Shown here: positions 1 to 64,000 of the stretch, piece after piece
Numbering within the stretch: the stretch's first letter is position 1
Layout: each line of letters begins with the position of its first letter
Source: Pseudanabaena sp.
Lineage (GTDB): Bacteria > Cyanobacteriota > Cyanobacteriia > Pseudanabaenales > Pseudanabaenaceae
DNA: 64,000 nt
Assembly: GCA_003249035.1 (NCBI GenBank)
Contig: QBMK01000006.1
Span: 1 to 64,000 of the forward strand
Reading direction: 5' to 3'
Notes under the pieces: model-generated
The model's input: only the letters and a program-made list of their open reading frames with translations
What the model was told of the DNA's origin: nothing
The model's database searches: none
Translations under genes and position numbers: made by a program

Positions 1-50
1 TTGGTTCGGCGGGCTTCGCCCGCCGAACCAATTTTGGGGTTTATATGCAC
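1..50. repeat. Palindrome at window edge (possible family B)
   Basis: ttggttcggcggg-cttcg-cccgccgaaccaa then ttttggggttta. Confidence 0.65.
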
Positions 51-78
51 ATGTTATTTAATTTTCATTCCTTAATAT

Positions 79-154
79 TTAGGATAAATCTAAAACCAAG
101 AATTGATTGGCGGCGCGGAGCACAGTCAATCAATTCTTAGGTTTTATGTCCTAA
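79..154. repeat. Family B palindromic element
   Basis: taggataaatctaaaaccaagaattgattggcggcgcggagcacagtcaatcaattcttaggttttatgtccta. Confidence 0.7.
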
Positions 155-353
155 TACATTGGCGAGTTATATATAAGTCGTTTGGCAGAGCGCCACATGC
201 CCTATGTGTGTTGTAATTAGTAATGAAATTAATCTTGAAACATGAATGTGTTGATAAACACTTCACTTTCTGATATTCTTTCTGCTATATTTGCTACATT
301 GGTTGTTAAGACAGATACTTAAAGCTGTCATGTTGTGAGGAAAGGTAATTTTT

Positions 354-2063
354 ATGTCTAAGATCTCTAAGAAAAATTATAGTATTGTAATTTCAGCTGC
401 TGTTGCTGCATCTGCACTTATTAGTGGTGCTGCAAATGCTCAATCTTCTACTGGTTCTCAATCTGTTCGCTCCATGAGCGCTGACACCCTTGTTGAGCAA
501 ACCCAACTGCGTCCTAGTGCAGTTGCTCAAAATGTAACTTCAGTATCTCAGCTCAGCGACGTTAGACCAACTGATTGGGCTTTCACCGCATTGCAATCTT
601 TGGTTGAGCGTTATGGTTGTATCGCTGGCTTCCCTGACAGCACTTTTCGCGGCAGACAAGCTACCACTCGCTACGAGTTTGCTGCTGGTTTGAATGCTTG
701 CTTGGACAAGATCAACGAAATTATCGCTGCTGGTCTAGCTGATAAGGTCAGCAAAGAAGACTTCGCAGTAGTGCAAAAGCTTCAAGAAGAATTCGCGGCT
801 GAGCTCGCAACCCTTCGTGGACGTGTAGATGCTCTTGAAGCCAAGACAGCATTGCTCGAAGCTCAACAGTTCTCCACCACCACCAAGCTACGCGGTGAAG
901 CAATCTTCGGTCTTGCAGGTGCATTTGAAACAGACACCACCCCTACCAATAACACGAACACCGTGTTTGCCTATCGCGTTCGTCTAAATCTAGACACCAG
1001 CTTCACTGGAAAGGATTTGTTGAGAACTCGTTTGCAAGCCAGCAACACTCCTAACCTTTCTACTGCTTTGAATCCTGGAGTGCTTGACGCATCTAGTAGC
1101 TCTAGTTTGTCCTTCCAAAGTGGTACTCCTAACAACGCATTTGAAATCAACCGCTTGTTCTACCGTTTCCCACTTGGCAACACATTTACAGCATACATCG
1201 CTCCTATTGGTGCGCCTGAAGATGTCCTCGATCCGATGAACCCTATTGAAAGTGATAGTCAAGGTACACTTTCTCGTTTCTTGCGCTTTAACCCACTAAT
1301 TCGCATTGCTTCTAACAACGGGTCTTCAAATTCTGCTTTGTCAGGACTTGCTATTGCTGGTTTTGACTGGAAAATTTCCGATCAAGGCAACTTTCAATTT
1401 ATTTACAGCGCAACTAACCCTGCTGATGCTTCTGGACAGGGCGGTTTAGGCGGTGGCGGTACAAAGTTAGCTGCTCAGTTGGTTTATAAGCCTATGGCTG
1501 CACTTAAGGCTGCTTTTGGCTATGCTTACGCCTATACCCCTGGCAACACTCTTGCGTCTGGTCTCAATGCTGACTCTTTCGGAGGATTTGCTGTAGCTAA
1601 TGTCGGAAGACCTTACGGAAATACCAACGGAGTTGCTACTGGTCCTGGTGGCACCATTACTGGTATCCAAAGCAATACTATTGTTGGAAGCTTGGTTTGG
1701 GATATCACCCCCAAGTTTACCTTCAATACATGGGGTTCCTACATTTTTGCTAATTCAACAGGTACCGCCGGTGCAAATACAACCTTTACTAGCTGGGTAA
1801 CTACATTCTCTGGTAAAGATTTGTTCCTTGAAGGCGACCAAGCGGCAATTTCATTTGGTCAACCACTACAACGCACAAACGTTGGTGGTGTTGCACAAGG
1901 AAGTCCTGGAGCTACTCCTTATCTGCTTGAAACTTTCTATCGCTTCCGCGTTTCTAAGAACATCAGCATCACTCCTGGTATTTACTGGGTGTTCAACCAA
2001 GGTAGCAGTTCTGCTAATGGTACCGCAACTGTTGGTGTAATTCGTACCACATTCTCTTTCTAA
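354..2063 (+). CDS. Iron uptake/carbohydrate-selective porin (SLH domain + OprB-type beta barrel), SomA/B-like
   Basis: Signal peptide, SLH-like 'VRPTDWAFTALQSLVERYGCIAGFPDSTFRGRQATTRYEFAAGLNACLDKI', coiled coil, then beta-rich barrel ending in F (TTFSF). Confidence 0.93.
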   Translation: MSKISKKNYSIVISAAVAASALISGAANAQSSTGSQSVRSMSADTLVEQTQLRPSAVAQNVTSVSQLSDVRPTDWAFTALQSLVERYGCIAGFPDSTFRGRQATTRYEFAAGLNACLDKINEIIAAGLADKVSKEDFAVVQKLQEEFAAELATLRGRVDALEAKTALLEAQQFSTTTKLRGEAIFGLAGAFETDTTPTNNTNTVFAYRVRLNLDTSFTGKDLLRTRLQASNTPNLSTALNPGVLDASSSSSLSFQSGTPNNAFEINRLFYRFPLGNTFTAYIAPIGAPEDVLDPMNPIESDSQGTLSRFLRFNPLIRIASNNGSSNSALSGLAIAGFDWKISDQGNFQFIYSATNPADASGQGGLGGGGTKLAAQLVYKPMAALKAAFGYAYAYTPGNTLASGLNADSFGGFAVANVGRPYGNTNGVATGPGGTITGIQSNTIVGSLVWDITPKFTFNTWGSYIFANSTGTAGANTTFTSWVTTFSGKDLFLEGDQAAISFGQPLQRTNVGGVAQGSPGATPYLLETFYRFRVSKNISITPGIYWVFNQGSSSANGTATVGVIRTTFSF

Positions 2064-2092
2064 GATTTGGTTAACTCCTGTTACATCTGACA

Positions 2093-2138
2093 GAAAAAAA
2101 GCAGAGGCAATTAATTAATTGCCTCTGCTTTTTTTATT
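2093..2138. terminator. Bidirectional hairpin terminator after porin gene
   Basis: aaaaaaagcagaggcaatt-aa-ttaattgcctctgcttttttt. Confidence 0.8.
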
Positions 2139-2263
2139 AGTGTTGTCAAACTTGCGTGAATTGGTATAAAAACAAAAGAGAGTTGCGGCGCGAAGCGCTG
2201 CAACTCTCTTTTGTTTTTTTGGTTATAAAAATCCCTAAATTTGTGTAATCCGCAATTCGAACT

Positions 2264-2962
2264 TCATTTTTCGCTTGATGCTAAAAACGATCGCGTTGCT
2301 TCGGCTACTTGGGACATTGGATCGTTGGCGAGCTTTTCTAGGGCAGATTTAGCTTCAGAACCACCAAGCTGAGCTAGAGACTGAGCAACACGATGTCGAA
2401 TCTGCCAATCGGGATCTTCGATAAGGGGGAGCAAGAGTGTGACGGATGCAGGATTGCCCAGATCTCCAAGAGAACCGATCGCAGCAATTTTGACCAGTTC
2501 ATTCGGGCTTTTTAGTGCTTCAGAAAGTAGCTCAAACCCCTTAGGATCGCCTAGCTCTCCGATCGCTGCAATGATGCTAAATTGAAACATCCAGTCGTTG
2601 GTAGACTCGTAGGCAGTTTTAAGCAGCTCAAAGGCTTGGGTAAGTTGTAGAGAACCAAGTGAAGCCGCCGCCGCCGCACGTACATCTATTTCAGGATCGA
2701 TAGACAGGCGATCGCTTAAAATTTCTAAGGATTTTTCTAAATTAATTGTGCCAACAGTACCAAGCTGACTAACTGCATCGTAGCGGATGCGGGCATAGGG
2801 GTCGATCGCAGCTATTGTAAGTAAATCAAATCTTTCAGAAACGGGAAGAGAGCGACTAGCATGGAGGGCTTTCATCCGAACACCCATATCATCGGTAGCT
2901 AGCTGCTCTCTCAAGGTTTCAAACTGAATTTCTGATGTTTCGCTCACAAGAAAGTCTCGCAA
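2264..2962 (-). CDS. HEAT-repeat (PBS lyase/NblB-like) protein
   Basis: Repeated 'DPxxxVRxxAAxxLGxLG'-type motifs; start TTG at 2962 or GTG at 2947. Confidence 0.75.
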   Translation of the reverse strand: MRDFLVSETSEIQFETLREQLATDDMGVRMKALHASRSLPVSERFDLLTIAAIDPYARIRYDAVSQLGTVGTINLEKSLEILSDRLSIDPEIDVRAAAAASLGSLQLTQAFELLKTAYESTNDWMFQFSIIAAIGELGDPKGFELLSEALKSPNELVKIAAIGSLGDLGNPASVTLLLPLIEDPDWQIRHRVAQSLAQLGGSEAKSALEKLANDPMSQVAEATRSFLASSEK

Positions 2963-3205
2963 TTAATACGCTAACGTTTCTAGTGTCTCACGTAAGTAGC
3001 TACGCACGAGATCATCAAGGACACTTTCTTGTAAGGTCAGATTATCTTTGGGATCAGCCTTGATATCTACATTTCGAGATCGCTGCCATTTGTCAAATCC
3101 TGAACTGGTCGCGATCGCTTGCTTGAGATGACTCCAAACTTTTGGATCTTTAGAAGCTTCATCCAAAGGGAGAGCCAAGTTATTCGCTGTTGAGGATAAG
3201 TTCAT
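2963..3205 (-). CDS. Small conserved hypothetical protein upstream of HEAT-repeat gene
   Basis: 80-aa ORF, abuts the HEAT-repeat gene in the same orientation. Confidence 0.6.
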   Translation of the reverse strand: MNLSSTANNLALPLDEASKDPKVWSHLKQAIATSSGFDKWQRSRNVDIKADPKDNLTLQESVLDDLVRSYLRETLETLAY

Positions 3206-3386
3206 AGAAATTTCCTAGGCTTATATAGTTATTATGGGAATTTACGAAGGGCGTAATTAGCTAAGAATAAACTAAACTAAAGATCGAAATTAGCTCATTT
3301 ATATTTATCCTATCATTTCAATAAAGAAGCCACCGAATTAGAATTAAATGTATATCTATAGATAGAAATCAATTATTCAAATAATT

Positions 3387-3791
3387 ATGACTACTTCAAA
3401 TCCATTTACTGATCCAAATATTGCATCGCAGGCTACAGAACTAAATCCAAACTATGCAATTCCTATCGTACTTATATTAGCAGGAATACCACTTGTTTGG
3501 GTTCAACCGATTGCTGCTGGTGCGGTTGCAATTTTTGGTTTGTTCTTAGCCTACCAAGCAGCCACCATTCGATTAGTATTTACTGCAACAGATTTAGAGG
3601 TTTATCGATCGCAACAAAAGTTTCGTTCATTCCCCTATAAAGAGTGGCAAGATTGGAAAGTATTTTGGGTTGGGTTTCCGATTTTGTTCTATTTCAAAGA
3701 AGTAAAAAGTATTCATTTCTTACCAGTTTTATTTGATGCGCAAATGCTAAAAACTTGTTTAGAAAAACATATTTCTTTGAATAAACCTTAG
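3387..3791 (+). CDS. DUF3119 family protein (two TM)
   Basis: Hydrophobic N-term followed by 'TDLEVYRSQQKFRSFPYKEWQDWKVFW...FYFKEVKSIHFLPVLFD', typical of the cyanobacterial/plastid family. Confidence 0.75.
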   Translation: MTTSNPFTDPNIASQATELNPNYAIPIVLILAGIPLVWVQPIAAGAVAIFGLFLAYQAATIRLVFTATDLEVYRSQQKFRSFPYKEWQDWKVFWVGFPILFYFKEVKSIHFLPVLFDAQMLKTCLEKHISLNKP

Positions 3792-3845
3792 CTTTAGGAT
3801 GGTGGCATTGACCTTCCTACTGTTTTCTGAGTTTTTGGACTAGAC

Positions 3846-5123
3846 ATGAATTACTTTGTGGGGATTGATTTTGGGACTTCGGGAGTACGGGCGATCGCAA
3901 TTAACTCAGATAGTGAAATCATGGCTATCAGCCGCGCTGATTATGACATTCGTGATTGTGAAAAATGGAAAACAGCTCTTTATGAAGTAATCTCTAGTCT
4001 GCCTCAGCAAATCAAACAAAATATCAGGAAAATAGTCGTTGATGGCACTTCAGGAACAGTTTTAATTTGCGATCGCACAGGAAATGCGATCGCGCCACCG
4101 ATGATCTATAGCGATGCGTGTGGTAAAGAAGTTATAGAGGCAGTAAAAAAAATTGCGCCACCGCAAAATTCAGTCTGTAGCGAGACTTCGAGTTTTGCCA
4201 AGTTAGTTTTATTTCTTGAGAATGAAGGGCTGCGCTCTTCATTCCCAAATTTGTATTTGCTACATCAAGCTGATTGGCTGGGTTATTTGCTGCATGGCAA
4301 ATTGGGCGTGAGTGATTATCATAATGCTCTGAAATTAGGTTACGATCCCTTGCTTTTACACTATCCTGATTGGCTAAAAGATTGGGCGTTACGAAATCCT
4401 GCGGTAACTTTGCCTGAAGTATTTGCGCCTAGTAAAACTATAGGAATAATTCAGGAAGCGGTCGCCTTAAAACTAAATTTGCCCCTTGATTGCAAAATTG
4501 GTGCAGGAACTACCGATAGTAATGCCGCTTTTATAGCTAGTGTTGGCACGGTGATGCCGGAGGTTGGGACAGCAGTTACTTCACTTGGGTCAACAATGGT
4601 GCTGAAAGTTTTAAGCGATCGCCAGATCGATGATGCGCGTTACGGTATTTATAGTCATCGGTTTGAGCATCCTAATTTTGGATGTTTATGGCTAGTTGGC
4701 GGGGCTTCAAATGTTGGCTGTGCAGTATTGCGACAATTTTTTACAGATCGGCAGTTACAAGAGTTTAGCAATCGCATTAATCCGAATATTTCTAGCCTGC
4801 TAGATTATTACCCTTTACCGAAAACAGGCGATCGCTTTCCGATTAATGATCCCAATCTCACGCCCAAATTACACCCACGTCCTGATGATCCAGTAGAGTT
4901 TTTGCATGGATTGCTAGAAAGTATGGCAAGAATTGAGGCGCAGGGCTATAAACTTTTGCAAGAATTAGGGGCTTCACCAATTCAGCAAATTTATACGGCA
5001 GGTGGCGGGGCAAAAAATCAGACTTGGGGGAAAATCCGCGATCGCCATTTACAGATCCCAATGAAACAAGCTATTCAGACCGAATCGGCTTATGGTGCTG
5101 CATTATTAGCAAGACTAAATTAG
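3846..5123 (+). CDS. FGGY-family carbohydrate kinase
   Basis: 'FVGIDFGTSGVRAIAI', 'GTTDSNAAFIAS', 'IYTAGGGAKNQTWGKIRDRHLQIP'. Confidence 0.9.
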   Translation: MNYFVGIDFGTSGVRAIAINSDSEIMAISRADYDIRDCEKWKTALYEVISSLPQQIKQNIRKIVVDGTSGTVLICDRTGNAIAPPMIYSDACGKEVIEAVKKIAPPQNSVCSETSSFAKLVLFLENEGLRSSFPNLYLLHQADWLGYLLHGKLGVSDYHNALKLGYDPLLLHYPDWLKDWALRNPAVTLPEVFAPSKTIGIIQEAVALKLNLPLDCKIGAGTTDSNAAFIASVGTVMPEVGTAVTSLGSTMVLKVLSDRQIDDARYGIYSHRFEHPNFGCLWLVGGASNVGCAVLRQFFTDRQLQEFSNRINPNISSLLDYYPLPKTGDRFPINDPNLTPKLHPRPDDPVEFLHGLLESMARIEAQGYKLLQELGASPIQQIYTAGGGAKNQTWGKIRDRHLQIPMKQAIQTESAYGAALLARLN

Positions 5124-5160
5124 GGGTTTGCCTCACATGCCTTGTTGACAAAGCCCTAAC

Positions 5161-5261
5161 ACCAATTCACAAAAGCGTGCCAACACTTTTATGAATTAAA
5201 AACTAAACCCAGTATGGGTTTTAAAAACACAAAATGGCGTAGCCATTTCATGTTTTGGTAT
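5161..5261. repeat. Composite three-hairpin repeat, family A copy
   Basis: accaattcacaaaagcgtgccaacacttttatgaatt...aaacccagtatgggttt...aaacacaaaatggcgtagccatttcatgttttggtat. Confidence 0.8.
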
Positions 5262-5315
5262 AACTTAGTTTCATAATAGATTTGGCGTAGCCGTAACACA
5301 CAAAGAATAGAGATT

Positions 5316-5996
5316 ATGATTACCCCACTGAAGCGCAAAAATTTTGATGAGCTTATTCCTGCTGTTCCCACATCAGAGCAGTATCAATACTATTGGGGCG
5401 ACGGACAGAGTTTATTTCGACGTGTAGCCATTTCGATTACTTGCGTGATTGTGTTCACAATCCTCTATAACCGAGTTCACGAAAATAATCCCAGCAGTTT
5501 TGGTGCCTTAATCATGTTTATTTGTGCAGCTTTGGGGGGATTGTATTGGATGTTAGAGCCAATTGCACTGGCAAGCATTCGCAACGCTAAGTTGCGGCGC
5601 TTTGCCTATTGTGGATTTTGGCAAGCAGAAGTTTTGGACATTTACGTCTCGCAAGAAGTGCTGGCGCGTGCCGAAAAAGTAAACTCACGAGGACGGATGG
5701 ATGTTAGTTATGATGCGGAAAGTTTTTTAAATATTGAGCTTGGTGATGAGACTGAGTTTGTAACAACTTTGCGATTGCCAATGAGGCGTGAACTCAAACG
5801 AATTCGACCTGCGCAAACAGTATTTATGTTGCTATTTTCAAACGATCGCCGATTTGGTCGGGTGAGCCGAATAACATCTGATGCTTATATTGCCCAATAC
5901 GATCTCTGGGTCGGAGATTATCCTTATTTGCGTCGAGATACTTTTGTGAATCTGACTAAATTCATGGTCAAGCGATCGCAAAGAGTGCCTAACTAA
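5316..5996 (+). CDS. Conserved cyanobacterial membrane protein
   Basis: Two TM segments then soluble domain. Confidence 0.65.
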   Translation: MITPLKRKNFDELIPAVPTSEQYQYYWGDGQSLFRRVAISITCVIVFTILYNRVHENNPSSFGALIMFICAALGGLYWMLEPIALASIRNAKLRRFAYCGFWQAEVLDIYVSQEVLARAEKVNSRGRMDVSYDAESFLNIELGDETEFVTTLRLPMRRELKRIRPAQTVFMLLFSNDRRFGRVSRITSDAYIAQYDLWVGDYPYLRRDTFVNLTKFMVKRSQRVPN

Positions 5997-6116
5997 GGGC
6001 GATCCCAAAGCTTAAGAAACTTGGAATATGTGCGCTAAATCACTGCCACCCATGAGACGATCCCCTACTCTGGGATCATTAACTAGACAATTAGCGGCTA
6101 CTCACGAGTTACAAAA

Positions 6117-6467
6117 ATGTTTAATATACAAGCGCGAAAAATTAATTCCAGCAATTTAGAATCTCAATTTGATCTATCAACCTGTATTTATCGAAATGAA
6201 ACAGCATTTGTGCAAATCATTCGCATATCTCAACCAAACCTTACATTCTTGGAAAGATCAGTATTCCCTAATCAATGCATACATTTTTCTGCGTCAGTAG
6301 ATGCATTGCTAGAAATATATGAAGCTAGCTTATCTGGTTTAATTCATGCTGATACGATTCCATGTTCCCTACTTGAACTGGCTGACTTGGACATGGGACC
6401 TAATACATCAAGTTCGCAAGAGTTAAATAAATCTTTGAAAGATAAATTAGTTTCCATCGCAGCTTAG
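6117..6467 (+). CDS. Hypothetical protein
   Basis: 116-aa ORF in an otherwise non-coding gap. Confidence 0.5.
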   Translation: MFNIQARKINSSNLESQFDLSTCIYRNETAFVQIIRISQPNLTFLERSVFPNQCIHFSASVDALLEIYEASLSGLIHADTIPCSLLELADLDMGPNTSSSQELNKSLKDKLVSIAA

Positions 6468-6514
6468 TTCGTAGTTTAGTAGCCGTCGCTTTTTAGTTTT
6501 TTTGCTTTTAATTA

Positions 6515-6552
6515 TAAAGAAGAGATTGCAGTGCAATCTCTTCTTTTTTATA
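6515..6552. terminator. Hairpin terminator
   Basis: aaagaagagattgcagtgcaatctcttctttttta. Confidence 0.75.
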
Positions 6553-6568
6553 GCTACAGTCACTTGAT

Positions 6569-6642
6569 CTTAGGACAAATCAAAACCCAAGAATGGATAG
6601 GCGCCGCTGAGCTGCGCCTATCCATTCTTGGGTTTCTTAGAA
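6569..6642. repeat. Long palindromic intergenic element, family B
   Basis: ttaggacaaatcaaaacccaagaatggataggcgccgctgagctgcgcctatccattcttgggtttcttagaa. Confidence 0.75.
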
Positions 6643-6801
6643 CACACACCAATGGTTAGGGCAGCCAGCAAAAGCCACTTCAATCTTGAGATCAACTGTT
6701 CAATGCAATTCTCATAGACTCTATCCCGTGATTCATGGCGCCCCAAAAAAACTACAATAAAAGCTAGTAGAAATCGATGAAAATCAAAACAAATTAAGAC
6801 T

Positions 6802-8097
6802 GTGACATATAAAGTTGGACTTCTCGGATTAGGAACAGTTGGCACTGGTGTTGCCAAAATCTTCCAAGACCCTGCGGGTCGCCATCCACTGCTACCTAAT
6901 ATAGAAATCGCGCGGGTGGGTGTAAGATCGCTAGCCAAGCAGCGTGACGTAGAAATCGCTTCAAATATTGTCACAGATGATTTGGAGTCTATCGTCAACG
7001 ATCCTGCAATCGATATCGTGGTTGAGGTTATTGGGGGGATCGAGCCAGCCAAGAGTCTTATATTAAAAGCGATCGCCAATGGTAAACACATTGTCACTGC
7101 CAACAAAGCCGTAATCGCCAGATATGGCAATGAGATTTTTACTGCATCTAAGAAAATAGGCGTATATGTAATGCTGGAAGCAGCTGCTTGTGGAGGGATT
7201 CCCGTGATTCAAGCACTGAAACAAAGTCTTGGCGGCAATCGCATTAGCGAATTAACTGGGATCGTTAATGGCACAACCAATTACATTTTGAGTCGCATGT
7301 ATTTTGAGGGTGCTGATTTTGATAAAACCCTCGCGGAGGCACAACAGCTAGGTTATGCCGAAGCAGATCCTACGGCAGATGTTGATGGCTATGATGCGGC
7401 AGATAAGATGGCTATTTTGGCGAGCCTTGCCTTTGGCGATCGCATTAAGCTTGAAGATATCTACCGTGAAGGGATTCGTTCAATTACTAGTGCTGATATT
7501 GGCTATGCCAAAGAGTTGGGCTTTACGATTAAGCTCCTAGGTATTGCACGACGAACTGATAGCAAAGATGAAAACAATCTAGAAATTCGCGTGCATCCTA
7601 CCCTAATACCGATCCAACATCCACTTGCAAATATTCACGGTGTGACTAATGCTGTGCGTATTGAAGGCGATCCCATCGGTGAAGTTGTATTTTCTGGGCC
7701 TGGTGCAGGGGCGGGAGCAACTGCTAGTGCCGTAGTTGCAGATATTATCAATGTTGTAGCAGCGATGAAATCTATGCCCAATCAAGTCAATCAATTGATG
7801 GGCTGTTCTCATGAGCATTACGCTAAAATCGCCCCAATTGAAGACACAGTAACGCAGTTTTATGCAAGGCTGCTAACCCATGATAAGCCAGGGGTAATTG
7901 GCGACCTTGGGACTGCTTTTGGCAAACACAGCGTAAGCTTGAATGCAATTTTGCAAAAAAATACAATTCATGACGGTCTAGCTGAAATTGTGGTGGTAAC
8001 GCAAAGGGTAAGTGAGTTCAACTTCCAACAAGCGATCGCTACCATTCGCAAGTTAACAACTTTGCATAGCATTCCGACTGTGTTAAGAGTTCTGTAA
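6802..8097 (+). CDS. hom: Homoserine dehydrogenase
   Basis: 'YKVGLLGLGTVGTGVAKI', 'VTANKAVIARYGNEIF', 'GIVNGTTNYILSRM', C-terminal ACT domain; GTG start. Confidence 0.96.
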   Translation: MTYKVGLLGLGTVGTGVAKIFQDPAGRHPLLPNIEIARVGVRSLAKQRDVEIASNIVTDDLESIVNDPAIDIVVEVIGGIEPAKSLILKAIANGKHIVTANKAVIARYGNEIFTASKKIGVYVMLEAAACGGIPVIQALKQSLGGNRISELTGIVNGTTNYILSRMYFEGADFDKTLAEAQQLGYAEADPTADVDGYDAADKMAILASLAFGDRIKLEDIYREGIRSITSADIGYAKELGFTIKLLGIARRTDSKDENNLEIRVHPTLIPIQHPLANIHGVTNAVRIEGDPIGEVVFSGPGAGAGATASAVVADIINVVAAMKSMPNQVNQLMGCSHEHYAKIAPIEDTVTQFYARLLTHDKPGVIGDLGTAFGKHSVSLNAILQKNTIHDGLAEIVVVTQRVSEFNFQQAIATIRKLTTLHSIPTVLRVL

Positions 8098-8116
8098 ATA
8101 ATTGCGCCCCCTAAAA

Positions 8117-8182
8117 GTCGTTAGAAAAAATGAGCAGGAAAATTTGGCTGATCAGCTAAATTTTCCTGCTCATTTTTTTGCG
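8117..8182. terminator. Long hairpin terminator between convergent genes
   Basis: aaaaaatgagcaggaaaattt...aaattttcctgctcattttttt. Confidence 0.8.
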
Positions 8183-8190
8183 CGTCTAAG

Positions 8191-9789
8191 TTATCGGTAG
8201 TTGGGAGGACGTTTATATTTTTTGGAGACATCAATCTGGTTTCGTTTTGGTGGAAACCACGATCGCCAAACCCATATCAAAATACCTTCAAGCATTTCAG
8301 CTAGATCGATCGCCGCTTTGCTTACCTTTTGCAGAGGCGATAACTGGCGAGACGGGCGACTAGATCGACTTGCCGAAGAAACATTTGGAGAACCTTTAGG
8401 AGCGATTGGTCGATTTGATATGGAGCGGCGATCGCGAGGTGGCTGTTTTTGTACAGAATCAGATGGAGATCGCCTCGAAGCAATTCTAGGCTGAGGCGGT
8501 TGGCGATAGGCTTGTTGAGCTAGATGAGTTTCTAGTTCAGAATGAGTGGGAATGCTGTAAAAATCAGCATCAGTTTCGTAAATCTCCACACGACGTTTTG
8601 GCAGATTGGGCAAATCAATTTGAGGTTTATCAATAGCCATAAATTGCTGCTCAATATATGCTTCGGTAACCGGTTCTAATTCAGGAACTTCTTCTACTAA
8701 ACCTTGCAAAGTCCAATTTCGTTCTGCTTTAGCACCACCTAAACGCAAGCAGTTACCTGCATGATCGAGAACCAAGGCTTTGCGTCCATTTTTGGGACGT
8801 AAGCCTCGACCGAGCATTTGCAAATGTAGAGCAACGGATTTGGTTGGGCGACAGAGCTGGATTACTTCAATTTCAGGAACATCAAAGCCTTCTGTAAACA
8901 AATTGACATTGCAAAGGACGCTAGTTTCACCACCGCGAAAACGCTCAAGAATAGCTTGACGTTCCTTAGGGACAGTTTCGCCATCGATATGTTCAGCAGC
9001 AATACCTTCAGTTCGATAGCGCTCAGCGATCGCTTTGGAATGGTCTAAGTTAATTGCAAATACTACACAGCGTTTTTGATGAGCATGGCGCAAGTAAGCA
9101 TCTACGGCACAACCAGCTACATAGCGGCGATCGATCCGCTCCGCTAGGTCAGCAGAATTAAAATCTCCTCCAGCAATGCGAATTCCTTCTTCAGTAGGCA
9201 AAAAGCTTTCAGGTGCAAGCACATCGTAATCTGCGAGAAATCCCCGCCAAATAAGTTCAGATACCGAAGGTCCAACTACCAATGCTTCATATAAGCGATC
9301 AAATCCCCGTCCATCTAATCGCGAAGGCGTAGCAGTCACACCCAAGATCAGGGCTTCGGGAAAATTTTTCAGAATAGATAGATAACTGGGGGCTAGGGAA
9401 AGGTGCGCTTCGTCAACGATCACAAGCGAGATCGCACCCAAATCGATTTCCTTTTTTTCGAGCCGTCTTACTAGAGTTTGCACAGAGGCGCATTGCACCA
9501 GATGCTCCAGGTGCATGGGTTGATCGGCTTTGATAATGCCAATTGGCGATCGCAATGTTTGTTCTAGAGTGTTTCGAGATTGCCAGAGAAGTTCTTCTCG
9601 ATGAACCAGTAGCAGGACGCGCTGATGGCGATCGCAAAAATGTTTGGCTAGTTCGCTAAAGGTGCGTGTCTTTCCTGAACCTGTGGGCATCGCTAGCAAG
9701 ATCGCCCGTTTACCCTGTCGCCAAGTCGAATAAATCTCATCGATGACACGTTTTTGATAGTCTCGTAGCTCGGACATCTCACGCCTCAA
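8191..9789 (-). CDS. DEAD/DEAH-box (SSL2/type III restriction-like) helicase
   Basis: 'LLAMPTGSGKTRTFSELAKHF', 'VIVDEAHLS', 'GVTATPSRLDGRG', 'QMLGRGLRP'. Confidence 0.93.
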   Translation of the reverse strand: MRREMSELRDYQKRVIDEIYSTWRQGKRAILLAMPTGSGKTRTFSELAKHFCDRHQRVLLLVHREELLWQSRNTLEQTLRSPIGIIKADQPMHLEHLVQCASVQTLVRRLEKKEIDLGAISLVIVDEAHLSLAPSYLSILKNFPEALILGVTATPSRLDGRGFDRLYEALVVGPSVSELIWRGFLADYDVLAPESFLPTEEGIRIAGGDFNSADLAERIDRRYVAGCAVDAYLRHAHQKRCVVFAINLDHSKAIAERYRTEGIAAEHIDGETVPKERQAILERFRGGETSVLCNVNLFTEGFDVPEIEVIQLCRPTKSVALHLQMLGRGLRPKNGRKALVLDHAGNCLRLGGAKAERNWTLQGLVEEVPELEPVTEAYIEQQFMAIDKPQIDLPNLPKRRVEIYETDADFYSIPTHSELETHLAQQAYRQPPQPRIASRRSPSDSVQKQPPRDRRSISNRPIAPKGSPNVSSASRSSRPSRQLSPLQKVSKAAIDLAEMLEGILIWVWRSWFPPKRNQIDVSKKYKRPPNYR

Positions 9790-9810
9790 AAAAATCCCTA
9801 GTATTATGTC

Positions 9811-9912
9811 ATACCAAAACTAAAAATGGCGTAGCTATTTTTAGTTTTGAAAACCCTTACTGGGTTTGGTTTTTAATTCACAAAAGTGTTGTCACACTTT
9901 CGTGAATTGGCA
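9811..9912. repeat. Composite three-hairpin repeat, family A copy (reverse order)
   Basis: ataccaaaactaaaaatggcgtagctatttttagttttgaaaacccttactgggtttggtttttaattcacaaaagtgttgtcacactttcgtgaattggcat. Confidence 0.8.
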
Positions 9913-9971
9913 TCAGAAGTTGCACAAAACGCATCAATGAATTCAATCGGTTTAGAGTGTCCGGAGAAAAG

Positions 9972-10526
9972 CTATCTAGTGATGTTGGTAAAAGTTAAAA
10001 GAAGTTTTTCGTCGTCAAGAGCAATTGGATGACTCAAATCTATATCAGGTGGCTTTTTAGCAAGATTCGCAATCGCTACTTCTTGTACTGGATGAATCCA
10101 ATCAGCCGCAATCTCGGCTAGGGGCAATAACACAAAGGCGCGATCGCTCATTCTTGGATGAGGTAAAACTAAATCTGGCGTATCGATTATCTGATCGCCA
10201 TAAAGCAATAAATCTAAGTCGAGAGTTCTTGCCCCCCAACGTTCGCGACGTTCGCGACCAAACATTTGCTCAGTATGGAATAGCGTTTGCAAAAGTTGCA
10301 GAGGCTGAAAGCTGGTTTTTAAAATTGCACAACCATTTATATAGTCAGGCTGTGGGGCAGAGTTAGGCAAAGTGATGGCTTTAGTTCGATACCAACGAGA
10401 AACACGAACTATCTCAATTTCGGGAAGGCTTGAGAGTTGCGCGATCGCTGAACGGACAATTTTTTCGGAGTCACCTATCTCACTGCTCAGATTACTACCT
10501 AGGGCGATCGCACAAAGCTCTGTCAT
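9972..10526 (-). CDS. folK: 2-amino-4-hydroxy-6-hydroxymethyldihydropteridine diphosphokinase
   Basis: 'AIALGSNL', 'ERRERWGARTLDLDLLLYGDQ', 'PHPRMSDRAFVLLPLAEI'. Confidence 0.95.
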   Translation of the reverse strand: MTELCAIALGSNLSSEIGDSEKIVRSAIAQLSSLPEIEIVRVSRWYRTKAITLPNSAPQPDYINGCAILKTSFQPLQLLQTLFHTEQMFGRERRERWGARTLDLDLLLYGDQIIDTPDLVLPHPRMSDRAFVLLPLAEIAADWIHPVQEVAIANLAKKPPDIDLSHPIALDDEKLLLTFTNITR

Positions 10527-10544
10527 GAATTCTCTATCAATAAT

Positions 10545-10588
10545 TCAGTAAGGACGCTGCAATGCAGCGTCCTTACTGAATTATACGA
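10545..10588. terminator. Hairpin between murA and folK
   Basis: attcagtaaggacgctgcaatgcagcgtccttactgaat. Confidence 0.75.
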
Positions 10589-11972
10589 GAACAGCTTCAT
10601 TAGTGCGATAAAGCTTCGCGCCAACATTGCGCAGCTTTTCTTCGATGCGATCATAGCCACGATCGAGGTGATGCAGACCCATAACCGTGGTTTCGCCGTC
10701 AGCAGCTAGCCCCGCGATGACTAGTGCTGCCGATGCCCGTAAATCAGTTGCCATGACTGGAGCACCAGAAAGTTGGGGGACTCCAGTCACTACCGCCACA
10801 TTATTTTTGAGGCGGATATTTGCACCCATGCGATTGAGTTCGGCTACATGTTGCAAGCGGTTTTCAAATACAGTTTCGGTAACTACGCCATTGCCCTCAC
10901 AAATTGACAGCAATGCCATAAACTGCGCCTGCATATCAGTAGGGAATCCTGGATAAGGAAGGGTTTCAATATCCACAGCACGATAGTTATCACCACCAAC
11001 AACAGTGATCATATTGTCAGAATCTTGGCGCACGGTGACACCCATATCTTGCAACTTAGAAATCGCCGCTGTGAGATGTGCTGGGATTACCGGTGACATC
11101 GATAAGGTCGATCGCGTAATCGCAGCAGCCACCATAAAAGTTGCCGCTTCAACGCGATCGGGAATCGCGGTGAAATCAGCAAAATGGAGCTTTTCGACAC
11201 CATCAATAATGATTTTACTTGTGCCAGCGCCTCTAATCTTAGCGCCCATCGCCTTACAAAGATCGGCTAGATCGACTACCTCAGGCTCAAGAGCCGCATT
11301 CTCGATAATAGTTTGCCCATCAGCTAGCGTCGCGGCCATCATCAAGGTTTCGGTCGCACCAACGCTGGGATAATCAAGATAAATTTTTGCGCCTTGCAAG
11401 CGTCCATTAGGACTCATCGCATGAGCGTGAACAATGCCATGGTCGATCTGCACAAATGCGCCTAGGGATTGCAAACCGCGTACATGCAGTTCTACGGGAC
11501 GCGCGCCGATCGCACAGCCACCAGGAAGAGGAATTTTTGCCGACCCTAGTCTTGCTAAGAGTGAACCAACTGCGAAGAAACTGGCTCTCATCTTACTTAC
11601 CAATTCGTAAGGTGCGGAGTTTGTTGTTAAATTGCTGGTATCAAGATCGAGAACTTCGCCATTGCGCGAGATTTTTACACCGAGGGTTTCGAGGATATCG
11701 CTCATGCGCTGCACATCAGCGAGATTCGGGACATTACGAATGCGGCATCCCTCTGACGATAAAAGTGTGCCTGCCATGAGGGCGAGGATGGAATTTTTTG
11801 CCCCGCTAATAGGGACATGCCCAGACAATTTCGCTTTGCCAATGATGCGGAGGACAGGGGCGTTCGTTTCGTTTTGAGGCATCTCAGAAGATTCGAGTGT
11901 GGTTAATTCGATAGGTTCAATGATTTGTGAAGCAATTTGTGAAGCATTACCGATATCCATCGTCGATTGCAT
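10581..11972 (-). CDS. murA: UDP-N-acetylglucosamine 1-carboxyvinyltransferase
   Basis: '[28 protein letters not shown]', '[19 protein letters not shown]', '[15 protein letters not shown]'. Confidence 0.97.
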
Positions 11973-12241
11973 AGGCTGTAAATTGGTGACAGTAGTTGTA
12001 TTGGTTGAGCTGGTTGTATAAACGATCGCCTTGTCCTCCTCACATCAAAAATAACGTAGCCAAAAGTTTAACGGAGTATATCCGATAAATTGTTAACTTT
12101 TGTACGCTAAGCGTATTTACTCATTATTGATGATCGAGTCATATATGGCTATAGATTTTAAGTGTCGATTTCCACCAAAAAAAAGTGAATAATTTATTGA
12201 AGCGCAGTAAAGCTGAAAACCACTAAATTATTCAAATATCC

Positions 12242-12952
12242 TTGAAGATGAAACCTTATCAAAATACCCCGATCTCTGAATGTAATGAGCCTCTGGTGGC
12301 GATTCCCGATTACATCCTTAAAATTAATCCTCACCCATATATGACATTGGGCGCACCCTATGGCGATCGCTCTCCTTTTTTTGTGCGTCAAGGAATTTTA
12401 GAAAGGTTACAAAAATCTCAAGCCTATTTACAAACAATTTGCCCCAATTATCAAATCGCAATTTTTGATGCCTATCGCCCTATTCCTGTTCAGCAATTTA
12501 TGGTGGATTATAGTTTTGGGCAGTTAGCAGAAATTAAAGGGCTAGAAGTTAAAAATCTCACTGAAGATCAAAAAAATTCACTCATGGCAGAAGTGATGAA
12601 GTTTTGGGCAATTCCTAGCCATGATCCGAAAATGCCTCCGCCTCACAGCACGGGTGCTGCGATCGATGTAACTTTCTTGCTTGTCTCCGACTTCGGTGGG
12701 GACAACATTCAAGAAGTCAATATGGGTTCGCCAATCGATGAAATTAGCGATCGCTCTTTGCCAAATTATTTTGCAAGTTTCCGTAATTCTCAAGCAGTAG
12801 TTTTTAATCGCAATCGGGAATTATTAAACGAAGTGATGACCTATAGCGGATTAAAAAGACATCCTCATGAATGGTGGCATTTCTCCTATGGAGATCAGCT
12901 TTGGTCATGGATTAGTAATGAGAGATATGCGGTTTATGGAGGAGTTATATAG
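12242..12952 (+). CDS. D-alanyl-D-alanine dipeptidase (VanX, M15 family)
   Basis: 'IFDAYRPIPVQQF', 'PPHSTGAAIDVTFL', 'LKRHPHEWWHFSYGDQLW'. Confidence 0.9.
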   Translation: MKMKPYQNTPISECNEPLVAIPDYILKINPHPYMTLGAPYGDRSPFFVRQGILERLQKSQAYLQTICPNYQIAIFDAYRPIPVQQFMVDYSFGQLAEIKGLEVKNLTEDQKNSLMAEVMKFWAIPSHDPKMPPPHSTGAAIDVTFLLVSDFGGDNIQEVNMGSPIDEISDRSLPNYFASFRNSQAVVFNRNRELLNEVMTYSGLKRHPHEWWHFSYGDQLWSWISNERYAVYGGVI

Positions 12953-13033
12953 TTGGAGTTATAGAAGCAATTTAAAATAGCGATCACCAGAAAATTCATG
13001 CAAACTAAATAGTCCGATCATGCGGACTAATTA

Positions 13034-13078
13034 ATACCAATTCACAAAAGTGTCGTCACGCTTTTGTGAATTGGTATA
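13034..13078. repeat. Isolated terminal hairpin of repeat family A
   Basis: ataccaattcacaaaag-tgtcgtcacg-cttttgtgaattggtat, perfect palindrome. Confidence 0.75.
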
Positions 13079-13367
13079 ACAGCAATCGCAAGAGCAACTA
13101 AAAATCTATTCAAACGTCGATGATATCGCTGCAACTTTCAGGTTTATATGTGCAGGGACACTTAATTTGTAAATATGTAGTATTATCCATGCAAATAATT
13201 TAGATAACTTGATTTGTCCTACTCTGTAGGGTGTTTAGCAGTTTGTAACGAAAAATTACGATACAGTGCTAGAGTTAATTTCTAATTAGTCTAAATAGCT
13301 TAAGATGCTTGCGCAAAAATCTTGAGCCAATTCCCAAAAAGTGTGTTGAGTCCCATCTTTCAAATTC

Positions 13368-14855
13368 ATGAGTGGGCGATCGCTGAAGCAAACGTTCAGT
13401 CGTGAGGAGTATTCCCTACCTGTGGCAACAAATCCAATCAATCTAGGTAATTCAGGTTTGTCCAACAAGTCTTCAAAGCCCAAAACAACTTCCAACAAAC
13501 ATAAATGGACACTTTTTGTAGTCTTGTTTGTGGCTTTGTTGTCGGGAGGGCTAGGTGCAGGCTTAGCATTTGTATTAACTAGTAGACCTTTTCAGCAGCG
13601 ACAGCTCTCACCTGATGAGGCAGCAGTATTTAACCATAATTCTACAAACATGACCTCAGCGATCGCGGGTGTACCGACGCTGACACGTCCTGTAAATATT
13701 TTGGTACTTGGGACAATCATTCTTACCTCCGATCTACCCGATGCCCAATCCAAGCCAAAAGGAAGATATCTAGCACAGGTTGATGACAACTTCAATGGAA
13801 TGAGTGACGCAATGTTGCTGATCCGTTTCGATCCTGCAACTCAAAAAGTTGCGGTTCTGTCAATTCCTCGTGACAGCAGAGTCAATATTCAAGGGGTAGG
13901 CAAAACGAAAATTAACTTTGCTAACTATGCAGGTGGGGTAGCCTTATCAGCACAGACTGTTAGTGAAGTGTTAGGAGATATTCCTATCGATCGCTATATC
14001 CGCTTCAATGTTAATGGTTTCGGGAAATTGGTAGATGCCCTTGGTGGTGTTGATGTGTACGTTCCGAAAAAGATGAAATATCAAGATGATAGCCAACATC
14101 TATATATCAACCTCAATGCAGGGCAGCAAAAATTAAATGGTAGCAAGTCAATTCAATACATGCGCTATCGTCACGATGATCTTGGGGATATTGGTCGTGT
14201 ACAACGTCAGCAAGCATTTTTCCGTGCTTTTATCGATCAGAAACTAAAACCCGAAGCCGTCACTAAGTTTCCTGAGATTTTTGCCATTGTCAAAGACAAT
14301 ATTGATACAAATCTATCGGTTGAAGAAGTCCTCGCCCTCGCTGGCTACACATCAAAGATCGATCGCAAAAATATCCAGATGCATATGGCTCCAGGACGGT
14401 TTAGTAATCCAGGAGAGTTTGATAGCCTCAGCTATTGGATTTTAGATAATCAAAGGCTTGCCAAGATCATGAATCAGAGTTTTGGAGTCATGAAGAAAGC
14501 AGATGTCAGTCTTGAAGATAGCTCACCTCAAAATCTGAGGATTGCGATCCAAGATAGTATGTCCCAACCTGAGGGCGCAAAAAAAGCGACAACTGTTCTG
14601 TCTAAGGCTGGATATGCTCAAGTATTTCCTGCTAGCGATCGCTGGACAAAGCCCCTTGCAAAGACCCAGATTGTTGCTCAAAGTGGAGATCTCGAAACTG
14701 CCCAGAAATTGCGAGAATCTCTGGGTATTGGTGAAGTGGTCATCGAGTCAACGGGAGATATCGAGTCAGATATTACTGTTCGAGTCGGCAAAGACTGGCT
14801 TCAAGCCAATAATATTCCCCTGAAGCCTGTTAAACCTACACAAACAAAACAATAA
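13368..14855 (+). CDS. LytR-CpsA-Psr (LCP) family cell-wall attachment protein
   Basis: TM anchor, 'DNFNGMSDAMLLIRFDPATQKVAVLSIPRDSRVNIQGVGKTKINFANYAGG', 'YMRYRHDDLGDIGRVQRQQAFFRAF', LytR_C-like end. Confidence 0.93.
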   Translation: MSGRSLKQTFSREEYSLPVATNPINLGNSGLSNKSSKPKTTSNKHKWTLFVVLFVALLSGGLGAGLAFVLTSRPFQQRQLSPDEAAVFNHNSTNMTSAIAGVPTLTRPVNILVLGTIILTSDLPDAQSKPKGRYLAQVDDNFNGMSDAMLLIRFDPATQKVAVLSIPRDSRVNIQGVGKTKINFANYAGGVALSAQTVSEVLGDIPIDRYIRFNVNGFGKLVDALGGVDVYVPKKMKYQDDSQHLYINLNAGQQKLNGSKSIQYMRYRHDDLGDIGRVQRQQAFFRAFIDQKLKPEAVTKFPEIFAIVKDNIDTNLSVEEVLALAGYTSKIDRKNIQMHMAPGRFSNPGEFDSLSYWILDNQRLAKIMNQSFGVMKKADVSLEDSSPQNLRIAIQDSMSQPEGAKKATTVLSKAGYAQVFPASDRWTKPLAKTQIVAQSGDLETAQKLRESLGIGEVVIESTGDIESDITVRVGKDWLQANNIPLKPVKPTQTKQ

Positions 14856-14861
14856 CCAAAA

Positions 14862-14944
14862 ACGAGAGGCAGTGCAAAGTACTGCCTCTCGTTTTCGATG
14901 ATGCAAAAAAATAAAGAAGGCAAAGCCTTCTTTATTTTTTTGCA
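14862..14944. terminator. Two consecutive hairpins between convergent genes
   Basis: aaaacgagaggcagtgcaaagtactgcctctcgtttt and aaaaaaataaagaaggcaaagccttctttatttttttgca. Confidence 0.8.
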
Positions 14945-14945
14945 T

Positions 14946-15773
14946 CTAGACACCTGTGCTTTGACGGACAATTTTGGTGAAGAGAAAATCAGGTAAAAGC
15001 TTGCGGATAAATAATAATTGTTTGGCAATTGGATCGGCGGGATAACGCAATTTCCATGATTTATCGGTGCTAGCAGCATAGATAGTCTTGGCTACAACTT
15101 CAGGCGGTGCTCCCGTCGTGCCAATCTTATTCAGTTTCGTTAAAATGCGATCGCTAAATTCGTCATATTCTGGAAAATCAGGATTACTGGTACGGTCTGC
15201 CGATCGCTCATAGAAGTCGGTTTTAATTGGACCTGGTTCCACAATCTTGACGCGAATATTGAAAGCAAGAAGTTCATGCTGCAATGATTCCGAAAATCCT
15301 TCCACAGCCCATTTCGTAGCGTGATAAAGGCTATAGAGAGGGAACGCGACGCGCCCACCGATAGAAGCAACGTTCACAATTACACCCTGCTTGCGATCGC
15401 GGAAATGCGGCAGTATTGCGCGAGTAGTTTCCATCAGTCCAAATACATTTGTCTCAAATTGACGCTGAATTTGCTCAGGTGTGGAAGTCTCAAATGCTCC
15501 TAACATGCCATAGCCAGCATTATTTACCAGCACATCGATCACGCCAAATCTCGCTATAGTCTCCGCAACTGCATCGGCGATCGTGAGTCGATCGGTAACA
15601 TCAAGTTTTAGGCAAACTACGCGATCGAGATTTGCCAAGCTATTGGTTCTATTTATTTCTTGGTCAGGCGATCGCATTGTTGCGGCGACATTCCAACCTT
15701 GTTTTTGAAAATAAAGAGCCGTTGCTCTCCCAATTCCAGATGATGATCCAGTAATAAATACAGTTTTAGTCAT
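14946..15773 (-). CDS. SDR family oxidoreductase
   Basis: 'VFITGSSSGIGRATALYF', 'NNAGYGMLG', 'YSLYHATKWAVEGFSESL'. Confidence 0.92.
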   Translation of the reverse strand: MTKTVFITGSSSGIGRATALYFQKQGWNVAATMRSPDQEINRTNSLANLDRVVCLKLDVTDRLTIADAVAETIARFGVIDVLVNNAGYGMLGAFETSTPEQIQRQFETNVFGLMETTRAILPHFRDRKQGVIVNVASIGGRVAFPLYSLYHATKWAVEGFSESLQHELLAFNIRVKIVEPGPIKTDFYERSADRTSNPDFPEYDEFSDRILTKLNKIGTTGAPPEVVAKTIYAASTDKSWKLRYPADPIAKQLLFIRKLLPDFLFTKIVRQSTGV

Positions 15774-15865
15774 GTTTTTTATTTACAGCAATTTCCATCA
15801 AAAGAGCCGCAAAATTTATTTAAAAATGCTGCAAAGCAGCATTTTTAAATAAATTTTGGTTTTGG

Positions 15866-16579
15866 TTAAGCAACCTTAGCAAACAATTTAGCGATCGGGA
15901 GATCGGGGCTATCTGCTCCAACCACTATCTCTACCAACTTGTTTTTTGCGGCATCTTCAAACAAAGCCTCGACAGTTACTTGAGCAACTTTAGTTCGAGG
16001 AATACTCCCTTCAAACAAAGTGTCAGCGACAGACATTACCAAGCCACCTATTTTCTCATAATTTAGCAATCCGCCAGGGCGAACGATTGTGAAGGTCAAA
16101 CCACTATTTTGCAAATATTTTTCTGCTTGTTTTTTCCAGAAAAGTACTAGCCAGAATAGATTTAAAGGATGGAAAAATTTTGATACACAGAGAGATGAGA
16201 CGATCGCAAAATGTTTGATGTTTTTAGCTTTCGCAGCATTCACTAAGTTCTTTGTGCCAATGTAATCCACCAAATACGGTTCCATGGCGTTTAAGCTAGG
16301 CTTCGCACCAGTTGCACATACCACCACATCACAATCTGCGATCGCCTCTGCTAAAGTGTCCGCAAAAAGGACATTTCCTTTAACTAATTCAACTTCGGGC
16401 GGTAAGATTTTTTTAGCGCTCTCTAGGTTACGGACTAAGGCTCTTACTGGAATATTGCGCTTAACTAATTCGGTGACAATATGCCGTCCTGTTTGCCCTG
16501 TGGCTCCTGCTACAAATGCTTTCATAGGTTGGTTCTTAAAAAATTTGCCGAGTAATACCTCATTGTAATCTGAAACCAA
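15866..16579 (-). CDS. NAD(P)H-binding atypical SDR (NmrA-like)
   Basis: 'AFVAGATGQTGRHIVTELVKRNIPVRALVR', 'FTIVRPGGL'; start likely internal Met (MKAFVAG). Confidence 0.88.
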   Translation of the reverse strand: MVSDYNEVLLGKFFKNQPMKAFVAGATGQTGRHIVTELVKRNIPVRALVRNLESAKKILPPEVELVKGNVLFADTLAEAIADCDVVVCATGAKPSLNAMEPYLVDYIGTKNLVNAAKAKNIKHFAIVSSLCVSKFFHPLNLFWLVLFWKKQAEKYLQNSGLTFTIVRPGGLLNYEKIGGLVMSVADTLFEGSIPRTKVAQVTVEALFEDAAKNKLVEIVVGADSPDLPIAKLFAKVA

Positions 16580-16690
16580 TTTTAGGATTTTCAGCGCCTG
16601 CGGCGCTGAAAATCCTAAAAAGCAAAAGAGTAGTGGCGGCGCGAAGCGCCGCCACTACTCTTTTGGGCTTTATACTCTAAGCAAATCTTA
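16578..16690. repeat. Two adjacent palindromes; second is a family B copy
   Basis: tttaggattttcagcgcctgcggcgctgaaaatcctaaa; caaaagagtagtggcggcgcgaagcgccgccactactcttttgggctttatactctaagc. Confidence 0.8.
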
Positions 16691-16697
16691 CGCAGAT

Positions 16698-16799
16698 GTA
16701 CCGATTAGCAAAAGTCAGTCACACTTTTGTGAATTGAGGCTCAAAACCGTCAAGGGTTTTAGAAACATCAAATGGCTTAGCCATTTGATGTTTTGGTAC
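16698..16799. repeat. Diverged family A composite repeat
   Basis: taccgattagcaaaagtcagtcacacttttgtgaattgagg...aaaaccgtcaagggtttt...acatcaaatggcttagccatttgatgttttggta. Confidence 0.7.
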
Positions 16800-16804
16800 T
16801 ACTT

Positions 16805-17242
16805 CTATTTGCGATTGAAAACTTCTAAGGTTTGACGGCTAAACTCATGTAGGTTTATGACTCCATCTTCCATCGGCATTTTATCGCCAAAGAATTGCCA
16901 ATTGTCCACTGTTGAGAATCGCCAACATTCACCCTTATGATCGTGTCCACTTGCCTCAATACCGATCGCCCTTAAGTCCCCATCAACAGGATCCTCATAT
17001 AGTCGAATTTGAAAGAGAATACTGCGAACCTTGAGCCGCCAACTTACCCCAGGGAAATGAAAGCCAACATCAATCGAATCTGGATCGAGTAATTTACGAG
17101 TATCAGAATTATTGAGCCAAGGTTTTAAGTCAGATCGAGCAGCAGGGTAAATAGCTTTAAACAAATTGACAATCGTAGCGATTTTTGTCGCTACTTCGAC
17201 ATTTCTAGCTTGTTCAGCAGCATTCACGGGCAAGACCCTCAC
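16805..17242 (-). CDS. Conserved cyanobacterial hypothetical protein
   Basis: 145-aa ORF. Confidence 0.65.
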   Translation of the reverse strand: MRVLPVNAAEQARNVEVATKIATIVNLFKAIYPAARSDLKPWLNNSDTRKLLDPDSIDVGFHFPGVSWRLKVRSILFQIRLYEDPVDGDLRAIGIEASGHDHKGECWRFSTVDNWQFFGDKMPMEDGVINLHEFSRQTLEVFNRK

Positions 17243-17367
17243 TTAAAACCAACAATACCAAGATTTATCAGCTATCAGAAGCTGATTTTAGCATTTGCCA
17301 ACAATAAACTAAATTAACCAGCAATCTCTGTAGCAAGTGTTATCAAAAACACAAATTATTTGGCAAT

Positions 17368-18273
17368 TTATATTTTTACTGGGACCAAATCAGGCGTTCC
17401 ATCAAAGTCTGGAAGTACAGATGGATCAAGGCTTAAGCGATCAAGTAATTTTGCAAACTCCTTACAGCATTGAGCGGAGCTTTGTAAGATTTGCTTTTGA
17501 GAAAACTTGATCATAATCCAACCTGAATCGACTAGAAAGCGATCTGCAAGATCGTTTTGCATTGAATTTGCCGCACTTTCTGAAGGCACACTAATCTCGA
17601 TCGCAATATGGAAATTTAGAACAGGATCGATATAGATCAGTGCAGGAAGCCAATCATGATTGACGATAGGAATGGGAAGCTTCACACCTTGATAGAGAGT
17701 TCCCGATAAATATTGCTGAAGAGTAATTCCGAATTGATAGATAACCTCTTCAATGTCCTGTGGAGTATTTGGTTTGGCATTACCAGAAGGCTTGTTGTTC
17801 TTGGGTATAGCGATCGCATTTTCGATGGGAGACATCTTGGCAAAAAACTTCTGAAATTGCTGATGGCGAAACTCAATCACACGCTCTGGTGCGTGAGCGA
17901 TCGCCAATTTCTGCTGATGATTAACCTCTTCGCGAGAGTATGCTTCTAGTTGCAAAAAATAGCTTTGGAGAGTATTTTGATGACTTTGGTATCGTTTTTT
18001 ATAGGTGAGAAACTGATATCTAATCCGCAGCACAATTGCCACTGTTCCCAGAATAAGTAGTATGATTCCTAACTCTTTCGCAACCGTAGTTACGACCGCC
18101 ACTACGACAATTAGACCAAAGCTCAACGCGATCGCTTCTTGAATTTGAATAGGTGCGGGCTGTTGATTTGAGGGCAAGCTTGGCAATGCCATACTTAGCT
18201 TAGGTGCAACTGGCTTGGAGTTAGCAATGCGCTGCACTTCAGGGGGAATAAGGATAACAGGGAACTGACGCAT
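17368..18273 (-). CDS. Hypothetical membrane protein with a C-terminal endonuclease-like domain
   Basis: Hydrophobic helices followed by 'PALIYIDPVLNFHIAIEISVPSE...DSGWIMIKFSQKQI'; nuclease-like fold is an inference. Confidence 0.6.
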   Translation of the reverse strand: MRQFPVILIPPEVQRIANSKPVAPKLSMALPSLPSNQQPAPIQIQEAIALSFGLIVVVAVVTTVAKELGIILLILGTVAIVLRIRYQFLTYKKRYQSHQNTLQSYFLQLEAYSREEVNHQQKLAIAHAPERVIEFRHQQFQKFFAKMSPIENAIAIPKNNKPSGNAKPNTPQDIEEVIYQFGITLQQYLSGTLYQGVKLPIPIVNHDWLPALIYIDPVLNFHIAIEISVPSESAANSMQNDLADRFLVDSGWIMIKFSQKQILQSSAQCCKEFAKLLDRLSLDPSVLPDFDGTPDLVPVKI

Positions 18274-18326
18274 CGATAGGTAGCCTGAAAGATCGATTGA
18301 ATTGAGTTACAGCGCTTTGCGCTGTA

Positions 18327-18431
18327 ATACCAAAAGCACAAAATAGCCTAACCATTTTGTGCTTTTAAAACCCTTGCAGGGTTTGTTTTTTAATTCACAT
18401 AAGTGTCGTCACACTTATGTGAATTAGCATA
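18327..18431. repeat. Family A composite repeat
   Basis: ataccaaaagcacaaaatagcctaaccattttgtgcttttaaaacccttgcagggtttg...aattcacataagtgtcgtcacacttatgtgaattagcat. Confidence 0.8.
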
Positions 18432-18467
18432 AATGTAATTCTCACAGGGCTTTGAGAGATTTGCAAG

Positions 18468-18511
18468 CAAATTAAAGAAAGGCGGCGCAAAGCGCCGCCT
18501 TTCTTTATTAG
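18468..18511. terminator. GC-centred hairpin downstream of glgA
   Basis: aaagaaaggcggcgcaaagcgccgcctttcttta. Confidence 0.75.
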
Positions 18512-18538
18512 GATTTAGGCTGGAATCTAGACTGGGAT

Positions 18539-19915
18539 TTAGACGTTGTCTAACCCTGGAATCGAACGATATAGCTGCACATACTTTTCGGCAGAGGCTT
18601 CCCAACTGAAGTTATTGGTCATACCACGCTGTTGTAACAATCGCCAAGCATCGGTGTAACGATAGCTTTCCCATGCACGCACCATGCAAGTGTACATATC
18701 CAATGGCTCATAGCGATCGAAAGTGAAGCCTGTACCTTTCTGCCCAATTGGATCGTGAAATGATACTGTATCTACCAAGCCTCCAGTGCGACGGACAATT
18801 GGGACACTACCATAGCGCAGTGCAACTAGTTGGCTAATTCCGCATGGTTCAAAGCGACTTGGCATTAAAAATGCATCGGAACCAGCATAAACACGATGAG
18901 AAAGCGCCGAATTAAACAAAATTTGCGCTGACATCCGACCTGGATAACGCGCTGCAATTTGCCATAGCTGGGATTCGTAGTAGCGATCGCCTGTGCCTAA
19001 AGCCACAAACTGGGCATCAGTATATGCTAAGAAACGTTCTAGGGTTTGCAGCAACAAATCAATACCCTTCTGCTCTACCAAACGTCCCACCATGCCGATC
19101 AAGAAAGTTGCAGGGTTAACAGTCAAGCCCAACTCTTTCTGCAAAGCAATCTTATTTGCCATGCGATCGTCAAGAGTTTCAACAGAGTAGTTTTGTACCA
19201 AAGCAGAATCAGTCTCGGGATTTTCCACTTCCATATCGATGCCATTTAAAATCCCCCAAGGCTTCAAAAATGAAAGTACTCCCTCTAAGCCTTCACCATA
19301 GGTAGGTGTACAAATTTGCTGAGCATAGGTTGGCGATACCGTATTTACTCGATCGGCATATTTGATTCCTGCTGCCATCGTGTTATGGGCATCCATATAC
19401 CACGGAGTCCAAGTAATTTTGTCCAAAAACCATTTCCACGGACCTTGATATGCAAGATTATGAATCGTAAATACAGTGCCAATATCGGAGACTTGGTGCA
19501 TCCACACAGGAATCATGCCTGTATGCCAATCATGACAATGAATAATATTTGGTTTCCAATAGTTCCAAGCAAACTCGGCAACGGCGTTGGCAAACATTGT
19601 GAACCGCCAATCTTCATCTTCACCGCCATAAACACGAGCGGGAATAAATGATCCATGCCCCATCAGATACAAAGGGACATCTGTACCTGGTAGTACGGTC
19701 TCAAAAATATCGAATTCCTGAAACATGGCATAGCCTTTCCAGATCCATGTGGGATTTTCTTTCAGTTTGTCTGGAATCACGCCGTAGTAAGGCATGATAA
19801 TGCGCACATCATGTCCCATTTTCTTGAGAATCGGGGGGAGTGCGCCCACCACATCTGCCATACCGCCAACTTTGGCTAGAGGAGCCGCTTCAGCCGCCGC
19901 AAATAAAATTTTCAT
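18539..19915 (-). CDS. glgA: Glycogen synthase
   Basis: 'MKILFAAAEAAPLAKVGGMADVVGALPPILKKMGHDVRIIMPYYG', 'SRFEPCGISQLVALRYGSVPIVRRTGGL'. Confidence 0.96.
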   Translation of the reverse strand: MKILFAAAEAAPLAKVGGMADVVGALPPILKKMGHDVRIIMPYYGVIPDKLKENPTWIWKGYAMFQEFDIFETVLPGTDVPLYLMGHGSFIPARVYGGEDEDWRFTMFANAVAEFAWNYWKPNIIHCHDWHTGMIPVWMHQVSDIGTVFTIHNLAYQGPWKWFLDKITWTPWYMDAHNTMAAGIKYADRVNTVSPTYAQQICTPTYGEGLEGVLSFLKPWGILNGIDMEVENPETDSALVQNYSVETLDDRMANKIALQKELGLTVNPATFLIGMVGRLVEQKGIDLLLQTLERFLAYTDAQFVALGTGDRYYESQLWQIAARYPGRMSAQILFNSALSHRVYAGSDAFLMPSRFEPCGISQLVALRYGSVPIVRRTGGLVDTVSFHDPIGQKGTGFTFDRYEPLDMYTCMVRAWESYRYTDAWRLLQQRGMTNNFSWEASAEKYVQLYRSIPGLDNV

Positions 19916-20032
19916 TCGTTGATTCAGTACTTGTATTTCAGGCTATCTAGATTATTTTCAGGCATAGCGCGATCGCTATAGCAGCAATTTTTACAAGCAG
20001 TACTTTTTCGCTATGTGCGATTTGCAGAATGA

Positions 20033-20070
20033 ATAAAAAAAGAACTTGCAAAGCAAGTTCTTTTTTTATT
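20033..20070. terminator. Hairpin terminator
   Basis: aaaaaaagaacttgcaaagcaagttctttttttattt. Confidence 0.75.
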
Positions 20071-20163
20071 TGAACTAAGAGGGTAAATACCCCACCGCTC
20101 TGCGGTGTGAGTATATTCTAATAAAAAAGAATTTGATACCCCGTCCGCTTGCGGCGGGGTGAT

Positions 20164-20907
20164 TCATTCTGCTATTACGACTTCGTCTTGATGGCTATCG
20201 TTATCACTCGGAAGCTCTAAGCAATAACCCGCACCATATACGGTCTTAATGTATTTAGGATGTCGTGGGTCAGGCTCTAACTTAGTGCGTAAATGGCGAA
20301 TGTGCACACGAATAGTTTCAATATCATCATCAGGTTCATAGCCCCAGACTTCTTTGAGAATTTCACTCGGTGAGACCGTCTGACCATGTCGCTGCAAGAG
20401 GCAATGCAATAACTCAAATTCTAAGTGAGTCAGCTTAACGGTTTTATTAAACCAAATTGCTTCAAAACGCTCCGGTACTAGCGTTAAGGAACCAAAGATT
20501 AAAATTTCACCATGCTTAGCCGTGTCAATCATCCTATTGGTCCGTCGCAATAAAGCACGCACTCGCGCTAACATTTCTTCAAGCTCAAAGGGCTTAGTCA
20601 GATAGTCATCGGCACCTGCGTTAAAACCCTCGACCTTATCCTGAGTTTGCCCCATTGCCGTGAGCATCATTACAGGAATTTCTTTAGTCCGTTCGTCACG
20701 GCGTAACCTTTGACATACCGTAAATCCATCAACCCTTGGCAGCATCAAGTCAAGGATGATCATATCTGGCATCAACTGAATGGCAAGCGCTTGTCCTTTT
20801 ATGCCATCACTCGCTTGGCTGACTTGATAGCCAGCATGTTCGAGGTTAAGCGTGACCATTTCAGAGATTATCGGATCATCATCGATCAGGAGAAGCCTAG
20901 GCATCAT
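20164..20907 (-). CDS. rpaA: Two-component response regulator RpaA (OmpR/PhoB family)
   Basis: Receiver + winged helix: '[89 protein letters not shown]'. Confidence 0.88.
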
Positions 20908-21194
20908 TAGTCAAAGTTCCATCTATACGATTGGATTACGATTTATTAAATAATATATCATCCTGATACACAGTTAAGTACCGGTGATGGGGGGCGTTAC
21001 CTGTGTTGGTTGGTATTTATGGCGATCGCAAAAAATTTCTGGCTAAAGGAGTAGTAGGTATAGAGTATCAGCTATTTGCAGCCATCTATACCATGTTAAC
21101 TACGAAAACAGGCTAAGTCAGTCTTCAACTCTTGCAACATTCTCATACAATATATGAAGATATGTAAAAATTGATTTAAAACTGGTTTATTCGC

Positions 21195-22178
21195 ATGAGC
21201 CTTCCAACTACTTCTGTCACCGAACTTTTTGCACCAGTCAAAGATGACTTGCGTATGCTCACGGATAATTTGAAGCAGTTGGTAGGGGCAAGACATCCGA
21301 TTTTGTATGCTGCGGCTGAGCATTTATTTGAAGCTAAGGGCAAGAGTATGCGCCCTGCACTGGTCTTGTTAGCATCACGAGCCACCATGAATGATCGCGA
21401 TATCACCTCACGCCATCGCCGTCTCGCTGAAATTACTGAGATGATTCATACAGCGAGCTTGGTACATGACGATGTAATCGACTCCGCCGATTTACGGCGC
21501 GGAATGCCCACAGTCAACAATAGCTTTGGTAATCGTATTGCTGTTCTTGCAGGAGATTTTCTTTTTGCCCAAGCCTCTTGGTATCTTGCTAATTTAGACG
21601 ATCTGGAAGTTGTCAAGCTCTTGTCAAAGGTAATTACTGATTTTGCAGAAGGTGAAATTCGTCAGAGTCTTACTGCATTTGATGGTGATCTATCCTTAGA
21701 AGATTATTTAGAAAAAAGTTTTTATAAAACTGCCTCATTGATGGCAGGTAGTGCTAAGGCAGCGGGTGTACTCAGTGGTGTGAGTCAAGTCCAAGCTGAG
21801 CAGCTATTTAACTTCGGCAAACATTTTGGGATTGCGTTTCAAGTTGTCGATGATATTCTCGATTTCACCAGTTCGACTGAAACTTTAGGTAAACCCGCAG
21901 GCTCCGATCTAAAACAAGGTAATTTGACTGCACCAGTATTATTTGCGCTCGAGGAGCATCCTCAATTGCGCGGTTTGATCGATCGCGAGTTTTGTGAAGT
22001 TAACGATCTAGAAATAGCTCTCGAACTAGTTCACAACAGTGAAGGTATTTTGCGATCGCGTGAACTTGCCAAGAATCATGTCAAGTCTGCTTTAACTGCG
22101 ATCGAGTGGCTTCCATCCTCCGAGCCAAAGCAATCTCTCATCGGTCTAACCAATTACGTTTTAGATCGCTTGTACTAA
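21195..22178 (+). CDS. sds: Solanesyl/polyprenyl diphosphate synthase
   Basis: 'LVHDDVIDSADLRRGMPTVN', 'AFQVVDDILDFTSSTETLGKPAGSDLKQGNLTAPVLFAL'. Confidence 0.94.
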   Translation: MSLPTTSVTELFAPVKDDLRMLTDNLKQLVGARHPILYAAAEHLFEAKGKSMRPALVLLASRATMNDRDITSRHRRLAEITEMIHTASLVHDDVIDSADLRRGMPTVNNSFGNRIAVLAGDFLFAQASWYLANLDDLEVVKLLSKVITDFAEGEIRQSLTAFDGDLSLEDYLEKSFYKTASLMAGSAKAAGVLSGVSQVQAEQLFNFGKHFGIAFQVVDDILDFTSSTETLGKPAGSDLKQGNLTAPVLFALEEHPQLRGLIDREFCEVNDLEIALELVHNSEGILRSRELAKNHVKSALTAIEWLPSSEPKQSLIGLTNYVLDRLY

Positions 22179-22388
22179 AAGTGGATGATAGATTGACGGT
22201 GCTAAGCTCTGCCTATCTAGTTTTATAGAGATGAAATCAAAGTTAGGCTTTTTAGCACCACAGGCGCTAAAAAGCCTAACTTTGATGCTGTAAATCCCTC
22301 TGTCAGATGGCTTTAAGCAGAACCAATGTTTATAATGAAGATTTTCGAATGGTCGATACTTTTCGGGTTCTAATTCAACAGATCTCTT

Positions 22389-22491
22389 ATACAAATTCAC
22401 AAAAGTGTGACAACACTTCTGTGAATTAAAAAACCAAACCCTGTAAGGGTTTTAAAAACATAAAATGGCGTAGCCATTTTATGTTTTGGTA
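22389..22491. repeat. Family A composite repeat
   Basis: atacaaattcacaaaagtgtgacaacacttctgtgaatt...aaccctgtaagggtttt...aacataaaatggcgtagccattttatgttttggtat. Confidence 0.8.
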
Positions 22492-22630
22492 TTATCTCTC
22501 AAAGACAATTGCTGTAGTAAAGACTCTTGAAGTTTCGAGTTTCGAAGTTGAGCAATGAGATTCGTGCAAAGTTATACAGAATAGATTTTTATATCGTTGT
22601 AGCGTCAGAATTGTAGATTTATGTACAAGA

Positions 22631-23677
22631 GTGATGTTTATGGTAGCGACCCAAGAAGTATATTTGCCACGTAATTGCACCTTCACCCCAACCGATTGGC
22701 AAGCGCTTGCGCCCTTCTGGTATCCTGTTGCCTTCTCCCATGAAATCACAACTGACAAGCCCTATGGAACTCATCTATTAGACGAACGATTGGTGATTTA
22801 TCGAGTCTCCGATGGTACGATTATCGTCGCCCAAGATCTATGTCTACATAGAGGCGCACCCTTGAGTTTAGGTTGCATTGAAAACGATCGCCTCGTTTGT
22901 CCTTACCATGGTGTGCAATACGATCGCGATGCAAAATGTGTTTACATTCCTGCCCAGCCCGAAGCAAAAATTCCATCACGGCTCAAACTCAAGACCTATT
23001 CGGTCATGGAGCGCTATGGTTTAGTCTGGACAAGGTTGATTGACAATGGACCATTACCACTTCCTGAATTGAGTGAATGGGAAGATCCAGATTATATTCA
23101 GGTATTACCAAATTCTGTAGATTTGGACTCGGCAGCAGGTCGGCAAGTGGAAGGATTCTTGGATGTCAGTCACTTTGCTTTTATTCATGCCAAATCCTTT
23201 GGAGAAAAGGATAATCCTGAAGTTCCCGACTATCCAATCGAACAAACTGCGACTGGGTTTCGTGCAGATTATATAAGTACGGTTAGCAACTATGCCCATG
23301 GCATGAAGCATTTAGCTCCATCGGATTTCTTATGGCGCAGACTATTTGAATTGTTTGTTCCTTTCACCGCCAAGTTAACTGTCTTTTTTCCTCATGGTAA
23401 ACTGCATGTTCTCAATGCGGCTTCCCCAATCTCCGCCCGTAAAACGCGATTATTCGTGCCGATTTGTCGGAACTTCGATAAAGATGCTCCACTACAAGAC
23501 ACCCTCGATTTTAATGATCAGGTGTTTTATGAGGACAAGGCGATCGTTGAGGAGCAATGGCCAGAAGACCTTCCCATTTGTCTTGCTGATGAGGTACATA
23601 TTCCCGGTGATAAGAGTTCCATTACTTTTCGCAAAAAGCTTGCTGCTCTGGGTTTAGGAAGATCGTTCACTTCCTAA
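22631..23677 (+). CDS. Rieske [2Fe-2S] non-heme iron oxygenase
   Basis: 'DLCLHRGAPLSLGCIENDRLVCPYHGVQYD', 'EGFLDVSHFAFIHAKSFG'; start may be ATG at 22640. Confidence 0.9.
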   Translation: MMFMVATQEVYLPRNCTFTPTDWQALAPFWYPVAFSHEITTDKPYGTHLLDERLVIYRVSDGTIIVAQDLCLHRGAPLSLGCIENDRLVCPYHGVQYDRDAKCVYIPAQPEAKIPSRLKLKTYSVMERYGLVWTRLIDNGPLPLPELSEWEDPDYIQVLPNSVDLDSAAGRQVEGFLDVSHFAFIHAKSFGEKDNPEVPDYPIEQTATGFRADYISTVSNYAHGMKHLAPSDFLWRRLFELFVPFTAKLTVFFPHGKLHVLNAASPISARKTRLFVPICRNFDKDAPLQDTLDFNDQVFYEDKAIVEEQWPEDLPICLADEVHIPGDKSSITFRKKLAALGLGRSFTS

Positions 23678-23680
23678 ATA

Positions 23681-23714
23681 TCAACAAAAAAGCGGCGTTT
23701 CTTGCCGCTTTTTT
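23681..23714. terminator. Hairpin terminator
   Basis: aaaaaagcggcgtttcttgccgcttttttat. Confidence 0.75.
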
Positions 23715-24741
23715 ATGTCAATCTTAAACTTTGAGGATTAATTCCAGATTTAATCGCTGTTAAAACCCCGATCGCTTCCCAATAATTTTCCACTTGAATA
23801 CCCTTTAAGCCCAACATCTCAGGCGTAACATTCATCGCAGTTTGATTTTCTCTAACAAAAACAGTCTGCACATGGGGAAGTGGATTAAGTGCTAGTAAAC
23901 CTGCGCCGCCACAGGCACTATAGGGAGTGACGATCGCATCAATCCGATCAGCTGTAAAATCACCAGCATTAAATAAATCTGGCGATGTAATAATTTTTGG
24001 GGCGCGGCTCAAGCCAACCAATACACAAGGCAAAAAAGTATAACCCAATTCTTCGGCAGCAGCGCGAGGCGAAACGCTTGGATCGATCGGCAATGGTTGC
24101 AAAGCAGGAGCATGAGCGCAGGGGATGGCAAATTCTCGCACGATCGCATGACTAATAACTGCTTCGGCTCCCGCAAGAGCATCGACTCCTTTACCTTGGC
24201 GATAGTTTTGTAACGCTTCGCTGTCGGAGTCATCAGGAAATCTTGCCACCACTGCGATCGCTTCGACTTTAGAGACTTTAATTAATTTTTCGGCGGCTCT
24301 TAATAAGCTATCGAGATTCGCGATCGTTCCCCAAGTCGCGCCAGAGTCTCCCGATCGCAGTTCTACACCAAGAGGCTGATCGGTAACGAGAATATCCGTA
24401 ATATTTAAACCTAACGTGGCTTGGGCAGCTGCGATCGCTTGACGATGACGCAATTCTAAATCTGGCTCCATACTGCGATCGAGAATTACGCCAATTCGAT
24501 TAGCTCGTACAGGACGCAAACCCCAATCACCTCTTGCCATGCGATCGATCGCATAACCTTCCACATACAAAACATTCGGCATTGACCAATATAAACTCGC
24601 GCCGTTTAAGACATTGGGATGCGTAATCACGTTGTCAGCTATAGATGCGATCGCCCTCGCCACTGGCAAAGCATCCCCCGCATAGCCACCAATAGCAGCA
24701 TTAATGCCTGTGGGCACAAGCAGCAAAACATTAAATGTCAT
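23713..24741 (-). CDS. DUF3326 domain-containing protein
   Basis: 'LLLVPTGINAAIGGYAGDALPVARAIASIADNVITHPNVLNGA'; overlaps upstream ABC gene by 4 nt. Confidence 0.85.
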   Translation of the reverse strand: MTFNVLLLVPTGINAAIGGYAGDALPVARAIASIADNVITHPNVLNGASLYWSMPNVLYVEGYAIDRMARGDWGLRPVRANRIGVILDRSMEPDLELRHRQAIAAAQATLGLNITDILVTDQPLGVELRSGDSGATWGTIANLDSLLRAAEKLIKVSKVEAIAVVARFPDDSDSEALQNYRQGKGVDALAGAEAVISHAIVREFAIPCAHAPALQPLPIDPSVSPRAAAEELGYTFLPCVLVGLSRAPKIITSPDLFNAGDFTADRIDAIVTPYSACGGAGLLALNPLPHVQTVFVRENQTAMNVTPEMLGLKGIQVENYWEAIGVLTAIKSGINPQSLRLT

Positions 24742-25502
24742 GAACCTAAGTAAGCCTCTAAAACTTTAGGATCAGTCTGAATTTCAGAGGGTGAACCATC
24801 GGCGAGGTTGTGACCTTCGGCTAAGACCCAGACGCGATCGCACAGAGACATAATCACATCCATATTGTGTTCGATGATCAAAAAACTCATTCCCTCTTGA
24901 TTCCACTTGTGGATATAGCTGCAAATCTCCTCAATCAAAGCAGGATTTACCCCCGCCGCAGGTTCATCTAGCAAAATTAATTTAGGGTCAGTCATCAAAG
25001 CGCGAGCAATTTCTAATAATTTGCGCTGTCCACCCGATAGACAACCCGCAAAATCATCTTCCATTCTAATTAAGCCCACAGACTCAAGAATATGTCTGGC
25101 TTTTTCGCGGTTCTCTCGCTCTTGAACAGCAATTTTTTGTCCTTGAAACCAAGTGTTCCAAAACTTTTCGCCAGCTTGATCTTGAGCAGCTAGCAACATA
25201 TTTTCTAGCACTGACAACCGCGACAACACACGCGGTACTTGAAAGGTGCGGATCATGCCAAGTTTAGCGATCGCATGGGGTGGTTTGCCTTGGATTGGCA
25301 TTCCATTAAACTGCACCGTACCGCGATCGGGCTTAAGGAAGTTGGAGAGCAATCCAAAAAATGTAGTTTTTCCTGCACCATTGGGACCAATTAATCCTGT
25401 GATACTTCCCGCAGGGACTTCGATTTGAGCATTACTGACAGCATGAATGCCGCCAAAGGATTTAGAGATATTTTCAGCTTTTAGGATTGGAGCGAGGGGC
25501 AT
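24738..25502 (-). CDS. ABC transporter ATP-binding protein (LivG/UrtD type)
   Basis: 'GLIGPNGAGKTTFFGLLSNFLKPDRG', 'LSGGQRKLLEIARALMTDPKLILLDEPAAGVNP'. Confidence 0.93.
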   Translation of the reverse strand: MPLAPILKAENISKSFGGIHAVSNAQIEVPAGSITGLIGPNGAGKTTFFGLLSNFLKPDRGTVQFNGMPIQGKPPHAIAKLGMIRTFQVPRVLSRLSVLENMLLAAQDQAGEKFWNTWFQGQKIAVQERENREKARHILESVGLIRMEDDFAGCLSGGQRKLLEIARALMTDPKLILLDEPAAGVNPALIEEICSYIHKWNQEGMSFLIIEHNMDVIMSLCDRVWVLAEGHNLADGSPSEIQTDPKVLEAYLGS

Positions 25503-25567
25503 AAATTTGACAAGTTAACAGTAATCTGATGAGTTAGAAAGTTAATAAACGATACCCACTAAAAGGT

Positions 25568-25828
25568 CTAGTCTTGATAATGAAATCGACAACCCACAAT
25601 AACTATACTGTCCTCTGTGACTTCATAAACCAGTCGATGTTCGGTGTTGATGCGTCTCGACCAATAGCCTGATAGATTAGCTTTTAGTGGTTCTGGCTTA
25701 CCAATACCTTCAAAGGGAGTCCGCAAAATTTCTTTAATCAGAGTGTTGATTCTTTTCAAGAGTTTTTTATCAGTTTCCTGAAACCATAAATAATCGTCCC
25801 AAGCTTCTTCTGTAAATGTGAGCTTCAT
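25568..25828 (-). CDS. yoeB: Toxin YoeB (Txe/YoeB family)
   Basis: 'LTFTEEAWDDYLWFQETDKKLLKRINTLIKEILRTPFEGIGKPEPLKANLSGYWSRRINTEHRLVYEV'. Confidence 0.95.
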   Translation of the reverse strand: MKLTFTEEAWDDYLWFQETDKKLLKRINTLIKEILRTPFEGIGKPEPLKANLSGYWSRRINTEHRLVYEVTEDSIVIVGCRFHYQD

Positions 25829-26079
25829 TCTTCAATTAACTCTCTCTCAGTGACTTTTCCTGCTTTTACTGATTGAATTGAGCCGAGAAGACGTTTTGCA
25901 TTAACTGGATTTGATAGTAAATACAAGGTCTCTTGCCATGATGAAAATTCGTCTAGCGAAATTAAAATAGCTTTGTTGCCTTTGTCATTACAAATAATTG
26001 TTGGTTGCACGTTATCAATCACGCGATCGATCAAACCATCTAAGTCATGACTTGCTTGTTGAGTAGTCATTGCATCCAT
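25825..26079 (-). CDS. yefM: Antitoxin YefM (Phd/YefM family)
   Basis: 'DNVQPTIICNDKGNKAILISLDEFSSWQETLYLLSNPVNAKRLLGSIQSVKAG', 4-nt overlap with YoeB. Confidence 0.95.
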   Translation of the reverse strand: MDAMTTQQASHDLDGLIDRVIDNVQPTIICNDKGNKAILISLDEFSSWQETLYLLSNPVNAKRLLGSIQSVKAGKVTERELIEE

Positions 26080-26112
26080 TTTTTATCTCCTATATTTATT
26101 GTCTAATACCAA

Positions 26113-27054
26113 TCATTGAGTTTGATCACCTTCTGGGGATAAGACTTCTCCAAGGAAAAGATATACTTCAAGGAAAAGAGCTTTAGCTTCATTAATAGAA
26201 ACGTCAGAATGTACACCACTGCAAACCCTTGAATATAGATTACTTAAGGTCTGGCGTAGTTTTTGCTTACGAGATTTACTGTTTGTCTTAAGATGAATAT
26301 AAGCATTTATTCTATTTTGATGTTTTGCTGCATCCAGTTTAAGATTATTACCATCAATTTCAATTTCTTCTTCACTAGCAAGTTTAATTGCATCAGCAAA
26401 AGAATCAATGATACGCCTGCAAGTGGTTAAAGCATGACTAATAGCTTCACTATCACCATTAGAAAGCCGCTCGAAAATTGAAGGTATTTTTTCAATAACA
26501 TCATTACATTTACCAATTAATAGCTCGTCAATAGATTCTTTATGGTTTTCAAAGATACTTTCAGAAAATCCACTAAAAATTTTTTCATAATAAATACGAG
26601 AAACGAAATCATGGATTATAGAGATTACACGACTACGAATAGAGCTTATTTTTGAAACTTCGTTACCTATTGTTTTAGCTTCAATTGTAATATTTTTATT
26701 AACAATATATGCTTGTTCTCCACTAATACTGTCTACCTTGATAGTCGCAAGTTGCAGTTTTAAAACTTCTATAGAAGTTTCCTGTTGTGCAAGCGATCCC
26801 CAGAATCCTCTATTTTCATTTTTATTTATCCAGCGACCAGTTAGATTCATATATTTGAGTGATAAGGAATCACACAAATTATATCCAGCCATTTCATATC
26901 TAAGCCACTGTCTGATTTCTTCTGAGCCAGAAAGTCGGGCAAGTCGAGTAGCCTTTAATAAAATCCCTTCAGAATTAATTCTACTTAACTCAATATCACC
27001 AAGAATTTCCTCGCATAGCTCAATAACATGTGATGATTTATTTTCAGATGTCAT
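26113..27054 (-). CDS. AbiTii N-terminal domain-containing protein (putative abortive-infection protein)
   Basis: 'HVIELCEEILGDIELSRINSEGILLKATRLARLSGSEEIRQWLRYEMAGY' matches the AbiTii N-terminal pattern; C-terminal helical domain. Confidence 0.75.
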   Translation of the reverse strand: MTSENKSSHVIELCEEILGDIELSRINSEGILLKATRLARLSGSEEIRQWLRYEMAGYNLCDSLSLKYMNLTGRWINKNENRGFWGSLAQQETSIEVLKLQLATIKVDSISGEQAYIVNKNITIEAKTIGNEVSKISSIRSRVISIIHDFVSRIYYEKIFSGFSESIFENHKESIDELLIGKCNDVIEKIPSIFERLSNGDSEAISHALTTCRRIIDSFADAIKLASEEEIEIDGNNLKLDAAKHQNRINAYIHLKTNSKSRKQKLRQTLSNLYSRVCSGVHSDVSINEAKALFLEVYLFLGEVLSPEGDQTQ

Positions 27055-27222
27055 TTGCTACTATCAAACTTTTGGAGAAGTCGTAGGGTAGATAATTTTC
27101 ACTCTACATTTCTAATTCTAAACTGTCACAGCTTGCACAGGTGCTGCGATCGCCCGTTTTATCAAAAATAACTTTGGAAGGCAAGCTATAATTTTTGAAT
27201 AATTAGTAACCTCACTAAGCGT

Positions 27223-27453
27223 ATGACCACTATCGAGATCCGTCATCAAATTGAAGAATATATTGATTGCCTATCTCCTGAAGGGTTAAAAGTAACTGTA
27301 GACTTTTTAGCATATCTGGCAGACCGTGAGAGTCAACAAGCAACAGAAGAACTACTAAGTATTCCTGATTTTCTTAATTCTTGGGAAGAAGGCAAACAAG
27401 ATATTGCTAAAGGAAATTTGACTAACTGGCGTAGTATTCGCGATGACGTATGA
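27223..27453 (+). CDS. Antitoxin-like protein of RelE-type pair
   Basis: 76 aa, 'EEYIDCLSPEGLKVTVDFLAYLADRES', overlaps RelE-like gene. Confidence 0.75.
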   Translation: MTTIEIRHQIEEYIDCLSPEGLKVTVDFLAYLADRESQQATEELLSIPDFLNSWEEGKQDIAKGNLTNWRSIRDDV

Positions 27454-27709
27454 AATTGCTTTAACAGATAAAGCTAGAGATTTTTACAAATTCGCTAGCC
27501 CTGCGATCGCAAAAAAATTAGCTAGGTGCTTTAGTACTCTAGAGCAAACTCCATACCAGCATCCCAATATAAAAGCCCTAAAAGGAAAACTTTCAGGTTT
27601 TTATCGGTTTAGAGCTGGTGACTATCGGGTTGTGTATGAAGTAAATGAACAATCTAAACAAGTGCGCGTAACAAACATTGCCCATCGTAGTGACGTATAC
27701 GATGGCTAA
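27443..27709 (+). CDS. RelE/ParE superfamily toxin
   Basis: 'LTDKARDFYKFASPAIAKKLARCFSTLEQTPYQHPNIKALKGKLSGFYRFRAGDYRVVYEVNEQSKQVRVTNIAHRSDVY'. Confidence 0.93.
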   Translation: MTYEIALTDKARDFYKFASPAIAKKLARCFSTLEQTPYQHPNIKALKGKLSGFYRFRAGDYRVVYEVNEQSKQVRVTNIAHRSDVYDG

Positions 27710-29682
27710 ACTGACATTGCTTTTACAGGTTCCGCGATCGCATTAACTACAGGTAACTCACAGCGATCTTGATACACGCTTAGATCAAACCAGAATGTAC
27801 TACCAACGCCAACTTCACTCTTGATATGAATCTCACTGTGATGTTTTTCAATGATATTTCGCACAATTGATAGACCCAGTCCCGTACCTTCAAGCGTATG
27901 AACCTTATCCTCGACGCGATAGAAACGATCAAAAATGCGATCGCAATCTTCAGCAGGAATGCCATAGCCTGTATCCTCAACCTCGACCCGCACATAATTG
28001 ACGATGCGATGTGGTTGGGTGGTGGTTTGATCTTGCCAAGGATAAATCCGAATCGTGACCTTACCGCCAGTTTCGGTGAACTTTAAAGCGTTGCCAACCA
28101 AGTTGTATAAAACCTGCAAAATCAAATCATAATTTCCCCAAATCCTGTCAAGATTAGGAGATATTTCGTGCAATAGCTCAACTCCCTTAGAAGATGCATT
28201 GAGCTTGTAAGTCCGAACCGTTTGTTCAATCGTCTCGGATAAATCGATCGCAGTGAAGTGAAACTGACGACCTGACTCTAAGCGCGAAAGATCGAGAACA
28301 TCATTAACAAGGCGCGTCAGGCGATCGGTTTCACTATTAGCAGTACCGAGAAATTCTTTTTTCTGATCGTCACTTAACTCATCGCCGTATTCATGCAAAG
28401 TCTCAATGAATGACTTGATATTAAACAAAGGTGTGCGCAACTCATGACTGACATTGCTAATAAAACGACTCTGCGCAGCATTTAGCTCCACCTCACGGGT
28501 GATGTCCTGAATCGTAATTGCAATCCCCTTAATTGCATTACTGGAACTTAGCACGCTCGTAATCCAGATCCGAAAAGCATGGGCAAGTACTGAGTCGCCT
28601 TTTTCGCCAGAAGCCATGATCCGAAATTCACCACCCTCGCGATCGCCTGTGGCAATTTGCATGAGCGATCGTCCTAAATCATCACTGAGTCGATCTGGCA
28701 AAATATTCAGGATACTTGTTCCCTGCCAATTATCTTTGTGCAAATCTTGATCCCAACCCATAATCTTGATCGCTGCAGGATTGGCAAGCACGATCCGCAT
28801 ATCTGAGTCGAGTAGCAAGGCTCCATCAGCGATCGTTGACACTAAAGTTTCCAGTTTTGCTTTTTCAGCGGTCAACTCCTCGATATTTTGCTCTTCATAT
28901 TTTTTTAGGCGTTGCGCCATGTCATTAAAGCTGCGAATTAATTCTCCTAATTCACCGCCAAATGGTAGATCGATACGTTGCTTGAAGTTGCCACTAGCGA
29001 TATTTTGTACTCCTGCCACTAATTCTCGGAGTGGGCGTGTAATTGTCACAGAGTTTGATGCTGCCCCCAAAATCACCATTGCCCAGATCGACACAAATAC
29101 TGCTGTTGTCACATCTAAAGTTAGGCTCGACGAAGCAACTGCCGTCGGATTAGGGTTGATACCGATCGCAATAATCCCTAGTGCTTTACCATCATGCTGC
29201 AAATTGACAAATATGTCGGTGACTTCGCCCTGCGGCGTGACATGTTGCCTTACCAACGGGCGATCGGGACGCATCATTGGATCTTCAGGGAGTTGAATTC
29301 GTCGTCTGATGCTTAAAGAATTTTGTACTTCATTCGAGGTAAAAGGAATACCATAAAAAATCTCACCATCGGGATCGGCGTAGAGAATATAACGGATGCT
29401 GGAGCTACTATCGTAAAATTCTTTAGACAGGCGAGTTACTTCTTGAAGATCATTTTTTGCTACTAGTGGTGCAACATTGGCTGCAAGTAATAATCCCAAA
29501 TCTTTACCAAAGCGCGTATCATTGAGTCGCGCATCGGTCTGAATATCGTTGACTGCCCAAAAGGTGACAGCACTCATCAACAAAGAAACTAATAACGTAA
29601 TCAAAGCCATTAGTTTGGTTTGCAACGAAAACTCTGTCCACCAGCGTCTGGGGATATTGTAAATTTCAAGCAAAAAGTTCAT
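27706..29682 (-). CDS. nblS: Two-component sensor kinase NblS/Hik33 (DspA) family
   Basis: Two TM, HAMP, PAS, HisKA 'FISNVSHELRTPLFNIKSFIETLHEYGDELSDDQKKEFLGTANSETDRLTRLVNDVLDLSRLE', HATPase. Confidence 0.92.
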   Translation of the reverse strand: MNFLLEIYNIPRRWWTEFSLQTKLMALITLLVSLLMSAVTFWAVNDIQTDARLNDTRFGKDLGLLLAANVAPLVAKNDLQEVTRLSKEFYDSSSSIRYILYADPDGEIFYGIPFTSNEVQNSLSIRRRIQLPEDPMMRPDRPLVRQHVTPQGEVTDIFVNLQHDGKALGIIAIGINPNPTAVASSSLTLDVTTAVFVSIWAMVILGAASNSVTITRPLRELVAGVQNIASGNFKQRIDLPFGGELGELIRSFNDMAQRLKKYEEQNIEELTAEKAKLETLVSTIADGALLLDSDMRIVLANPAAIKIMGWDQDLHKDNWQGTSILNILPDRLSDDLGRSLMQIATGDREGGEFRIMASGEKGDSVLAHAFRIWITSVLSSSNAIKGIAITIQDITREVELNAAQSRFISNVSHELRTPLFNIKSFIETLHEYGDELSDDQKKEFLGTANSETDRLTRLVNDVLDLSRLESGRQFHFTAIDLSETIEQTVRTYKLNASSKGVELLHEISPNLDRIWGNYDLILQVLYNLVGNALKFTETGGKVTIRIYPWQDQTTTQPHRIVNYVRVEVEDTGYGIPAEDCDRIFDRFYRVEDKVHTLEGTGLGLSIVRNIIEKHHSEIHIKSEVGVGSTFWFDLSVYQDRCELPVVNAIAEPVKAMSV

Positions 29683-29773
29683 CTTTTTCTAGTCATTTGT
29701 TGGATATTGTTGGATATTTGTATGACTTTTCGTTTACTATGTGCAATCGAAACGCAAGGGTGAGGATCTCAAG

Positions 29774-31375
29774 ATGAATGAGGCTAGCATTGTCAGTGCA
29801 ATAGTGGCAGACCTTCAAAACTATAAGGTAAAAACTCAAGTCCGTCGCAAAGAATCTCAGTTGCATGTTCTGATTACCAGAGCAGATGGGGATGATATTG
29901 ACTATGCCTCCCTCTATGATATTGTGAAACGCCGTATTGATAAGCTCCCAATCGATGGGGCAGATACCTTAGTGGTATATGGGAGATTATCTGGCTCAAA
30001 GCATCCTGAATGGCATAAAACTGCAGATATCAAGCCACCCTTACCATTAATTGAACTAGATCTTGAGGATCTTGAAGAATTTGACGATGAAGACATTGAT
30101 ATAATCAAGAACCTTTCATTTCCTACTAGCAGCGATGAGACACAGATTCAGGCAGCAGATCTTGAGTCAGATCTTGCCTATGACTTAAAAGGCTTTAAGA
30201 GTAGTATCGATAACGATCTAAAAGCCTCCGGCAATAAGGCTATCCCCGAAGCTAATCCCCAAATTAATAAGGACAAAATCAATAATACTAAGACTGAGGA
30301 TTTTGATTTTGGCAGTCTGGAATTACAAGAATTTAGCTTCGAGCCCGATCAACAAAATAATTTTGAGCTAGAGCCTTTAGATGCAGATGATCTTTTTGAA
30401 GTAGATAGCCAAGAGTCTGATCTAGAATCGCCTTTAGATCTAGAAGATATAGAGAACTCTTGGATGGAGAAAGATGAAGACTTTAGCTTCGATTCTCCGA
30501 CTGTGGCAGCGATGCCTATGCCATTACCGTCGCCGCCAACAGGCAATGCTGAAGAGCCTATCGCTCTTGCCGAGACAGAGCAAGAGTCAATCAAAACTAC
30601 TACTCCAAAGAAGAAATCCCTACTTCTCTCTGGAGCTTTTACTGTGGTTGCGATCTCCATCATAGGAGGTTGTGGATGGTTAGTGTGGGAACGATACAAC
30701 CAACAACAATATTTAACCGATGCACGAAACTTTAGCAGCCAAGATGTTAATCCAAAGAAAATTACGAAACTAGAAACACTCACTGAGACTCGTAATCGTT
30801 TGCAAATCGTCGTTTCACAACTAGAAGGAATTCCCGATCTACCCACTTCTCTATATGCTGATGCTCAAGCTGAGTTAGGAATTCTGCGCCCAAAACTAGC
30901 TGATTTCGATCGCAAAATCAATGTCGAACAGGCGGCTTACGTAAATCTTGAGTCAGCGAAGAATCTGATGATTGAGGCGGCGAAATTAACTCAGAATCCA
31001 CCACACAAGTCAACTATTTGGCAGTCTGCTCAAGAAAAACGACAGCAGGCTTTAAAGCTTTTGGAAGGGGTGGCTCCTGACTCGGTAATATATGGTGATG
31101 TTCAACAGCGCATCAAGGCTTACCGCACAGAATTAGTCCAAATCACTAGATGGGTGGAAATCCAACAAAGGGCTGAGTCTGTAGTGAGTTCTGTCAGTCC
31201 TGCTACCGTCAATCAACTTAAACAGTTGAAATCTAAAGCTCCAGAGAAGCAGAAGTTTTTACCTCAATGCCAAGCTATTTTGCAGCCCCAAATTTCTAAT
31301 ACTGAATCTCAGAGAACTGGATTTCCAATCCCTACTTTGACTAGCTATTTATGTGCTTATTTCTGGGATTCATAG
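29774..31375 (+). CDS. Hypothetical single-TM protein with acidic N-terminal half
   Basis: Start assigned to ATG (MNEASIV) downstream of the GTG in the ORF track; TM 'LLLSGAFTVVAISIIGGCGWLVW'. Confidence 0.7.
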   Translation: MNEASIVSAIVADLQNYKVKTQVRRKESQLHVLITRADGDDIDYASLYDIVKRRIDKLPIDGADTLVVYGRLSGSKHPEWHKTADIKPPLPLIELDLEDLEEFDDEDIDIIKNLSFPTSSDETQIQAADLESDLAYDLKGFKSSIDNDLKASGNKAIPEANPQINKDKINNTKTEDFDFGSLELQEFSFEPDQQNNFELEPLDADDLFEVDSQESDLESPLDLEDIENSWMEKDEDFSFDSPTVAAMPMPLPSPPTGNAEEPIALAETEQESIKTTTPKKKSLLLSGAFTVVAISIIGGCGWLVWERYNQQQYLTDARNFSSQDVNPKKITKLETLTETRNRLQIVVSQLEGIPDLPTSLYADAQAELGILRPKLADFDRKINVEQAAYVNLESAKNLMIEAAKLTQNPPHKSTIWQSAQEKRQQALKLLEGVAPDSVIYGDVQQRIKAYRTELVQITRWVEIQQRAESVVSSVSPATVNQLKQLKSKAPEKQKFLPQCQAILQPQISNTESQRTGFPIPTLTSYLCAYFWDS

Positions 31376-31499
31376 AAAGCACTTATGCGTCAGCGCGATC
31401 GCTTAGTTAAAACATTAGCTGAGTTGAATGCGATCACGGATTGATCAGAGAAACTGGATTAGAAATTATGAGGTATTCATGAATAAAGTAGAACTTAGT

Positions 31500-32285
31500 T
31501 CATTTGATCGTACATAGGTAATAAAGCCACATATCGGCGTTAACACATAACTCCTGCTGAGTTGTGATTTCTAATCCACTCTCCCAAGAATAGATTCTGA
31601 TATTATCAAAATCTGCTTTTAATTGATCAATCTGCGCTTGAGGTCTGATGTAATATTGCTTTAAGCGGAAGTTATGAGATTCATCTTGAACAATTTCATA
31701 GTCAGAATGTTTTATTTGCCGGAGAGAAATTGAGCGATTGAAGAAGCGCAGAAGCACAAACATGATCAGATTTACATAGGTTTTTAGAGGATTGAGGCTA
31801 AATTTATTCTGCCATGCAAATTCTCTTTCTAGCCCCTGTAGGTTATGACTCGAAAATAAGAAATAACCTCCAGATTTACCAATCCGCTTAACTTCTTGTA
31901 ACACCTTTAATCGATCTTCATGGGAAATCACATCAATTCCATTAAAGCTAAATAAAATGAAATCGAAAGAATTATCTTGAAACTGCTTCATATCTCTAGC
32001 ATCGCCAACTTCAAACCTTCTTGATTGCGAAGCAGATGGAAAGCGCCTCTGGCAAGCCTTTATCATCTCTTCAGAATAATCAATGCCAACATATTCCTGA
32101 ACTACAGTAGAGAAATGTTGGGTAGTTCTCCCTCCCCCCACACCAATATCCAGCATTCTCATATTTACCCATTCACTATGAAGAAGTTCCAAAATGGATT
32201 GTTCTGCGGGTTGCAATTGTTGTAACTGGCTGTAGTGTCTAACAATCTCGCGGGACATATAAACTCGATAATTATGCTCTAGCAT
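31500..32285 (-). CDS. Class I SAM-dependent methyltransferase
   Basis: 'MRMLDIGVGGGRTTQHFSTVVQEYVGIDYSEEMI', 'FDFILFSFNGIDVI'. Confidence 0.9.
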   Translation of the reverse strand: MLEHNYRVYMSREIVRHYSQLQQLQPAEQSILELLHSEWVNMRMLDIGVGGGRTTQHFSTVVQEYVGIDYSEEMIKACQRRFPSASQSRRFEVGDARDMKQFQDNSFDFILFSFNGIDVISHEDRLKVLQEVKRIGKSGGYFLFSSHNLQGLEREFAWQNKFSLNPLKTYVNLIMFVLLRFFNRSISLRQIKHSDYEIVQDESHNFRLKQYYIRPQAQIDQLKADFDNIRIYSWESGLEITTQQELCVNADMWLYYLCTIK

Positions 32286-32464
32286 ATTGCTTAATATTTG
32301 AAGGAAAATTCTGGAAGGCTACCTGTATCTCAAGACTATGAGCGTTAGGTTTAATAACATACCATTCTGAGCGTAGCAGTTTAGGACAGAGCTTGATAGA
32401 TATACGCTTGAAGGTAACCCTAGCCTCAAAAAACAACTTCACTTGTTAAGCGATCGCGATATGA

Positions 32465-32570
32465 TAATTCCAAAACACAAAATGGCTGCGCCATTTTGTG
32501 TTTTTAAAACCCTTACTGGGTTTGGTTTTTAATTCATAAAAGTGTCGGCACACTTTTGTGAATTGGTATA
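32465..32570. repeat. Family A composite repeat
   Basis: ttccaaaacacaaaatggctgcgccattttgtgtttttaaaacccttactgggtttggtttttaattcataaaagtgtcggcacacttttgtgaattggtat. Confidence 0.8.
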
Positions 32571-32693
32571 AAGTGCCTCAGCGGGCAAACAGCTATAATT
32601 GTTAGCCGAGCCAAAGATATCAAGATCTGCTCAATTGAGCCATCTAGTCGAGAACGCTCCCACAAATATCACAGTTGAACTTGAGAGAGATAA

Positions 32694-34172
32694 ATGAAAT
32701 CACGAACACATATGCTTCTTAGCGGGGCTTTGTGCATCACAACCGCATTAACGCTTTTGTCTGGCTGCAATCAAAAAAATGACCCCATTGCCAACGCCGA
32801 GCAAGCAGATCGAAAGGCAGGTATAGCTGCGCCGAGCATAGAGGAAACAAAGGCGATCGCCGAGGAGGCATTCATCTATGGCTTGCCCCTCGTGATGAAC
32901 TATGCCGTGATGAATGAATTTGTCGTTGATAAGAATTCAGGACAATACAAGGGCCCATTCAATCAGATCAGCAATGAAGCACGTGTTTTCACCTATAAGG
33001 ACACGTCAGTGGTAACCCCCAACAGCGATACACCTTACTCAATGCTGTGGCTAGATCTTCGCGCTGAGCCGATGGTGATCTCGGTACCAGCAGTGGAGAA
33101 AGATCGCTACTACTCTGTGCAGTTAATTGATGGCAATGTATACAATTACGGCTACATCGGCAGCCGCACCACTGGCAACGAAGCTGGCGACTACATGGTC
33201 GTTGGGCCAGAGTGGAAAGGCGAAAAGCCAGCGGGTATCAAGCAGATTTTTCAATCGACTACGCCCTTTGGTCTAACCATTTTCCGAACCCAGCTCTTCA
33301 ACCCAGATGATATGCCGAATGTGGTGAAGGTACAGTCAGGTTACAAAGCACAGCCGCTGTCCGCATTTTTGAAACAACCTGCACCGCCCGCCGCGCCGAA
33401 GATTGATTTCCTGCCGGCAACGACTGCAGGGATCAAAGCGAACTTCTTCGAGTATCTCGATGCTGCACTCCAGTTCGTTCCTGAGACATCTGATACAAAA
33501 GAACTTAGAAGCAGGCTCGCCAAAATCGGCATAGGTCCAGGGAAAACCTTTGCGTTTAAAGATCTCTCCCTAGAACATAAAGCTGCTGTATTACTCGCCT
33601 TGAAGGAAGGTGAAGGCAAAGTTGAGAAGTTTCTAAACACTGGAAGCAAGAATATCAATGGTTGGAAGGTTGGCGCTTTCTTTGGTGACAAAGCTTTCTT
33701 CAACGGCGACTGGCTCAAGCGCTCTGCCGGCGCCAAGGGCGGCATCTACGGAAATAATGCCGAAGAAGCAATGTATCCTATGACCCGTGAAGACAGCACC
33801 GGCGAGACCCTAGACGGAAGCAAGCACAACTACAAGCTCACCTTCGCCGCAGGGCAGCTACCGCCAGTGAACTCTTTCTGGTCAGTGACAATGTATGACG
33901 GAAAGAGTCAGTTCCTGATCAAAAATCCAATCAACCGCTATCTGATCAATTCACCGATGTTGACTGACATGAAAAAGAATGATGACGGATCGGTCACCAT
34001 CTACATGCAGAAGGACTCCCCAGGCAAGGAGAAGGAATCAAACTGGCTACCAGCTCCTAACGGCCCGATTTATCTTGTCATGCGCCTCTACTGGCCAAAG
34101 ACAGAAACCCCTTCCATTCTTCCACCCGGTCAAGGTAGCTGGAATCCACCAGGTGTCGTGAAGGCGAAGTAA
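32694..34172 (+). CDS. DUF1254/DUF1214 domain-containing lipoprotein
   Basis: Lipobox 'LLSGCNQ', 'EAFIYGLPLVMNYAVM', 'VVTPNSDTPYSMLWLDLRAEPMVISVP', 'NSFWSVTMYDGKSQFLIKNPINRYLI'. Confidence 0.92.
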   Translation: MKSRTHMLLSGALCITTALTLLSGCNQKNDPIANAEQADRKAGIAAPSIEETKAIAEEAFIYGLPLVMNYAVMNEFVVDKNSGQYKGPFNQISNEARVFTYKDTSVVTPNSDTPYSMLWLDLRAEPMVISVPAVEKDRYYSVQLIDGNVYNYGYIGSRTTGNEAGDYMVVGPEWKGEKPAGIKQIFQSTTPFGLTIFRTQLFNPDDMPNVVKVQSGYKAQPLSAFLKQPAPPAAPKIDFLPATTAGIKANFFEYLDAALQFVPETSDTKELRSRLAKIGIGPGKTFAFKDLSLEHKAAVLLALKEGEGKVEKFLNTGSKNINGWKVGAFFGDKAFFNGDWLKRSAGAKGGIYGNNAEEAMYPMTREDSTGETLDGSKHNYKLTFAAGQLPPVNSFWSVTMYDGKSQFLIKNPINRYLINSPMLTDMKKNDDGSVTIYMQKDSPGKEKESNWLPAPNGPIYLVMRLYWPKTETPSILPPGQGSWNPPGVVKAK

Positions 34173-34213
34173 ATTCAAAGTGAACTGATGATGAGCTAAG
34201 GGACTTGCGAAAA

Positions 34214-34297
34214 AAATAAAGTTCCAATCCAGATTTTCCAGAATTGGTGGGGTGGGGCGGCGAAGCCGCTCAACCAATTCTGGTTTTATATTTGCTA
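34214..34297. repeat. Family B palindrome (imperfect)
   Basis: ccagaattggtggggtggggcggcgaagccgctcaaccaattctggttttata. Confidence 0.65.
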
Positions 34298-34428
34298 CTT
34301 TATTAAATCGCACAGCCCTGACTAGATCGCTAACTATCCAAAACATGAAATTGTCTGCCAATCAAGTTTTTGGCAACCTGCTAAAATAATTCGCAACTTT
34401 CTAAATAACTTTAAAAGTAATCCCCTTT

Positions 34429-35133
34429 ATGACTCAAGAGCCAATCTTACTTCCTGATAATTTAGAAGATGCTACCGAACAAGCGATCGCTGCATCACAT
34501 CAAGCGATCGCTGATGGAGCTAACCGTGTAATCGCCGATCTCCGTTTTCCTGAACTCAAAGCGATGCCGATCGCCTATGAGTTTGCGGCTAGTTTTAATC
34601 AACGCTATGGTAAGGCTTGGCAAGCGATTTTTTCAGATGCAGGAGCGGCGGCTCTGGCAAAGCGCGAATGGGCAGATCTTGATGTGTCCGTGCGCGGTGT
34701 CAATGAAGGACGCAGAGCTATTCGTGAGGAAGATCAAGCCTTTCTCATAATCGAGCCAACTTCAGTTGAAGTGGAACTGGTAGAAAAGTTGGCGCAGCTA
34801 GCAGGCGATCGCCCTTTTGTGATGCTCAATCCTCGCCTTGAAAATAGTGAAGTAGGTTTGGGGCTTGCCGCAAGACAAATGCGCGATCGCTTTTTAAGTA
34901 CGTTCGAGACAGCCTATTACATTAAGCCTTTAGAGCTTGGAGCGTTATGGCGTTGCTATCCGCAAACATGGGAAGTATGGCAACAAACTGAAGATGGAAT
35001 GCAGTCGATGGCGGAGGTAGCTCAACGCCCATCCAGCGACGACATCGATCGTTTGTTTCAGCAAAAGACTGGCAAGCAGTCTGGTTCATTATTAGGGCGT
35101 TTGCAACAGTTCCTAAGCGCTCTAGCACGATAG
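34429..35133 (+). CDS. DUF1995 family protein
   Basis: 'ANRVIADLRFPELKAMPIAYEFAASF', 'RPFVMLNPRLENSEVGLGLAARQMRDRFLSTFETAYYIKPLELGALWRCYP'. Confidence 0.85.
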   Translation: MTQEPILLPDNLEDATEQAIAASHQAIADGANRVIADLRFPELKAMPIAYEFAASFNQRYGKAWQAIFSDAGAAALAKREWADLDVSVRGVNEGRRAIREEDQAFLIIEPTSVEVELVEKLAQLAGDRPFVMLNPRLENSEVGLGLAARQMRDRFLSTFETAYYIKPLELGALWRCYPQTWEVWQQTEDGMQSMAEVAQRPSSDDIDRLFQQKTGKQSGSLLGRLQQFLSALAR

Positions 35134-35349
35134 AAGCAGAATAAAAACAGATATTGATAGTTCTGATATACCATTTGCTGCGATTGAAGGAGAAAAATGG
35201 ATTGAGTCCCTTCAATCGCAGCATTGATTACAGCCTCATCAATGTCTGTTCGCCTGATATCACCTGTGAAATCAGCTGAAGCTCATAGATTTGCTCACGT
35301 TAGGCTATAACTAGATCATCAAAGCTAAATTTTCTAAGATTTATCTCGC

Positions 35350-37212
35350 ATGAGTAATTGCCTTTGTCTTGCTTGCGATCGCGCAAACTCAATAACAACC
35401 AAGTTTTGCACTCAATGCGGTGCTAAGTTACAAATTCAAGAGCGTTATCGCGCTTTGAAGGTAATCGGACAGGGGGGATTTGGTAAGACTTTCTTGGCTC
35501 AGGATGAGTCGAAGCCGTCTCAGCCGCGTTGTGTGATTAAGCAATTTGCTTTTGAGACGATCAATCCTAATGCGAGTCAAGGGACTTTGGATGTCGCCAT
35601 CAGGTTATTTGAGCAGGAAGCAAAGCGGCTCGATGATTTGGGTAAACATCCGCAAATTCCTGAACTTCTATCTTTCACAATTCATGAGGGTAAGCAGTAC
35701 CTCATCCAAGAGTTTATCGATGGTGAGACTTTGGAACAGGAACTAGCGCGAGTTGGTGCATTTAGCGAGCAGCAGGTGCGGGATGTGTTGGTGGAGGTGC
35801 TGCAAATCTTGGAGTTTGTGCATAGCAAGTCGGTAATTCATCGCGATATTTCGCCAGACAATATCATTCGGCGGCGCAGCGATCAAAAGTTGGTGCTGGT
35901 AGATTTTGGGGCGGCAAAGCACGCAACGGCGACGTTATTGGCAAAGACGGGGACGGGCATCGGGAAGCCAAGTTATGGCGCTCCTGAGCAAATGTTGGGT
36001 AAGTCGGTGTTTCAGAGCGATTTGTTTGGGTTGGGTGTGACTTGTTTACATTTGCTCACGAATGTGGAACCGTTTACGCTCTACGATGTTTTGGAGAATG
36101 AATATCAATGGCAGCAGTTTTTGAATGGAAAAGTAGTGAGTAATGAGTTTGGGAAGTTGTTGGATCGATTGACTGCTTACAGGGTAAAGGAGAGACCTAA
36201 TTCGGTTACAGATATTTTGCAGGGGTTTAATATTGGGCAAAAAACATCAACTGCTGTTAATAATTCTTCTGGTGCTTATAGTTTTAAAGGCGAAGATTTA
36301 CAGGCAGAACATCGTGTGTCAATTCCTTCTGCAATACCAAATAAGCAAGTAACAAAAACAACTTCTTCAGTTTCAGAATTTAAATTTACATATGTAAAGA
36401 CTCGCATAGTTAGTAGCGGTTTTCTAGGGTTAGGAACTAGAGTTGAGCTAGAGCGTCAACATGCTAAAACTGGATATATTCGTGAGAACTTGGGAAATGG
36501 AGTAACTATAGATTTAGTTCGCATTCCTGCGGGAAAGTTTATGATGGGTAGTAATGAACATGATCGCGGAAAACCAATCCATGAAGTAACTTTGCAAGAG
36601 TTTTGGATGGGGAAATATGTAATGACACAAAAACAATGGCAAGCTGTAATGGGAAATAATCCTGCATATTTCAAAGGCGATAACTTACCAGTAGAGAGAG
36701 TTTCTTGGAGTGATGCGCGAGATTCTTGTGAGAAGGTTTCAAAGTCTACGGGAAAAAACTTTAGGTTGCCAACTGAAGCAGAATGGGAATACGCTTGTCG
36801 CGCTGGAACAAATACATTTTTTCATTTTGGGGAAGTTATTACGCCAGATTTAGTTAATTACGATGGAAAGTCTTCTGACCGTAGCAATTCAGAAAAAGTA
36901 GTATATCGCAAGCATACAGTCAATGTAAATGCTTTTGAACCGAATAAATGGGGAGTATATCAAATGCACGGCAATGTATGGGAATGGTGTTTAGATGATT
37001 GGAATGATGACTATAGTAAGAAGCCATTGCACTTCAAACATCATGGCAACGAATCGTGGGGTAATCTGAATATAAATAAAAATGATGATCGTGATCACAC
37101 TCTGCGTGGTGGCTCTTGGCTCGTCATTGCTAAGGGTTGCCGTTCTGCGAATCGGTACAGAAGCATTGCAGACAATCGCCTCCACACAATTGGCTTTCGT
37201 GTGGTTGTGTAA
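35350..37212 (+). CDS. Ser/Thr protein kinase fused to FGE-sulfatase/SUMF1 domain, with N-terminal zinc ribbon
   Basis: 'CLACDRANSITTKFCTQCGAKL'; 'VIHRDISPDNII...LVDFGAAK'; 'IPAGKFMMGSNEHDRGKPIHEVTL...LPTEAEWEYACRAGT...WEWCLDDW...TLRGGSW...IGFRVVV'. Confidence 0.93.
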   Translation: MSNCLCLACDRANSITTKFCTQCGAKLQIQERYRALKVIGQGGFGKTFLAQDESKPSQPRCVIKQFAFETINPNASQGTLDVAIRLFEQEAKRLDDLGKHPQIPELLSFTIHEGKQYLIQEFIDGETLEQELARVGAFSEQQVRDVLVEVLQILEFVHSKSVIHRDISPDNIIRRRSDQKLVLVDFGAAKHATATLLAKTGTGIGKPSYGAPEQMLGKSVFQSDLFGLGVTCLHLLTNVEPFTLYDVLENEYQWQQFLNGKVVSNEFGKLLDRLTAYRVKERPNSVTDILQGFNIGQKTSTAVNNSSGAYSFKGEDLQAEHRVSIPSAIPNKQVTKTTSSVSEFKFTYVKTRIVSSGFLGLGTRVELERQHAKTGYIRENLGNGVTIDLVRIPAGKFMMGSNEHDRGKPIHEVTLQEFWMGKYVMTQKQWQAVMGNNPAYFKGDNLPVERVSWSDARDSCEKVSKSTGKNFRLPTEAEWEYACRAGTNTFFHFGEVITPDLVNYDGKSSDRSNSEKVVYRKHTVNVNAFEPNKWGVYQMHGNVWEWCLDDWNDDYSKKPLHFKHHGNESWGNLNINKNDDRDHTLRGGSWLVIAKGCRSANRYRSIADNRLHTIGFRVVV

Positions 37213-37260
37213 ATTCTTTTTGCGCGAGGAATTTATTCACCCTTTGCCCATTCTCGTCCT

Positions 37261-37393
37261 AAACCTTCGCAAATCAGCAACAATCCCCAAACCGCAGCGA
37301 TAAGCGATCGGTAACAGCGAAGAGGGTAGAGCATTTGCGTATGGAGATTTTGGTGATAATTTATAGATTGTGACGCAAATGCTCTACCCCTAC
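37261..37393. repeat. REP-like repeat unit 1 upstream of RAYT transposase
   Basis: aaaccttcgcaaatc...ggtagagcatttgcgt...acgcaaatgctctacc; ~255 bp from unit 2. Confidence 0.85.
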
Positions 37394-37441
37394 AAATCTG
37401 TAAATTCAAATATATATTGGGTGATTTTAAAACAATAAAAC

Positions 37442-37515
37442 CCTGTAGGGGCAGAGCATTACCGCCACAATTTTATAAATTCTGCGATCGCCTAAATACG
37501 GTAATGCTCTGCCCT
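37442..37515. repeat. REP-like palindrome between the two units
   Basis: gggcagagcattaccg...cggtaatgctctgccc. Confidence 0.85.
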
Positions 37516-37649
37516 AAACCTTCGCAAATCAACAACAATTCCCAAACCGCAGGGATAATTTATCGGTAACAGTGCACAGGGTAGAGCATTTGCGTATAGA
37601 GATTTCGGTGATAGTTTATAAATTGTGGCGCAAATGCTCTACCCCTACA
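37516..37649. repeat. REP-like repeat unit 2
   Basis: Near-identical to 37261-37393. Confidence 0.85.
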
Positions 37650-38150
37650 TTTTTACGTTTATTCGTTCCTATATCTTACAACCCTGAAATTCATCATCGA
37701 CGCTCTATCCGTCTACAGGGCTATGACTATTCTCAATCAGGAGCCTATTTTGTTACTATCTGCACCTTTCAAAGACAACATTTGTTTGGAGAGGTTAACG
37801 ATGAAAAAATGCAGCTAAATGTTAATGGTCAGATTGTTTCTGCGATTTGGCAACAAATTCCGCGGCATTTCCCTACCGTGGAACTTGATGAATTTATCCT
37901 CATGCCCGATCACCTACATGGAATTATCGTCATTTCAGAACAGGCTGAGCAATCTATTTCATTAGCAACGATCATTCAAAATTTCAAATCTGTTTCTACT
38001 CGCAAAATCAATAAAATCACTCAGAATTCGGGCGTGTCTATCTGGCAACGAAACTATCATGAAAGAATTGTCAGAAGTGATCAAGACTTAGATCGTCTCC
38101 GTCATTATATGTTGGCTAATCCTGAAAACTGGCAGTTTGTTGCTGAATAA
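37572..38150 (+). CDS. REP-associated tyrosine transposase (RAYT, Y1/TnpA-REP family)
   Basis: 'NPEIHHRRSIRLQGYDYSQSGAYFVTICTFQRQHLFGEV...LMPDHLHGIIVI...SIWQRNYHERIVRSDQDLDRLRHYMLANPENW'; conserved part begins ~37674, start codon unclear. Confidence 0.93.
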   Translation: MHRVEHLRIEISVIVYKLWRKCSTPTFLRLFVPISYNPEIHHRRSIRLQGYDYSQSGAYFVTICTFQRQHLFGEVNDEKMQLNVNGQIVSAIWQQIPRHFPTVELDEFILMPDHLHGIIVISEQAEQSISLATIIQNFKSVSTRKINKITQNSGVSIWQRNYHERIVRSDQDLDRLRHYMLANPENWQFVAE

Positions 38151-38222
38151 AAAAGAGATATACTTTTTTAGCGATCGCCTTTTTCGCGGAGAGGTTTGCG
38201 ATCGCCATGAAAATTATTTAGA

Positions 38223-38411
38223 CTAAAACTTTGGTGCTATCCCCGCTTGTTTACATATCGCATTTGCAGTAATCCGATCAATTGTCCGATGTCTTTTAAT
38301 CGGAATTGTTTTGATATTGTTGGTGTAAATGGAATGATTCCCGCCTTCCCTAAGCAAATAAAATCCATTCTCTTCAAAATATTTCACCAGATCACTGCGT
38401 TTAACTGACAT
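38223..38411 (-). CDS. hicA: HicA family mRNA interferase toxin
   Basis: 'LVKYFEENGFYLLREGGNHSIYTNNIKTIPIKRHRTIDRITANAICKQAGI'. Confidence 0.93.
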   Translation of the reverse strand: MSVKRSDLVKYFEENGFYLLREGGNHSIYTNNIKTIPIKRHRTIDRITANAICKQAGIAPKF

Positions 38412-38413
38412 AA

Positions 38414-38668
38414 CTAAACTTCCACAGGAATCTGCTCAATTAAAGATTTACTAGAAGGAATCTCTTTATTTTGTTGCTTATATGCAGCAATCATTTCTTG
38501 TAAAGCATCTTGTAGATACTCGCGACAAAGTTCGAGAGTTTCACCCTCAGTTATTACCTCTTGCCATTCAATGAGTTGCCCCATATAACCTGAGTCAATC
38601 TTTGTATAATTTGCGGTAAAGGTTGTAAGCATATATTTAAGTTTAGCTAAAGCCTTAATTTGTCTCAC
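38414..38668 (-). CDS. hicB: HicB family antitoxin
   Basis: 'DSGYMGQLIEWQEVITEGETLELCREYLQDALQEMIAAY'. Confidence 0.92.
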   Translation of the reverse strand: MRQIKALAKLKYMLTTFTANYTKIDSGYMGQLIEWQEVITEGETLELCREYLQDALQEMIAAYKQQNKEIPSSKSLIEQIPVEV

Positions 38669-38780
38669 TATAACAAAAAAAACTTTGAATACTAGGCTAT
38701 TTTTTCTAGTTATTGGCGAAATTACTGGACTGGGCGATCGCCAACTATCTGTAACTACAGTTTGGCTGCAACGAGCGATT

Positions 38781-38822
38781 TCATGTCAACATGACATCAT
38801 ATATGCTATCATGTTGACATGA
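38781..38822. promoter_or_regulatory. Palindromic putative operator overlapping PIN toxin start codon
   Basis: tcatgtcaacatga(14 nt)tcatgttgacatga perfect inverted repeat; ATG at 38819. Confidence 0.65.
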
Positions 38823-39241
38823 AATCCCGAATTGTCATTGATACTAGCGTTTTAATCAGCGCTCTAATAGGCTCCACTGGAGCAAGTCGAGAGTTGATTA
38901 GGCTCTGCCTTCAAGGAGAATATCAACCACTGATGGGAAACAACTTATTTTTAGAATATGAGTCAGTAGTTCAGCGAGAAGAAATCATTACCCAATGTAC
39001 TTTGAAAAATCAGGAGATTGTTACCTTACTTGATGCTTTCATGAGTGTCTGTCAATGGATTGATATTTACTATTTGTGGAGACCTAACTTACGAGATGAA
39101 GCAGATAACCATTTAATAGAACTAGCGATCGCAGGTAATGCTCAAATTATTGCCACAAAAAATATCAAAGATTTCTTAAACAGCGATCTAATCTTCCCAA
39201 ACTTATCCATTCTCAAGCCACAACAAATCTTTAGGAGATAA
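38819..39241 (+). CDS. PIN-domain toxin (COG1569-type)
   Basis: 'RIVIDTSVLISALIGSTGASRELIRLCLQGEYQPLMGNNLFLEYESVV...DEADNHLIELAIAGNAQIIATKNIKDF'. Confidence 0.92.
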   Translation: MKSRIVIDTSVLISALIGSTGASRELIRLCLQGEYQPLMGNNLFLEYESVVQREEIITQCTLKNQEIVTLLDAFMSVCQWIDIYYLWRPNLRDEADNHLIELAIAGNAQIIATKNIKDFLNSDLIFPNLSILKPQQIFRR

Positions 39242-39246
39242 CACTT

Positions 39247-39462
39247 ATGGCAACTTTAACAATTCGACTTCCCGATGATAAACATACAAGATTAAAGGAA
39301 CTAGCTCAGTCACGAGGAATTAGCGTCAATAAGCTTATGGAAGAATTATCAACTATTGTTCTGACTGAATTCGATACCTACAACAGGTTTAAAGTAATGG
39401 CAGCAAGAGGTGATGTCCAAGAAGGTTTACGCATATTGGATAAATTAGATGCAAAAACATGA
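39247..39462 (+). CDS. Ribbon-helix-helix antitoxin-like protein
   Basis: 'MATLTIRLPDDKHTRLKELAQSRGISVNKLMEELSTIVLTEF'. Confidence 0.88.
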   Translation: MATLTIRLPDDKHTRLKELAQSRGISVNKLMEELSTIVLTEFDTYNRFKVMAARGDVQEGLRILDKLDAKT

Positions 39463-39879
39463 GTAAGTTTCAAATGTTTGCTTCCGTTACCTTAAATCAA
39501 GACATTCAGCTTCATTCTGGTGGAATTGCCCCACAAGGGACTGATGGTGCGATCGTGGGAAATATTTAAAGATGGTGAAGCCTACCTAGTCGAAATATTT
39601 GGTGGATGGTTAAAGTTCACCACTGAAGGCGATATGATCGAAACATCTCAAGATGATCCCGAAGCATTTCGTGACACCCTAGATGTAGAAACGCTCTATC
39701 CTCATCAAATAACTCCAGTAAATGCTCATCAACAAAGCGACAAACAGAAAGTAAAACAACAGCTTTTAGCATTACTAGAACTACTACCAGAAGAATCAAT
39801 TCTGCAAGTTAAAGACTTCACAGAGTTTCTTTGCTACAAGCAACAAGCTACACCAACCTCAGTAGTTTCCCAAAAATGA
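39459..39879 (+). pseudogene. DUF4926-like small protein gene split by a single-base frameshift
   Basis: Frame 1: MSKFQMFASVTLNQDIQLHSGGIAPQGTDGAIV; shifted frame from 39559: EIFKDGEAYLVEIFGGWLKFTTEGDMIETSQDDPEAFRDTLDVETLYP; join at GGG 39557-39559. Confidence 0.75.
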
Positions 39880-39924
39880 CAAACATAGCAGTCTGTGTCA
39901 AACGCTATTGGCAGGATAACAACC

Positions 39925-40125
39925 ATGAAAGTTAAATACGATGCAGAAGCAGATATTCTCATCTTCATCTTGCAAGACGATTTGCCATACGATGCAATAT
40001 CCGAGCAAGGCGGCATAATTGTTAGCTATAACGAAGACCAAGACCCCGTTAGTATTTAGTTTTTAAATGACTCTAAGCGTCAACTATTCAATCCTAGCGA
40101 AACCAATTTAGTTGTTCCCAGATAA
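39925..40125 (+). pseudogene. DUF2283 family protein with in-frame TAG
   Basis: MKVKYDAEADILIFILQDDLPYDAISEQGGIIVSYNEDQDPVSI*FLNDSKRQLFNPSETNLVVPR; TAG at 40057-40059. Confidence 0.75.
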
Positions 40126-40275
40126 TCAAGAATATATTTTTAGTGGAAGACAGTTAGGAGTTTGCGCTGTTATTGTGGAGAGATTTGCGATCGCGCTATA
40201 AATACCAAATTTACGCAGCTAGTTCCTTTTTGCTAAAATAGACATCAACAACAAATTCTTATCTTGGTTAAACTC

Positions 40276-40488
40276 ATGATTAGTCGAGAAACCTTAAAAA
40301 CAGCCATTGATACCATAGACGATACCCAGCTAGAAATATTGCATCGCATCATCTTGGCATTCAGTAAACCCATTCCCAATACTGTAAATCTCCCCCCCTC
40401 AGAAAATATCAATCCACTCAAAAACAGCATTATATTTGAGAACGATATTATTTCTCCAATAGATTTATTATGGGAATCGGAACAGTGA
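40276..40488 (+). CDS. Putative antitoxin (VapB-like) upstream of PIN toxin
   Basis: 'MISRETLKTAIDTIDDTQLEILHRIILAFSKP...NPLKNSIIFENDIISPIDLLWESEQ', overlaps the toxin gene. Confidence 0.8.
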   Translation: MISRETLKTAIDTIDDTQLEILHRIILAFSKPIPNTVNLPPSENINPLKNSIIFENDIISPIDLLWESEQ

Positions 40489-40871
40489 TTATCCTTGATA
40501 CCCATGCTTGGCTTTGGTGGATGAATGAGTCTAATAAACTTTCCGTTAATGCCCTTGCAGCCATTAATAGCGCTGACTTGATTGGCATTCCTGCAATTAG
40601 TTGTTGGGAAATCGCCATGCTCGTCGAAAAATCAAGAATTGGTCTATCAATGGACGTGCAAATATGGCTATACTTAGCACTCCAAAATCAGAATGTTCAA
40701 TTATTACCCCTCACCCCAGAAATTGCAGTCCGTTCCACTCGACTGCCTAGAGGATTTCATGGCGATCCAAGCGATCGCTTAATCGTAGCAAGTAGCCTAA
40801 TTCATAAAGCCGCATTAGTCTCTAAAGATGAAAAAATACAGCAATGTAGCTATTTACAAGTGATTTGGTAG
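40470..40871 (+). CDS. vapC: PIN-domain toxin (VapC family)
   Basis: 'VIILDTHAWLWWMNESNKLS...ISCWEIAMLVEKSRIGL...FHGDPSDRLIVASSLIHKAALVSKDEKI'. Confidence 0.94.
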   Translation: MGIGTVIILDTHAWLWWMNESNKLSVNALAAINSADLIGIPAISCWEIAMLVEKSRIGLSMDVQIWLYLALQNQNVQLLPLTPEIAVRSTRLPRGFHGDPSDRLIVASSLIHKAALVSKDEKIQQCSYLQVIW

Positions 40872-40997
40872 TTAGATAGGAAAATCAGATACACTACCCA
40901 CTACTTTTTCTTTCGGCACAGTTGGTTATCATGATTTACTATTCATATAAAACCCTTACTTGGTTTGGATTTTAACTCCCATAAATTTTGCTTTTTC

Positions 40998-41951
40998 TCA
41001 GATGCAGGATAGCGATCGCCCAGTACCACTTCGCCGCAGCATGATTAACTCTGCGCTAATGCTAACTGCAATCTCCGCAGGAGTTAAAGCCCCGATATCT
41101 AGACCAATCGGCGCATAGATAGATTGAAGTTTATCCTCAGAGATTCCCATTATCTTAGTTTGCTCATACACCTGCATCACCCTTCTCTCACTGCCAATCA
41201 TGCCAATATAAGCACAGGGTAAATCGCGATTTAGTAAAGCTGTTAAAGCATCCATATCATAACGATAGCCGCGTGTGACTAGCGCCACATGGAGACTCGG
41301 ATGATTTGAGAGCACCCCCAAAGCTTGCTCAATATTGGAATAGATAAAAGCAGCTTGTGGATATCTCTCTGAGTTTGCCCATTCAGGACGATCATCCTGA
41401 ATCGCAATCTGAAAGCCGACTAAATGCGCGACCCGCGCAAGCTGTTCCCCCACATGCCCAGCCCCCACAATCAGCAACATCGGCTCAGGCTCCAAAATTT
41501 CAATAAAAGCCTCCGAATCTTTTTCCTTTTTCCTTTCTCCTTTTTCCTTTCTCAAGTAAGGATATGCATCACTAAAAGGCGTAACCAAAGTAGCCGATCG
41601 CCCTAATTTTAATTCTGTCAGTATCTGCCGCGCGATCCCGATCGCAGCCTCGCCATGCCATCGCTCTAAAAGAATCTCCATCCAACCACCGCAAACTCCC
41701 TCAGTCTGACGCTTAGGCGATCCAGTCAGATCAATTTCTATGCGCCTTTTCTCTCCTGTTTGCAGAACTTCCCTTGCCAGAGCGATGACCTTTGCCTCTC
41801 CTGCACCACCACCAATCGTATCAATGCAGCGATCGAAGGTAATTAGCATTTTTGCGCCCACCTCTCGTGGAACCGAACCTTTAGTGCTAATTACCGTTGC
41901 CACGACTACAGCGCCTTGATTAAGTAATGATAGAAGCTCATCGTAGATCAT
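40998..41951 (-). CDS. XdhC/CoxI family molybdenum cofactor insertion/maturation protein
   Basis: 'STKGSVPREVGAKMLI', 'LLIVGAGHVGEQLARVAHLVGFQIAIQDDRPEWANSERYP', 'ALVTRGYRYDMDAL', 'YIGMIGSERRV'. Confidence 0.93.
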   Translation of the reverse strand: MIYDELLSLLNQGAVVVATVISTKGSVPREVGAKMLITFDRCIDTIGGGAGEAKVIALAREVLQTGEKRRIEIDLTGSPKRQTEGVCGGWMEILLERWHGEAAIGIARQILTELKLGRSATLVTPFSDAYPYLRKEKGERKKEKDSEAFIEILEPEPMLLIVGAGHVGEQLARVAHLVGFQIAIQDDRPEWANSERYPQAAFIYSNIEQALGVLSNHPSLHVALVTRGYRYDMDALTALLNRDLPCAYIGMIGSERRVMQVYEQTKIMGISEDKLQSIYAPIGLDIGALTPAEIAVSISAELIMLRRSGTGRSLSCI

Positions 41952-44278
41952 ACTTTCAAGGCAGATAGAGAAGCCGCCTTCACCGACTCAATCGCCCAGA
42001 GAGTTGCCTCAGGTGTGGCAGGAAGCGCCAAGGGCACATAGTCAGCATTACCAAAAGCGGCGACAGCATTGCGAATGGCTTCCCTTACGGATATCGCTAG
42101 CATAAATGGAGGCTCACCGATCGCTTTACTGCCAAAAATCACACCATCTTGAGCGGCGCGTTCTAGTAGATTGACATTAAACTGTTCGGGGATTTCGCTA
42201 ACGGTGGGGATTTTATAAGTACTTGGTGCATAGGTCAGTAATCGACCGATTTTATCCCAGACTAATTCCTCCATGGTTAGCCAACCCATGCCCTGCACAA
42301 AACCACCTTCGATCTGACCTTTATCAATCAATGGATTAATCGATTCTCCGACATCTTGGACAAGATCCACCTGTCGCAGTTTAAATGTACCCGTGAATCC
42401 ATCTACTTCCACTTCACTCACAGCCGCACCGTAAGAGAAATAATAGAACGGACGACCCTTATTCAGCTTGGCATCCCAAAAAATATTTGGCGTGCGATAG
42501 AAGCCATTTGCGGAGAGGCTAATCCGCTCATTATAGGTTTGCTTCACCACTTCCTCAAAAGCGATCCTTGCGCTGGGATAGGTGCGGCAATAGATCCAAT
42601 CATCCTCGAAAACAAGATCTTCGGGGGCATCAAGATTGAGCATTTTGACAGCCACAGTTGACATACGTTTCCGCAGGATTTCACAGGCATCTTTGACTGC
42701 TTGACCATTTAGATCAGAGCCACTGGAAGCCGCTGTTGCGGAAGTATTCGGGACTTTATCGGTACTTGTGGGCATGATCCGAAAGCGATCGAGTTTGACC
42801 CCAAGGGATTTTGCGGCGACTTGGAGCATTTTAGTATGCAGCCCTTGGCCCATTTCTGTACCCCCGTGATTTACCTGAATGCTGCCATCGGTATAAATGA
42901 GAACTAGAGCACCTGCTTGGTTGTACTCGGTTTTGGTGAAGGAAATCCCGAACTTAACAGGCGTAATCGCAATGCCACGTTTTTTGTAGGAACTAGTTTG
43001 ATTGAATTGGGCGATTTGGGCTTGCCGATCGCTAAAATTCGATTTTTCCTTGGCTTCATTCCATACCAGATTGATACGGTTATGAACTATATCCTGCCCA
43101 TAGTGAGTGGTTCTAGTTTCGCCATCGCCATGATAGAAGTTCCGTTCACGCACGACTTCGGGCGACAAACTAAGGGTACGCGCTATGCGATCGACGACTT
43201 CTTCACATACGACCATGCCCTGTGGCCCCCCAAAACCACGGTAGGCAGTATTAGAAACTCGATGGGTTTTGGCAATCCATCCTTGTACTTCCAAATTAGG
43301 AATGTAGTAGGCGTTATCGATGTGCATCATCGCCCGCATGATGATGGGTGGTGACAGGTCAAGGCTCCAACCTCCGTCTGCATATAGCTCAGCTTTGAGA
43401 GCCGTAATTAGCCCATCGTTAGTAAAGCCAACTTGGTATTTGCCTAAAAAGTTATGTCGCTTGCCCGTAACAATCATGTCTTGATGTCGGCGCAAACTGA
43501 CTCTGGCAGGACGACCAGTTTTATAAGCTGCCAAAGCCGCCGCCGCCGCAAAAGGATTAGCCTGAGACTCTTTACCGCCAAATGCGCCGCCCATCCGCAA
43601 ACAGGTGACAACAACATGACTGCTGGGCAATCCTAAAACCCGCGCTACGATTACTTGAGTTTCACTGGGATGTTGGGTGGAGCTATAGACTTTATAGCCA
43701 TTCTCTCCATCAGGAACTGCCCAACTGGTATGGGTTTCTAAATAGAAATGATCCTGTCCGCCGACTTCTAGTTCGCCTTCGAGGGTGCGATCGCAATTTT
43801 GAATAGCCGTATCAGGTTCACCGCGCTTAATAGCCTGTTTTTTAAGATGGTAACTCTCTGCTGCGATCGCTTCTTGAATACTGATAATGGCTTGCCGAGG
43901 CTCATATTCGACAACCACTTTGGCAGCAGCTTGACGAGCCGCATCTTCAGTCTCACCGACTGCCCAAACTACCACCTGTCCCCAATAGCTCACCTCGTCG
44001 GTGGGCAGCAATACCTCATCGTGAATGATTACACCCGTATTGTTCTCTCCAGCTACATCATCCGCCGTCAGGATCGTCACCAAACCTTCAACTTCGTAGG
44101 CAGCGGTGCACTCCAGCTGGGTGATTTTTGCATGGGCATGGGGTGACAAAACAGGATAAAGGGAAAGCATTCCTGCGGGGAGACGTTGATCGTCTGTATA
44201 GAGGGCACTGCCGCTAACGTGACCTGCGGCGCTTTCGTGGCTCTTTTTGTTACTAGTTTTTTGATCTGTAATCGTCAT
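41948..44278 (-). CDS. xdhB: Xanthine dehydrogenase molybdopterin-binding subunit (XdhB)
   Basis: 'HVSGSALYTDDQRLPAGMLSLYPVLSPHAHAKI', 'GGAFGGKESQANPFAAAAALAA', 'TAYRGFGGPQGMVV', 'NHGGTEMGQGLHTKM'. Confidence 0.95.
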   Translation of the reverse strand: MTITDQKTSNKKSHESAAGHVSGSALYTDDQRLPAGMLSLYPVLSPHAHAKITQLECTAAYEVEGLVTILTADDVAGENNTGVIIHDEVLLPTDEVSYWGQVVVWAVGETEDAARQAAAKVVVEYEPRQAIISIQEAIAAESYHLKKQAIKRGEPDTAIQNCDRTLEGELEVGGQDHFYLETHTSWAVPDGENGYKVYSSTQHPSETQVIVARVLGLPSSHVVVTCLRMGGAFGGKESQANPFAAAAALAAYKTGRPARVSLRRHQDMIVTGKRHNFLGKYQVGFTNDGLITALKAELYADGGWSLDLSPPIIMRAMMHIDNAYYIPNLEVQGWIAKTHRVSNTAYRGFGGPQGMVVCEEVVDRIARTLSLSPEVVRERNFYHGDGETRTTHYGQDIVHNRINLVWNEAKEKSNFSDRQAQIAQFNQTSSYKKRGIAITPVKFGISFTKTEYNQAGALVLIYTDGSIQVNHGGTEMGQGLHTKMLQVAAKSLGVKLDRFRIMPTSTDKVPNTSATAASSGSDLNGQAVKDACEILRKRMSTVAVKMLNLDAPEDLVFEDDWIYCRTYPSARIAFEEVVKQTYNERISLSANGFYRTPNIFWDAKLNKGRPFYYFSYGAAVSEVEVDGFTGTFKLRQVDLVQDVGESINPLIDKGQIEGGFVQGMGWLTMEELVWDKIGRLLTYAPSTYKIPTVSEIPEQFNVNLLERAAQDGVIFGSKAIGEPPFMLAISVREAIRNAVAAFGNADYVPLALPATPEATLWAIESVKAASLSALKV

Positions 44279-44347
44279 TTTGTATTCCTTCCATATCTAC
44301 AAAAAATCTATTGCATACCAGTTGAGGCAAAGCCTCAATTGGTATCT

Positions 44348-45766
44348 TCAACTATGTTCAACAAAAAACTTCTCAAACAGATTCCCTACTAGCATTTTGC
44401 GATAGTCAGCACTTCCACGCAGATCGCTAAGAGGAGTAAATACTTCATGCAGAGCAGACTTCACCGATCGCACAGTTTCTATTGTCCAAGACTGACCGAT
44501 GAGCATTTCTTCGATCGCGATCGCTCGAATCGGAGTTGCCGCAACACCTCCATAGGCAAGACGCGCATGGAGAATTTTTTGCTCTGCATCTAGATCGATT
44601 ACAAAAGCCGCTGCCACGATACTGATATCGTCAGTGCCGCGTTTGCCAATTTTATAGGACTGACTGAGGCGCTTGGTTGCGCCAGAGGCGATCGCTTTGG
44701 GAATTGTCACGGAATAGATAATTTCGCCTTGCTTGAGTTCTGTTTGCCGATAGCCCTTAAAGAAGTCAGCCAATGGCAAACTGCGATCGCCTTCAACACT
44801 AGCTAACTTCAAGGTCGCATCAAGAGCTAGTAACACAGGTGGCAAATCGCCAATGGGAGAAGCCGTGCCAATATTGCCTCCTAAGGTAGCTCGATTGCGG
44901 ATCTGCCTTGCCGCAAACCAATGCAGCATTTCATCAAGGCTAGGGAAAACGCCATGCAGCAAATCTTCAATATGACTGAGGGGAACTGCCGCGCCAATCT
45001 CCACATAGTTATCGGTTTGAATAATCTGTTTGAGATCTGCAATAGCTTCCAAGGAAATCAGTACTGGATAAGTCCGTCGATGCCAACTCATTTCTAAGCC
45101 AAGATCCGTTGCACCAGCCACTAAGGTCGCTTCGGGATATTGCTGAAGTAATTGCAATGCGTCCTCTAGATCGGTCGGGCGATAAAATTTTTGCTGTGCA
45201 TTTGTATAAGCGATCACCGCCAAATCGGAAGTTTTTTGAGCTAGCTCATTACTGAAATGGTCATCGGGAATTGTTGCCGCTAATTGCTGCGCTGCTTTAC
45301 GGATCGGTACATAGCCTGTGCAGCGACAAAGATTGCCCTCAATGCAGATGTCATTGCTCAAGCTGCCATTGTAGTAAGCCGCAAACATACTCATAATGAA
45401 GCCAGGCGTGCAATAGCCGCATTGCGATCCTGCTGTTTCTACCATAGCAGCTTGAACTGGGTGCAGTTGCCCATTGGCGATACCCTCGGCAGTAATCACC
45501 TCACGTCCTGCGATCGCGCCGATAGGAACTAAGCAACTATTTACGGCTTGATATTGCGGCTGACCATGACTATCTTTACCAACGATAGTTACAGTACAAG
45601 CACCGCAGTCACCATCACCACATCCTTCTTTGGTTCCCACATAGCCATTTTGTCGTAAATAGTGCAGTAGGGTTATCGTGGGAGCAATGTCTTTAACACG
45701 AGAAGTTGCACCGTTAAGGGTGAATGTAAAATCTTCTACGGAAATAGGATTTACCTGTTGAGTCAC
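44348..45766 (-). CDS. xdhA: Xanthine dehydrogenase small subunit (2Fe-2S + FAD)
   Basis: 'GTKEGCGDGDCGACTV', 'CGYCTPGFIMSMFAAYYN', 'GNLCRCTGYVPI', FAD domain 'LVAGATDLGLEMS'. Confidence 0.95.
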   Translation of the reverse strand: MTQQVNPISVEDFTFTLNGATSRVKDIAPTITLLHYLRQNGYVGTKEGCGDGDCGACTVTIVGKDSHGQPQYQAVNSCLVPIGAIAGREVITAEGIANGQLHPVQAAMVETAGSQCGYCTPGFIMSMFAAYYNGSLSNDICIEGNLCRCTGYVPIRKAAQQLAATIPDDHFSNELAQKTSDLAVIAYTNAQQKFYRPTDLEDALQLLQQYPEATLVAGATDLGLEMSWHRRTYPVLISLEAIADLKQIIQTDNYVEIGAAVPLSHIEDLLHGVFPSLDEMLHWFAARQIRNRATLGGNIGTASPIGDLPPVLLALDATLKLASVEGDRSLPLADFFKGYRQTELKQGEIIYSVTIPKAIASGATKRLSQSYKIGKRGTDDISIVAAAFVIDLDAEQKILHARLAYGGVAATPIRAIAIEEMLIGQSWTIETVRSVKSALHEVFTPLSDLRGSADYRKMLVGNLFEKFFVEHS

Positions 45767-45851
45767 GGGAATCTCTCTTCTGGAGTAACAAATTGACAGG
45801 CTGATATAAATTAATTAATTAACGAATAGACTTTGCTTAAAGTGCGCCAAG

Positions 45852-45916
45852 ATACAAAAGAGGAATAATTAATGTTGCGCGGCTTTGCCGCGCAACATTA
45901 ATTATTCCTCTTGATA
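45852..45916. repeat. Long palindrome downstream of divergent promoters
   Basis: aagaggaataattaatgttgcgcggctttgccgcgcaacattaattattcctctt. Confidence 0.8.
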
Positions 45917-46003
45917 TTTTTCGGAAAGTCCTCGTAAAGACAAAACTAACACCGAGTGAAATTGGGTTTAATATTATGAATAGTTAAACTCATCTACTCA
46001 TCT

Positions 46004-46483
46004 ATGAATATCCGCATTGGCAATGGTTATGACCTACACCGACTCGTTAGCGATCGCAAGCTGATCCTTGGTGGTGTCGAAATTCCTTACGAAAAAGGAC
46101 TGCTAGGACATAGCGATGCGGATGTGCTGACCCATGCGATCATGGATGCCATGCTTGGTGCGCTTGCCCTTGGTGATATTGGACATTATTTCCCACCTAC
46201 AGACCCCAAATGGGCAGGAGCCGATAGCATCATGCTATTACAGCAAGTACAGGAACTTATCGAGGCACAGGGTTGGCGCGTCAATAATCTTGACTCAATG
46301 GTGATTGCCGAAGCCCCCAAGCTCAAACCACACATTAAAGCCATGCGCGATCGCCTAGCTCAAGCAATGAATCTGCCAATTGATTGTGTCAGCGTCAAGG
46401 CAACCACCAACGAGGGTATGGATTCGATCGGACAAAAAGAAGCGATCGCAGTTCACGCCGTAGTTTTATTAGTTAAAAGCTAA
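46004..46483 (+). CDS. ispF: 2-C-methyl-D-erythritol 2,4-cyclodiphosphate synthase
   Basis: '[63 protein letters not shown]'. Confidence 0.97.
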
Positions 46484-46587
46484 AAGGTAATAGCTTTGGT
46501 AGTCAAGCGAATGTAATTGTGCTGCCGGTGCTTTGCGCCCGCAGCACAATTACCAAAAAATTACTTTGTTTTATTGAATTTTTAGGG

Positions 46588-48396
46588 ATGATGGCGATCG
46601 TGAGAAAAAGTATTCAGAAACGAGCAAAGGTCAAGCAATGGAAGGCAGTGGTATTACTGCTACTAATTGCCATGTGTTCTCTGCTACTTTGGGGCTGCTC
46701 AATCAAATCTGAAGCACTTGCTAATCGCCTAGTGGTTCCGCTAGATAGTGACATCAAAACCTTTAATCCAGTTCTAATTCAAGATGCTTATAGTGGAATT
46801 GCGATCGGCTATACACTCACTGGTTTAATATCTGAAAACCCGATCACTAAAGAGTTAGAACCTGAATTAGCCGAAAAATGGGAATTTCAGCAAGATGGTA
46901 AGCAGCTTATTTTTACGATGCGTCCTGAGTTGAAATGGTCGGATGGCCAACCTCTCAATGTTGATGACGTTTTATTTACCTATCAAAGCGTAATCTTCAA
47001 TGAGAAGATTCCCAATGGCACTCGTGATATTCTGCGAATTGGACAATCCCAAACTCTTCCTAAAGTTGAGAAGCTCGACGATCGCCGTATTTCTTTTTTA
47101 CTTAGCGAACCATTTGCACCTGCGCTACGCACACTAGGCGGGATCGGCATTTTGCCCAAGCATATATTTGAGCCTACGCTCAAAGAAGATCCTAACTCTA
47201 CTGACAAGAAATTAAAGTTTTTAGAAACATGGACTCTCAGTACGCCTGTCAATCAACTGGTAGGAAGTGGTGCATATATAATCCAAGAATATCGTCCTTC
47301 CGAACGTCTTATCTATAAACCCAATCCCTATTATTGGAAAAAGGGAAATCCATATATCGAAAAATTTGTAATGCAGATTTTGGAATCACCAGATACATCG
47401 CTATTGAGGTTCCGTTCAGGAGATCTGGACATGTATCGACTACGCGGCGAAGACTATCAATTGCTTAAACGTTTTGAACAACGCGATCGCTTCACAATAT
47501 ATAACGCAGGCCCCTCAACAGGGCAATCATTCATCATGTTTAACCTAAATAAGGGCAAAAATCCTAAAACCAATGAACCCTTCGTTGATCCCAAAAAATC
47601 AAAATGGTTTAATGATGTTTCCTTTCGTCGCGCCGTTGCCTACGCCATCAATCGCGAAGCAATAATTACCAATCTGTCACGCGGCTTAGCCCAATCCCAA
47701 AACTCACCAGTTTCCATCCCTAGCCCCTATTTCTTTCCTCCCGAAAAAGGTCTCAAAGTTTATGATTATCAGCCTGAAAAGTCAAAAGAGATTCTTTTGC
47801 AAGCGGGATATAAGTATAATTCTGAACAGCAACTTCTAGATGCTCAAGGTAATCTTGTGCGCTTTACTTTACTTGCTCCTGCGGGTGGAAGGGTTGCAAT
47901 GGGAGCGCAAATTAAGAGCGATTTGGAAAAAATTGGCATGAAGATTGACTTCACTCCAGTTGATTTTCGGATTATTTCCGATAAGCTTGATAACTCGAAA
48001 CAATGGGATGCGACGATTCTTGGTTTTACAGGAGGTGCTGAGCCAAATAGCGCGATTAATCTTTGGGCAACTGATGGTGATTCCCATATGTTTAATAAAG
48101 GACCCACTGGCGATGAGAAGCCTTTCCCTGGTCGTGAAGTTGCTGATTGGGAAAAGAAAATTCATACTTTGATGATCCAAGGGGCTCAAGAGCTTGATGA
48201 AACAAAACGGAAGGCGATCTATGCTGAATACCAACAATTAGTGCAGGAACAATTACCACTAATTCATCTAACAGTTCCACTTTACTTAATTGCAATACGC
48301 GATCGCGTACAGAATGTCCAACCATCTGCTCTGGCTGGCAGTACTGGAGTTACAGGTGCATTATGGAATCTAGAACAATTAAAATTGAAATATTAG
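46588..48396 (+). CDS. ABC transporter substrate-binding protein, family 5 (peptide type) lipoprotein
   Basis: 'LLLWGCSIK' lipobox, 'LEPELAEKWEFQQDGKQLIFTMRPELKWSDGQPLNVDDVLFTY'. Confidence 0.92.
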   Translation: MMAIVRKSIQKRAKVKQWKAVVLLLLIAMCSLLLWGCSIKSEALANRLVVPLDSDIKTFNPVLIQDAYSGIAIGYTLTGLISENPITKELEPELAEKWEFQQDGKQLIFTMRPELKWSDGQPLNVDDVLFTYQSVIFNEKIPNGTRDILRIGQSQTLPKVEKLDDRRISFLLSEPFAPALRTLGGIGILPKHIFEPTLKEDPNSTDKKLKFLETWTLSTPVNQLVGSGAYIIQEYRPSERLIYKPNPYYWKKGNPYIEKFVMQILESPDTSLLRFRSGDLDMYRLRGEDYQLLKRFEQRDRFTIYNAGPSTGQSFIMFNLNKGKNPKTNEPFVDPKKSKWFNDVSFRRAVAYAINREAIITNLSRGLAQSQNSPVSIPSPYFFPPEKGLKVYDYQPEKSKEILLQAGYKYNSEQQLLDAQGNLVRFTLLAPAGGRVAMGAQIKSDLEKIGMKIDFTPVDFRIISDKLDNSKQWDATILGFTGGAEPNSAINLWATDGDSHMFNKGPTGDEKPFPGREVADWEKKIHTLMIQGAQELDETKRKAIYAEYQQLVQEQLPLIHLTVPLYLIAIRDRVQNVQPSALAGSTGVTGALWNLEQLKLKY

Positions 48397-48482
48397 AAAT
48401 TTAAAAGCAGTTTTTAAGATTTAGAAGATATCGTAGTCAACTCGGAAATTTCGATATTAAAACATCAAGGAGAAATCTCATC

Positions 48483-49178
48483 GTGTCGGAAACTCAGCAA
48501 ACGCTTAACGATCCTTCCGTTACGGTAACGATCGCTAGACGAGTTAAACCAGAATGCAAAACTGAATTTGAATCTTTTTTGACTGGAGTGACCAATGCTT
48601 GCGGACAATTTTCTGGCTATCTGGGCAGCAATGTTTTTCGTCCAGTAAATGACGACGATCCAGAATATCGAATCATTTTTAAATTCGATCGCTTGAGCAA
48701 TTTACGACATTGGGAAGCCTCGGCAGAGCGCCAGTACTGGTTTGCGATCGCTGAACCGCTTACCATTAGCCCTCCACAGATTCAGGTATTAACTGGTCTA
48801 GAAACTTGGTTTACGCTACCCGGTAAACCTGAGATCGCACCACCACCTCGCCATAAGATGGCGTTGGTGACTTGGCTGGCTGTGTTCCCGCTGATTACTG
48901 TTATTTCTGCAATTTTTCAACAGTTTTTAGGGATGTTGCCTTTAGTGTTACGAGTGGCAGTAGTGACAGCGATCGCAGTGCCAACGATGACTTATTTGCT
49001 AATGCCACAGATGACAAGGTTATTTGCATGGTGGCTATATCCTTCTATGGAAATGACCTTACCTACTGAGGATGTCGTCCCTGCGATCGCTGATAATTCC
49101 CAAGCAATTCCACTACCTAATTTGCAATCTACGAACATTGCCGAAAAACAGCATATTGCTATTCCCCTAAATTCCTAA
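48483..49178 (+). CDS. Antibiotic biosynthesis monooxygenase (ABM)-like domain + two TM protein
   Basis: 'VTVTIARRVKPECKTEFESFLTGVTNACGQFSGYLGSNVFRP...RHWEASAERQYW'; GTG start. Confidence 0.8.
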   Translation: MSETQQTLNDPSVTVTIARRVKPECKTEFESFLTGVTNACGQFSGYLGSNVFRPVNDDDPEYRIIFKFDRLSNLRHWEASAERQYWFAIAEPLTISPPQIQVLTGLETWFTLPGKPEIAPPPRHKMALVTWLAVFPLITVISAIFQQFLGMLPLVLRVAVVTAIAVPTMTYLLMPQMTRLFAWWLYPSMEMTLPTEDVVPAIADNSQAIPLPNLQSTNIAEKQHIAIPLNS

Positions 49179-49223
49179 AAAATTTATAGATTTTCTGTTG
49201 TACTTTTCTCAAAAGCACAACAG

Positions 49224-49376
49224 AAACAGCAAAGGAGAATGGCGGGGCAAAATGCCGCCATTCTCCTTTGCTGTTTGAATTAACGCGAGTTCGATATAGC
49301 CATTTGCGCCATGCGAAGCATGGCGCAAATGGCGAAAAATGGTAAGAATCACTGCGTGATTCTTACCATTTTTCGC
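49224..49376. repeat. Three consecutive near-perfect palindromes
   Basis: aaacagcaaaggagaatggcgg..ccgccattctcctttgctgttt; gccatttgcgccatgc-gaa-gcatggcgcaaatggc; gcgaaaaatggtaagaatcac-tgc-gtgattcttaccatttttcgc. Confidence 0.85.
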
Positions 49377-49397
49377 TTTCGTCAAACTGACTTTGAA

Positions 49398-50564
49398 TTA
49401 AAAATCTACACCACGTTTAAGATCTACGCCTTTTTCTGCATAGTGTTTGTGGCAGACCATTTCAGAATGTACAGATGCAAGGTCGAAATACGCAGGTTGA
49501 TTAAAACATCTGCCTGTGATAATTATCTCGGTGTCGCGAGATTTTTTGAGTAGAGCTTGGCAGATAGACTCAACGGGCAATAAATCCAGATCAACGGTGG
49601 GATTTAGTTCGTCAAGAATGATCGTCTTATACAGTCCAGAGGCGATCGCAGCCTGAGCAATTTCCCATCCACGCTGAGCTTCGATGCAATCCATTTCCTG
49701 TTGTTGACCGCGCCATACGATCGCATCCCTTCCACAACGCTGATGATCGATCACATGGGGATAGCCTCGTTTGAGAGCTGCAATCGCAGCATCTTCAGTG
49801 TATCCAGCACCGCCCTTGAGCCATTGCATAATTAAAACTCGATGCGATAAATCGCGACTGATGCCAGTCCCAATCGCTTTAAGCGATCGCCCTAGGGCAG
49901 AAGTGCTTTTACCCTTTCCAGCTCCTGTATAAATCTCGATCCCCGTCACATCATATGTCTCAGCATGGGCATCATCGTGCGATCTCATTTCTGAGTGTAG
50001 ATCGGCGATATCGATTAACGATTGTGGTGCGCCGCGTCCAGTGCAGATTACTTCGAGATGAGGTGGCTTATGTTTTAAATCTTTGACAATGAGATCGACG
50101 GGAATTAAGCCTAAATCGAGAACAGGATTAATTTCGTCGAGAACAACTACCGAATAAAGTCCTGATGCCATTGCGCCTTTAGCGATCGCCCAACCTCGTT
50201 CAGCTTCTTGACGATCAAAAGGTGTGACATGTTCTGCATCAAAAAATTCTGAACGTCCAGTGCGTACATGATCGATTAAATGAGGGAATCCTTGCTGCAA
50301 TGCGGAAATTGCCGCATCTTCAGAATATTCACGCTCAGACCCTTTGAGAAATCGCAACAACAAAATCCTTGTGCCGAATGGTGACGTGTCGGACATTCCT
50401 AACCCAAGAGATCTCAAGACAACGCCCAATGCTGCCTGTGATTTACCTTTGCCTGTCCCGTCATAAACATGGATTTGTCCGATCTCACGTTCGGGACGCA
50501 CCTGTGCGGTCATGATGCCTATCGCTGCCATGTTTTTATCTAAGCCCAATCTCGTTCGTTCCAT
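49398..50564 (-). CDS. Tandem cob(I)yrinic acid a,c-diamide adenosyltransferase-like (CobO/BtuR) protein
   Basis: Two P-loops: 'IHVYDGTGKGKSQAALGVVLRSLG' and 'IEIYTGAGKGKSTSALGRSLKAIG'; paired 'VVLDEINPVLDLGLIPV'/'IILDELNPTVDLDLLPV'. Confidence 0.88.
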   Translation of the reverse strand: MERTRLGLDKNMAAIGIMTAQVRPEREIGQIHVYDGTGKGKSQAALGVVLRSLGLGMSDTSPFGTRILLLRFLKGSEREYSEDAAISALQQGFPHLIDHVRTGRSEFFDAEHVTPFDRQEAERGWAIAKGAMASGLYSVVVLDEINPVLDLGLIPVDLIVKDLKHKPPHLEVICTGRGAPQSLIDIADLHSEMRSHDDAHAETYDVTGIEIYTGAGKGKSTSALGRSLKAIGTGISRDLSHRVLIMQWLKGGAGYTEDAAIAALKRGYPHVIDHQRCGRDAIVWRGQQQEMDCIEAQRGWEIAQAAIASGLYKTIILDELNPTVDLDLLPVESICQALLKKSRDTEIIITGRCFNQPAYFDLASVHSEMVCHKHYAEKGVDLKRGVDF

Positions 50565-50680
50565 GTGATTATATCGAAAATCATCGAACTATAAAGGAGA
50601 TGCATTGCAACGTCTTATAATCCGTTGATATTTGGTGCAGAATGCTAAAATCTACGTCTTAGAAACAATAAATTTGTGTC

Positions 50681-51265
50681 ATGAGAAAATTTTCAGTGCG
50701 ATCGCTAATTACCCTTGCAGCTATGACAACCGCTATGTTAGCTGCGGCTACACCCTTGCGATCGCAGACCAAGCCAAGCACAGCGCCAAGTACAACACAA
50801 TCAGTCGAGATTTCGCGACCAGTAAAGCCAGAGAGTACTTCAAGCAAAAAAACTAGTGTTGTAAAAATGTTTGAAGACATTTCGATCTCGCCGAATTTCA
50901 CCCCGAAAGAGATCGAACTACGAGGCATCAGTGGTGGTGGAGTCGAAACACAAAAAAAATCTGGACGCAAAGTTACTGAGACAGGCGATTGCATTGGGTT
51001 TATTGACACAGAACCCGATCATAAAATCACTTTGACAAAGCCATTTCAATATTTAAAAATGCAAGTTAAAAGCTCTGGCGATACAATTTTACTCGTGCGC
51101 GGGCCAGGCGGTATTTGGTGTAGTGACGATGTTAGCGATCGCAACCCAGAGATTAGCGGCGACTGGCTAGAGGGAACATATGAAGTATGGATTGGCTCCT
51201 ATGAAGAAAATACTTCTTTTCCTTACTTACTCCAACTTACAGAAAAACCTCAATCGACAAAATAA
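50681..51265 (+). CDS. Secreted hypothetical protein
   Basis: N-terminal signal peptide, conserved end 'LLVRGPGGIWCSDDVSDRNPEISGDWLEGTYEVWIGSY'. Confidence 0.75.
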   Translation: MRKFSVRSLITLAAMTTAMLAAATPLRSQTKPSTAPSTTQSVEISRPVKPESTSSKKTSVVKMFEDISISPNFTPKEIELRGISGGGVETQKKSGRKVTETGDCIGFIDTEPDHKITLTKPFQYLKMQVKSSGDTILLVRGPGGIWCSDDVSDRNPEISGDWLEGTYEVWIGSYEENTSFPYLLQLTEKPQSTK

Positions 51266-51277
51266 TTAAATCGGAAA

Positions 51278-51853
51278 TTAAATCGGACAGCCTAATGTCT
51301 GACGGCTATCATTTTTGGTGAATGGGTGCGCACCACTTGCGATCGTACATAGATACAAGCGAGTGCGATCGTCCAAATGCCTTACACCGCTAAAATCAGT
51401 ATCTGCACAGGTTCGTAAATTTTTAAAGATTGCTCCGCGCAAATTAGTACCGCGTAAATTAGTACCCTTCATAACTGCACCTGTAAAATCTGATTCAATC
51501 AAATTGCCGCCACTGAAATTGGTAACACTAAGATTGGCACGCATAAACTTACTATTAGAAGAATTTGACCAAGTTAAATTTGACCAGCTTAAATCTGCAT
51601 CAGAAAAATTTGCTCCTCTCAGCAGAGCGCCCCTCATATTTGTTTCAATTAAGTTAGCGCCTGTTAAGTTTGCCTCAATTAAATTAGCGCTACTTAGATC
51701 GGCTTTATTTAAAGTAGATCCGCGCAAATCAATACCGATCAACACAACACTGCGTAATTGAGCATTACTAAGATCAATATTTGAAAAGTTACGTTGTCCC
51801 TTTCTGTATAGTTCCAACAGTTGCGCGACTTCCAAGGCGGTTGCTCCTAACAA
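51278..51853 (-). CDS. Pentapeptide repeat protein
   Basis: Tandem A(D/N)LXX repeats: 'LRGSTLNKADLSSANLIEANLTGANLIETNMRGALLRGANFSDADLSWSNL'. Confidence 0.93.
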   Translation of the reverse strand: MLGATALEVAQLLELYRKGQRNFSNIDLSNAQLRSVVLIGIDLRGSTLNKADLSSANLIEANLTGANLIETNMRGALLRGANFSDADLSWSNLTWSNSSNSKFMRANLSVTNFSGGNLIESDFTGAVMKGTNLRGTNLRGAIFKNLRTCADTDFSGVRHLDDRTRLYLCTIASGAHPFTKNDSRQTLGCPI

Positions 51854-52115
51854 AATGGTAATGCTTAATTATCTTGAGTTGCTGGCGATAAATAAATAGT
51901 GCGCGTCAGCAGCTAACAATTTTTGATAATTGATGATTATAAGTCTGGGCTAAAATTTTAGCCTACTTTAACTCAAGTCAGAAAGTGAATTATAGCGATA
52001 TCCTTAATGCTTACGATAATTACTGGTAAATTACTACAAGATTTTGCAGACTGCTAGTCTTGGAAACACTATAAGATATAAGCTGAACATGAACTTTAAT
52101 TAAGTTGTCCATTAG

Positions 52116-52213
52116 GGCACTGGTCAGTTAATGAGGGATGGGTGCTGAAATGTACATTTCATGCCAACAAAAAAGACGCAAATACGTCGATCACGTTTTA
52201 GCTGACCAGTGCC
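52116..52213. mobile_element. MITE-like element with TIRs and 9-bp TSD
   Basis: TIR ggcactggtcagttaa/(rc)ggcactggtcagctaa; flanking gtccattag at 52107-52115 and 52214-52222. Confidence 0.85.
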
Positions 52214-52249
52214 GTCCATTAGTTTTGCCTAAATTTTCAGTAACCCGCT

Positions 52250-54967
52250 ATGAGTACGACCGAGCTTCCCAAACAATATAATCCTCTTGAATCTGAAGCC
52301 AAATGGCAAAAATATTGGGAGGAAAGTGGTGTATTTGTAGCAGCCAGTGAAAGCGAAAAAGAACCCTACTGCATCATGATCCCGCCGCCCAATGTTACGG
52401 GTAGCTTACATATGGGTCATGCCTTTCAAGAAGTATTAATCGATATCTTGATCCGCTATCACCGTATGCGCGGGTTTAATACTCTCTGGCTACCTGGCAC
52501 AGATCACGCTAGCATCGCTGTACAGACTATTCTCGATAAACAAATCAAAGCCGAAGGTAAAACCAATCAAGAAGTTGGGCGTGAAAAATTTCTCGATCGC
52601 GCATGGAAATGGAAAGCCGAATCGGGCGGCACAATTGTTTCGCAGTTGCGCCGACTAGGAGTGTCCGCTGACTGGACACGCGAACGCTTCACGATGGATC
52701 AAGGGTTGTCTAACTCAGTAACCGAAGCCTTTGTCAAACTCTACGAAGCAGGCTTGATTTATCGGGGTGAATATCTAGTCAACTGGTGTCCAGAATCTCA
52801 ATCAGCTGTATCCGATCTCGAAGTTGACAGCAAAGAAGTAAATGGTCATCTTTGGCATTTTCGCTATCCGTTAGCCGATGGCTCTGGACATCTGGTAGTT
52901 GCTACTACTCGTCCTGAAACAATGTTGGGTGATACCGCTGTTGCGGTTAATCCTGAGGACGATCGCTACAAGCATTTAATTGGCAAGACAATTATGCTGC
53001 CAATTATGAATCGAGAAATTCCGATTATTGCCGATCAATATGTTGACCCAAAATTTGGCAGTGGTTGCGTCAAAATTACACCTGCTCACGATCCGAATGA
53101 CTTTGAGATGGGCAAGCGTCATCAGCTTCCACTAATCAATATTCTCAATAAAGATGGCTCGATCAATGAGAATGGTGGTGAATTCCAAGGACAAGACCGC
53201 TTTGTGGCGCGAAAAAATGTAGTAGCTAAGCTCGATGAACTGAGCTTATTAGAAAAAATTGAAGACTATGCCCACACCGTTCCCTATTCTGAGCGTGGCA
53301 AGGTTCCTGTGGAGCCATTGCTCTCAATTCAGTGGTTTGTAAATATCAAGCCATTATCAGATTTTGCATTGGAACAATTTGATAAGCAAAATTCGCCTAC
53401 TTTCGTACCCGATCGCTGGGGTAAAGTATATCGAGATTGGCTGATTCGCCTTAAGGATTGGTGTATTTCCCGTCAACTATGGTGGGGACATCAGATTCCT
53501 GCATGGTATGCCCCCGATGGCACAATTTTTGTAGCACGGACTGAAACTGAAGCCTATGCCCAAGCTAAAGCAAAATTCGGAGAAGATATAACTTTAGAAC
53601 GAGATCCAGATGTACTAGATACATGGTTCTCGTCTGGTTTATGGCCATTCTCGACTTTGGGCTGGCCTGAGCAAACACAGGACTTTGAGACTTTCTATCC
53701 CACTAGTGTGTTGGTAACTGGCTTTGACATTATCTTCTTCTGGGTAGCAAGAATGACAATGATGGCGGGTTATTTTACTGGGAAAATGCCTTTCCATACG
53801 GTCTATATTCATGGACTGGTGCGCGATGAAAATAATCAGAAGATGTCTAAATCCAAAAATAATGGCATCGATCCGTTAGTTCTAATAAATAAGTATGGAA
53901 CCGATGCTTTGCGTTATTCCCTAGTTAAGGAAGTAACGGGTGCAGGGCAAGACATTCGCCTTGATTACAATCGCAAAACCGATGAATCAACAACCGTAGA
54001 GACAGCCAGAAACTTTGCTAATAAGCTCTGGAATGCTTCGCGATTTGTGATGATGAATCTCAATGATATGAAAACTTCCAGAGGAAGTTTTCATATCGAA
54101 AATCTGGAACTTGCCGATCGCTGGATTTTGTCGCGCTACTATCAAACAGTTTTACAAGTGCGGGAACAACTTGATGCCTATAGTATGGGCGAAGCAACCA
54201 AGAGCTTATATGAGTTCTTCTGGGGTGACTTCTGTGATTGGTATATCGAGCTAGTCAAGTCTCGTTTACAGGAAGAAGCAAATCCAACTTCTCGCGCCAC
54301 GGTGCAGCAAACCCTTGCCTTTGTCCTTGATGGGATTTTGCGCCTATTGCATCCATTTATGCCCCACGTTACTGAGGAAATCTGGCAATTGCTCACCTAT
54401 GGCACAAGCGAACCATCTAACGATCACCCTGTTTTAGCAATTCAGCCCTATCCCGAAATTGATACCACGCATATTAATGAGGAACTAGAAGAACAATTCA
54501 AATTAATCATTGGCACAATTCGTACGATTCGCAATCTTCGAGCTGAGGCTGAAATTAAGCCAAGCCTAAAGGTAAAAGTGATTTTGCAATCTGACAGTGG
54601 TCGCGAACGGACTTTACTCGAATCTGGACAAAGCTACATTCTTGACTTGGCAAGAGTCGAAGATTTGGCGATTTTGGCAACTGTTGATGAATTAGCCACC
54701 GAGGAGGCGATCGCTGGTGTGGTTGGCACAGTCCAAGCGATCGTGTCGTTAGTCGGTGTTGTCGATATTGCTCAATTAGTTGCCAAGCTAGAGCGCAGTC
54801 TTAAGAAGTTGGAAGGGGCGATCGCTTCTAGCCAAGGTCGTTTAAACAATGAAGGCTATGTTAAAAAAGCTCCGCCTGAAGTGGTCGCAACCGCCCGTGC
54901 AGAACTAGAAGAATCCTTAAAGCAACAAGAGATTCTTAAAGCTCGTCTAGCTCAGTTGCAAAAATAG
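52250..54967 (+). CDS. valS: Valyl-tRNA synthetase
   Basis: '[15 protein letters not shown]', '[10 protein letters not shown]', '[13 protein letters not shown]', C-terminal coiled coil. Confidence 0.98.
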
Positions 54968-55018
54968 AGTCAAGCCCTAGCCACTCTCCCAATGGGAGAG
55001 TGGGGATAATAAATATTT

Positions 55019-55840
55019 ATGTTAAACGCCACCCTATCCGACAAGCTCGATCGCTTACGTCAAATTTTCAACGAATCATCGCAAGTCTTGGTAGCCTATT
55101 CGGGCGGCATTGATAGCACCCTTGTCGCTAAAGTTGCCTTTGATATTTTAGGCGATCGCGCCTTAGCGATTACAGCAAATTCTCCATCATTATTACCCGC
55201 CGATCTTACCGCCGCCCAAGTACAAGCTGAATTTATGGGTATTAAGCATCAAATCGTGCAGACCGAGGAGATGAATAATCCCAACTACACCTCCAATCCG
55301 ATTAATCGTTGCTATTTCTGCAAAAGCGAACTGCATGACACCCTTAAACCCCTTGCAAAAACGATGGGCTACGGCTATGTAGTAGATGGTTTAAATGCTG
55401 ATGATTTACAAGATTATCGCCCAGGAATACAGGCGGCAAAGGAACGCGGAGTGCGATCGCCTCTAGCTGAGGTGGGGATTAGCAAAATCGAAGTTCGTAT
55501 GTTATCGCAATATCTAGGAATGCCTTGGTGGGATAAGCCTTCACAGCCATGTTTAAGCTCACGCTTTCCCTATGGTGAGGAAATAACCATTGAGAAATTA
55601 CGGCGCGTTGGTAATGCCGAACAATATCTACGCGATCGCGGCTGGAAAGGAGATATCCGTGTGCGATCGATGGGTGATACCGCCAAAATCGAAGTGCCCA
55701 GCGATCGCCTGCTCGAATTTATGGACTTTATGGCGATCACTGATCTGACTAAAGCCTTTCGAGAATATGGATTTAGTCTAATTACCTTGGACTTAGAAGG
55801 ATTTCGAAGCGGCAAGCTCAATGATGCGATTGCGCAATAA
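55019..55840 (+). CDS. larE: ATP-dependent sacrificial sulfur transferase LarE
   Basis: 'VLVAYSGGIDSTLVAKVAFDILG', 'NRCYFCKSELHD', 'DYRPGIQAAKERGVRSPL', 'PSQPCLSSRFPYGEEIT'. Confidence 0.95.
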   Translation: MLNATLSDKLDRLRQIFNESSQVLVAYSGGIDSTLVAKVAFDILGDRALAITANSPSLLPADLTAAQVQAEFMGIKHQIVQTEEMNNPNYTSNPINRCYFCKSELHDTLKPLAKTMGYGYVVDGLNADDLQDYRPGIQAAKERGVRSPLAEVGISKIEVRMLSQYLGMPWWDKPSQPCLSSRFPYGEEITIEKLRRVGNAEQYLRDRGWKGDIRVRSMGDTAKIEVPSDRLLEFMDFMAITDLTKAFREYGFSLITLDLEGFRSGKLNDAIAQ

Positions 55841-55844
55841 ATTT

Positions 55845-55898
55845 TAAAAAAAGGAGGCAATACTAATGTATTGCCTCCTTTTTTTAAAATTTATTGCC
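55845..55898. terminator. Hairpin terminator
   Basis: aaattttaaaaaaaggaggcaatac..gtattgcctcctttttttaaaattt. Confidence 0.85.
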
Positions 55899-56584
55899 TG
55901 AATTTTTTAAGATTTTCGAAAAAGTTTCTATTGATTGATTAGAAATTCTTATGTATTGACCTTAAATGTTTTGCTTAACTTCTTAGTTATAAAGCTTTAG
56001 TTACGACTTTTTTAAACGCTAAATTCTGAATTCAGTTCATATAGAACATATTTATCAAAATACTTCCAAATAGTTTTTGCAGATTTGTTTTTTGTATCTA
56101 TCCACAGATGGATTTATCGTTATTTCTGACACTTTATTTCTGAGAGCATGTCTTCATAAGGTTTACGCACGAACAAAACTTAAGACGATCTACAATCAAA
56201 ACTAAAATTTTCTTGTATATTAAGTGCTTATACTTATAAAACTTGTTCGAGGGCAAAAAAACCTATGCCTAAAGGTATACTTTTATAGATTTTTTTTTGT
56301 AATTATGGGCACAAAGTTCCATTTAAATAATGGATTCTAATGAGAAAGAAGCAAAATTTCAATTTTTAACAAAAAAGAAGTCGTCTAAGCCACTTCTAGA
56401 CAGGATTTGAAGGCTAAACTATTGCCATTTTGAATAACCATGTTAATCTGAACGACATGAACGAAATTATTAATGTTTTGTTCCAAGTTGGCAAACTTTT
56501 TTTATACAATTTTGTTAGTAAGCCATTGTCTGTCTAGTTTACATCGATATATTTAGTCGTTTATCTTCATTTTCTGTTTTACCT

Positions 56585-57676
56585 ATGCTTAATTGGAACT
56601 GGAGCTACACTCTCTCTACCTCAGTAGTAGCTCTTGCTATCGTATCAAGTCTTGCTAGCCATAGCGCACAGGCTCAATCAGGATCTCAACAAGAATTCAC
56701 AGCAACTAATGCATCTACTTCTCTATCTAATTCCTTAAAGGTTGGTGAAACCCGCTCGCAGTCATTAACTAGAACTAAAGACGATGATATCGCCCGTATT
56801 CATACGCACAAACTAAATGGGAAAAATGCAGCAACAGTATATGTCCGTGGCATTCCTGTGGTTACCTATATCGAGTCTGAAGAGTCCGCGAAATCAGCAG
56901 CAGGAAATACTGAATCAAATTCATTAAAAACTAAAGGGGAAACAAAAAAGAACTCTGAATCAGTTAAGTTGTCAACATCTAGTACTAATTTAGAGACCAG
57001 TAAATCAGATAGTCCAGCAAAATCAGCAGATGATAGCTCTGAAAATCTGCTAACTTCATCAGATCCTATCGAACGCGCAACAGCTACTGCTGCCTTAATT
57101 AATCAACTCAATCGTGATGGGCTTGATGCAACCAAAATCATTCCTACTTGGAAAAATGGCAACTACGTTATCAAATTAGGCGATCGCAACATGCTGAAAT
57201 TTGACCGCCAAGCTGTTTTTCCAGAATCTTTACAAAACCAAACTCAGGATGTTTTGGAATCCGCTAATCTCCTTCGTAGACTACTCGGTGGTGCTAAGCC
57301 TGTCACGGAAGTAGTAAATTCACCAAGATCTAAATTTGCTGCTAGGTTATCTCCTAACCCATCATTAAGTAATCAAATTGTCGGTGTGATGTCTGGAATG
57401 GCTTCATGGTATGGTCCTGGCTTTGAAGGCAGCTACAGCGCTAGCGGCGAACTTTTTAACCCTAGTGACTTAACCGCCGCCCATCCTAGCTTGCCCTTTG
57501 GCACCTTGGTTCGGGTTGTTAATATGGATAACAATCAGTCCGTGGTAGTACGTATCAATGATCGTGGTCCATATGCCCACGGCAGAGTAATCGATATTTC
57601 TACGGCTGCCGCTAATGTGATTGGTTTGATTTCGGCTGGAGTTGCTCCAGTCAGACTTGAAGTATTGTCTAAATAA
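56585..57676 (+). CDS. RlpA-like double-psi beta-barrel septal ring lytic transglycosylase
   Basis: 'GMASWYGPGFEGSYSASGELFNPSDLTAAHPSLPFGTLVRVVNMDNNQSVVVRINDRGPYAHGRVIDIST'. Confidence 0.93.
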   Translation: MLNWNWSYTLSTSVVALAIVSSLASHSAQAQSGSQQEFTATNASTSLSNSLKVGETRSQSLTRTKDDDIARIHTHKLNGKNAATVYVRGIPVVTYIESEESAKSAAGNTESNSLKTKGETKKNSESVKLSTSSTNLETSKSDSPAKSADDSSENLLTSSDPIERATATAALINQLNRDGLDATKIIPTWKNGNYVIKLGDRNMLKFDRQAVFPESLQNQTQDVLESANLLRRLLGGAKPVTEVVNSPRSKFAARLSPNPSLSNQIVGVMSGMASWYGPGFEGSYSASGELFNPSDLTAAHPSLPFGTLVRVVNMDNNQSVVVRINDRGPYAHGRVIDISTAAANVIGLISAGVAPVRLEVLSK

Positions 57677-57754
57677 AACAAAAGTTATAGATGTAGTTTC
57701 GACGCACTCCATCTACTTTTTTTTCTTTTTTCGATTAGTAAGCGCCAAACCGCG

Positions 57755-57804
57755 CTATAAAAAGCATAGTTATCTCTTCGTAGAGATGACTATGCTTTTT
57801 ATAG
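57755..57804. terminator. 22-bp-arm hairpin between rlpA and panC
   Basis: ctataaaaagcatagttatctc-ttcgta-gagatgactatgctttttatag, one mismatch. Confidence 0.8.
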
Positions 57805-59414
57805 TAATTTCGTTGATTGAGGTTGATTACTTGACACAGTTATTTACGACGATCGCTTCTCTGCGTAATTACTTAAATGTCCAGAAATCCAAACAACCTT
57901 CAGGACAACTTTCTGTAGGGCTTGTACCAACAATGGGAGCCTTGCACCTTGGACATTTGAGCCTAATTGATTGCGCAAAGACTGAAAATGCTTGTGTAGT
58001 TGTGAGTATTTTTGTTAATCCTTTACAATTCAGTGCAAGTGAAGATTTTAATAAATATCCGCGCACACTAAATCATGACCTTAAAACCTGTAAAAATGCG
58101 GGAGTTGATGCGATTTTCGCTCCTGAGCCTCTGGAAATGGGCTTAGGTGAGATAGGCAATAGCAAAACAACGCAAGTGATGCCGCCGCCAGAAATGACAG
58201 ATATTTTGTGTGGTCGGACGCGGGTTGGTCATTTCCAAGGTGTTGCCACAATCGTAACCAAGCTATTGAATGCAGTGCAACCTGATAGGGCATACTTTGG
58301 CAACAAAGATGGTCAACAACTAGCGATTATTAGGCAATTGGTGGCTGATTTAAAATTTCCTGTCGAGGTTATTGGTTGCCCTACAATCCGTGAATCTAGC
58401 GGCTTAGCTTACAGTTCGCGCAATCAGTACCTGTCACCAAGCGATCTCGTTTTGGCAGCACATATTCATCAGGGTTTACTTCAAGCTAAACAACAATTTT
58501 TTCTTCGCGACGAACTTGATGACCCTTCGCCGATTCTTGAAGCTGCGCATAACTATCTAGCTAATCTACCAGAGATCAACCTAGAGTATATTGAATTAGT
58601 CGATGCCAAGACCTTGCAACCATGCACTCAAATTAAGTCTGCATTAGAGTTGATGCTAGCGATCGCGGCTCGAATTGGAAATACACGATTGATCGATAAT
58701 ATTTTGCTGAGTCATACCACCACCCCTAGAAAAGCGATCGTAGCGATCGATGGCCCCGCAGGAGCGGGCAAATCCACGGTTAGCAAACAAGTTGCCAACA
58801 AATTAGGTTTATTGTATTTAGATACAGGCGCCATGTATCGAACCGTTACCCTTGCTGTATTGCGAGAAGGTATTGATTTGAGAGACCAAGATAAAGTGCA
58901 AGCGATCGCTTCGGAATCAAAAATCCAACTATTCGCCAATCCAATCGCAGGTAAATCGATGCAAGTCTTGCTAAATGGAGAAGATGTCACTACAGAAATC
59001 CGCACCCCTGAAGTAACCGCAAATGTATCCGTGATCGCCGCTCAATCAGCTGTACGCGAAATCTTGGTCAAACAACAGCAACGGATTGGGCAAACAGGTG
59101 GTGTAGTCATGGAAGGACGTGACATTGGGACCCATGTTTTTCCAGACGCAGAAGTTAAGATCTTTTTGACCGCCTCTTCAGAAGAACGCGCCAAACGTCG
59201 TCAAGGAGATCTGATTGCTCAAGGCCAAGTCGCACCCGATCTCACTACCCTTGCGCAGGAAATTCAAGAACGCGATCACCGAGACTCTACTCGCGACCAT
59301 GCACCCCTGATTCAGGCTAAAGATGCAACTTTAGTGAATACAGATGGTCTAACTATAGAAGAAGTGGTCACAGCCATTGTAAATTTGTATGAACAAAAGG
59401 TACAAAACCTATGA
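57786..59414 (+). CDS. panC/cmk: Bifunctional pantoate--beta-alanine ligase/cytidylate kinase
   Basis: 'LVPTMGALHLGHLSLID', 'YFGNKDGQQLAIIRQL'; then 'VAIDGPAGAGKSTVSKQVANKLGLLYLDTGAMYR'; start uncertain (57786 ATG lies in hairpin; TTG 57831 possible). Confidence 0.95.
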   Translation: MTMLFIVISLIEVDYLTQLFTTIASLRNYLNVQKSKQPSGQLSVGLVPTMGALHLGHLSLIDCAKTENACVVVSIFVNPLQFSASEDFNKYPRTLNHDLKTCKNAGVDAIFAPEPLEMGLGEIGNSKTTQVMPPPEMTDILCGRTRVGHFQGVATIVTKLLNAVQPDRAYFGNKDGQQLAIIRQLVADLKFPVEVIGCPTIRESSGLAYSSRNQYLSPSDLVLAAHIHQGLLQAKQQFFLRDELDDPSPILEAAHNYLANLPEINLEYIELVDAKTLQPCTQIKSALELMLAIAARIGNTRLIDNILLSHTTTPRKAIVAIDGPAGAGKSTVSKQVANKLGLLYLDTGAMYRTVTLAVLREGIDLRDQDKVQAIASESKIQLFANPIAGKSMQVLLNGEDVTTEIRTPEVTANVSVIAAQSAVREILVKQQQRIGQTGGVVMEGRDIGTHVFPDAEVKIFLTASSEERAKRRQGDLIAQGQVAPDLTTLAQEIQERDHRDSTRDHAPLIQAKDATLVNTDGLTIEEVVTAIVNLYEQKVQNL

Positions 59415-60010
59415 AGCCACTAAGTAGATTTGAATTGAAAGGGAAAAAGCAAAAAGCAAAAAGCAAGCATCAAGCGGTGCTATCTAAATTATTGCTTGCT
59501 CTTGTCGCTATGTTGGCTATCGCTGCTAGTACGCTTCCGCCAACACAAGCACAAAATGTAAATACTGCCCTCACGATTCGTGCTGATGTCCAAGAGGCAA
59601 ACTCAATCACGGGTGTGATTACGGCGACTGGTAACGTAAAAATGAGTTATCCCGCCCGACAGATTGATGCGATCGCGGAGCAGGCGCAGTATTTTTCTAA
59701 GGAGCAACGAGTAGTTTTAACGGGCAATGTGATAGTCACTCAAGAAGGCGTTAATAGTATCAAAGCTCAAACCATCACCTATCTCGTCACCGAAGGTAAA
59801 TTTGTCGCTTCCCCTCCCAACAATCAACAGGTCGAATCAATTTATGTAGTGCCAGATCGAGATGTGGCAAATACACCTGCAACCTCCGCCACTCCAGTAA
59901 CACAAATCAAGCCTTCTTTTAAAAAACAGCAGGTTAGCTCACCTACTTCGATAACCCCTCCAGAAAAGTTACAACCAAAACTACAAGAAATTGTTCCTGA
60001 TGGTAATTAA
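59411..60010 (+). CDS. LptA/OstA-like LPS export periplasmic protein
   Basis: 'ITATGNVKMSYPARQIDAIAEQAQYFSKEQRVVLTGNVIVTQEGVNSIKAQTITYLVTEGKF'; immediately upstream of lptB. Confidence 0.87.
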   Translation: MKPLSRFELKGKKQKAKSKHQAVLSKLLLALVAMLAIAASTLPPTQAQNVNTALTIRADVQEANSITGVITATGNVKMSYPARQIDAIAEQAQYFSKEQRVVLTGNVIVTQEGVNSIKAQTITYLVTEGKFVASPPNNQQVESIYVVPDRDVANTPATSATPVTQIKPSFKKQQVSSPTSITPPEKLQPKLQEIVPDGN

Positions 60011-60094
60011 TGTTGATGTTTAAAGCTACAAAAACTGCTTCGCCACAGATAAGTTCAATGTTACATTTTCAAATTTTCTAAAACAAATTGAGTA

Positions 60095-60823
60095 ATGCAA
60101 ATCTCCCTCGACAACGTTAGTAAAAACTACAGTGGTAGGCAAGTCGTTCAGCAAGTTAGCCTCACTGTCAAGCAGGGGGAAATTGTTGGACTGCTTGGTC
60201 CAAATGGTGCTGGCAAGACTACTTCGTTTTATATGGCAACAGGACTAATTCAACCTGATAGTGGGAGTGTCTGGCTCGACAAACAGAATATTACTAGCTT
60301 GCCAATTCATAAGCGAGCGCGAATGGGTATGGCATACCTTGCCCAAGAAGCTACCATTTTTCGACAGTTATCTGTGCGTGACAATCTTTTATTGGTGATG
60401 CAGCAAACAAATGTACCTAAGAAATTACAGATTCGTCGACTTCGTTCTTTATTAGAAGAATTTCGATTAACTAAAATTGCCGATACGATGGGAATTCAAG
60501 TATCGGGGGGAGAGCGTCGCCGTACTGAAATTGCGAGAGCGTTGGCAGTTGGACTAGAAGGTCCCAAGTTCATTTTGCTAGATGAACCTTTTGCTGGCAT
60601 CGATCCGATCGCCGTTAGCGAAATTCAGACAATCATCAAAAACTTGCGCGATCGCAATATGGGTGTGTTAATTACTGACCACAATGTCCGCGAAACTTTA
60701 ACAATCACCGATCGCGCCTATATCATGCGTGAAGGCGAAGTTTTTGCTGATGGTTCTAGCCGAGAATTAGCGGATGATCCTGATGTCCGCAAATATTATC
60801 TCGGAGAAAAATTTCACTTTTAA
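60095..60823 (+). CDS. lptB: LPS export ABC transporter ATP-binding protein
   Basis: 'GLLGPNGAGKTTSFYMATGLIQPDSGSVWLDKQNITSLPIHKRARMGMAYLAQEATIFRQLSV', 'SGGERRRTEIARAL'. Confidence 0.95.
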   Translation: MQISLDNVSKNYSGRQVVQQVSLTVKQGEIVGLLGPNGAGKTTSFYMATGLIQPDSGSVWLDKQNITSLPIHKRARMGMAYLAQEATIFRQLSVRDNLLLVMQQTNVPKKLQIRRLRSLLEEFRLTKIADTMGIQVSGGERRRTEIARALAVGLEGPKFILLDEPFAGIDPIAVSEIQTIIKNLRDRNMGVLITDHNVRETLTITDRAYIMREGEVFADGSSRELADDPDVRKYYLGEKFHF

Positions 60824-60895
60824 TTGTATATTTTGAGTGCAAAAGGCACTCAAAATATACAAGCGAACCAAAAAACTGTAATCTCGATAAAGGAA

Positions 60896-62083
60896 ATGGC
60901 AACCTTACAAACGACTCCCAAAAAGAAAAAAGCTATAAACATGTCGCTAAGAGTGCTTCCGAAAATATCGATCATGGATCGATATTTATTCACGCAAATG
61001 TTGACCCCATTTTTATTTGGTGTGGGTGCATTTTCCTCCGTGATTTTAGCAATTGGCTCACTGTTTGAACTGATTCGCCTGATTACTGACTCGGGATTAA
61101 GCGTTTTGACAGCGTTTCAGATTTTTGGCTACCAGATTCCTGGTTTCATGGTTTACTCCTTCCCGATGTCGATGTTACTAGCGACATTGCTCTCCTATAG
61201 TCGTATGTCTGGTGATGGCGAGACTACTGCTTTACGCAGCTGTGGAGTAAGTCCTTACCGTTTAGTTGTACCTGCGCTGGTATTGAGTTTATTTGTAACA
61301 GGTATGACCTATGTGTTTAATGAAGCGATCGTTCCTGCGGCAAATTGGCAATCACGTAGTACTCTAAGGGCGGCTTTAAACCAAGAGAATCTCCAGTTTA
61401 AAAGCCAAGATATTTTTTATCAGCAATATGGTGAAGTGACGCAGGAAAATGGCACAACTAAACAAGGCTTAGTTAGAAGTTTTTATGCGCGTAGCTTTGA
61501 CGGCGAAGAGATGCGAGGCTTAACTGTTTTAGACTTTTCGCAAGGACAACTTCAGCAAATTCTTACCGCCGAGTCTGCAGTTTGGATTCCTGAGCAAAAT
61601 GTCTGGAAGTTTAGCAAAGGGACGACCTATTTGGTGAGTCCAGATGGCAATTATCGAAGTATTCTTCGCTTTGACGATCAAAATCTGCAATTGCCTCGCG
61701 CCCCCCTTGACTTAGCCCAAGAGCAACGCAGTGCGGAAGAAATGAATATCTCCGATATTCGACGCAATATTGAATTGCTCAGGCAGTCTGGCAATACGAA
61801 AGAAATCCGAAAGCTAGAGGTAAGGCTTGAGCAAAAATATGCTCTACCGTTTATCTGTGTGGTCTTTGCGATCGTCGGTGCATCCTTAGGTATGCGTCCT
61901 CAAAGAACTGGTGCAGCGCTGGGTTTTGGATTGAGTGTATTGATTATTTTTGGCTATTATTTGCTGCTATTTATTTGTGGCGCTCTTGGGCAAGTTGAAT
62001 TTCTTTCCCCTGTTGTTGCCGCATGGATGCCAAATTTAATTGGTATTACGGCTGGATTTGTTATTCTCACTCGTGTTACATAA
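60896..62083 (+). CDS. LptF/LptG family permease
   Basis: 'IMDRYLFTQMLTPFLFGVGAFSSVILAIG', 'YSFPMSMLLATLLSYSRMSGDGETTALRSCGVSPYRLVVPAL'; start probably ATG 60896 or later. Confidence 0.93.
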   Translation: MATLQTTPKKKKAINMSLRVLPKISIMDRYLFTQMLTPFLFGVGAFSSVILAIGSLFELIRLITDSGLSVLTAFQIFGYQIPGFMVYSFPMSMLLATLLSYSRMSGDGETTALRSCGVSPYRLVVPALVLSLFVTGMTYVFNEAIVPAANWQSRSTLRAALNQENLQFKSQDIFYQQYGEVTQENGTTKQGLVRSFYARSFDGEEMRGLTVLDFSQGQLQQILTAESAVWIPEQNVWKFSKGTTYLVSPDGNYRSILRFDDQNLQLPRAPLDLAQEQRSAEEMNISDIRRNIELLRQSGNTKEIRKLEVRLEQKYALPFICVVFAIVGASLGMRPQRTGAALGFGLSVLIIFGYYLLLFICGALGQVEFLSPVVAAWMPNLIGITAGFVILTRVT

Positions 62084-62157
62084 AGGTCAATTAAAGTTCT
62101 CACTTTATTCTGAATATTTGCTCAAATTTAATTTGCCAATACAGTTCGATTACATTT

Positions 62158-62340
62158 ATACCAATTCCCAAAAGTATAACTACACTTCAAAGCCCAAATA
62201 AACGAAAGCGGCGCGAAGCGCCGCCTTCATTTATTTGGGTTTTATGTCCTAAGCAAAACTTTCATTGCTATACAAACCAAAACCTGTAAGTAATACCTAG
62301 ACACAAAATGGCTAAGCCATTTTGTGTCTAGGTATTACTA
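62158..62340. repeat. Family A repeat apparently interrupted by a family B palindrome
   Basis: ataccaattcccaaaagtataactacactt / agcccaaataaacgaaagcggcgcgaagcgccgccttcatttatttgggttttatgtcctaagc / acaaaatggctaagccattttgtgtctaggtat. Confidence 0.7.
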
Positions 62341-62478
62341 CGATATTTACAGATTTGAAAAATAGGCGATCGCTAAATCCATATTCAAAAAACACTTATT
62401 GTCTCTGCTCATTTCACTGAAATACTTCCACAGCAAGCGATGTGATGATTATAGATCTAATTTTAACTTCACTAATAA

Positions 62479-62520
62479 ATCAAAAAGGCAACGCTTCGCG
62501 TTGCCTTTTTGATTTATTTC
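62479..62520. terminator. Hairpin terminator
   Basis: aatcaaaaaggcaacgcttcgcgttgcctttttgatt. Confidence 0.8.
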
Positions 62521-63164
62521 TTTTTGGTGGATTTACTCACAGGAACTTCCACGATCGCATCATCAATAGTGGTTACTGTCTCTTCCCCATCAGCATGAGT
62601 TACAACCTCAAAAGGTTCTGAGGCAATATTAGTAACTTCAATAGTCTCTGCCTCTGTACTAATTACACTTTCCACGGGAGTTTTAACTTCTGAATTAGGA
62701 GACTTTAGAGCTTCATCAAGAACTTGACGTGCATTTTCAGCTTGCGATCGCGCATCAAGAAATTTCATATTAAGCTGGGCAAAACTTTTGAGAGTTTTAA
62801 AACCTTCCTTAATACTGTTAATTTGCTCTTCCGATACAAGTTCATCGCTAAACAAAATATCAATTTGCGATCGCACCTGCATCGCGTCAGATCGCAACTC
62901 TTGCACTTTGATTTTTAACGTTGCAAGATTGTTTAGAATTTGTACGGCTTGGGTAATGGGATCTTCGCGATCTTCAGACATGGAAAGCTCTCTCACTTCA
63001 ATAAATTGGTCGGGACTAAAGCCATCGGCAAGATCAGTATCGAGTTTGCCTGAATCCATCAGTTCCATAAGTTCTGCCATTGCCTTTTCCCGTGCTTTTG
63101 GGGAATCTTTGCCAGCAACGGTCAAAACAACTTCGGGACTCTGGGCAAGGGTGTAGCGTGCCAT
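62514..63164 (-). CDS. Conserved cyanobacterial hypothetical protein
   Basis: Start assigned to Met of 'MARYTLAQSPEVVLTVAGKDSPKAREKAMAELMELMDSGKLDTDL'. Confidence 0.7.
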   Translation of the reverse strand: MARYTLAQSPEVVLTVAGKDSPKAREKAMAELMELMDSGKLDTDLADGFSPDQFIEVRELSMSEDREDPITQAVQILNNLATLKIKVQELRSDAMQVRSQIDILFSDELVSEEQINSIKEGFKTLKSFAQLNMKFLDARSQAENARQVLDEALKSPNSEVKTPVESVISTEAETIEVTNIASEPFEVVTHADGEETVTTIDDAIVEVPVSKSTKKK

Positions 63165-63441
63165 ATTTTTTAACTTACTTTGGTTTGCAAACAAATAATT
63201 TGTAAAAGCCCTACAAAACAAGACTTTTACAAATTGTTTATCTTCTAAAGTGATTTTAACTTGTTTTCACTGTCAGGATTCGTATAGCAAAGCCTTCCTG
63301 TAAAAACAAAATTTGCGCCCAAAGTTACGCTTTGTGTCTCATGCGATCGCCAAATCAAGTCCGCTAAAATCTATTTCCTAGATAGAGTACCCCCCTATCT
63401 GAGTAACTTTAGAACTTATTCGGGGATAGTCGTTCGTACCC

Positions 63442-64000
63442 ATGGATTCTTCCCTCCTAGATCAAATCCGCCACCTATGTCGCGATCGAGCTGCCTACGA
63501 ACACCTAAAAGCAATTCTGGTACAGCAAGAGCGCGTTCATCAACTTAGCTGGGAAGAGCGTTATGAAAAGCTGATGTCAGATCAGTCATCAGATACGCCG
63601 ACCTCTAACATTTTTAGTAATATTATTGCTAGAGAAAAAGCTCTTGCCCAGCTTGCTAATGCAATTCAAGGAACGCTATCTCTAAATTCAGTTTTGCAAA
63701 TGGCAGTCCAAATAGCCCGAAAATTGCTGGAAGTTGATCGTGTAGCAATTTTTCGCCGTTATGCTGATGGTCGGGGTGAATATACCATTGATGCGATCAC
63801 GTCCGGATTAACATCTCTAGCGCATATGCCCGAAAGACAGCTTTTACTTGTTCGGCACATGATCGAGTCTATAGATACAGACAACTCCTCTCAAACCATT
63901 GAAAGCATTAGCGATTTTGGCTTTTCGTCTCATATAGTAACTTTGTTCGAACAAGTTGGAATTTCATCTTATGCAGCAAATAATATCTATGCTGGGCAAG
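63442..64000 (+). CDS. GAF domain-containing (likely sensor) protein, truncated by window end
   Basis: Open frame from ATG 63442: MDSSLLDQIRHLCRDRAAYEHLKAILVQQERVHQLSWEERYEKL...IAREKALAQLANAIQGTLSLNSVLQMAVQIARKLLEVDRVAIFRRYADGRGEYTI. Confidence 0.8.
   Translation, partial: MDSSLLDQIRHLCRDRAAYEHLKAILVQQERVHQLSWEERYEKLMSDQSSDTPTSNIFSNIIAREKALAQLANAIQGTLSLNSVLQMAVQIARKLLEVDRVAIFRRYADGRGEYTIDAITSGLTSLAHMPERQLLLVRHMIESIDTDNSSQTIESISDFGFSSHIVTLFEQVGISSYAANNIYAGQ

Follow-up and report, generated by a model that had tools for sequence, protein, structure and literature searches.

To our knowledge, the literature on diversity-generating retroelements (DGRs), systems that purposely randomize a binding site, is centered on complete elements, and the fate of their targets after loss of the mutator is hardly documented. 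Treponema denticola TvpA, which we take to be the target of a complete DGR, carries its variable region (VR) near the C terminus of an FGE-type CLec fold. In cyanobacteria, DGR proteins that join a kinase to a CLec domain have been described, together with remote targets (Vallota-Eastman et al. 2020, PMC7517822). These remote variable proteins consist of a Ser/Thr kinase and a C-terminal CLec/FGE fold whose VR forms the very 3' end of the gene, are encoded away from the reverse transcriptase (RT), are hypervariable only at codons that hold adenines in the template repeat (TR), and have been linked to a DGR of the same genome. The same study described all3226 of Nostoc sp. PCC 7120, a variable-protein paralogue that lacks a nearby RT but retains remnants of TR-VR homology, and its authors proposed that the diversification components were removed once a good variant had been selected; PCC 7120 retains two DGRs elsewhere in its genome (PMC7517822).

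Here, we describe a kinase gene of Pseudanabaena sp. that resembles the cyanobacterial remote variable proteins in domain order, in the position of the VR, in its distance from any RT, and in hypervariability confined to TR-adenine codons, but differs from them in that its assembly contains no RT or TR and its homing tail has decayed. We consider it highly probable that the 3' end of this gene is an orphaned, frozen former DGR target that has lost its RT and template, and that its protein is still used. Like all3226, it would be a former target without a proximal RT; unlike PCC 7120, with its two DGRs, this genome has none that we could detect, and a comparison of 26 genomes of the genus is at hand. 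An orphaned target already has its precedent in all3226 (PMC7517822), and the parts added here are the genus-wide survey and the swapping of cassettes. The source assembly (G000) comprises 4.55 Mb in 60 contigs and is 95.5% complete, and the window analyzed is the 64,000-nucleotide stretch G000:C57:1-64000. Its relevant features are as follows.

35350..37212, + strand: kinase-FGE fusion gene (620 aa, reading frame intact)
35446..36219, + strand: Hanks-type Ser/Thr kinase domain (Pfam PF00069, Pkinase; aa 33-290)
36511..37206, + strand: FGE-sulfatase/CLec-fold domain of the DGR variable-protein type (PF03781; aa 388-619)
37111..37203, + strand: former DGR variable region (GSW...GFRV), with TR-adenine codons within 37120-37188
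37217..37250, + strand: decayed noncoding VR 3' tail with IMH-like element, 3' of the stop codon (core at 37224-37231, GCGAGGAA)

The Pfam assignments bear out the kinase-FGE fusion proposed in the first-pass annotation of this DNA, and the last 36 residues of the open reading frame are exactly those given there (...LRGGSWLVIAKGCRSANRYRSIADNRLHTIGFRVVV*). The VR occupies the last ~35 codons of the CLec/FGE-fold domain, whose best relative of solved structure in a sequence search is T. denticola variable protein 1 (TvpA; PDB 2y3c, E = 1.8e-20), a protein that shares the fold and VR position but comes from a different phylum and has no kinase fusion.

A catalytic formylglycine-generating enzyme requires two copper-binding active-site cysteines. 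Judged against Cys336 and Cys341, which we take to be these cysteines in human FGE, the motif GGSWLVIAKGC of the kinase gene has a cysteine at just one of the two positions, and its FGE domain would not be expected to act as a catalytic FGE. Two further genes of the same genome, G000:C57:215513 and G000:C22:201115, share the fold and overall framework but carry both motif cysteines (SUMF1-type motif GGSFLCARNYC), which makes them candidates for true formylglycine-generating enzymes.

In sister genomes, the regions surrounding DGR-type RTs were scanned for repeats that mismatch at the adenines of one copy, and clear TR/VR pairs were found at 11 Pseudanabaena loci and at 4 loci in two more distant genomes. 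The pairs of the genus adjoin RTs of ~350-380 aa, their mismatches fall all or nearly all at TR adenines (in most loci, every mismatch does), and their variable proteins also end in an FGE-type domain. Codons 37120-37191 of the kinase gene are in codon register with the genus TRs, with no gaps. Compared with the TR of sister genome G038 (L085), the VR shows 15 differences at adenine positions, all of which change the amino acid, and 12 at other positions, all of them third codon positions and 11 of them silent. The NNC codons that had been read as the trace of randomized AAC codons (CTC, GTC, TAC, AGC, CTC, and CAC) are all present, in a window where NNC codons make up 19.6% of open reading frame codons, and the pattern does exceed chance. 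The third base of the G038 TR is retained at 11 of its 13 AAC/AAT codons, compared with 4.3 expected from an exact calculation using the same amino acids and local codon usage (p = 2.2e-5). Retention gave p values of 2-4e-5 for 5 of 12 TRs, that of G038 included, and weaker values for the least similar TRs; in five ordinary FGE genes, taken from G000 and sister genomes, the third base was retained at 4-6 of 13 codons (p = 0.1-0.7). Likewise, mismatches to the best TR at non-adenine positions numbered 11-12 of 52-54 for the VR versus 20-23 for ordinary FGEs.

The similarity extends past the coding sequence, the 40 nt beyond the stop codon matching the noncoding tail found 3' of active VRs. When the 60 nt past the stop were compared with DGR tails, the score was 40, a value reached by 0 of 3000 dinucleotide shuffles and the highest among 8526 windows across the 64 kb; the tails of five ordinary FGEs scored 14-18. 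Model R1, which describes VR plus tail by sequence alone and was built without the G000 kinase gene, matches 37105-37260, tail included, at 76.8 bits (E = 2.6e-21); elsewhere in this genome it recognizes two ordinary FGEs, at 37 and 32 bits, each in the coding part alone. An IMH-like element lies directly 3' of the VR, as a homologous though decayed tail. Its core reads GCGAGGAA, compared with GTGAGGAC in active VR copies and mostly GTGAGTAC in TRs, and the two altered positions are invariant or nearly so across 22 aligned VRs and TRs. Altered cores are also found in several VRs of RT-positive genomes, and so the change of core alone is no proof of inactivity. At the level of sequence, the TR alignment, the AAY third bases, the 3' tail, and the hypervariability of homologues (see below) establish the 3' end of the gene as a DGR variable region by descent, and to this extent the first-pass annotation was right.

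The machinery that would diversify this region is absent from the assembly. A PF00078 search of the 4.55 Mb gave 0 matches, and six DGR RTs combined into a profile likewise gave no match in the assembly at E <= 10; we regard these searches as valid because both detect DGR RTs in 11 sister genomes. A degenerate pattern of 37111-37209 that allows change only at adenines, run over the whole assembly with up to 3 mismatches, matched only itself, blastn over the assembly found the 3' end of the gene in a single copy, and model R1 found no TR there. Neither of two marks of a complete DGR, an RT of the DGR clade and a TR differing only at adenines, was found in the assembly. The earlier observation that RT and template repeat are missing from the window thus holds across the whole 4.55 Mb, and the genome-wide search proposed along with it found neither in this 95.5%-complete assembly. 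The VR DNA matched no plasmid record, and a scan of genome contigs returned distant FGE relatives alone (36-50% identity) and no nearer strain. When the window was searched by tblastn with 15 DGR RTs for remains of an RT close to the gene, the outcome was just a 28-residue match inside the VR, together with chance matches; the match arises because the RT reading frame of L081 (G018:C135), which appears to span its own TR, passes through that TR.

These searches bear directly on the suggestion of a remote target under present diversification, a part of the earlier proposal that was not supported. A DGR located in the unassembled ~4.5% might go on rewriting the VR in trans. In favor of this are the DGR RTs of 11 among the 26 genus genomes, the remote targets described from cyanobacteria (PMC7517822), and the presence here of both VR and tail. 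We nevertheless judge this quite improbable, and an active VR unlikely, because there is no RT and no second copy or adenine-only TR in 4.55 Mb, because the IMH-like core is altered at two positions, and because the framework differences, 11-12 from the best genus TRs, are almost all silent. This silent drift separates the VR from every TR found in the genus, but it is measured against the TRs of other strains, and a private G000 TR could share the same silent states.

A frozen former target can be pictured as follows. In an ancestor, the adenines of a template RNA would have been randomized during reverse transcription, and homing at the tail directly beyond the stop codon would have placed the resulting cDNA in codons 37120-37191. 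One variant would have been retained at the TR-adenine codons (L-V-I, K-G, Y, S-I, and R-L-H-T). The lineage would then have lost the RT and template and the homing tail would have mutated; the site would therefore be frozen, and the gene would now evolve normally. The head may have been joined to, or exchanged onto, the conserved kinase at this locus, giving a kinase with a fixed, putative ligand- or partner-binding head.

Comparison of strains supports separate histories for the two parts of the gene. Synteny at this locus extends to G040 and G038, with kinase, FGE, RAYT, and PIN genes or domains in common. Between G000 and G040, the kinase is identical at 274 of 291 positions and the FGE domain outside the VR at 141 of 195 (72%), and dS is 0.40 for the kinase versus 1.48 for the FGE domain. 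The FGE head and the kinase therefore have different histories; the same values rule out even divergence of the whole gene. Within the VR, 13 of 15 framework positions are identical between G000 and G040, compared with 0 of 15 TR-adenine codons. G000 and G038 agree at 137 of 195 FGE positions outside the VR (70%) and at 2 of 14 TR-adenine codons, and G040 and G038 at 171 of 195 and 3 of 14, respectively. Hypervariability confined to TR-adenine codons is seen both against the G038 TR and among the syntenic homologues. This concentration is the opposite of the ordinary, mostly synonymous divergence that the first-pass annotation had named as grounds for abandoning its proposal.

Judged from the intact reading frame and from framework changes that are almost all silent, the kinase-sensor protein probably continues to function. 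The contrary view, of a DGR variable protein without any current role whose gene is decaying into a pseudogene, draws on the loss of RT and TR, on the decayed tail, and on the syntenic gene of G038 (L129), whose kinase part is frameshifted near aa 244 so that the fusion is probably broken in that strain. We consider it very improbable for the G000 gene, given its intact 620-aa frame, the silence of 11 of the 12 non-adenine VR differences from the G038 TR, and a dN/dS of ~0.12 (0.172/1.48) for the FGE domain outside the VR compared with G040.

In a tree of FGE domains from which the VR had been removed, the G000 domain grouped with its two syntenic homologues (support 100/99), inside a larger group of DGR-type proteins with moderate support (88/88 and 94/95) and apart from the ordinary FGEs of the same genome. 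That the gene simply carries an ordinary FGE fold, its loops varied by normal selection and its resemblance to a VR due to convergence on the shared fold, is extremely improbable: ordinary FGEs do share the framework GGSW...CRSA.R...GFRV and the 81 nt between anchors, but they lack the third-base signature and the noncoding tail, the latter already contradicting this reading; their orthologues keep 12-13 of 16 residues at the positions corresponding to the codons hypervariable in syntenic VRs; and the G000 domain groups with DGR-type domains.

Recognition of a frozen target through third-base retention, a noncoding tail, and strain comparison, with no RT or TR in the genome, means that genome scans could find DGR footprints invisible to RT-based methods. 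In a profile search of the 26 genus genomes, 11 had a DGR RT of full or nearly full length, 1 (G022) had a fragment of 149 aa, and 14 had none, although some of these 14 are drafts (the least complete at 76% and 82%). VR-plus-tail matches of at least 70 bits to model R1 were found in 12 of the 14 RT-less genomes; 4 of these 12 supplied sequence to R1, so that their scores are partly by construction, and G000 supplied none. The RT-less VR-plus-tail genes span a range from fresh, as in G020:C1:1370749, to decayed, as in the G000 kinase gene. G020:C1:1370749 (L156) shows 0 of 56 non-adenine mismatches to the G022 TR in a genome without a DGR RT, and it is either a fresh orphan or the target of a recently lost DGR. 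In G022 itself (L090, L161, and L164), a TR lies beside the RT, which is truncated to 149 aa, and there are also several fresh VRs. At L107 and L113, and at the R1 matches G038:C1:3693856 and G040:C4:19560, the VR is followed by flanking sequence of the TR type (GTGAGTACTACCAAT..GTCAG or similar), such as might result from a deletion joining the neighborhoods of VR and TR; such a deletion would also stop diversification.

The kinase corresponding to window positions 35350-36507 is syntenic and 94-98% identical in most genus genomes examined (L136, L137, L138, L139, L140, and L141), and what follows it differs. The C-terminal cassettes at this locus include FGE-VR, a GUN4-like cassette (G021), and a DuOB plus DUF559 region (G011), and several of them have the start of the linker in common. 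The kinase locus swaps C-terminal cassettes between strains. We suggest, tentatively and with rather more doubt than conviction, that the DGRs of this genus may act as a transient maturation engine, in which a mutator is gained, the heads of modular kinases and other signaling proteins are diversified, the mutator is repeatedly lost, and the frozen heads are reshuffled onto conserved kinases. If so, the gene in the window would be one endpoint of this process. With the pattern across the genus, the idea that DGRs are temporary affinity-maturation devices for signaling kinases becomes open to test.

Shortly past the decayed DGR tail lies a RAYT-like gene (37572-38150). It is preceded by REP-like inverted repeats of the type GGTAGAGCATTTGCGTA (within 37320-38150), and RAYT fragments recur at the kinase locus in other strains.
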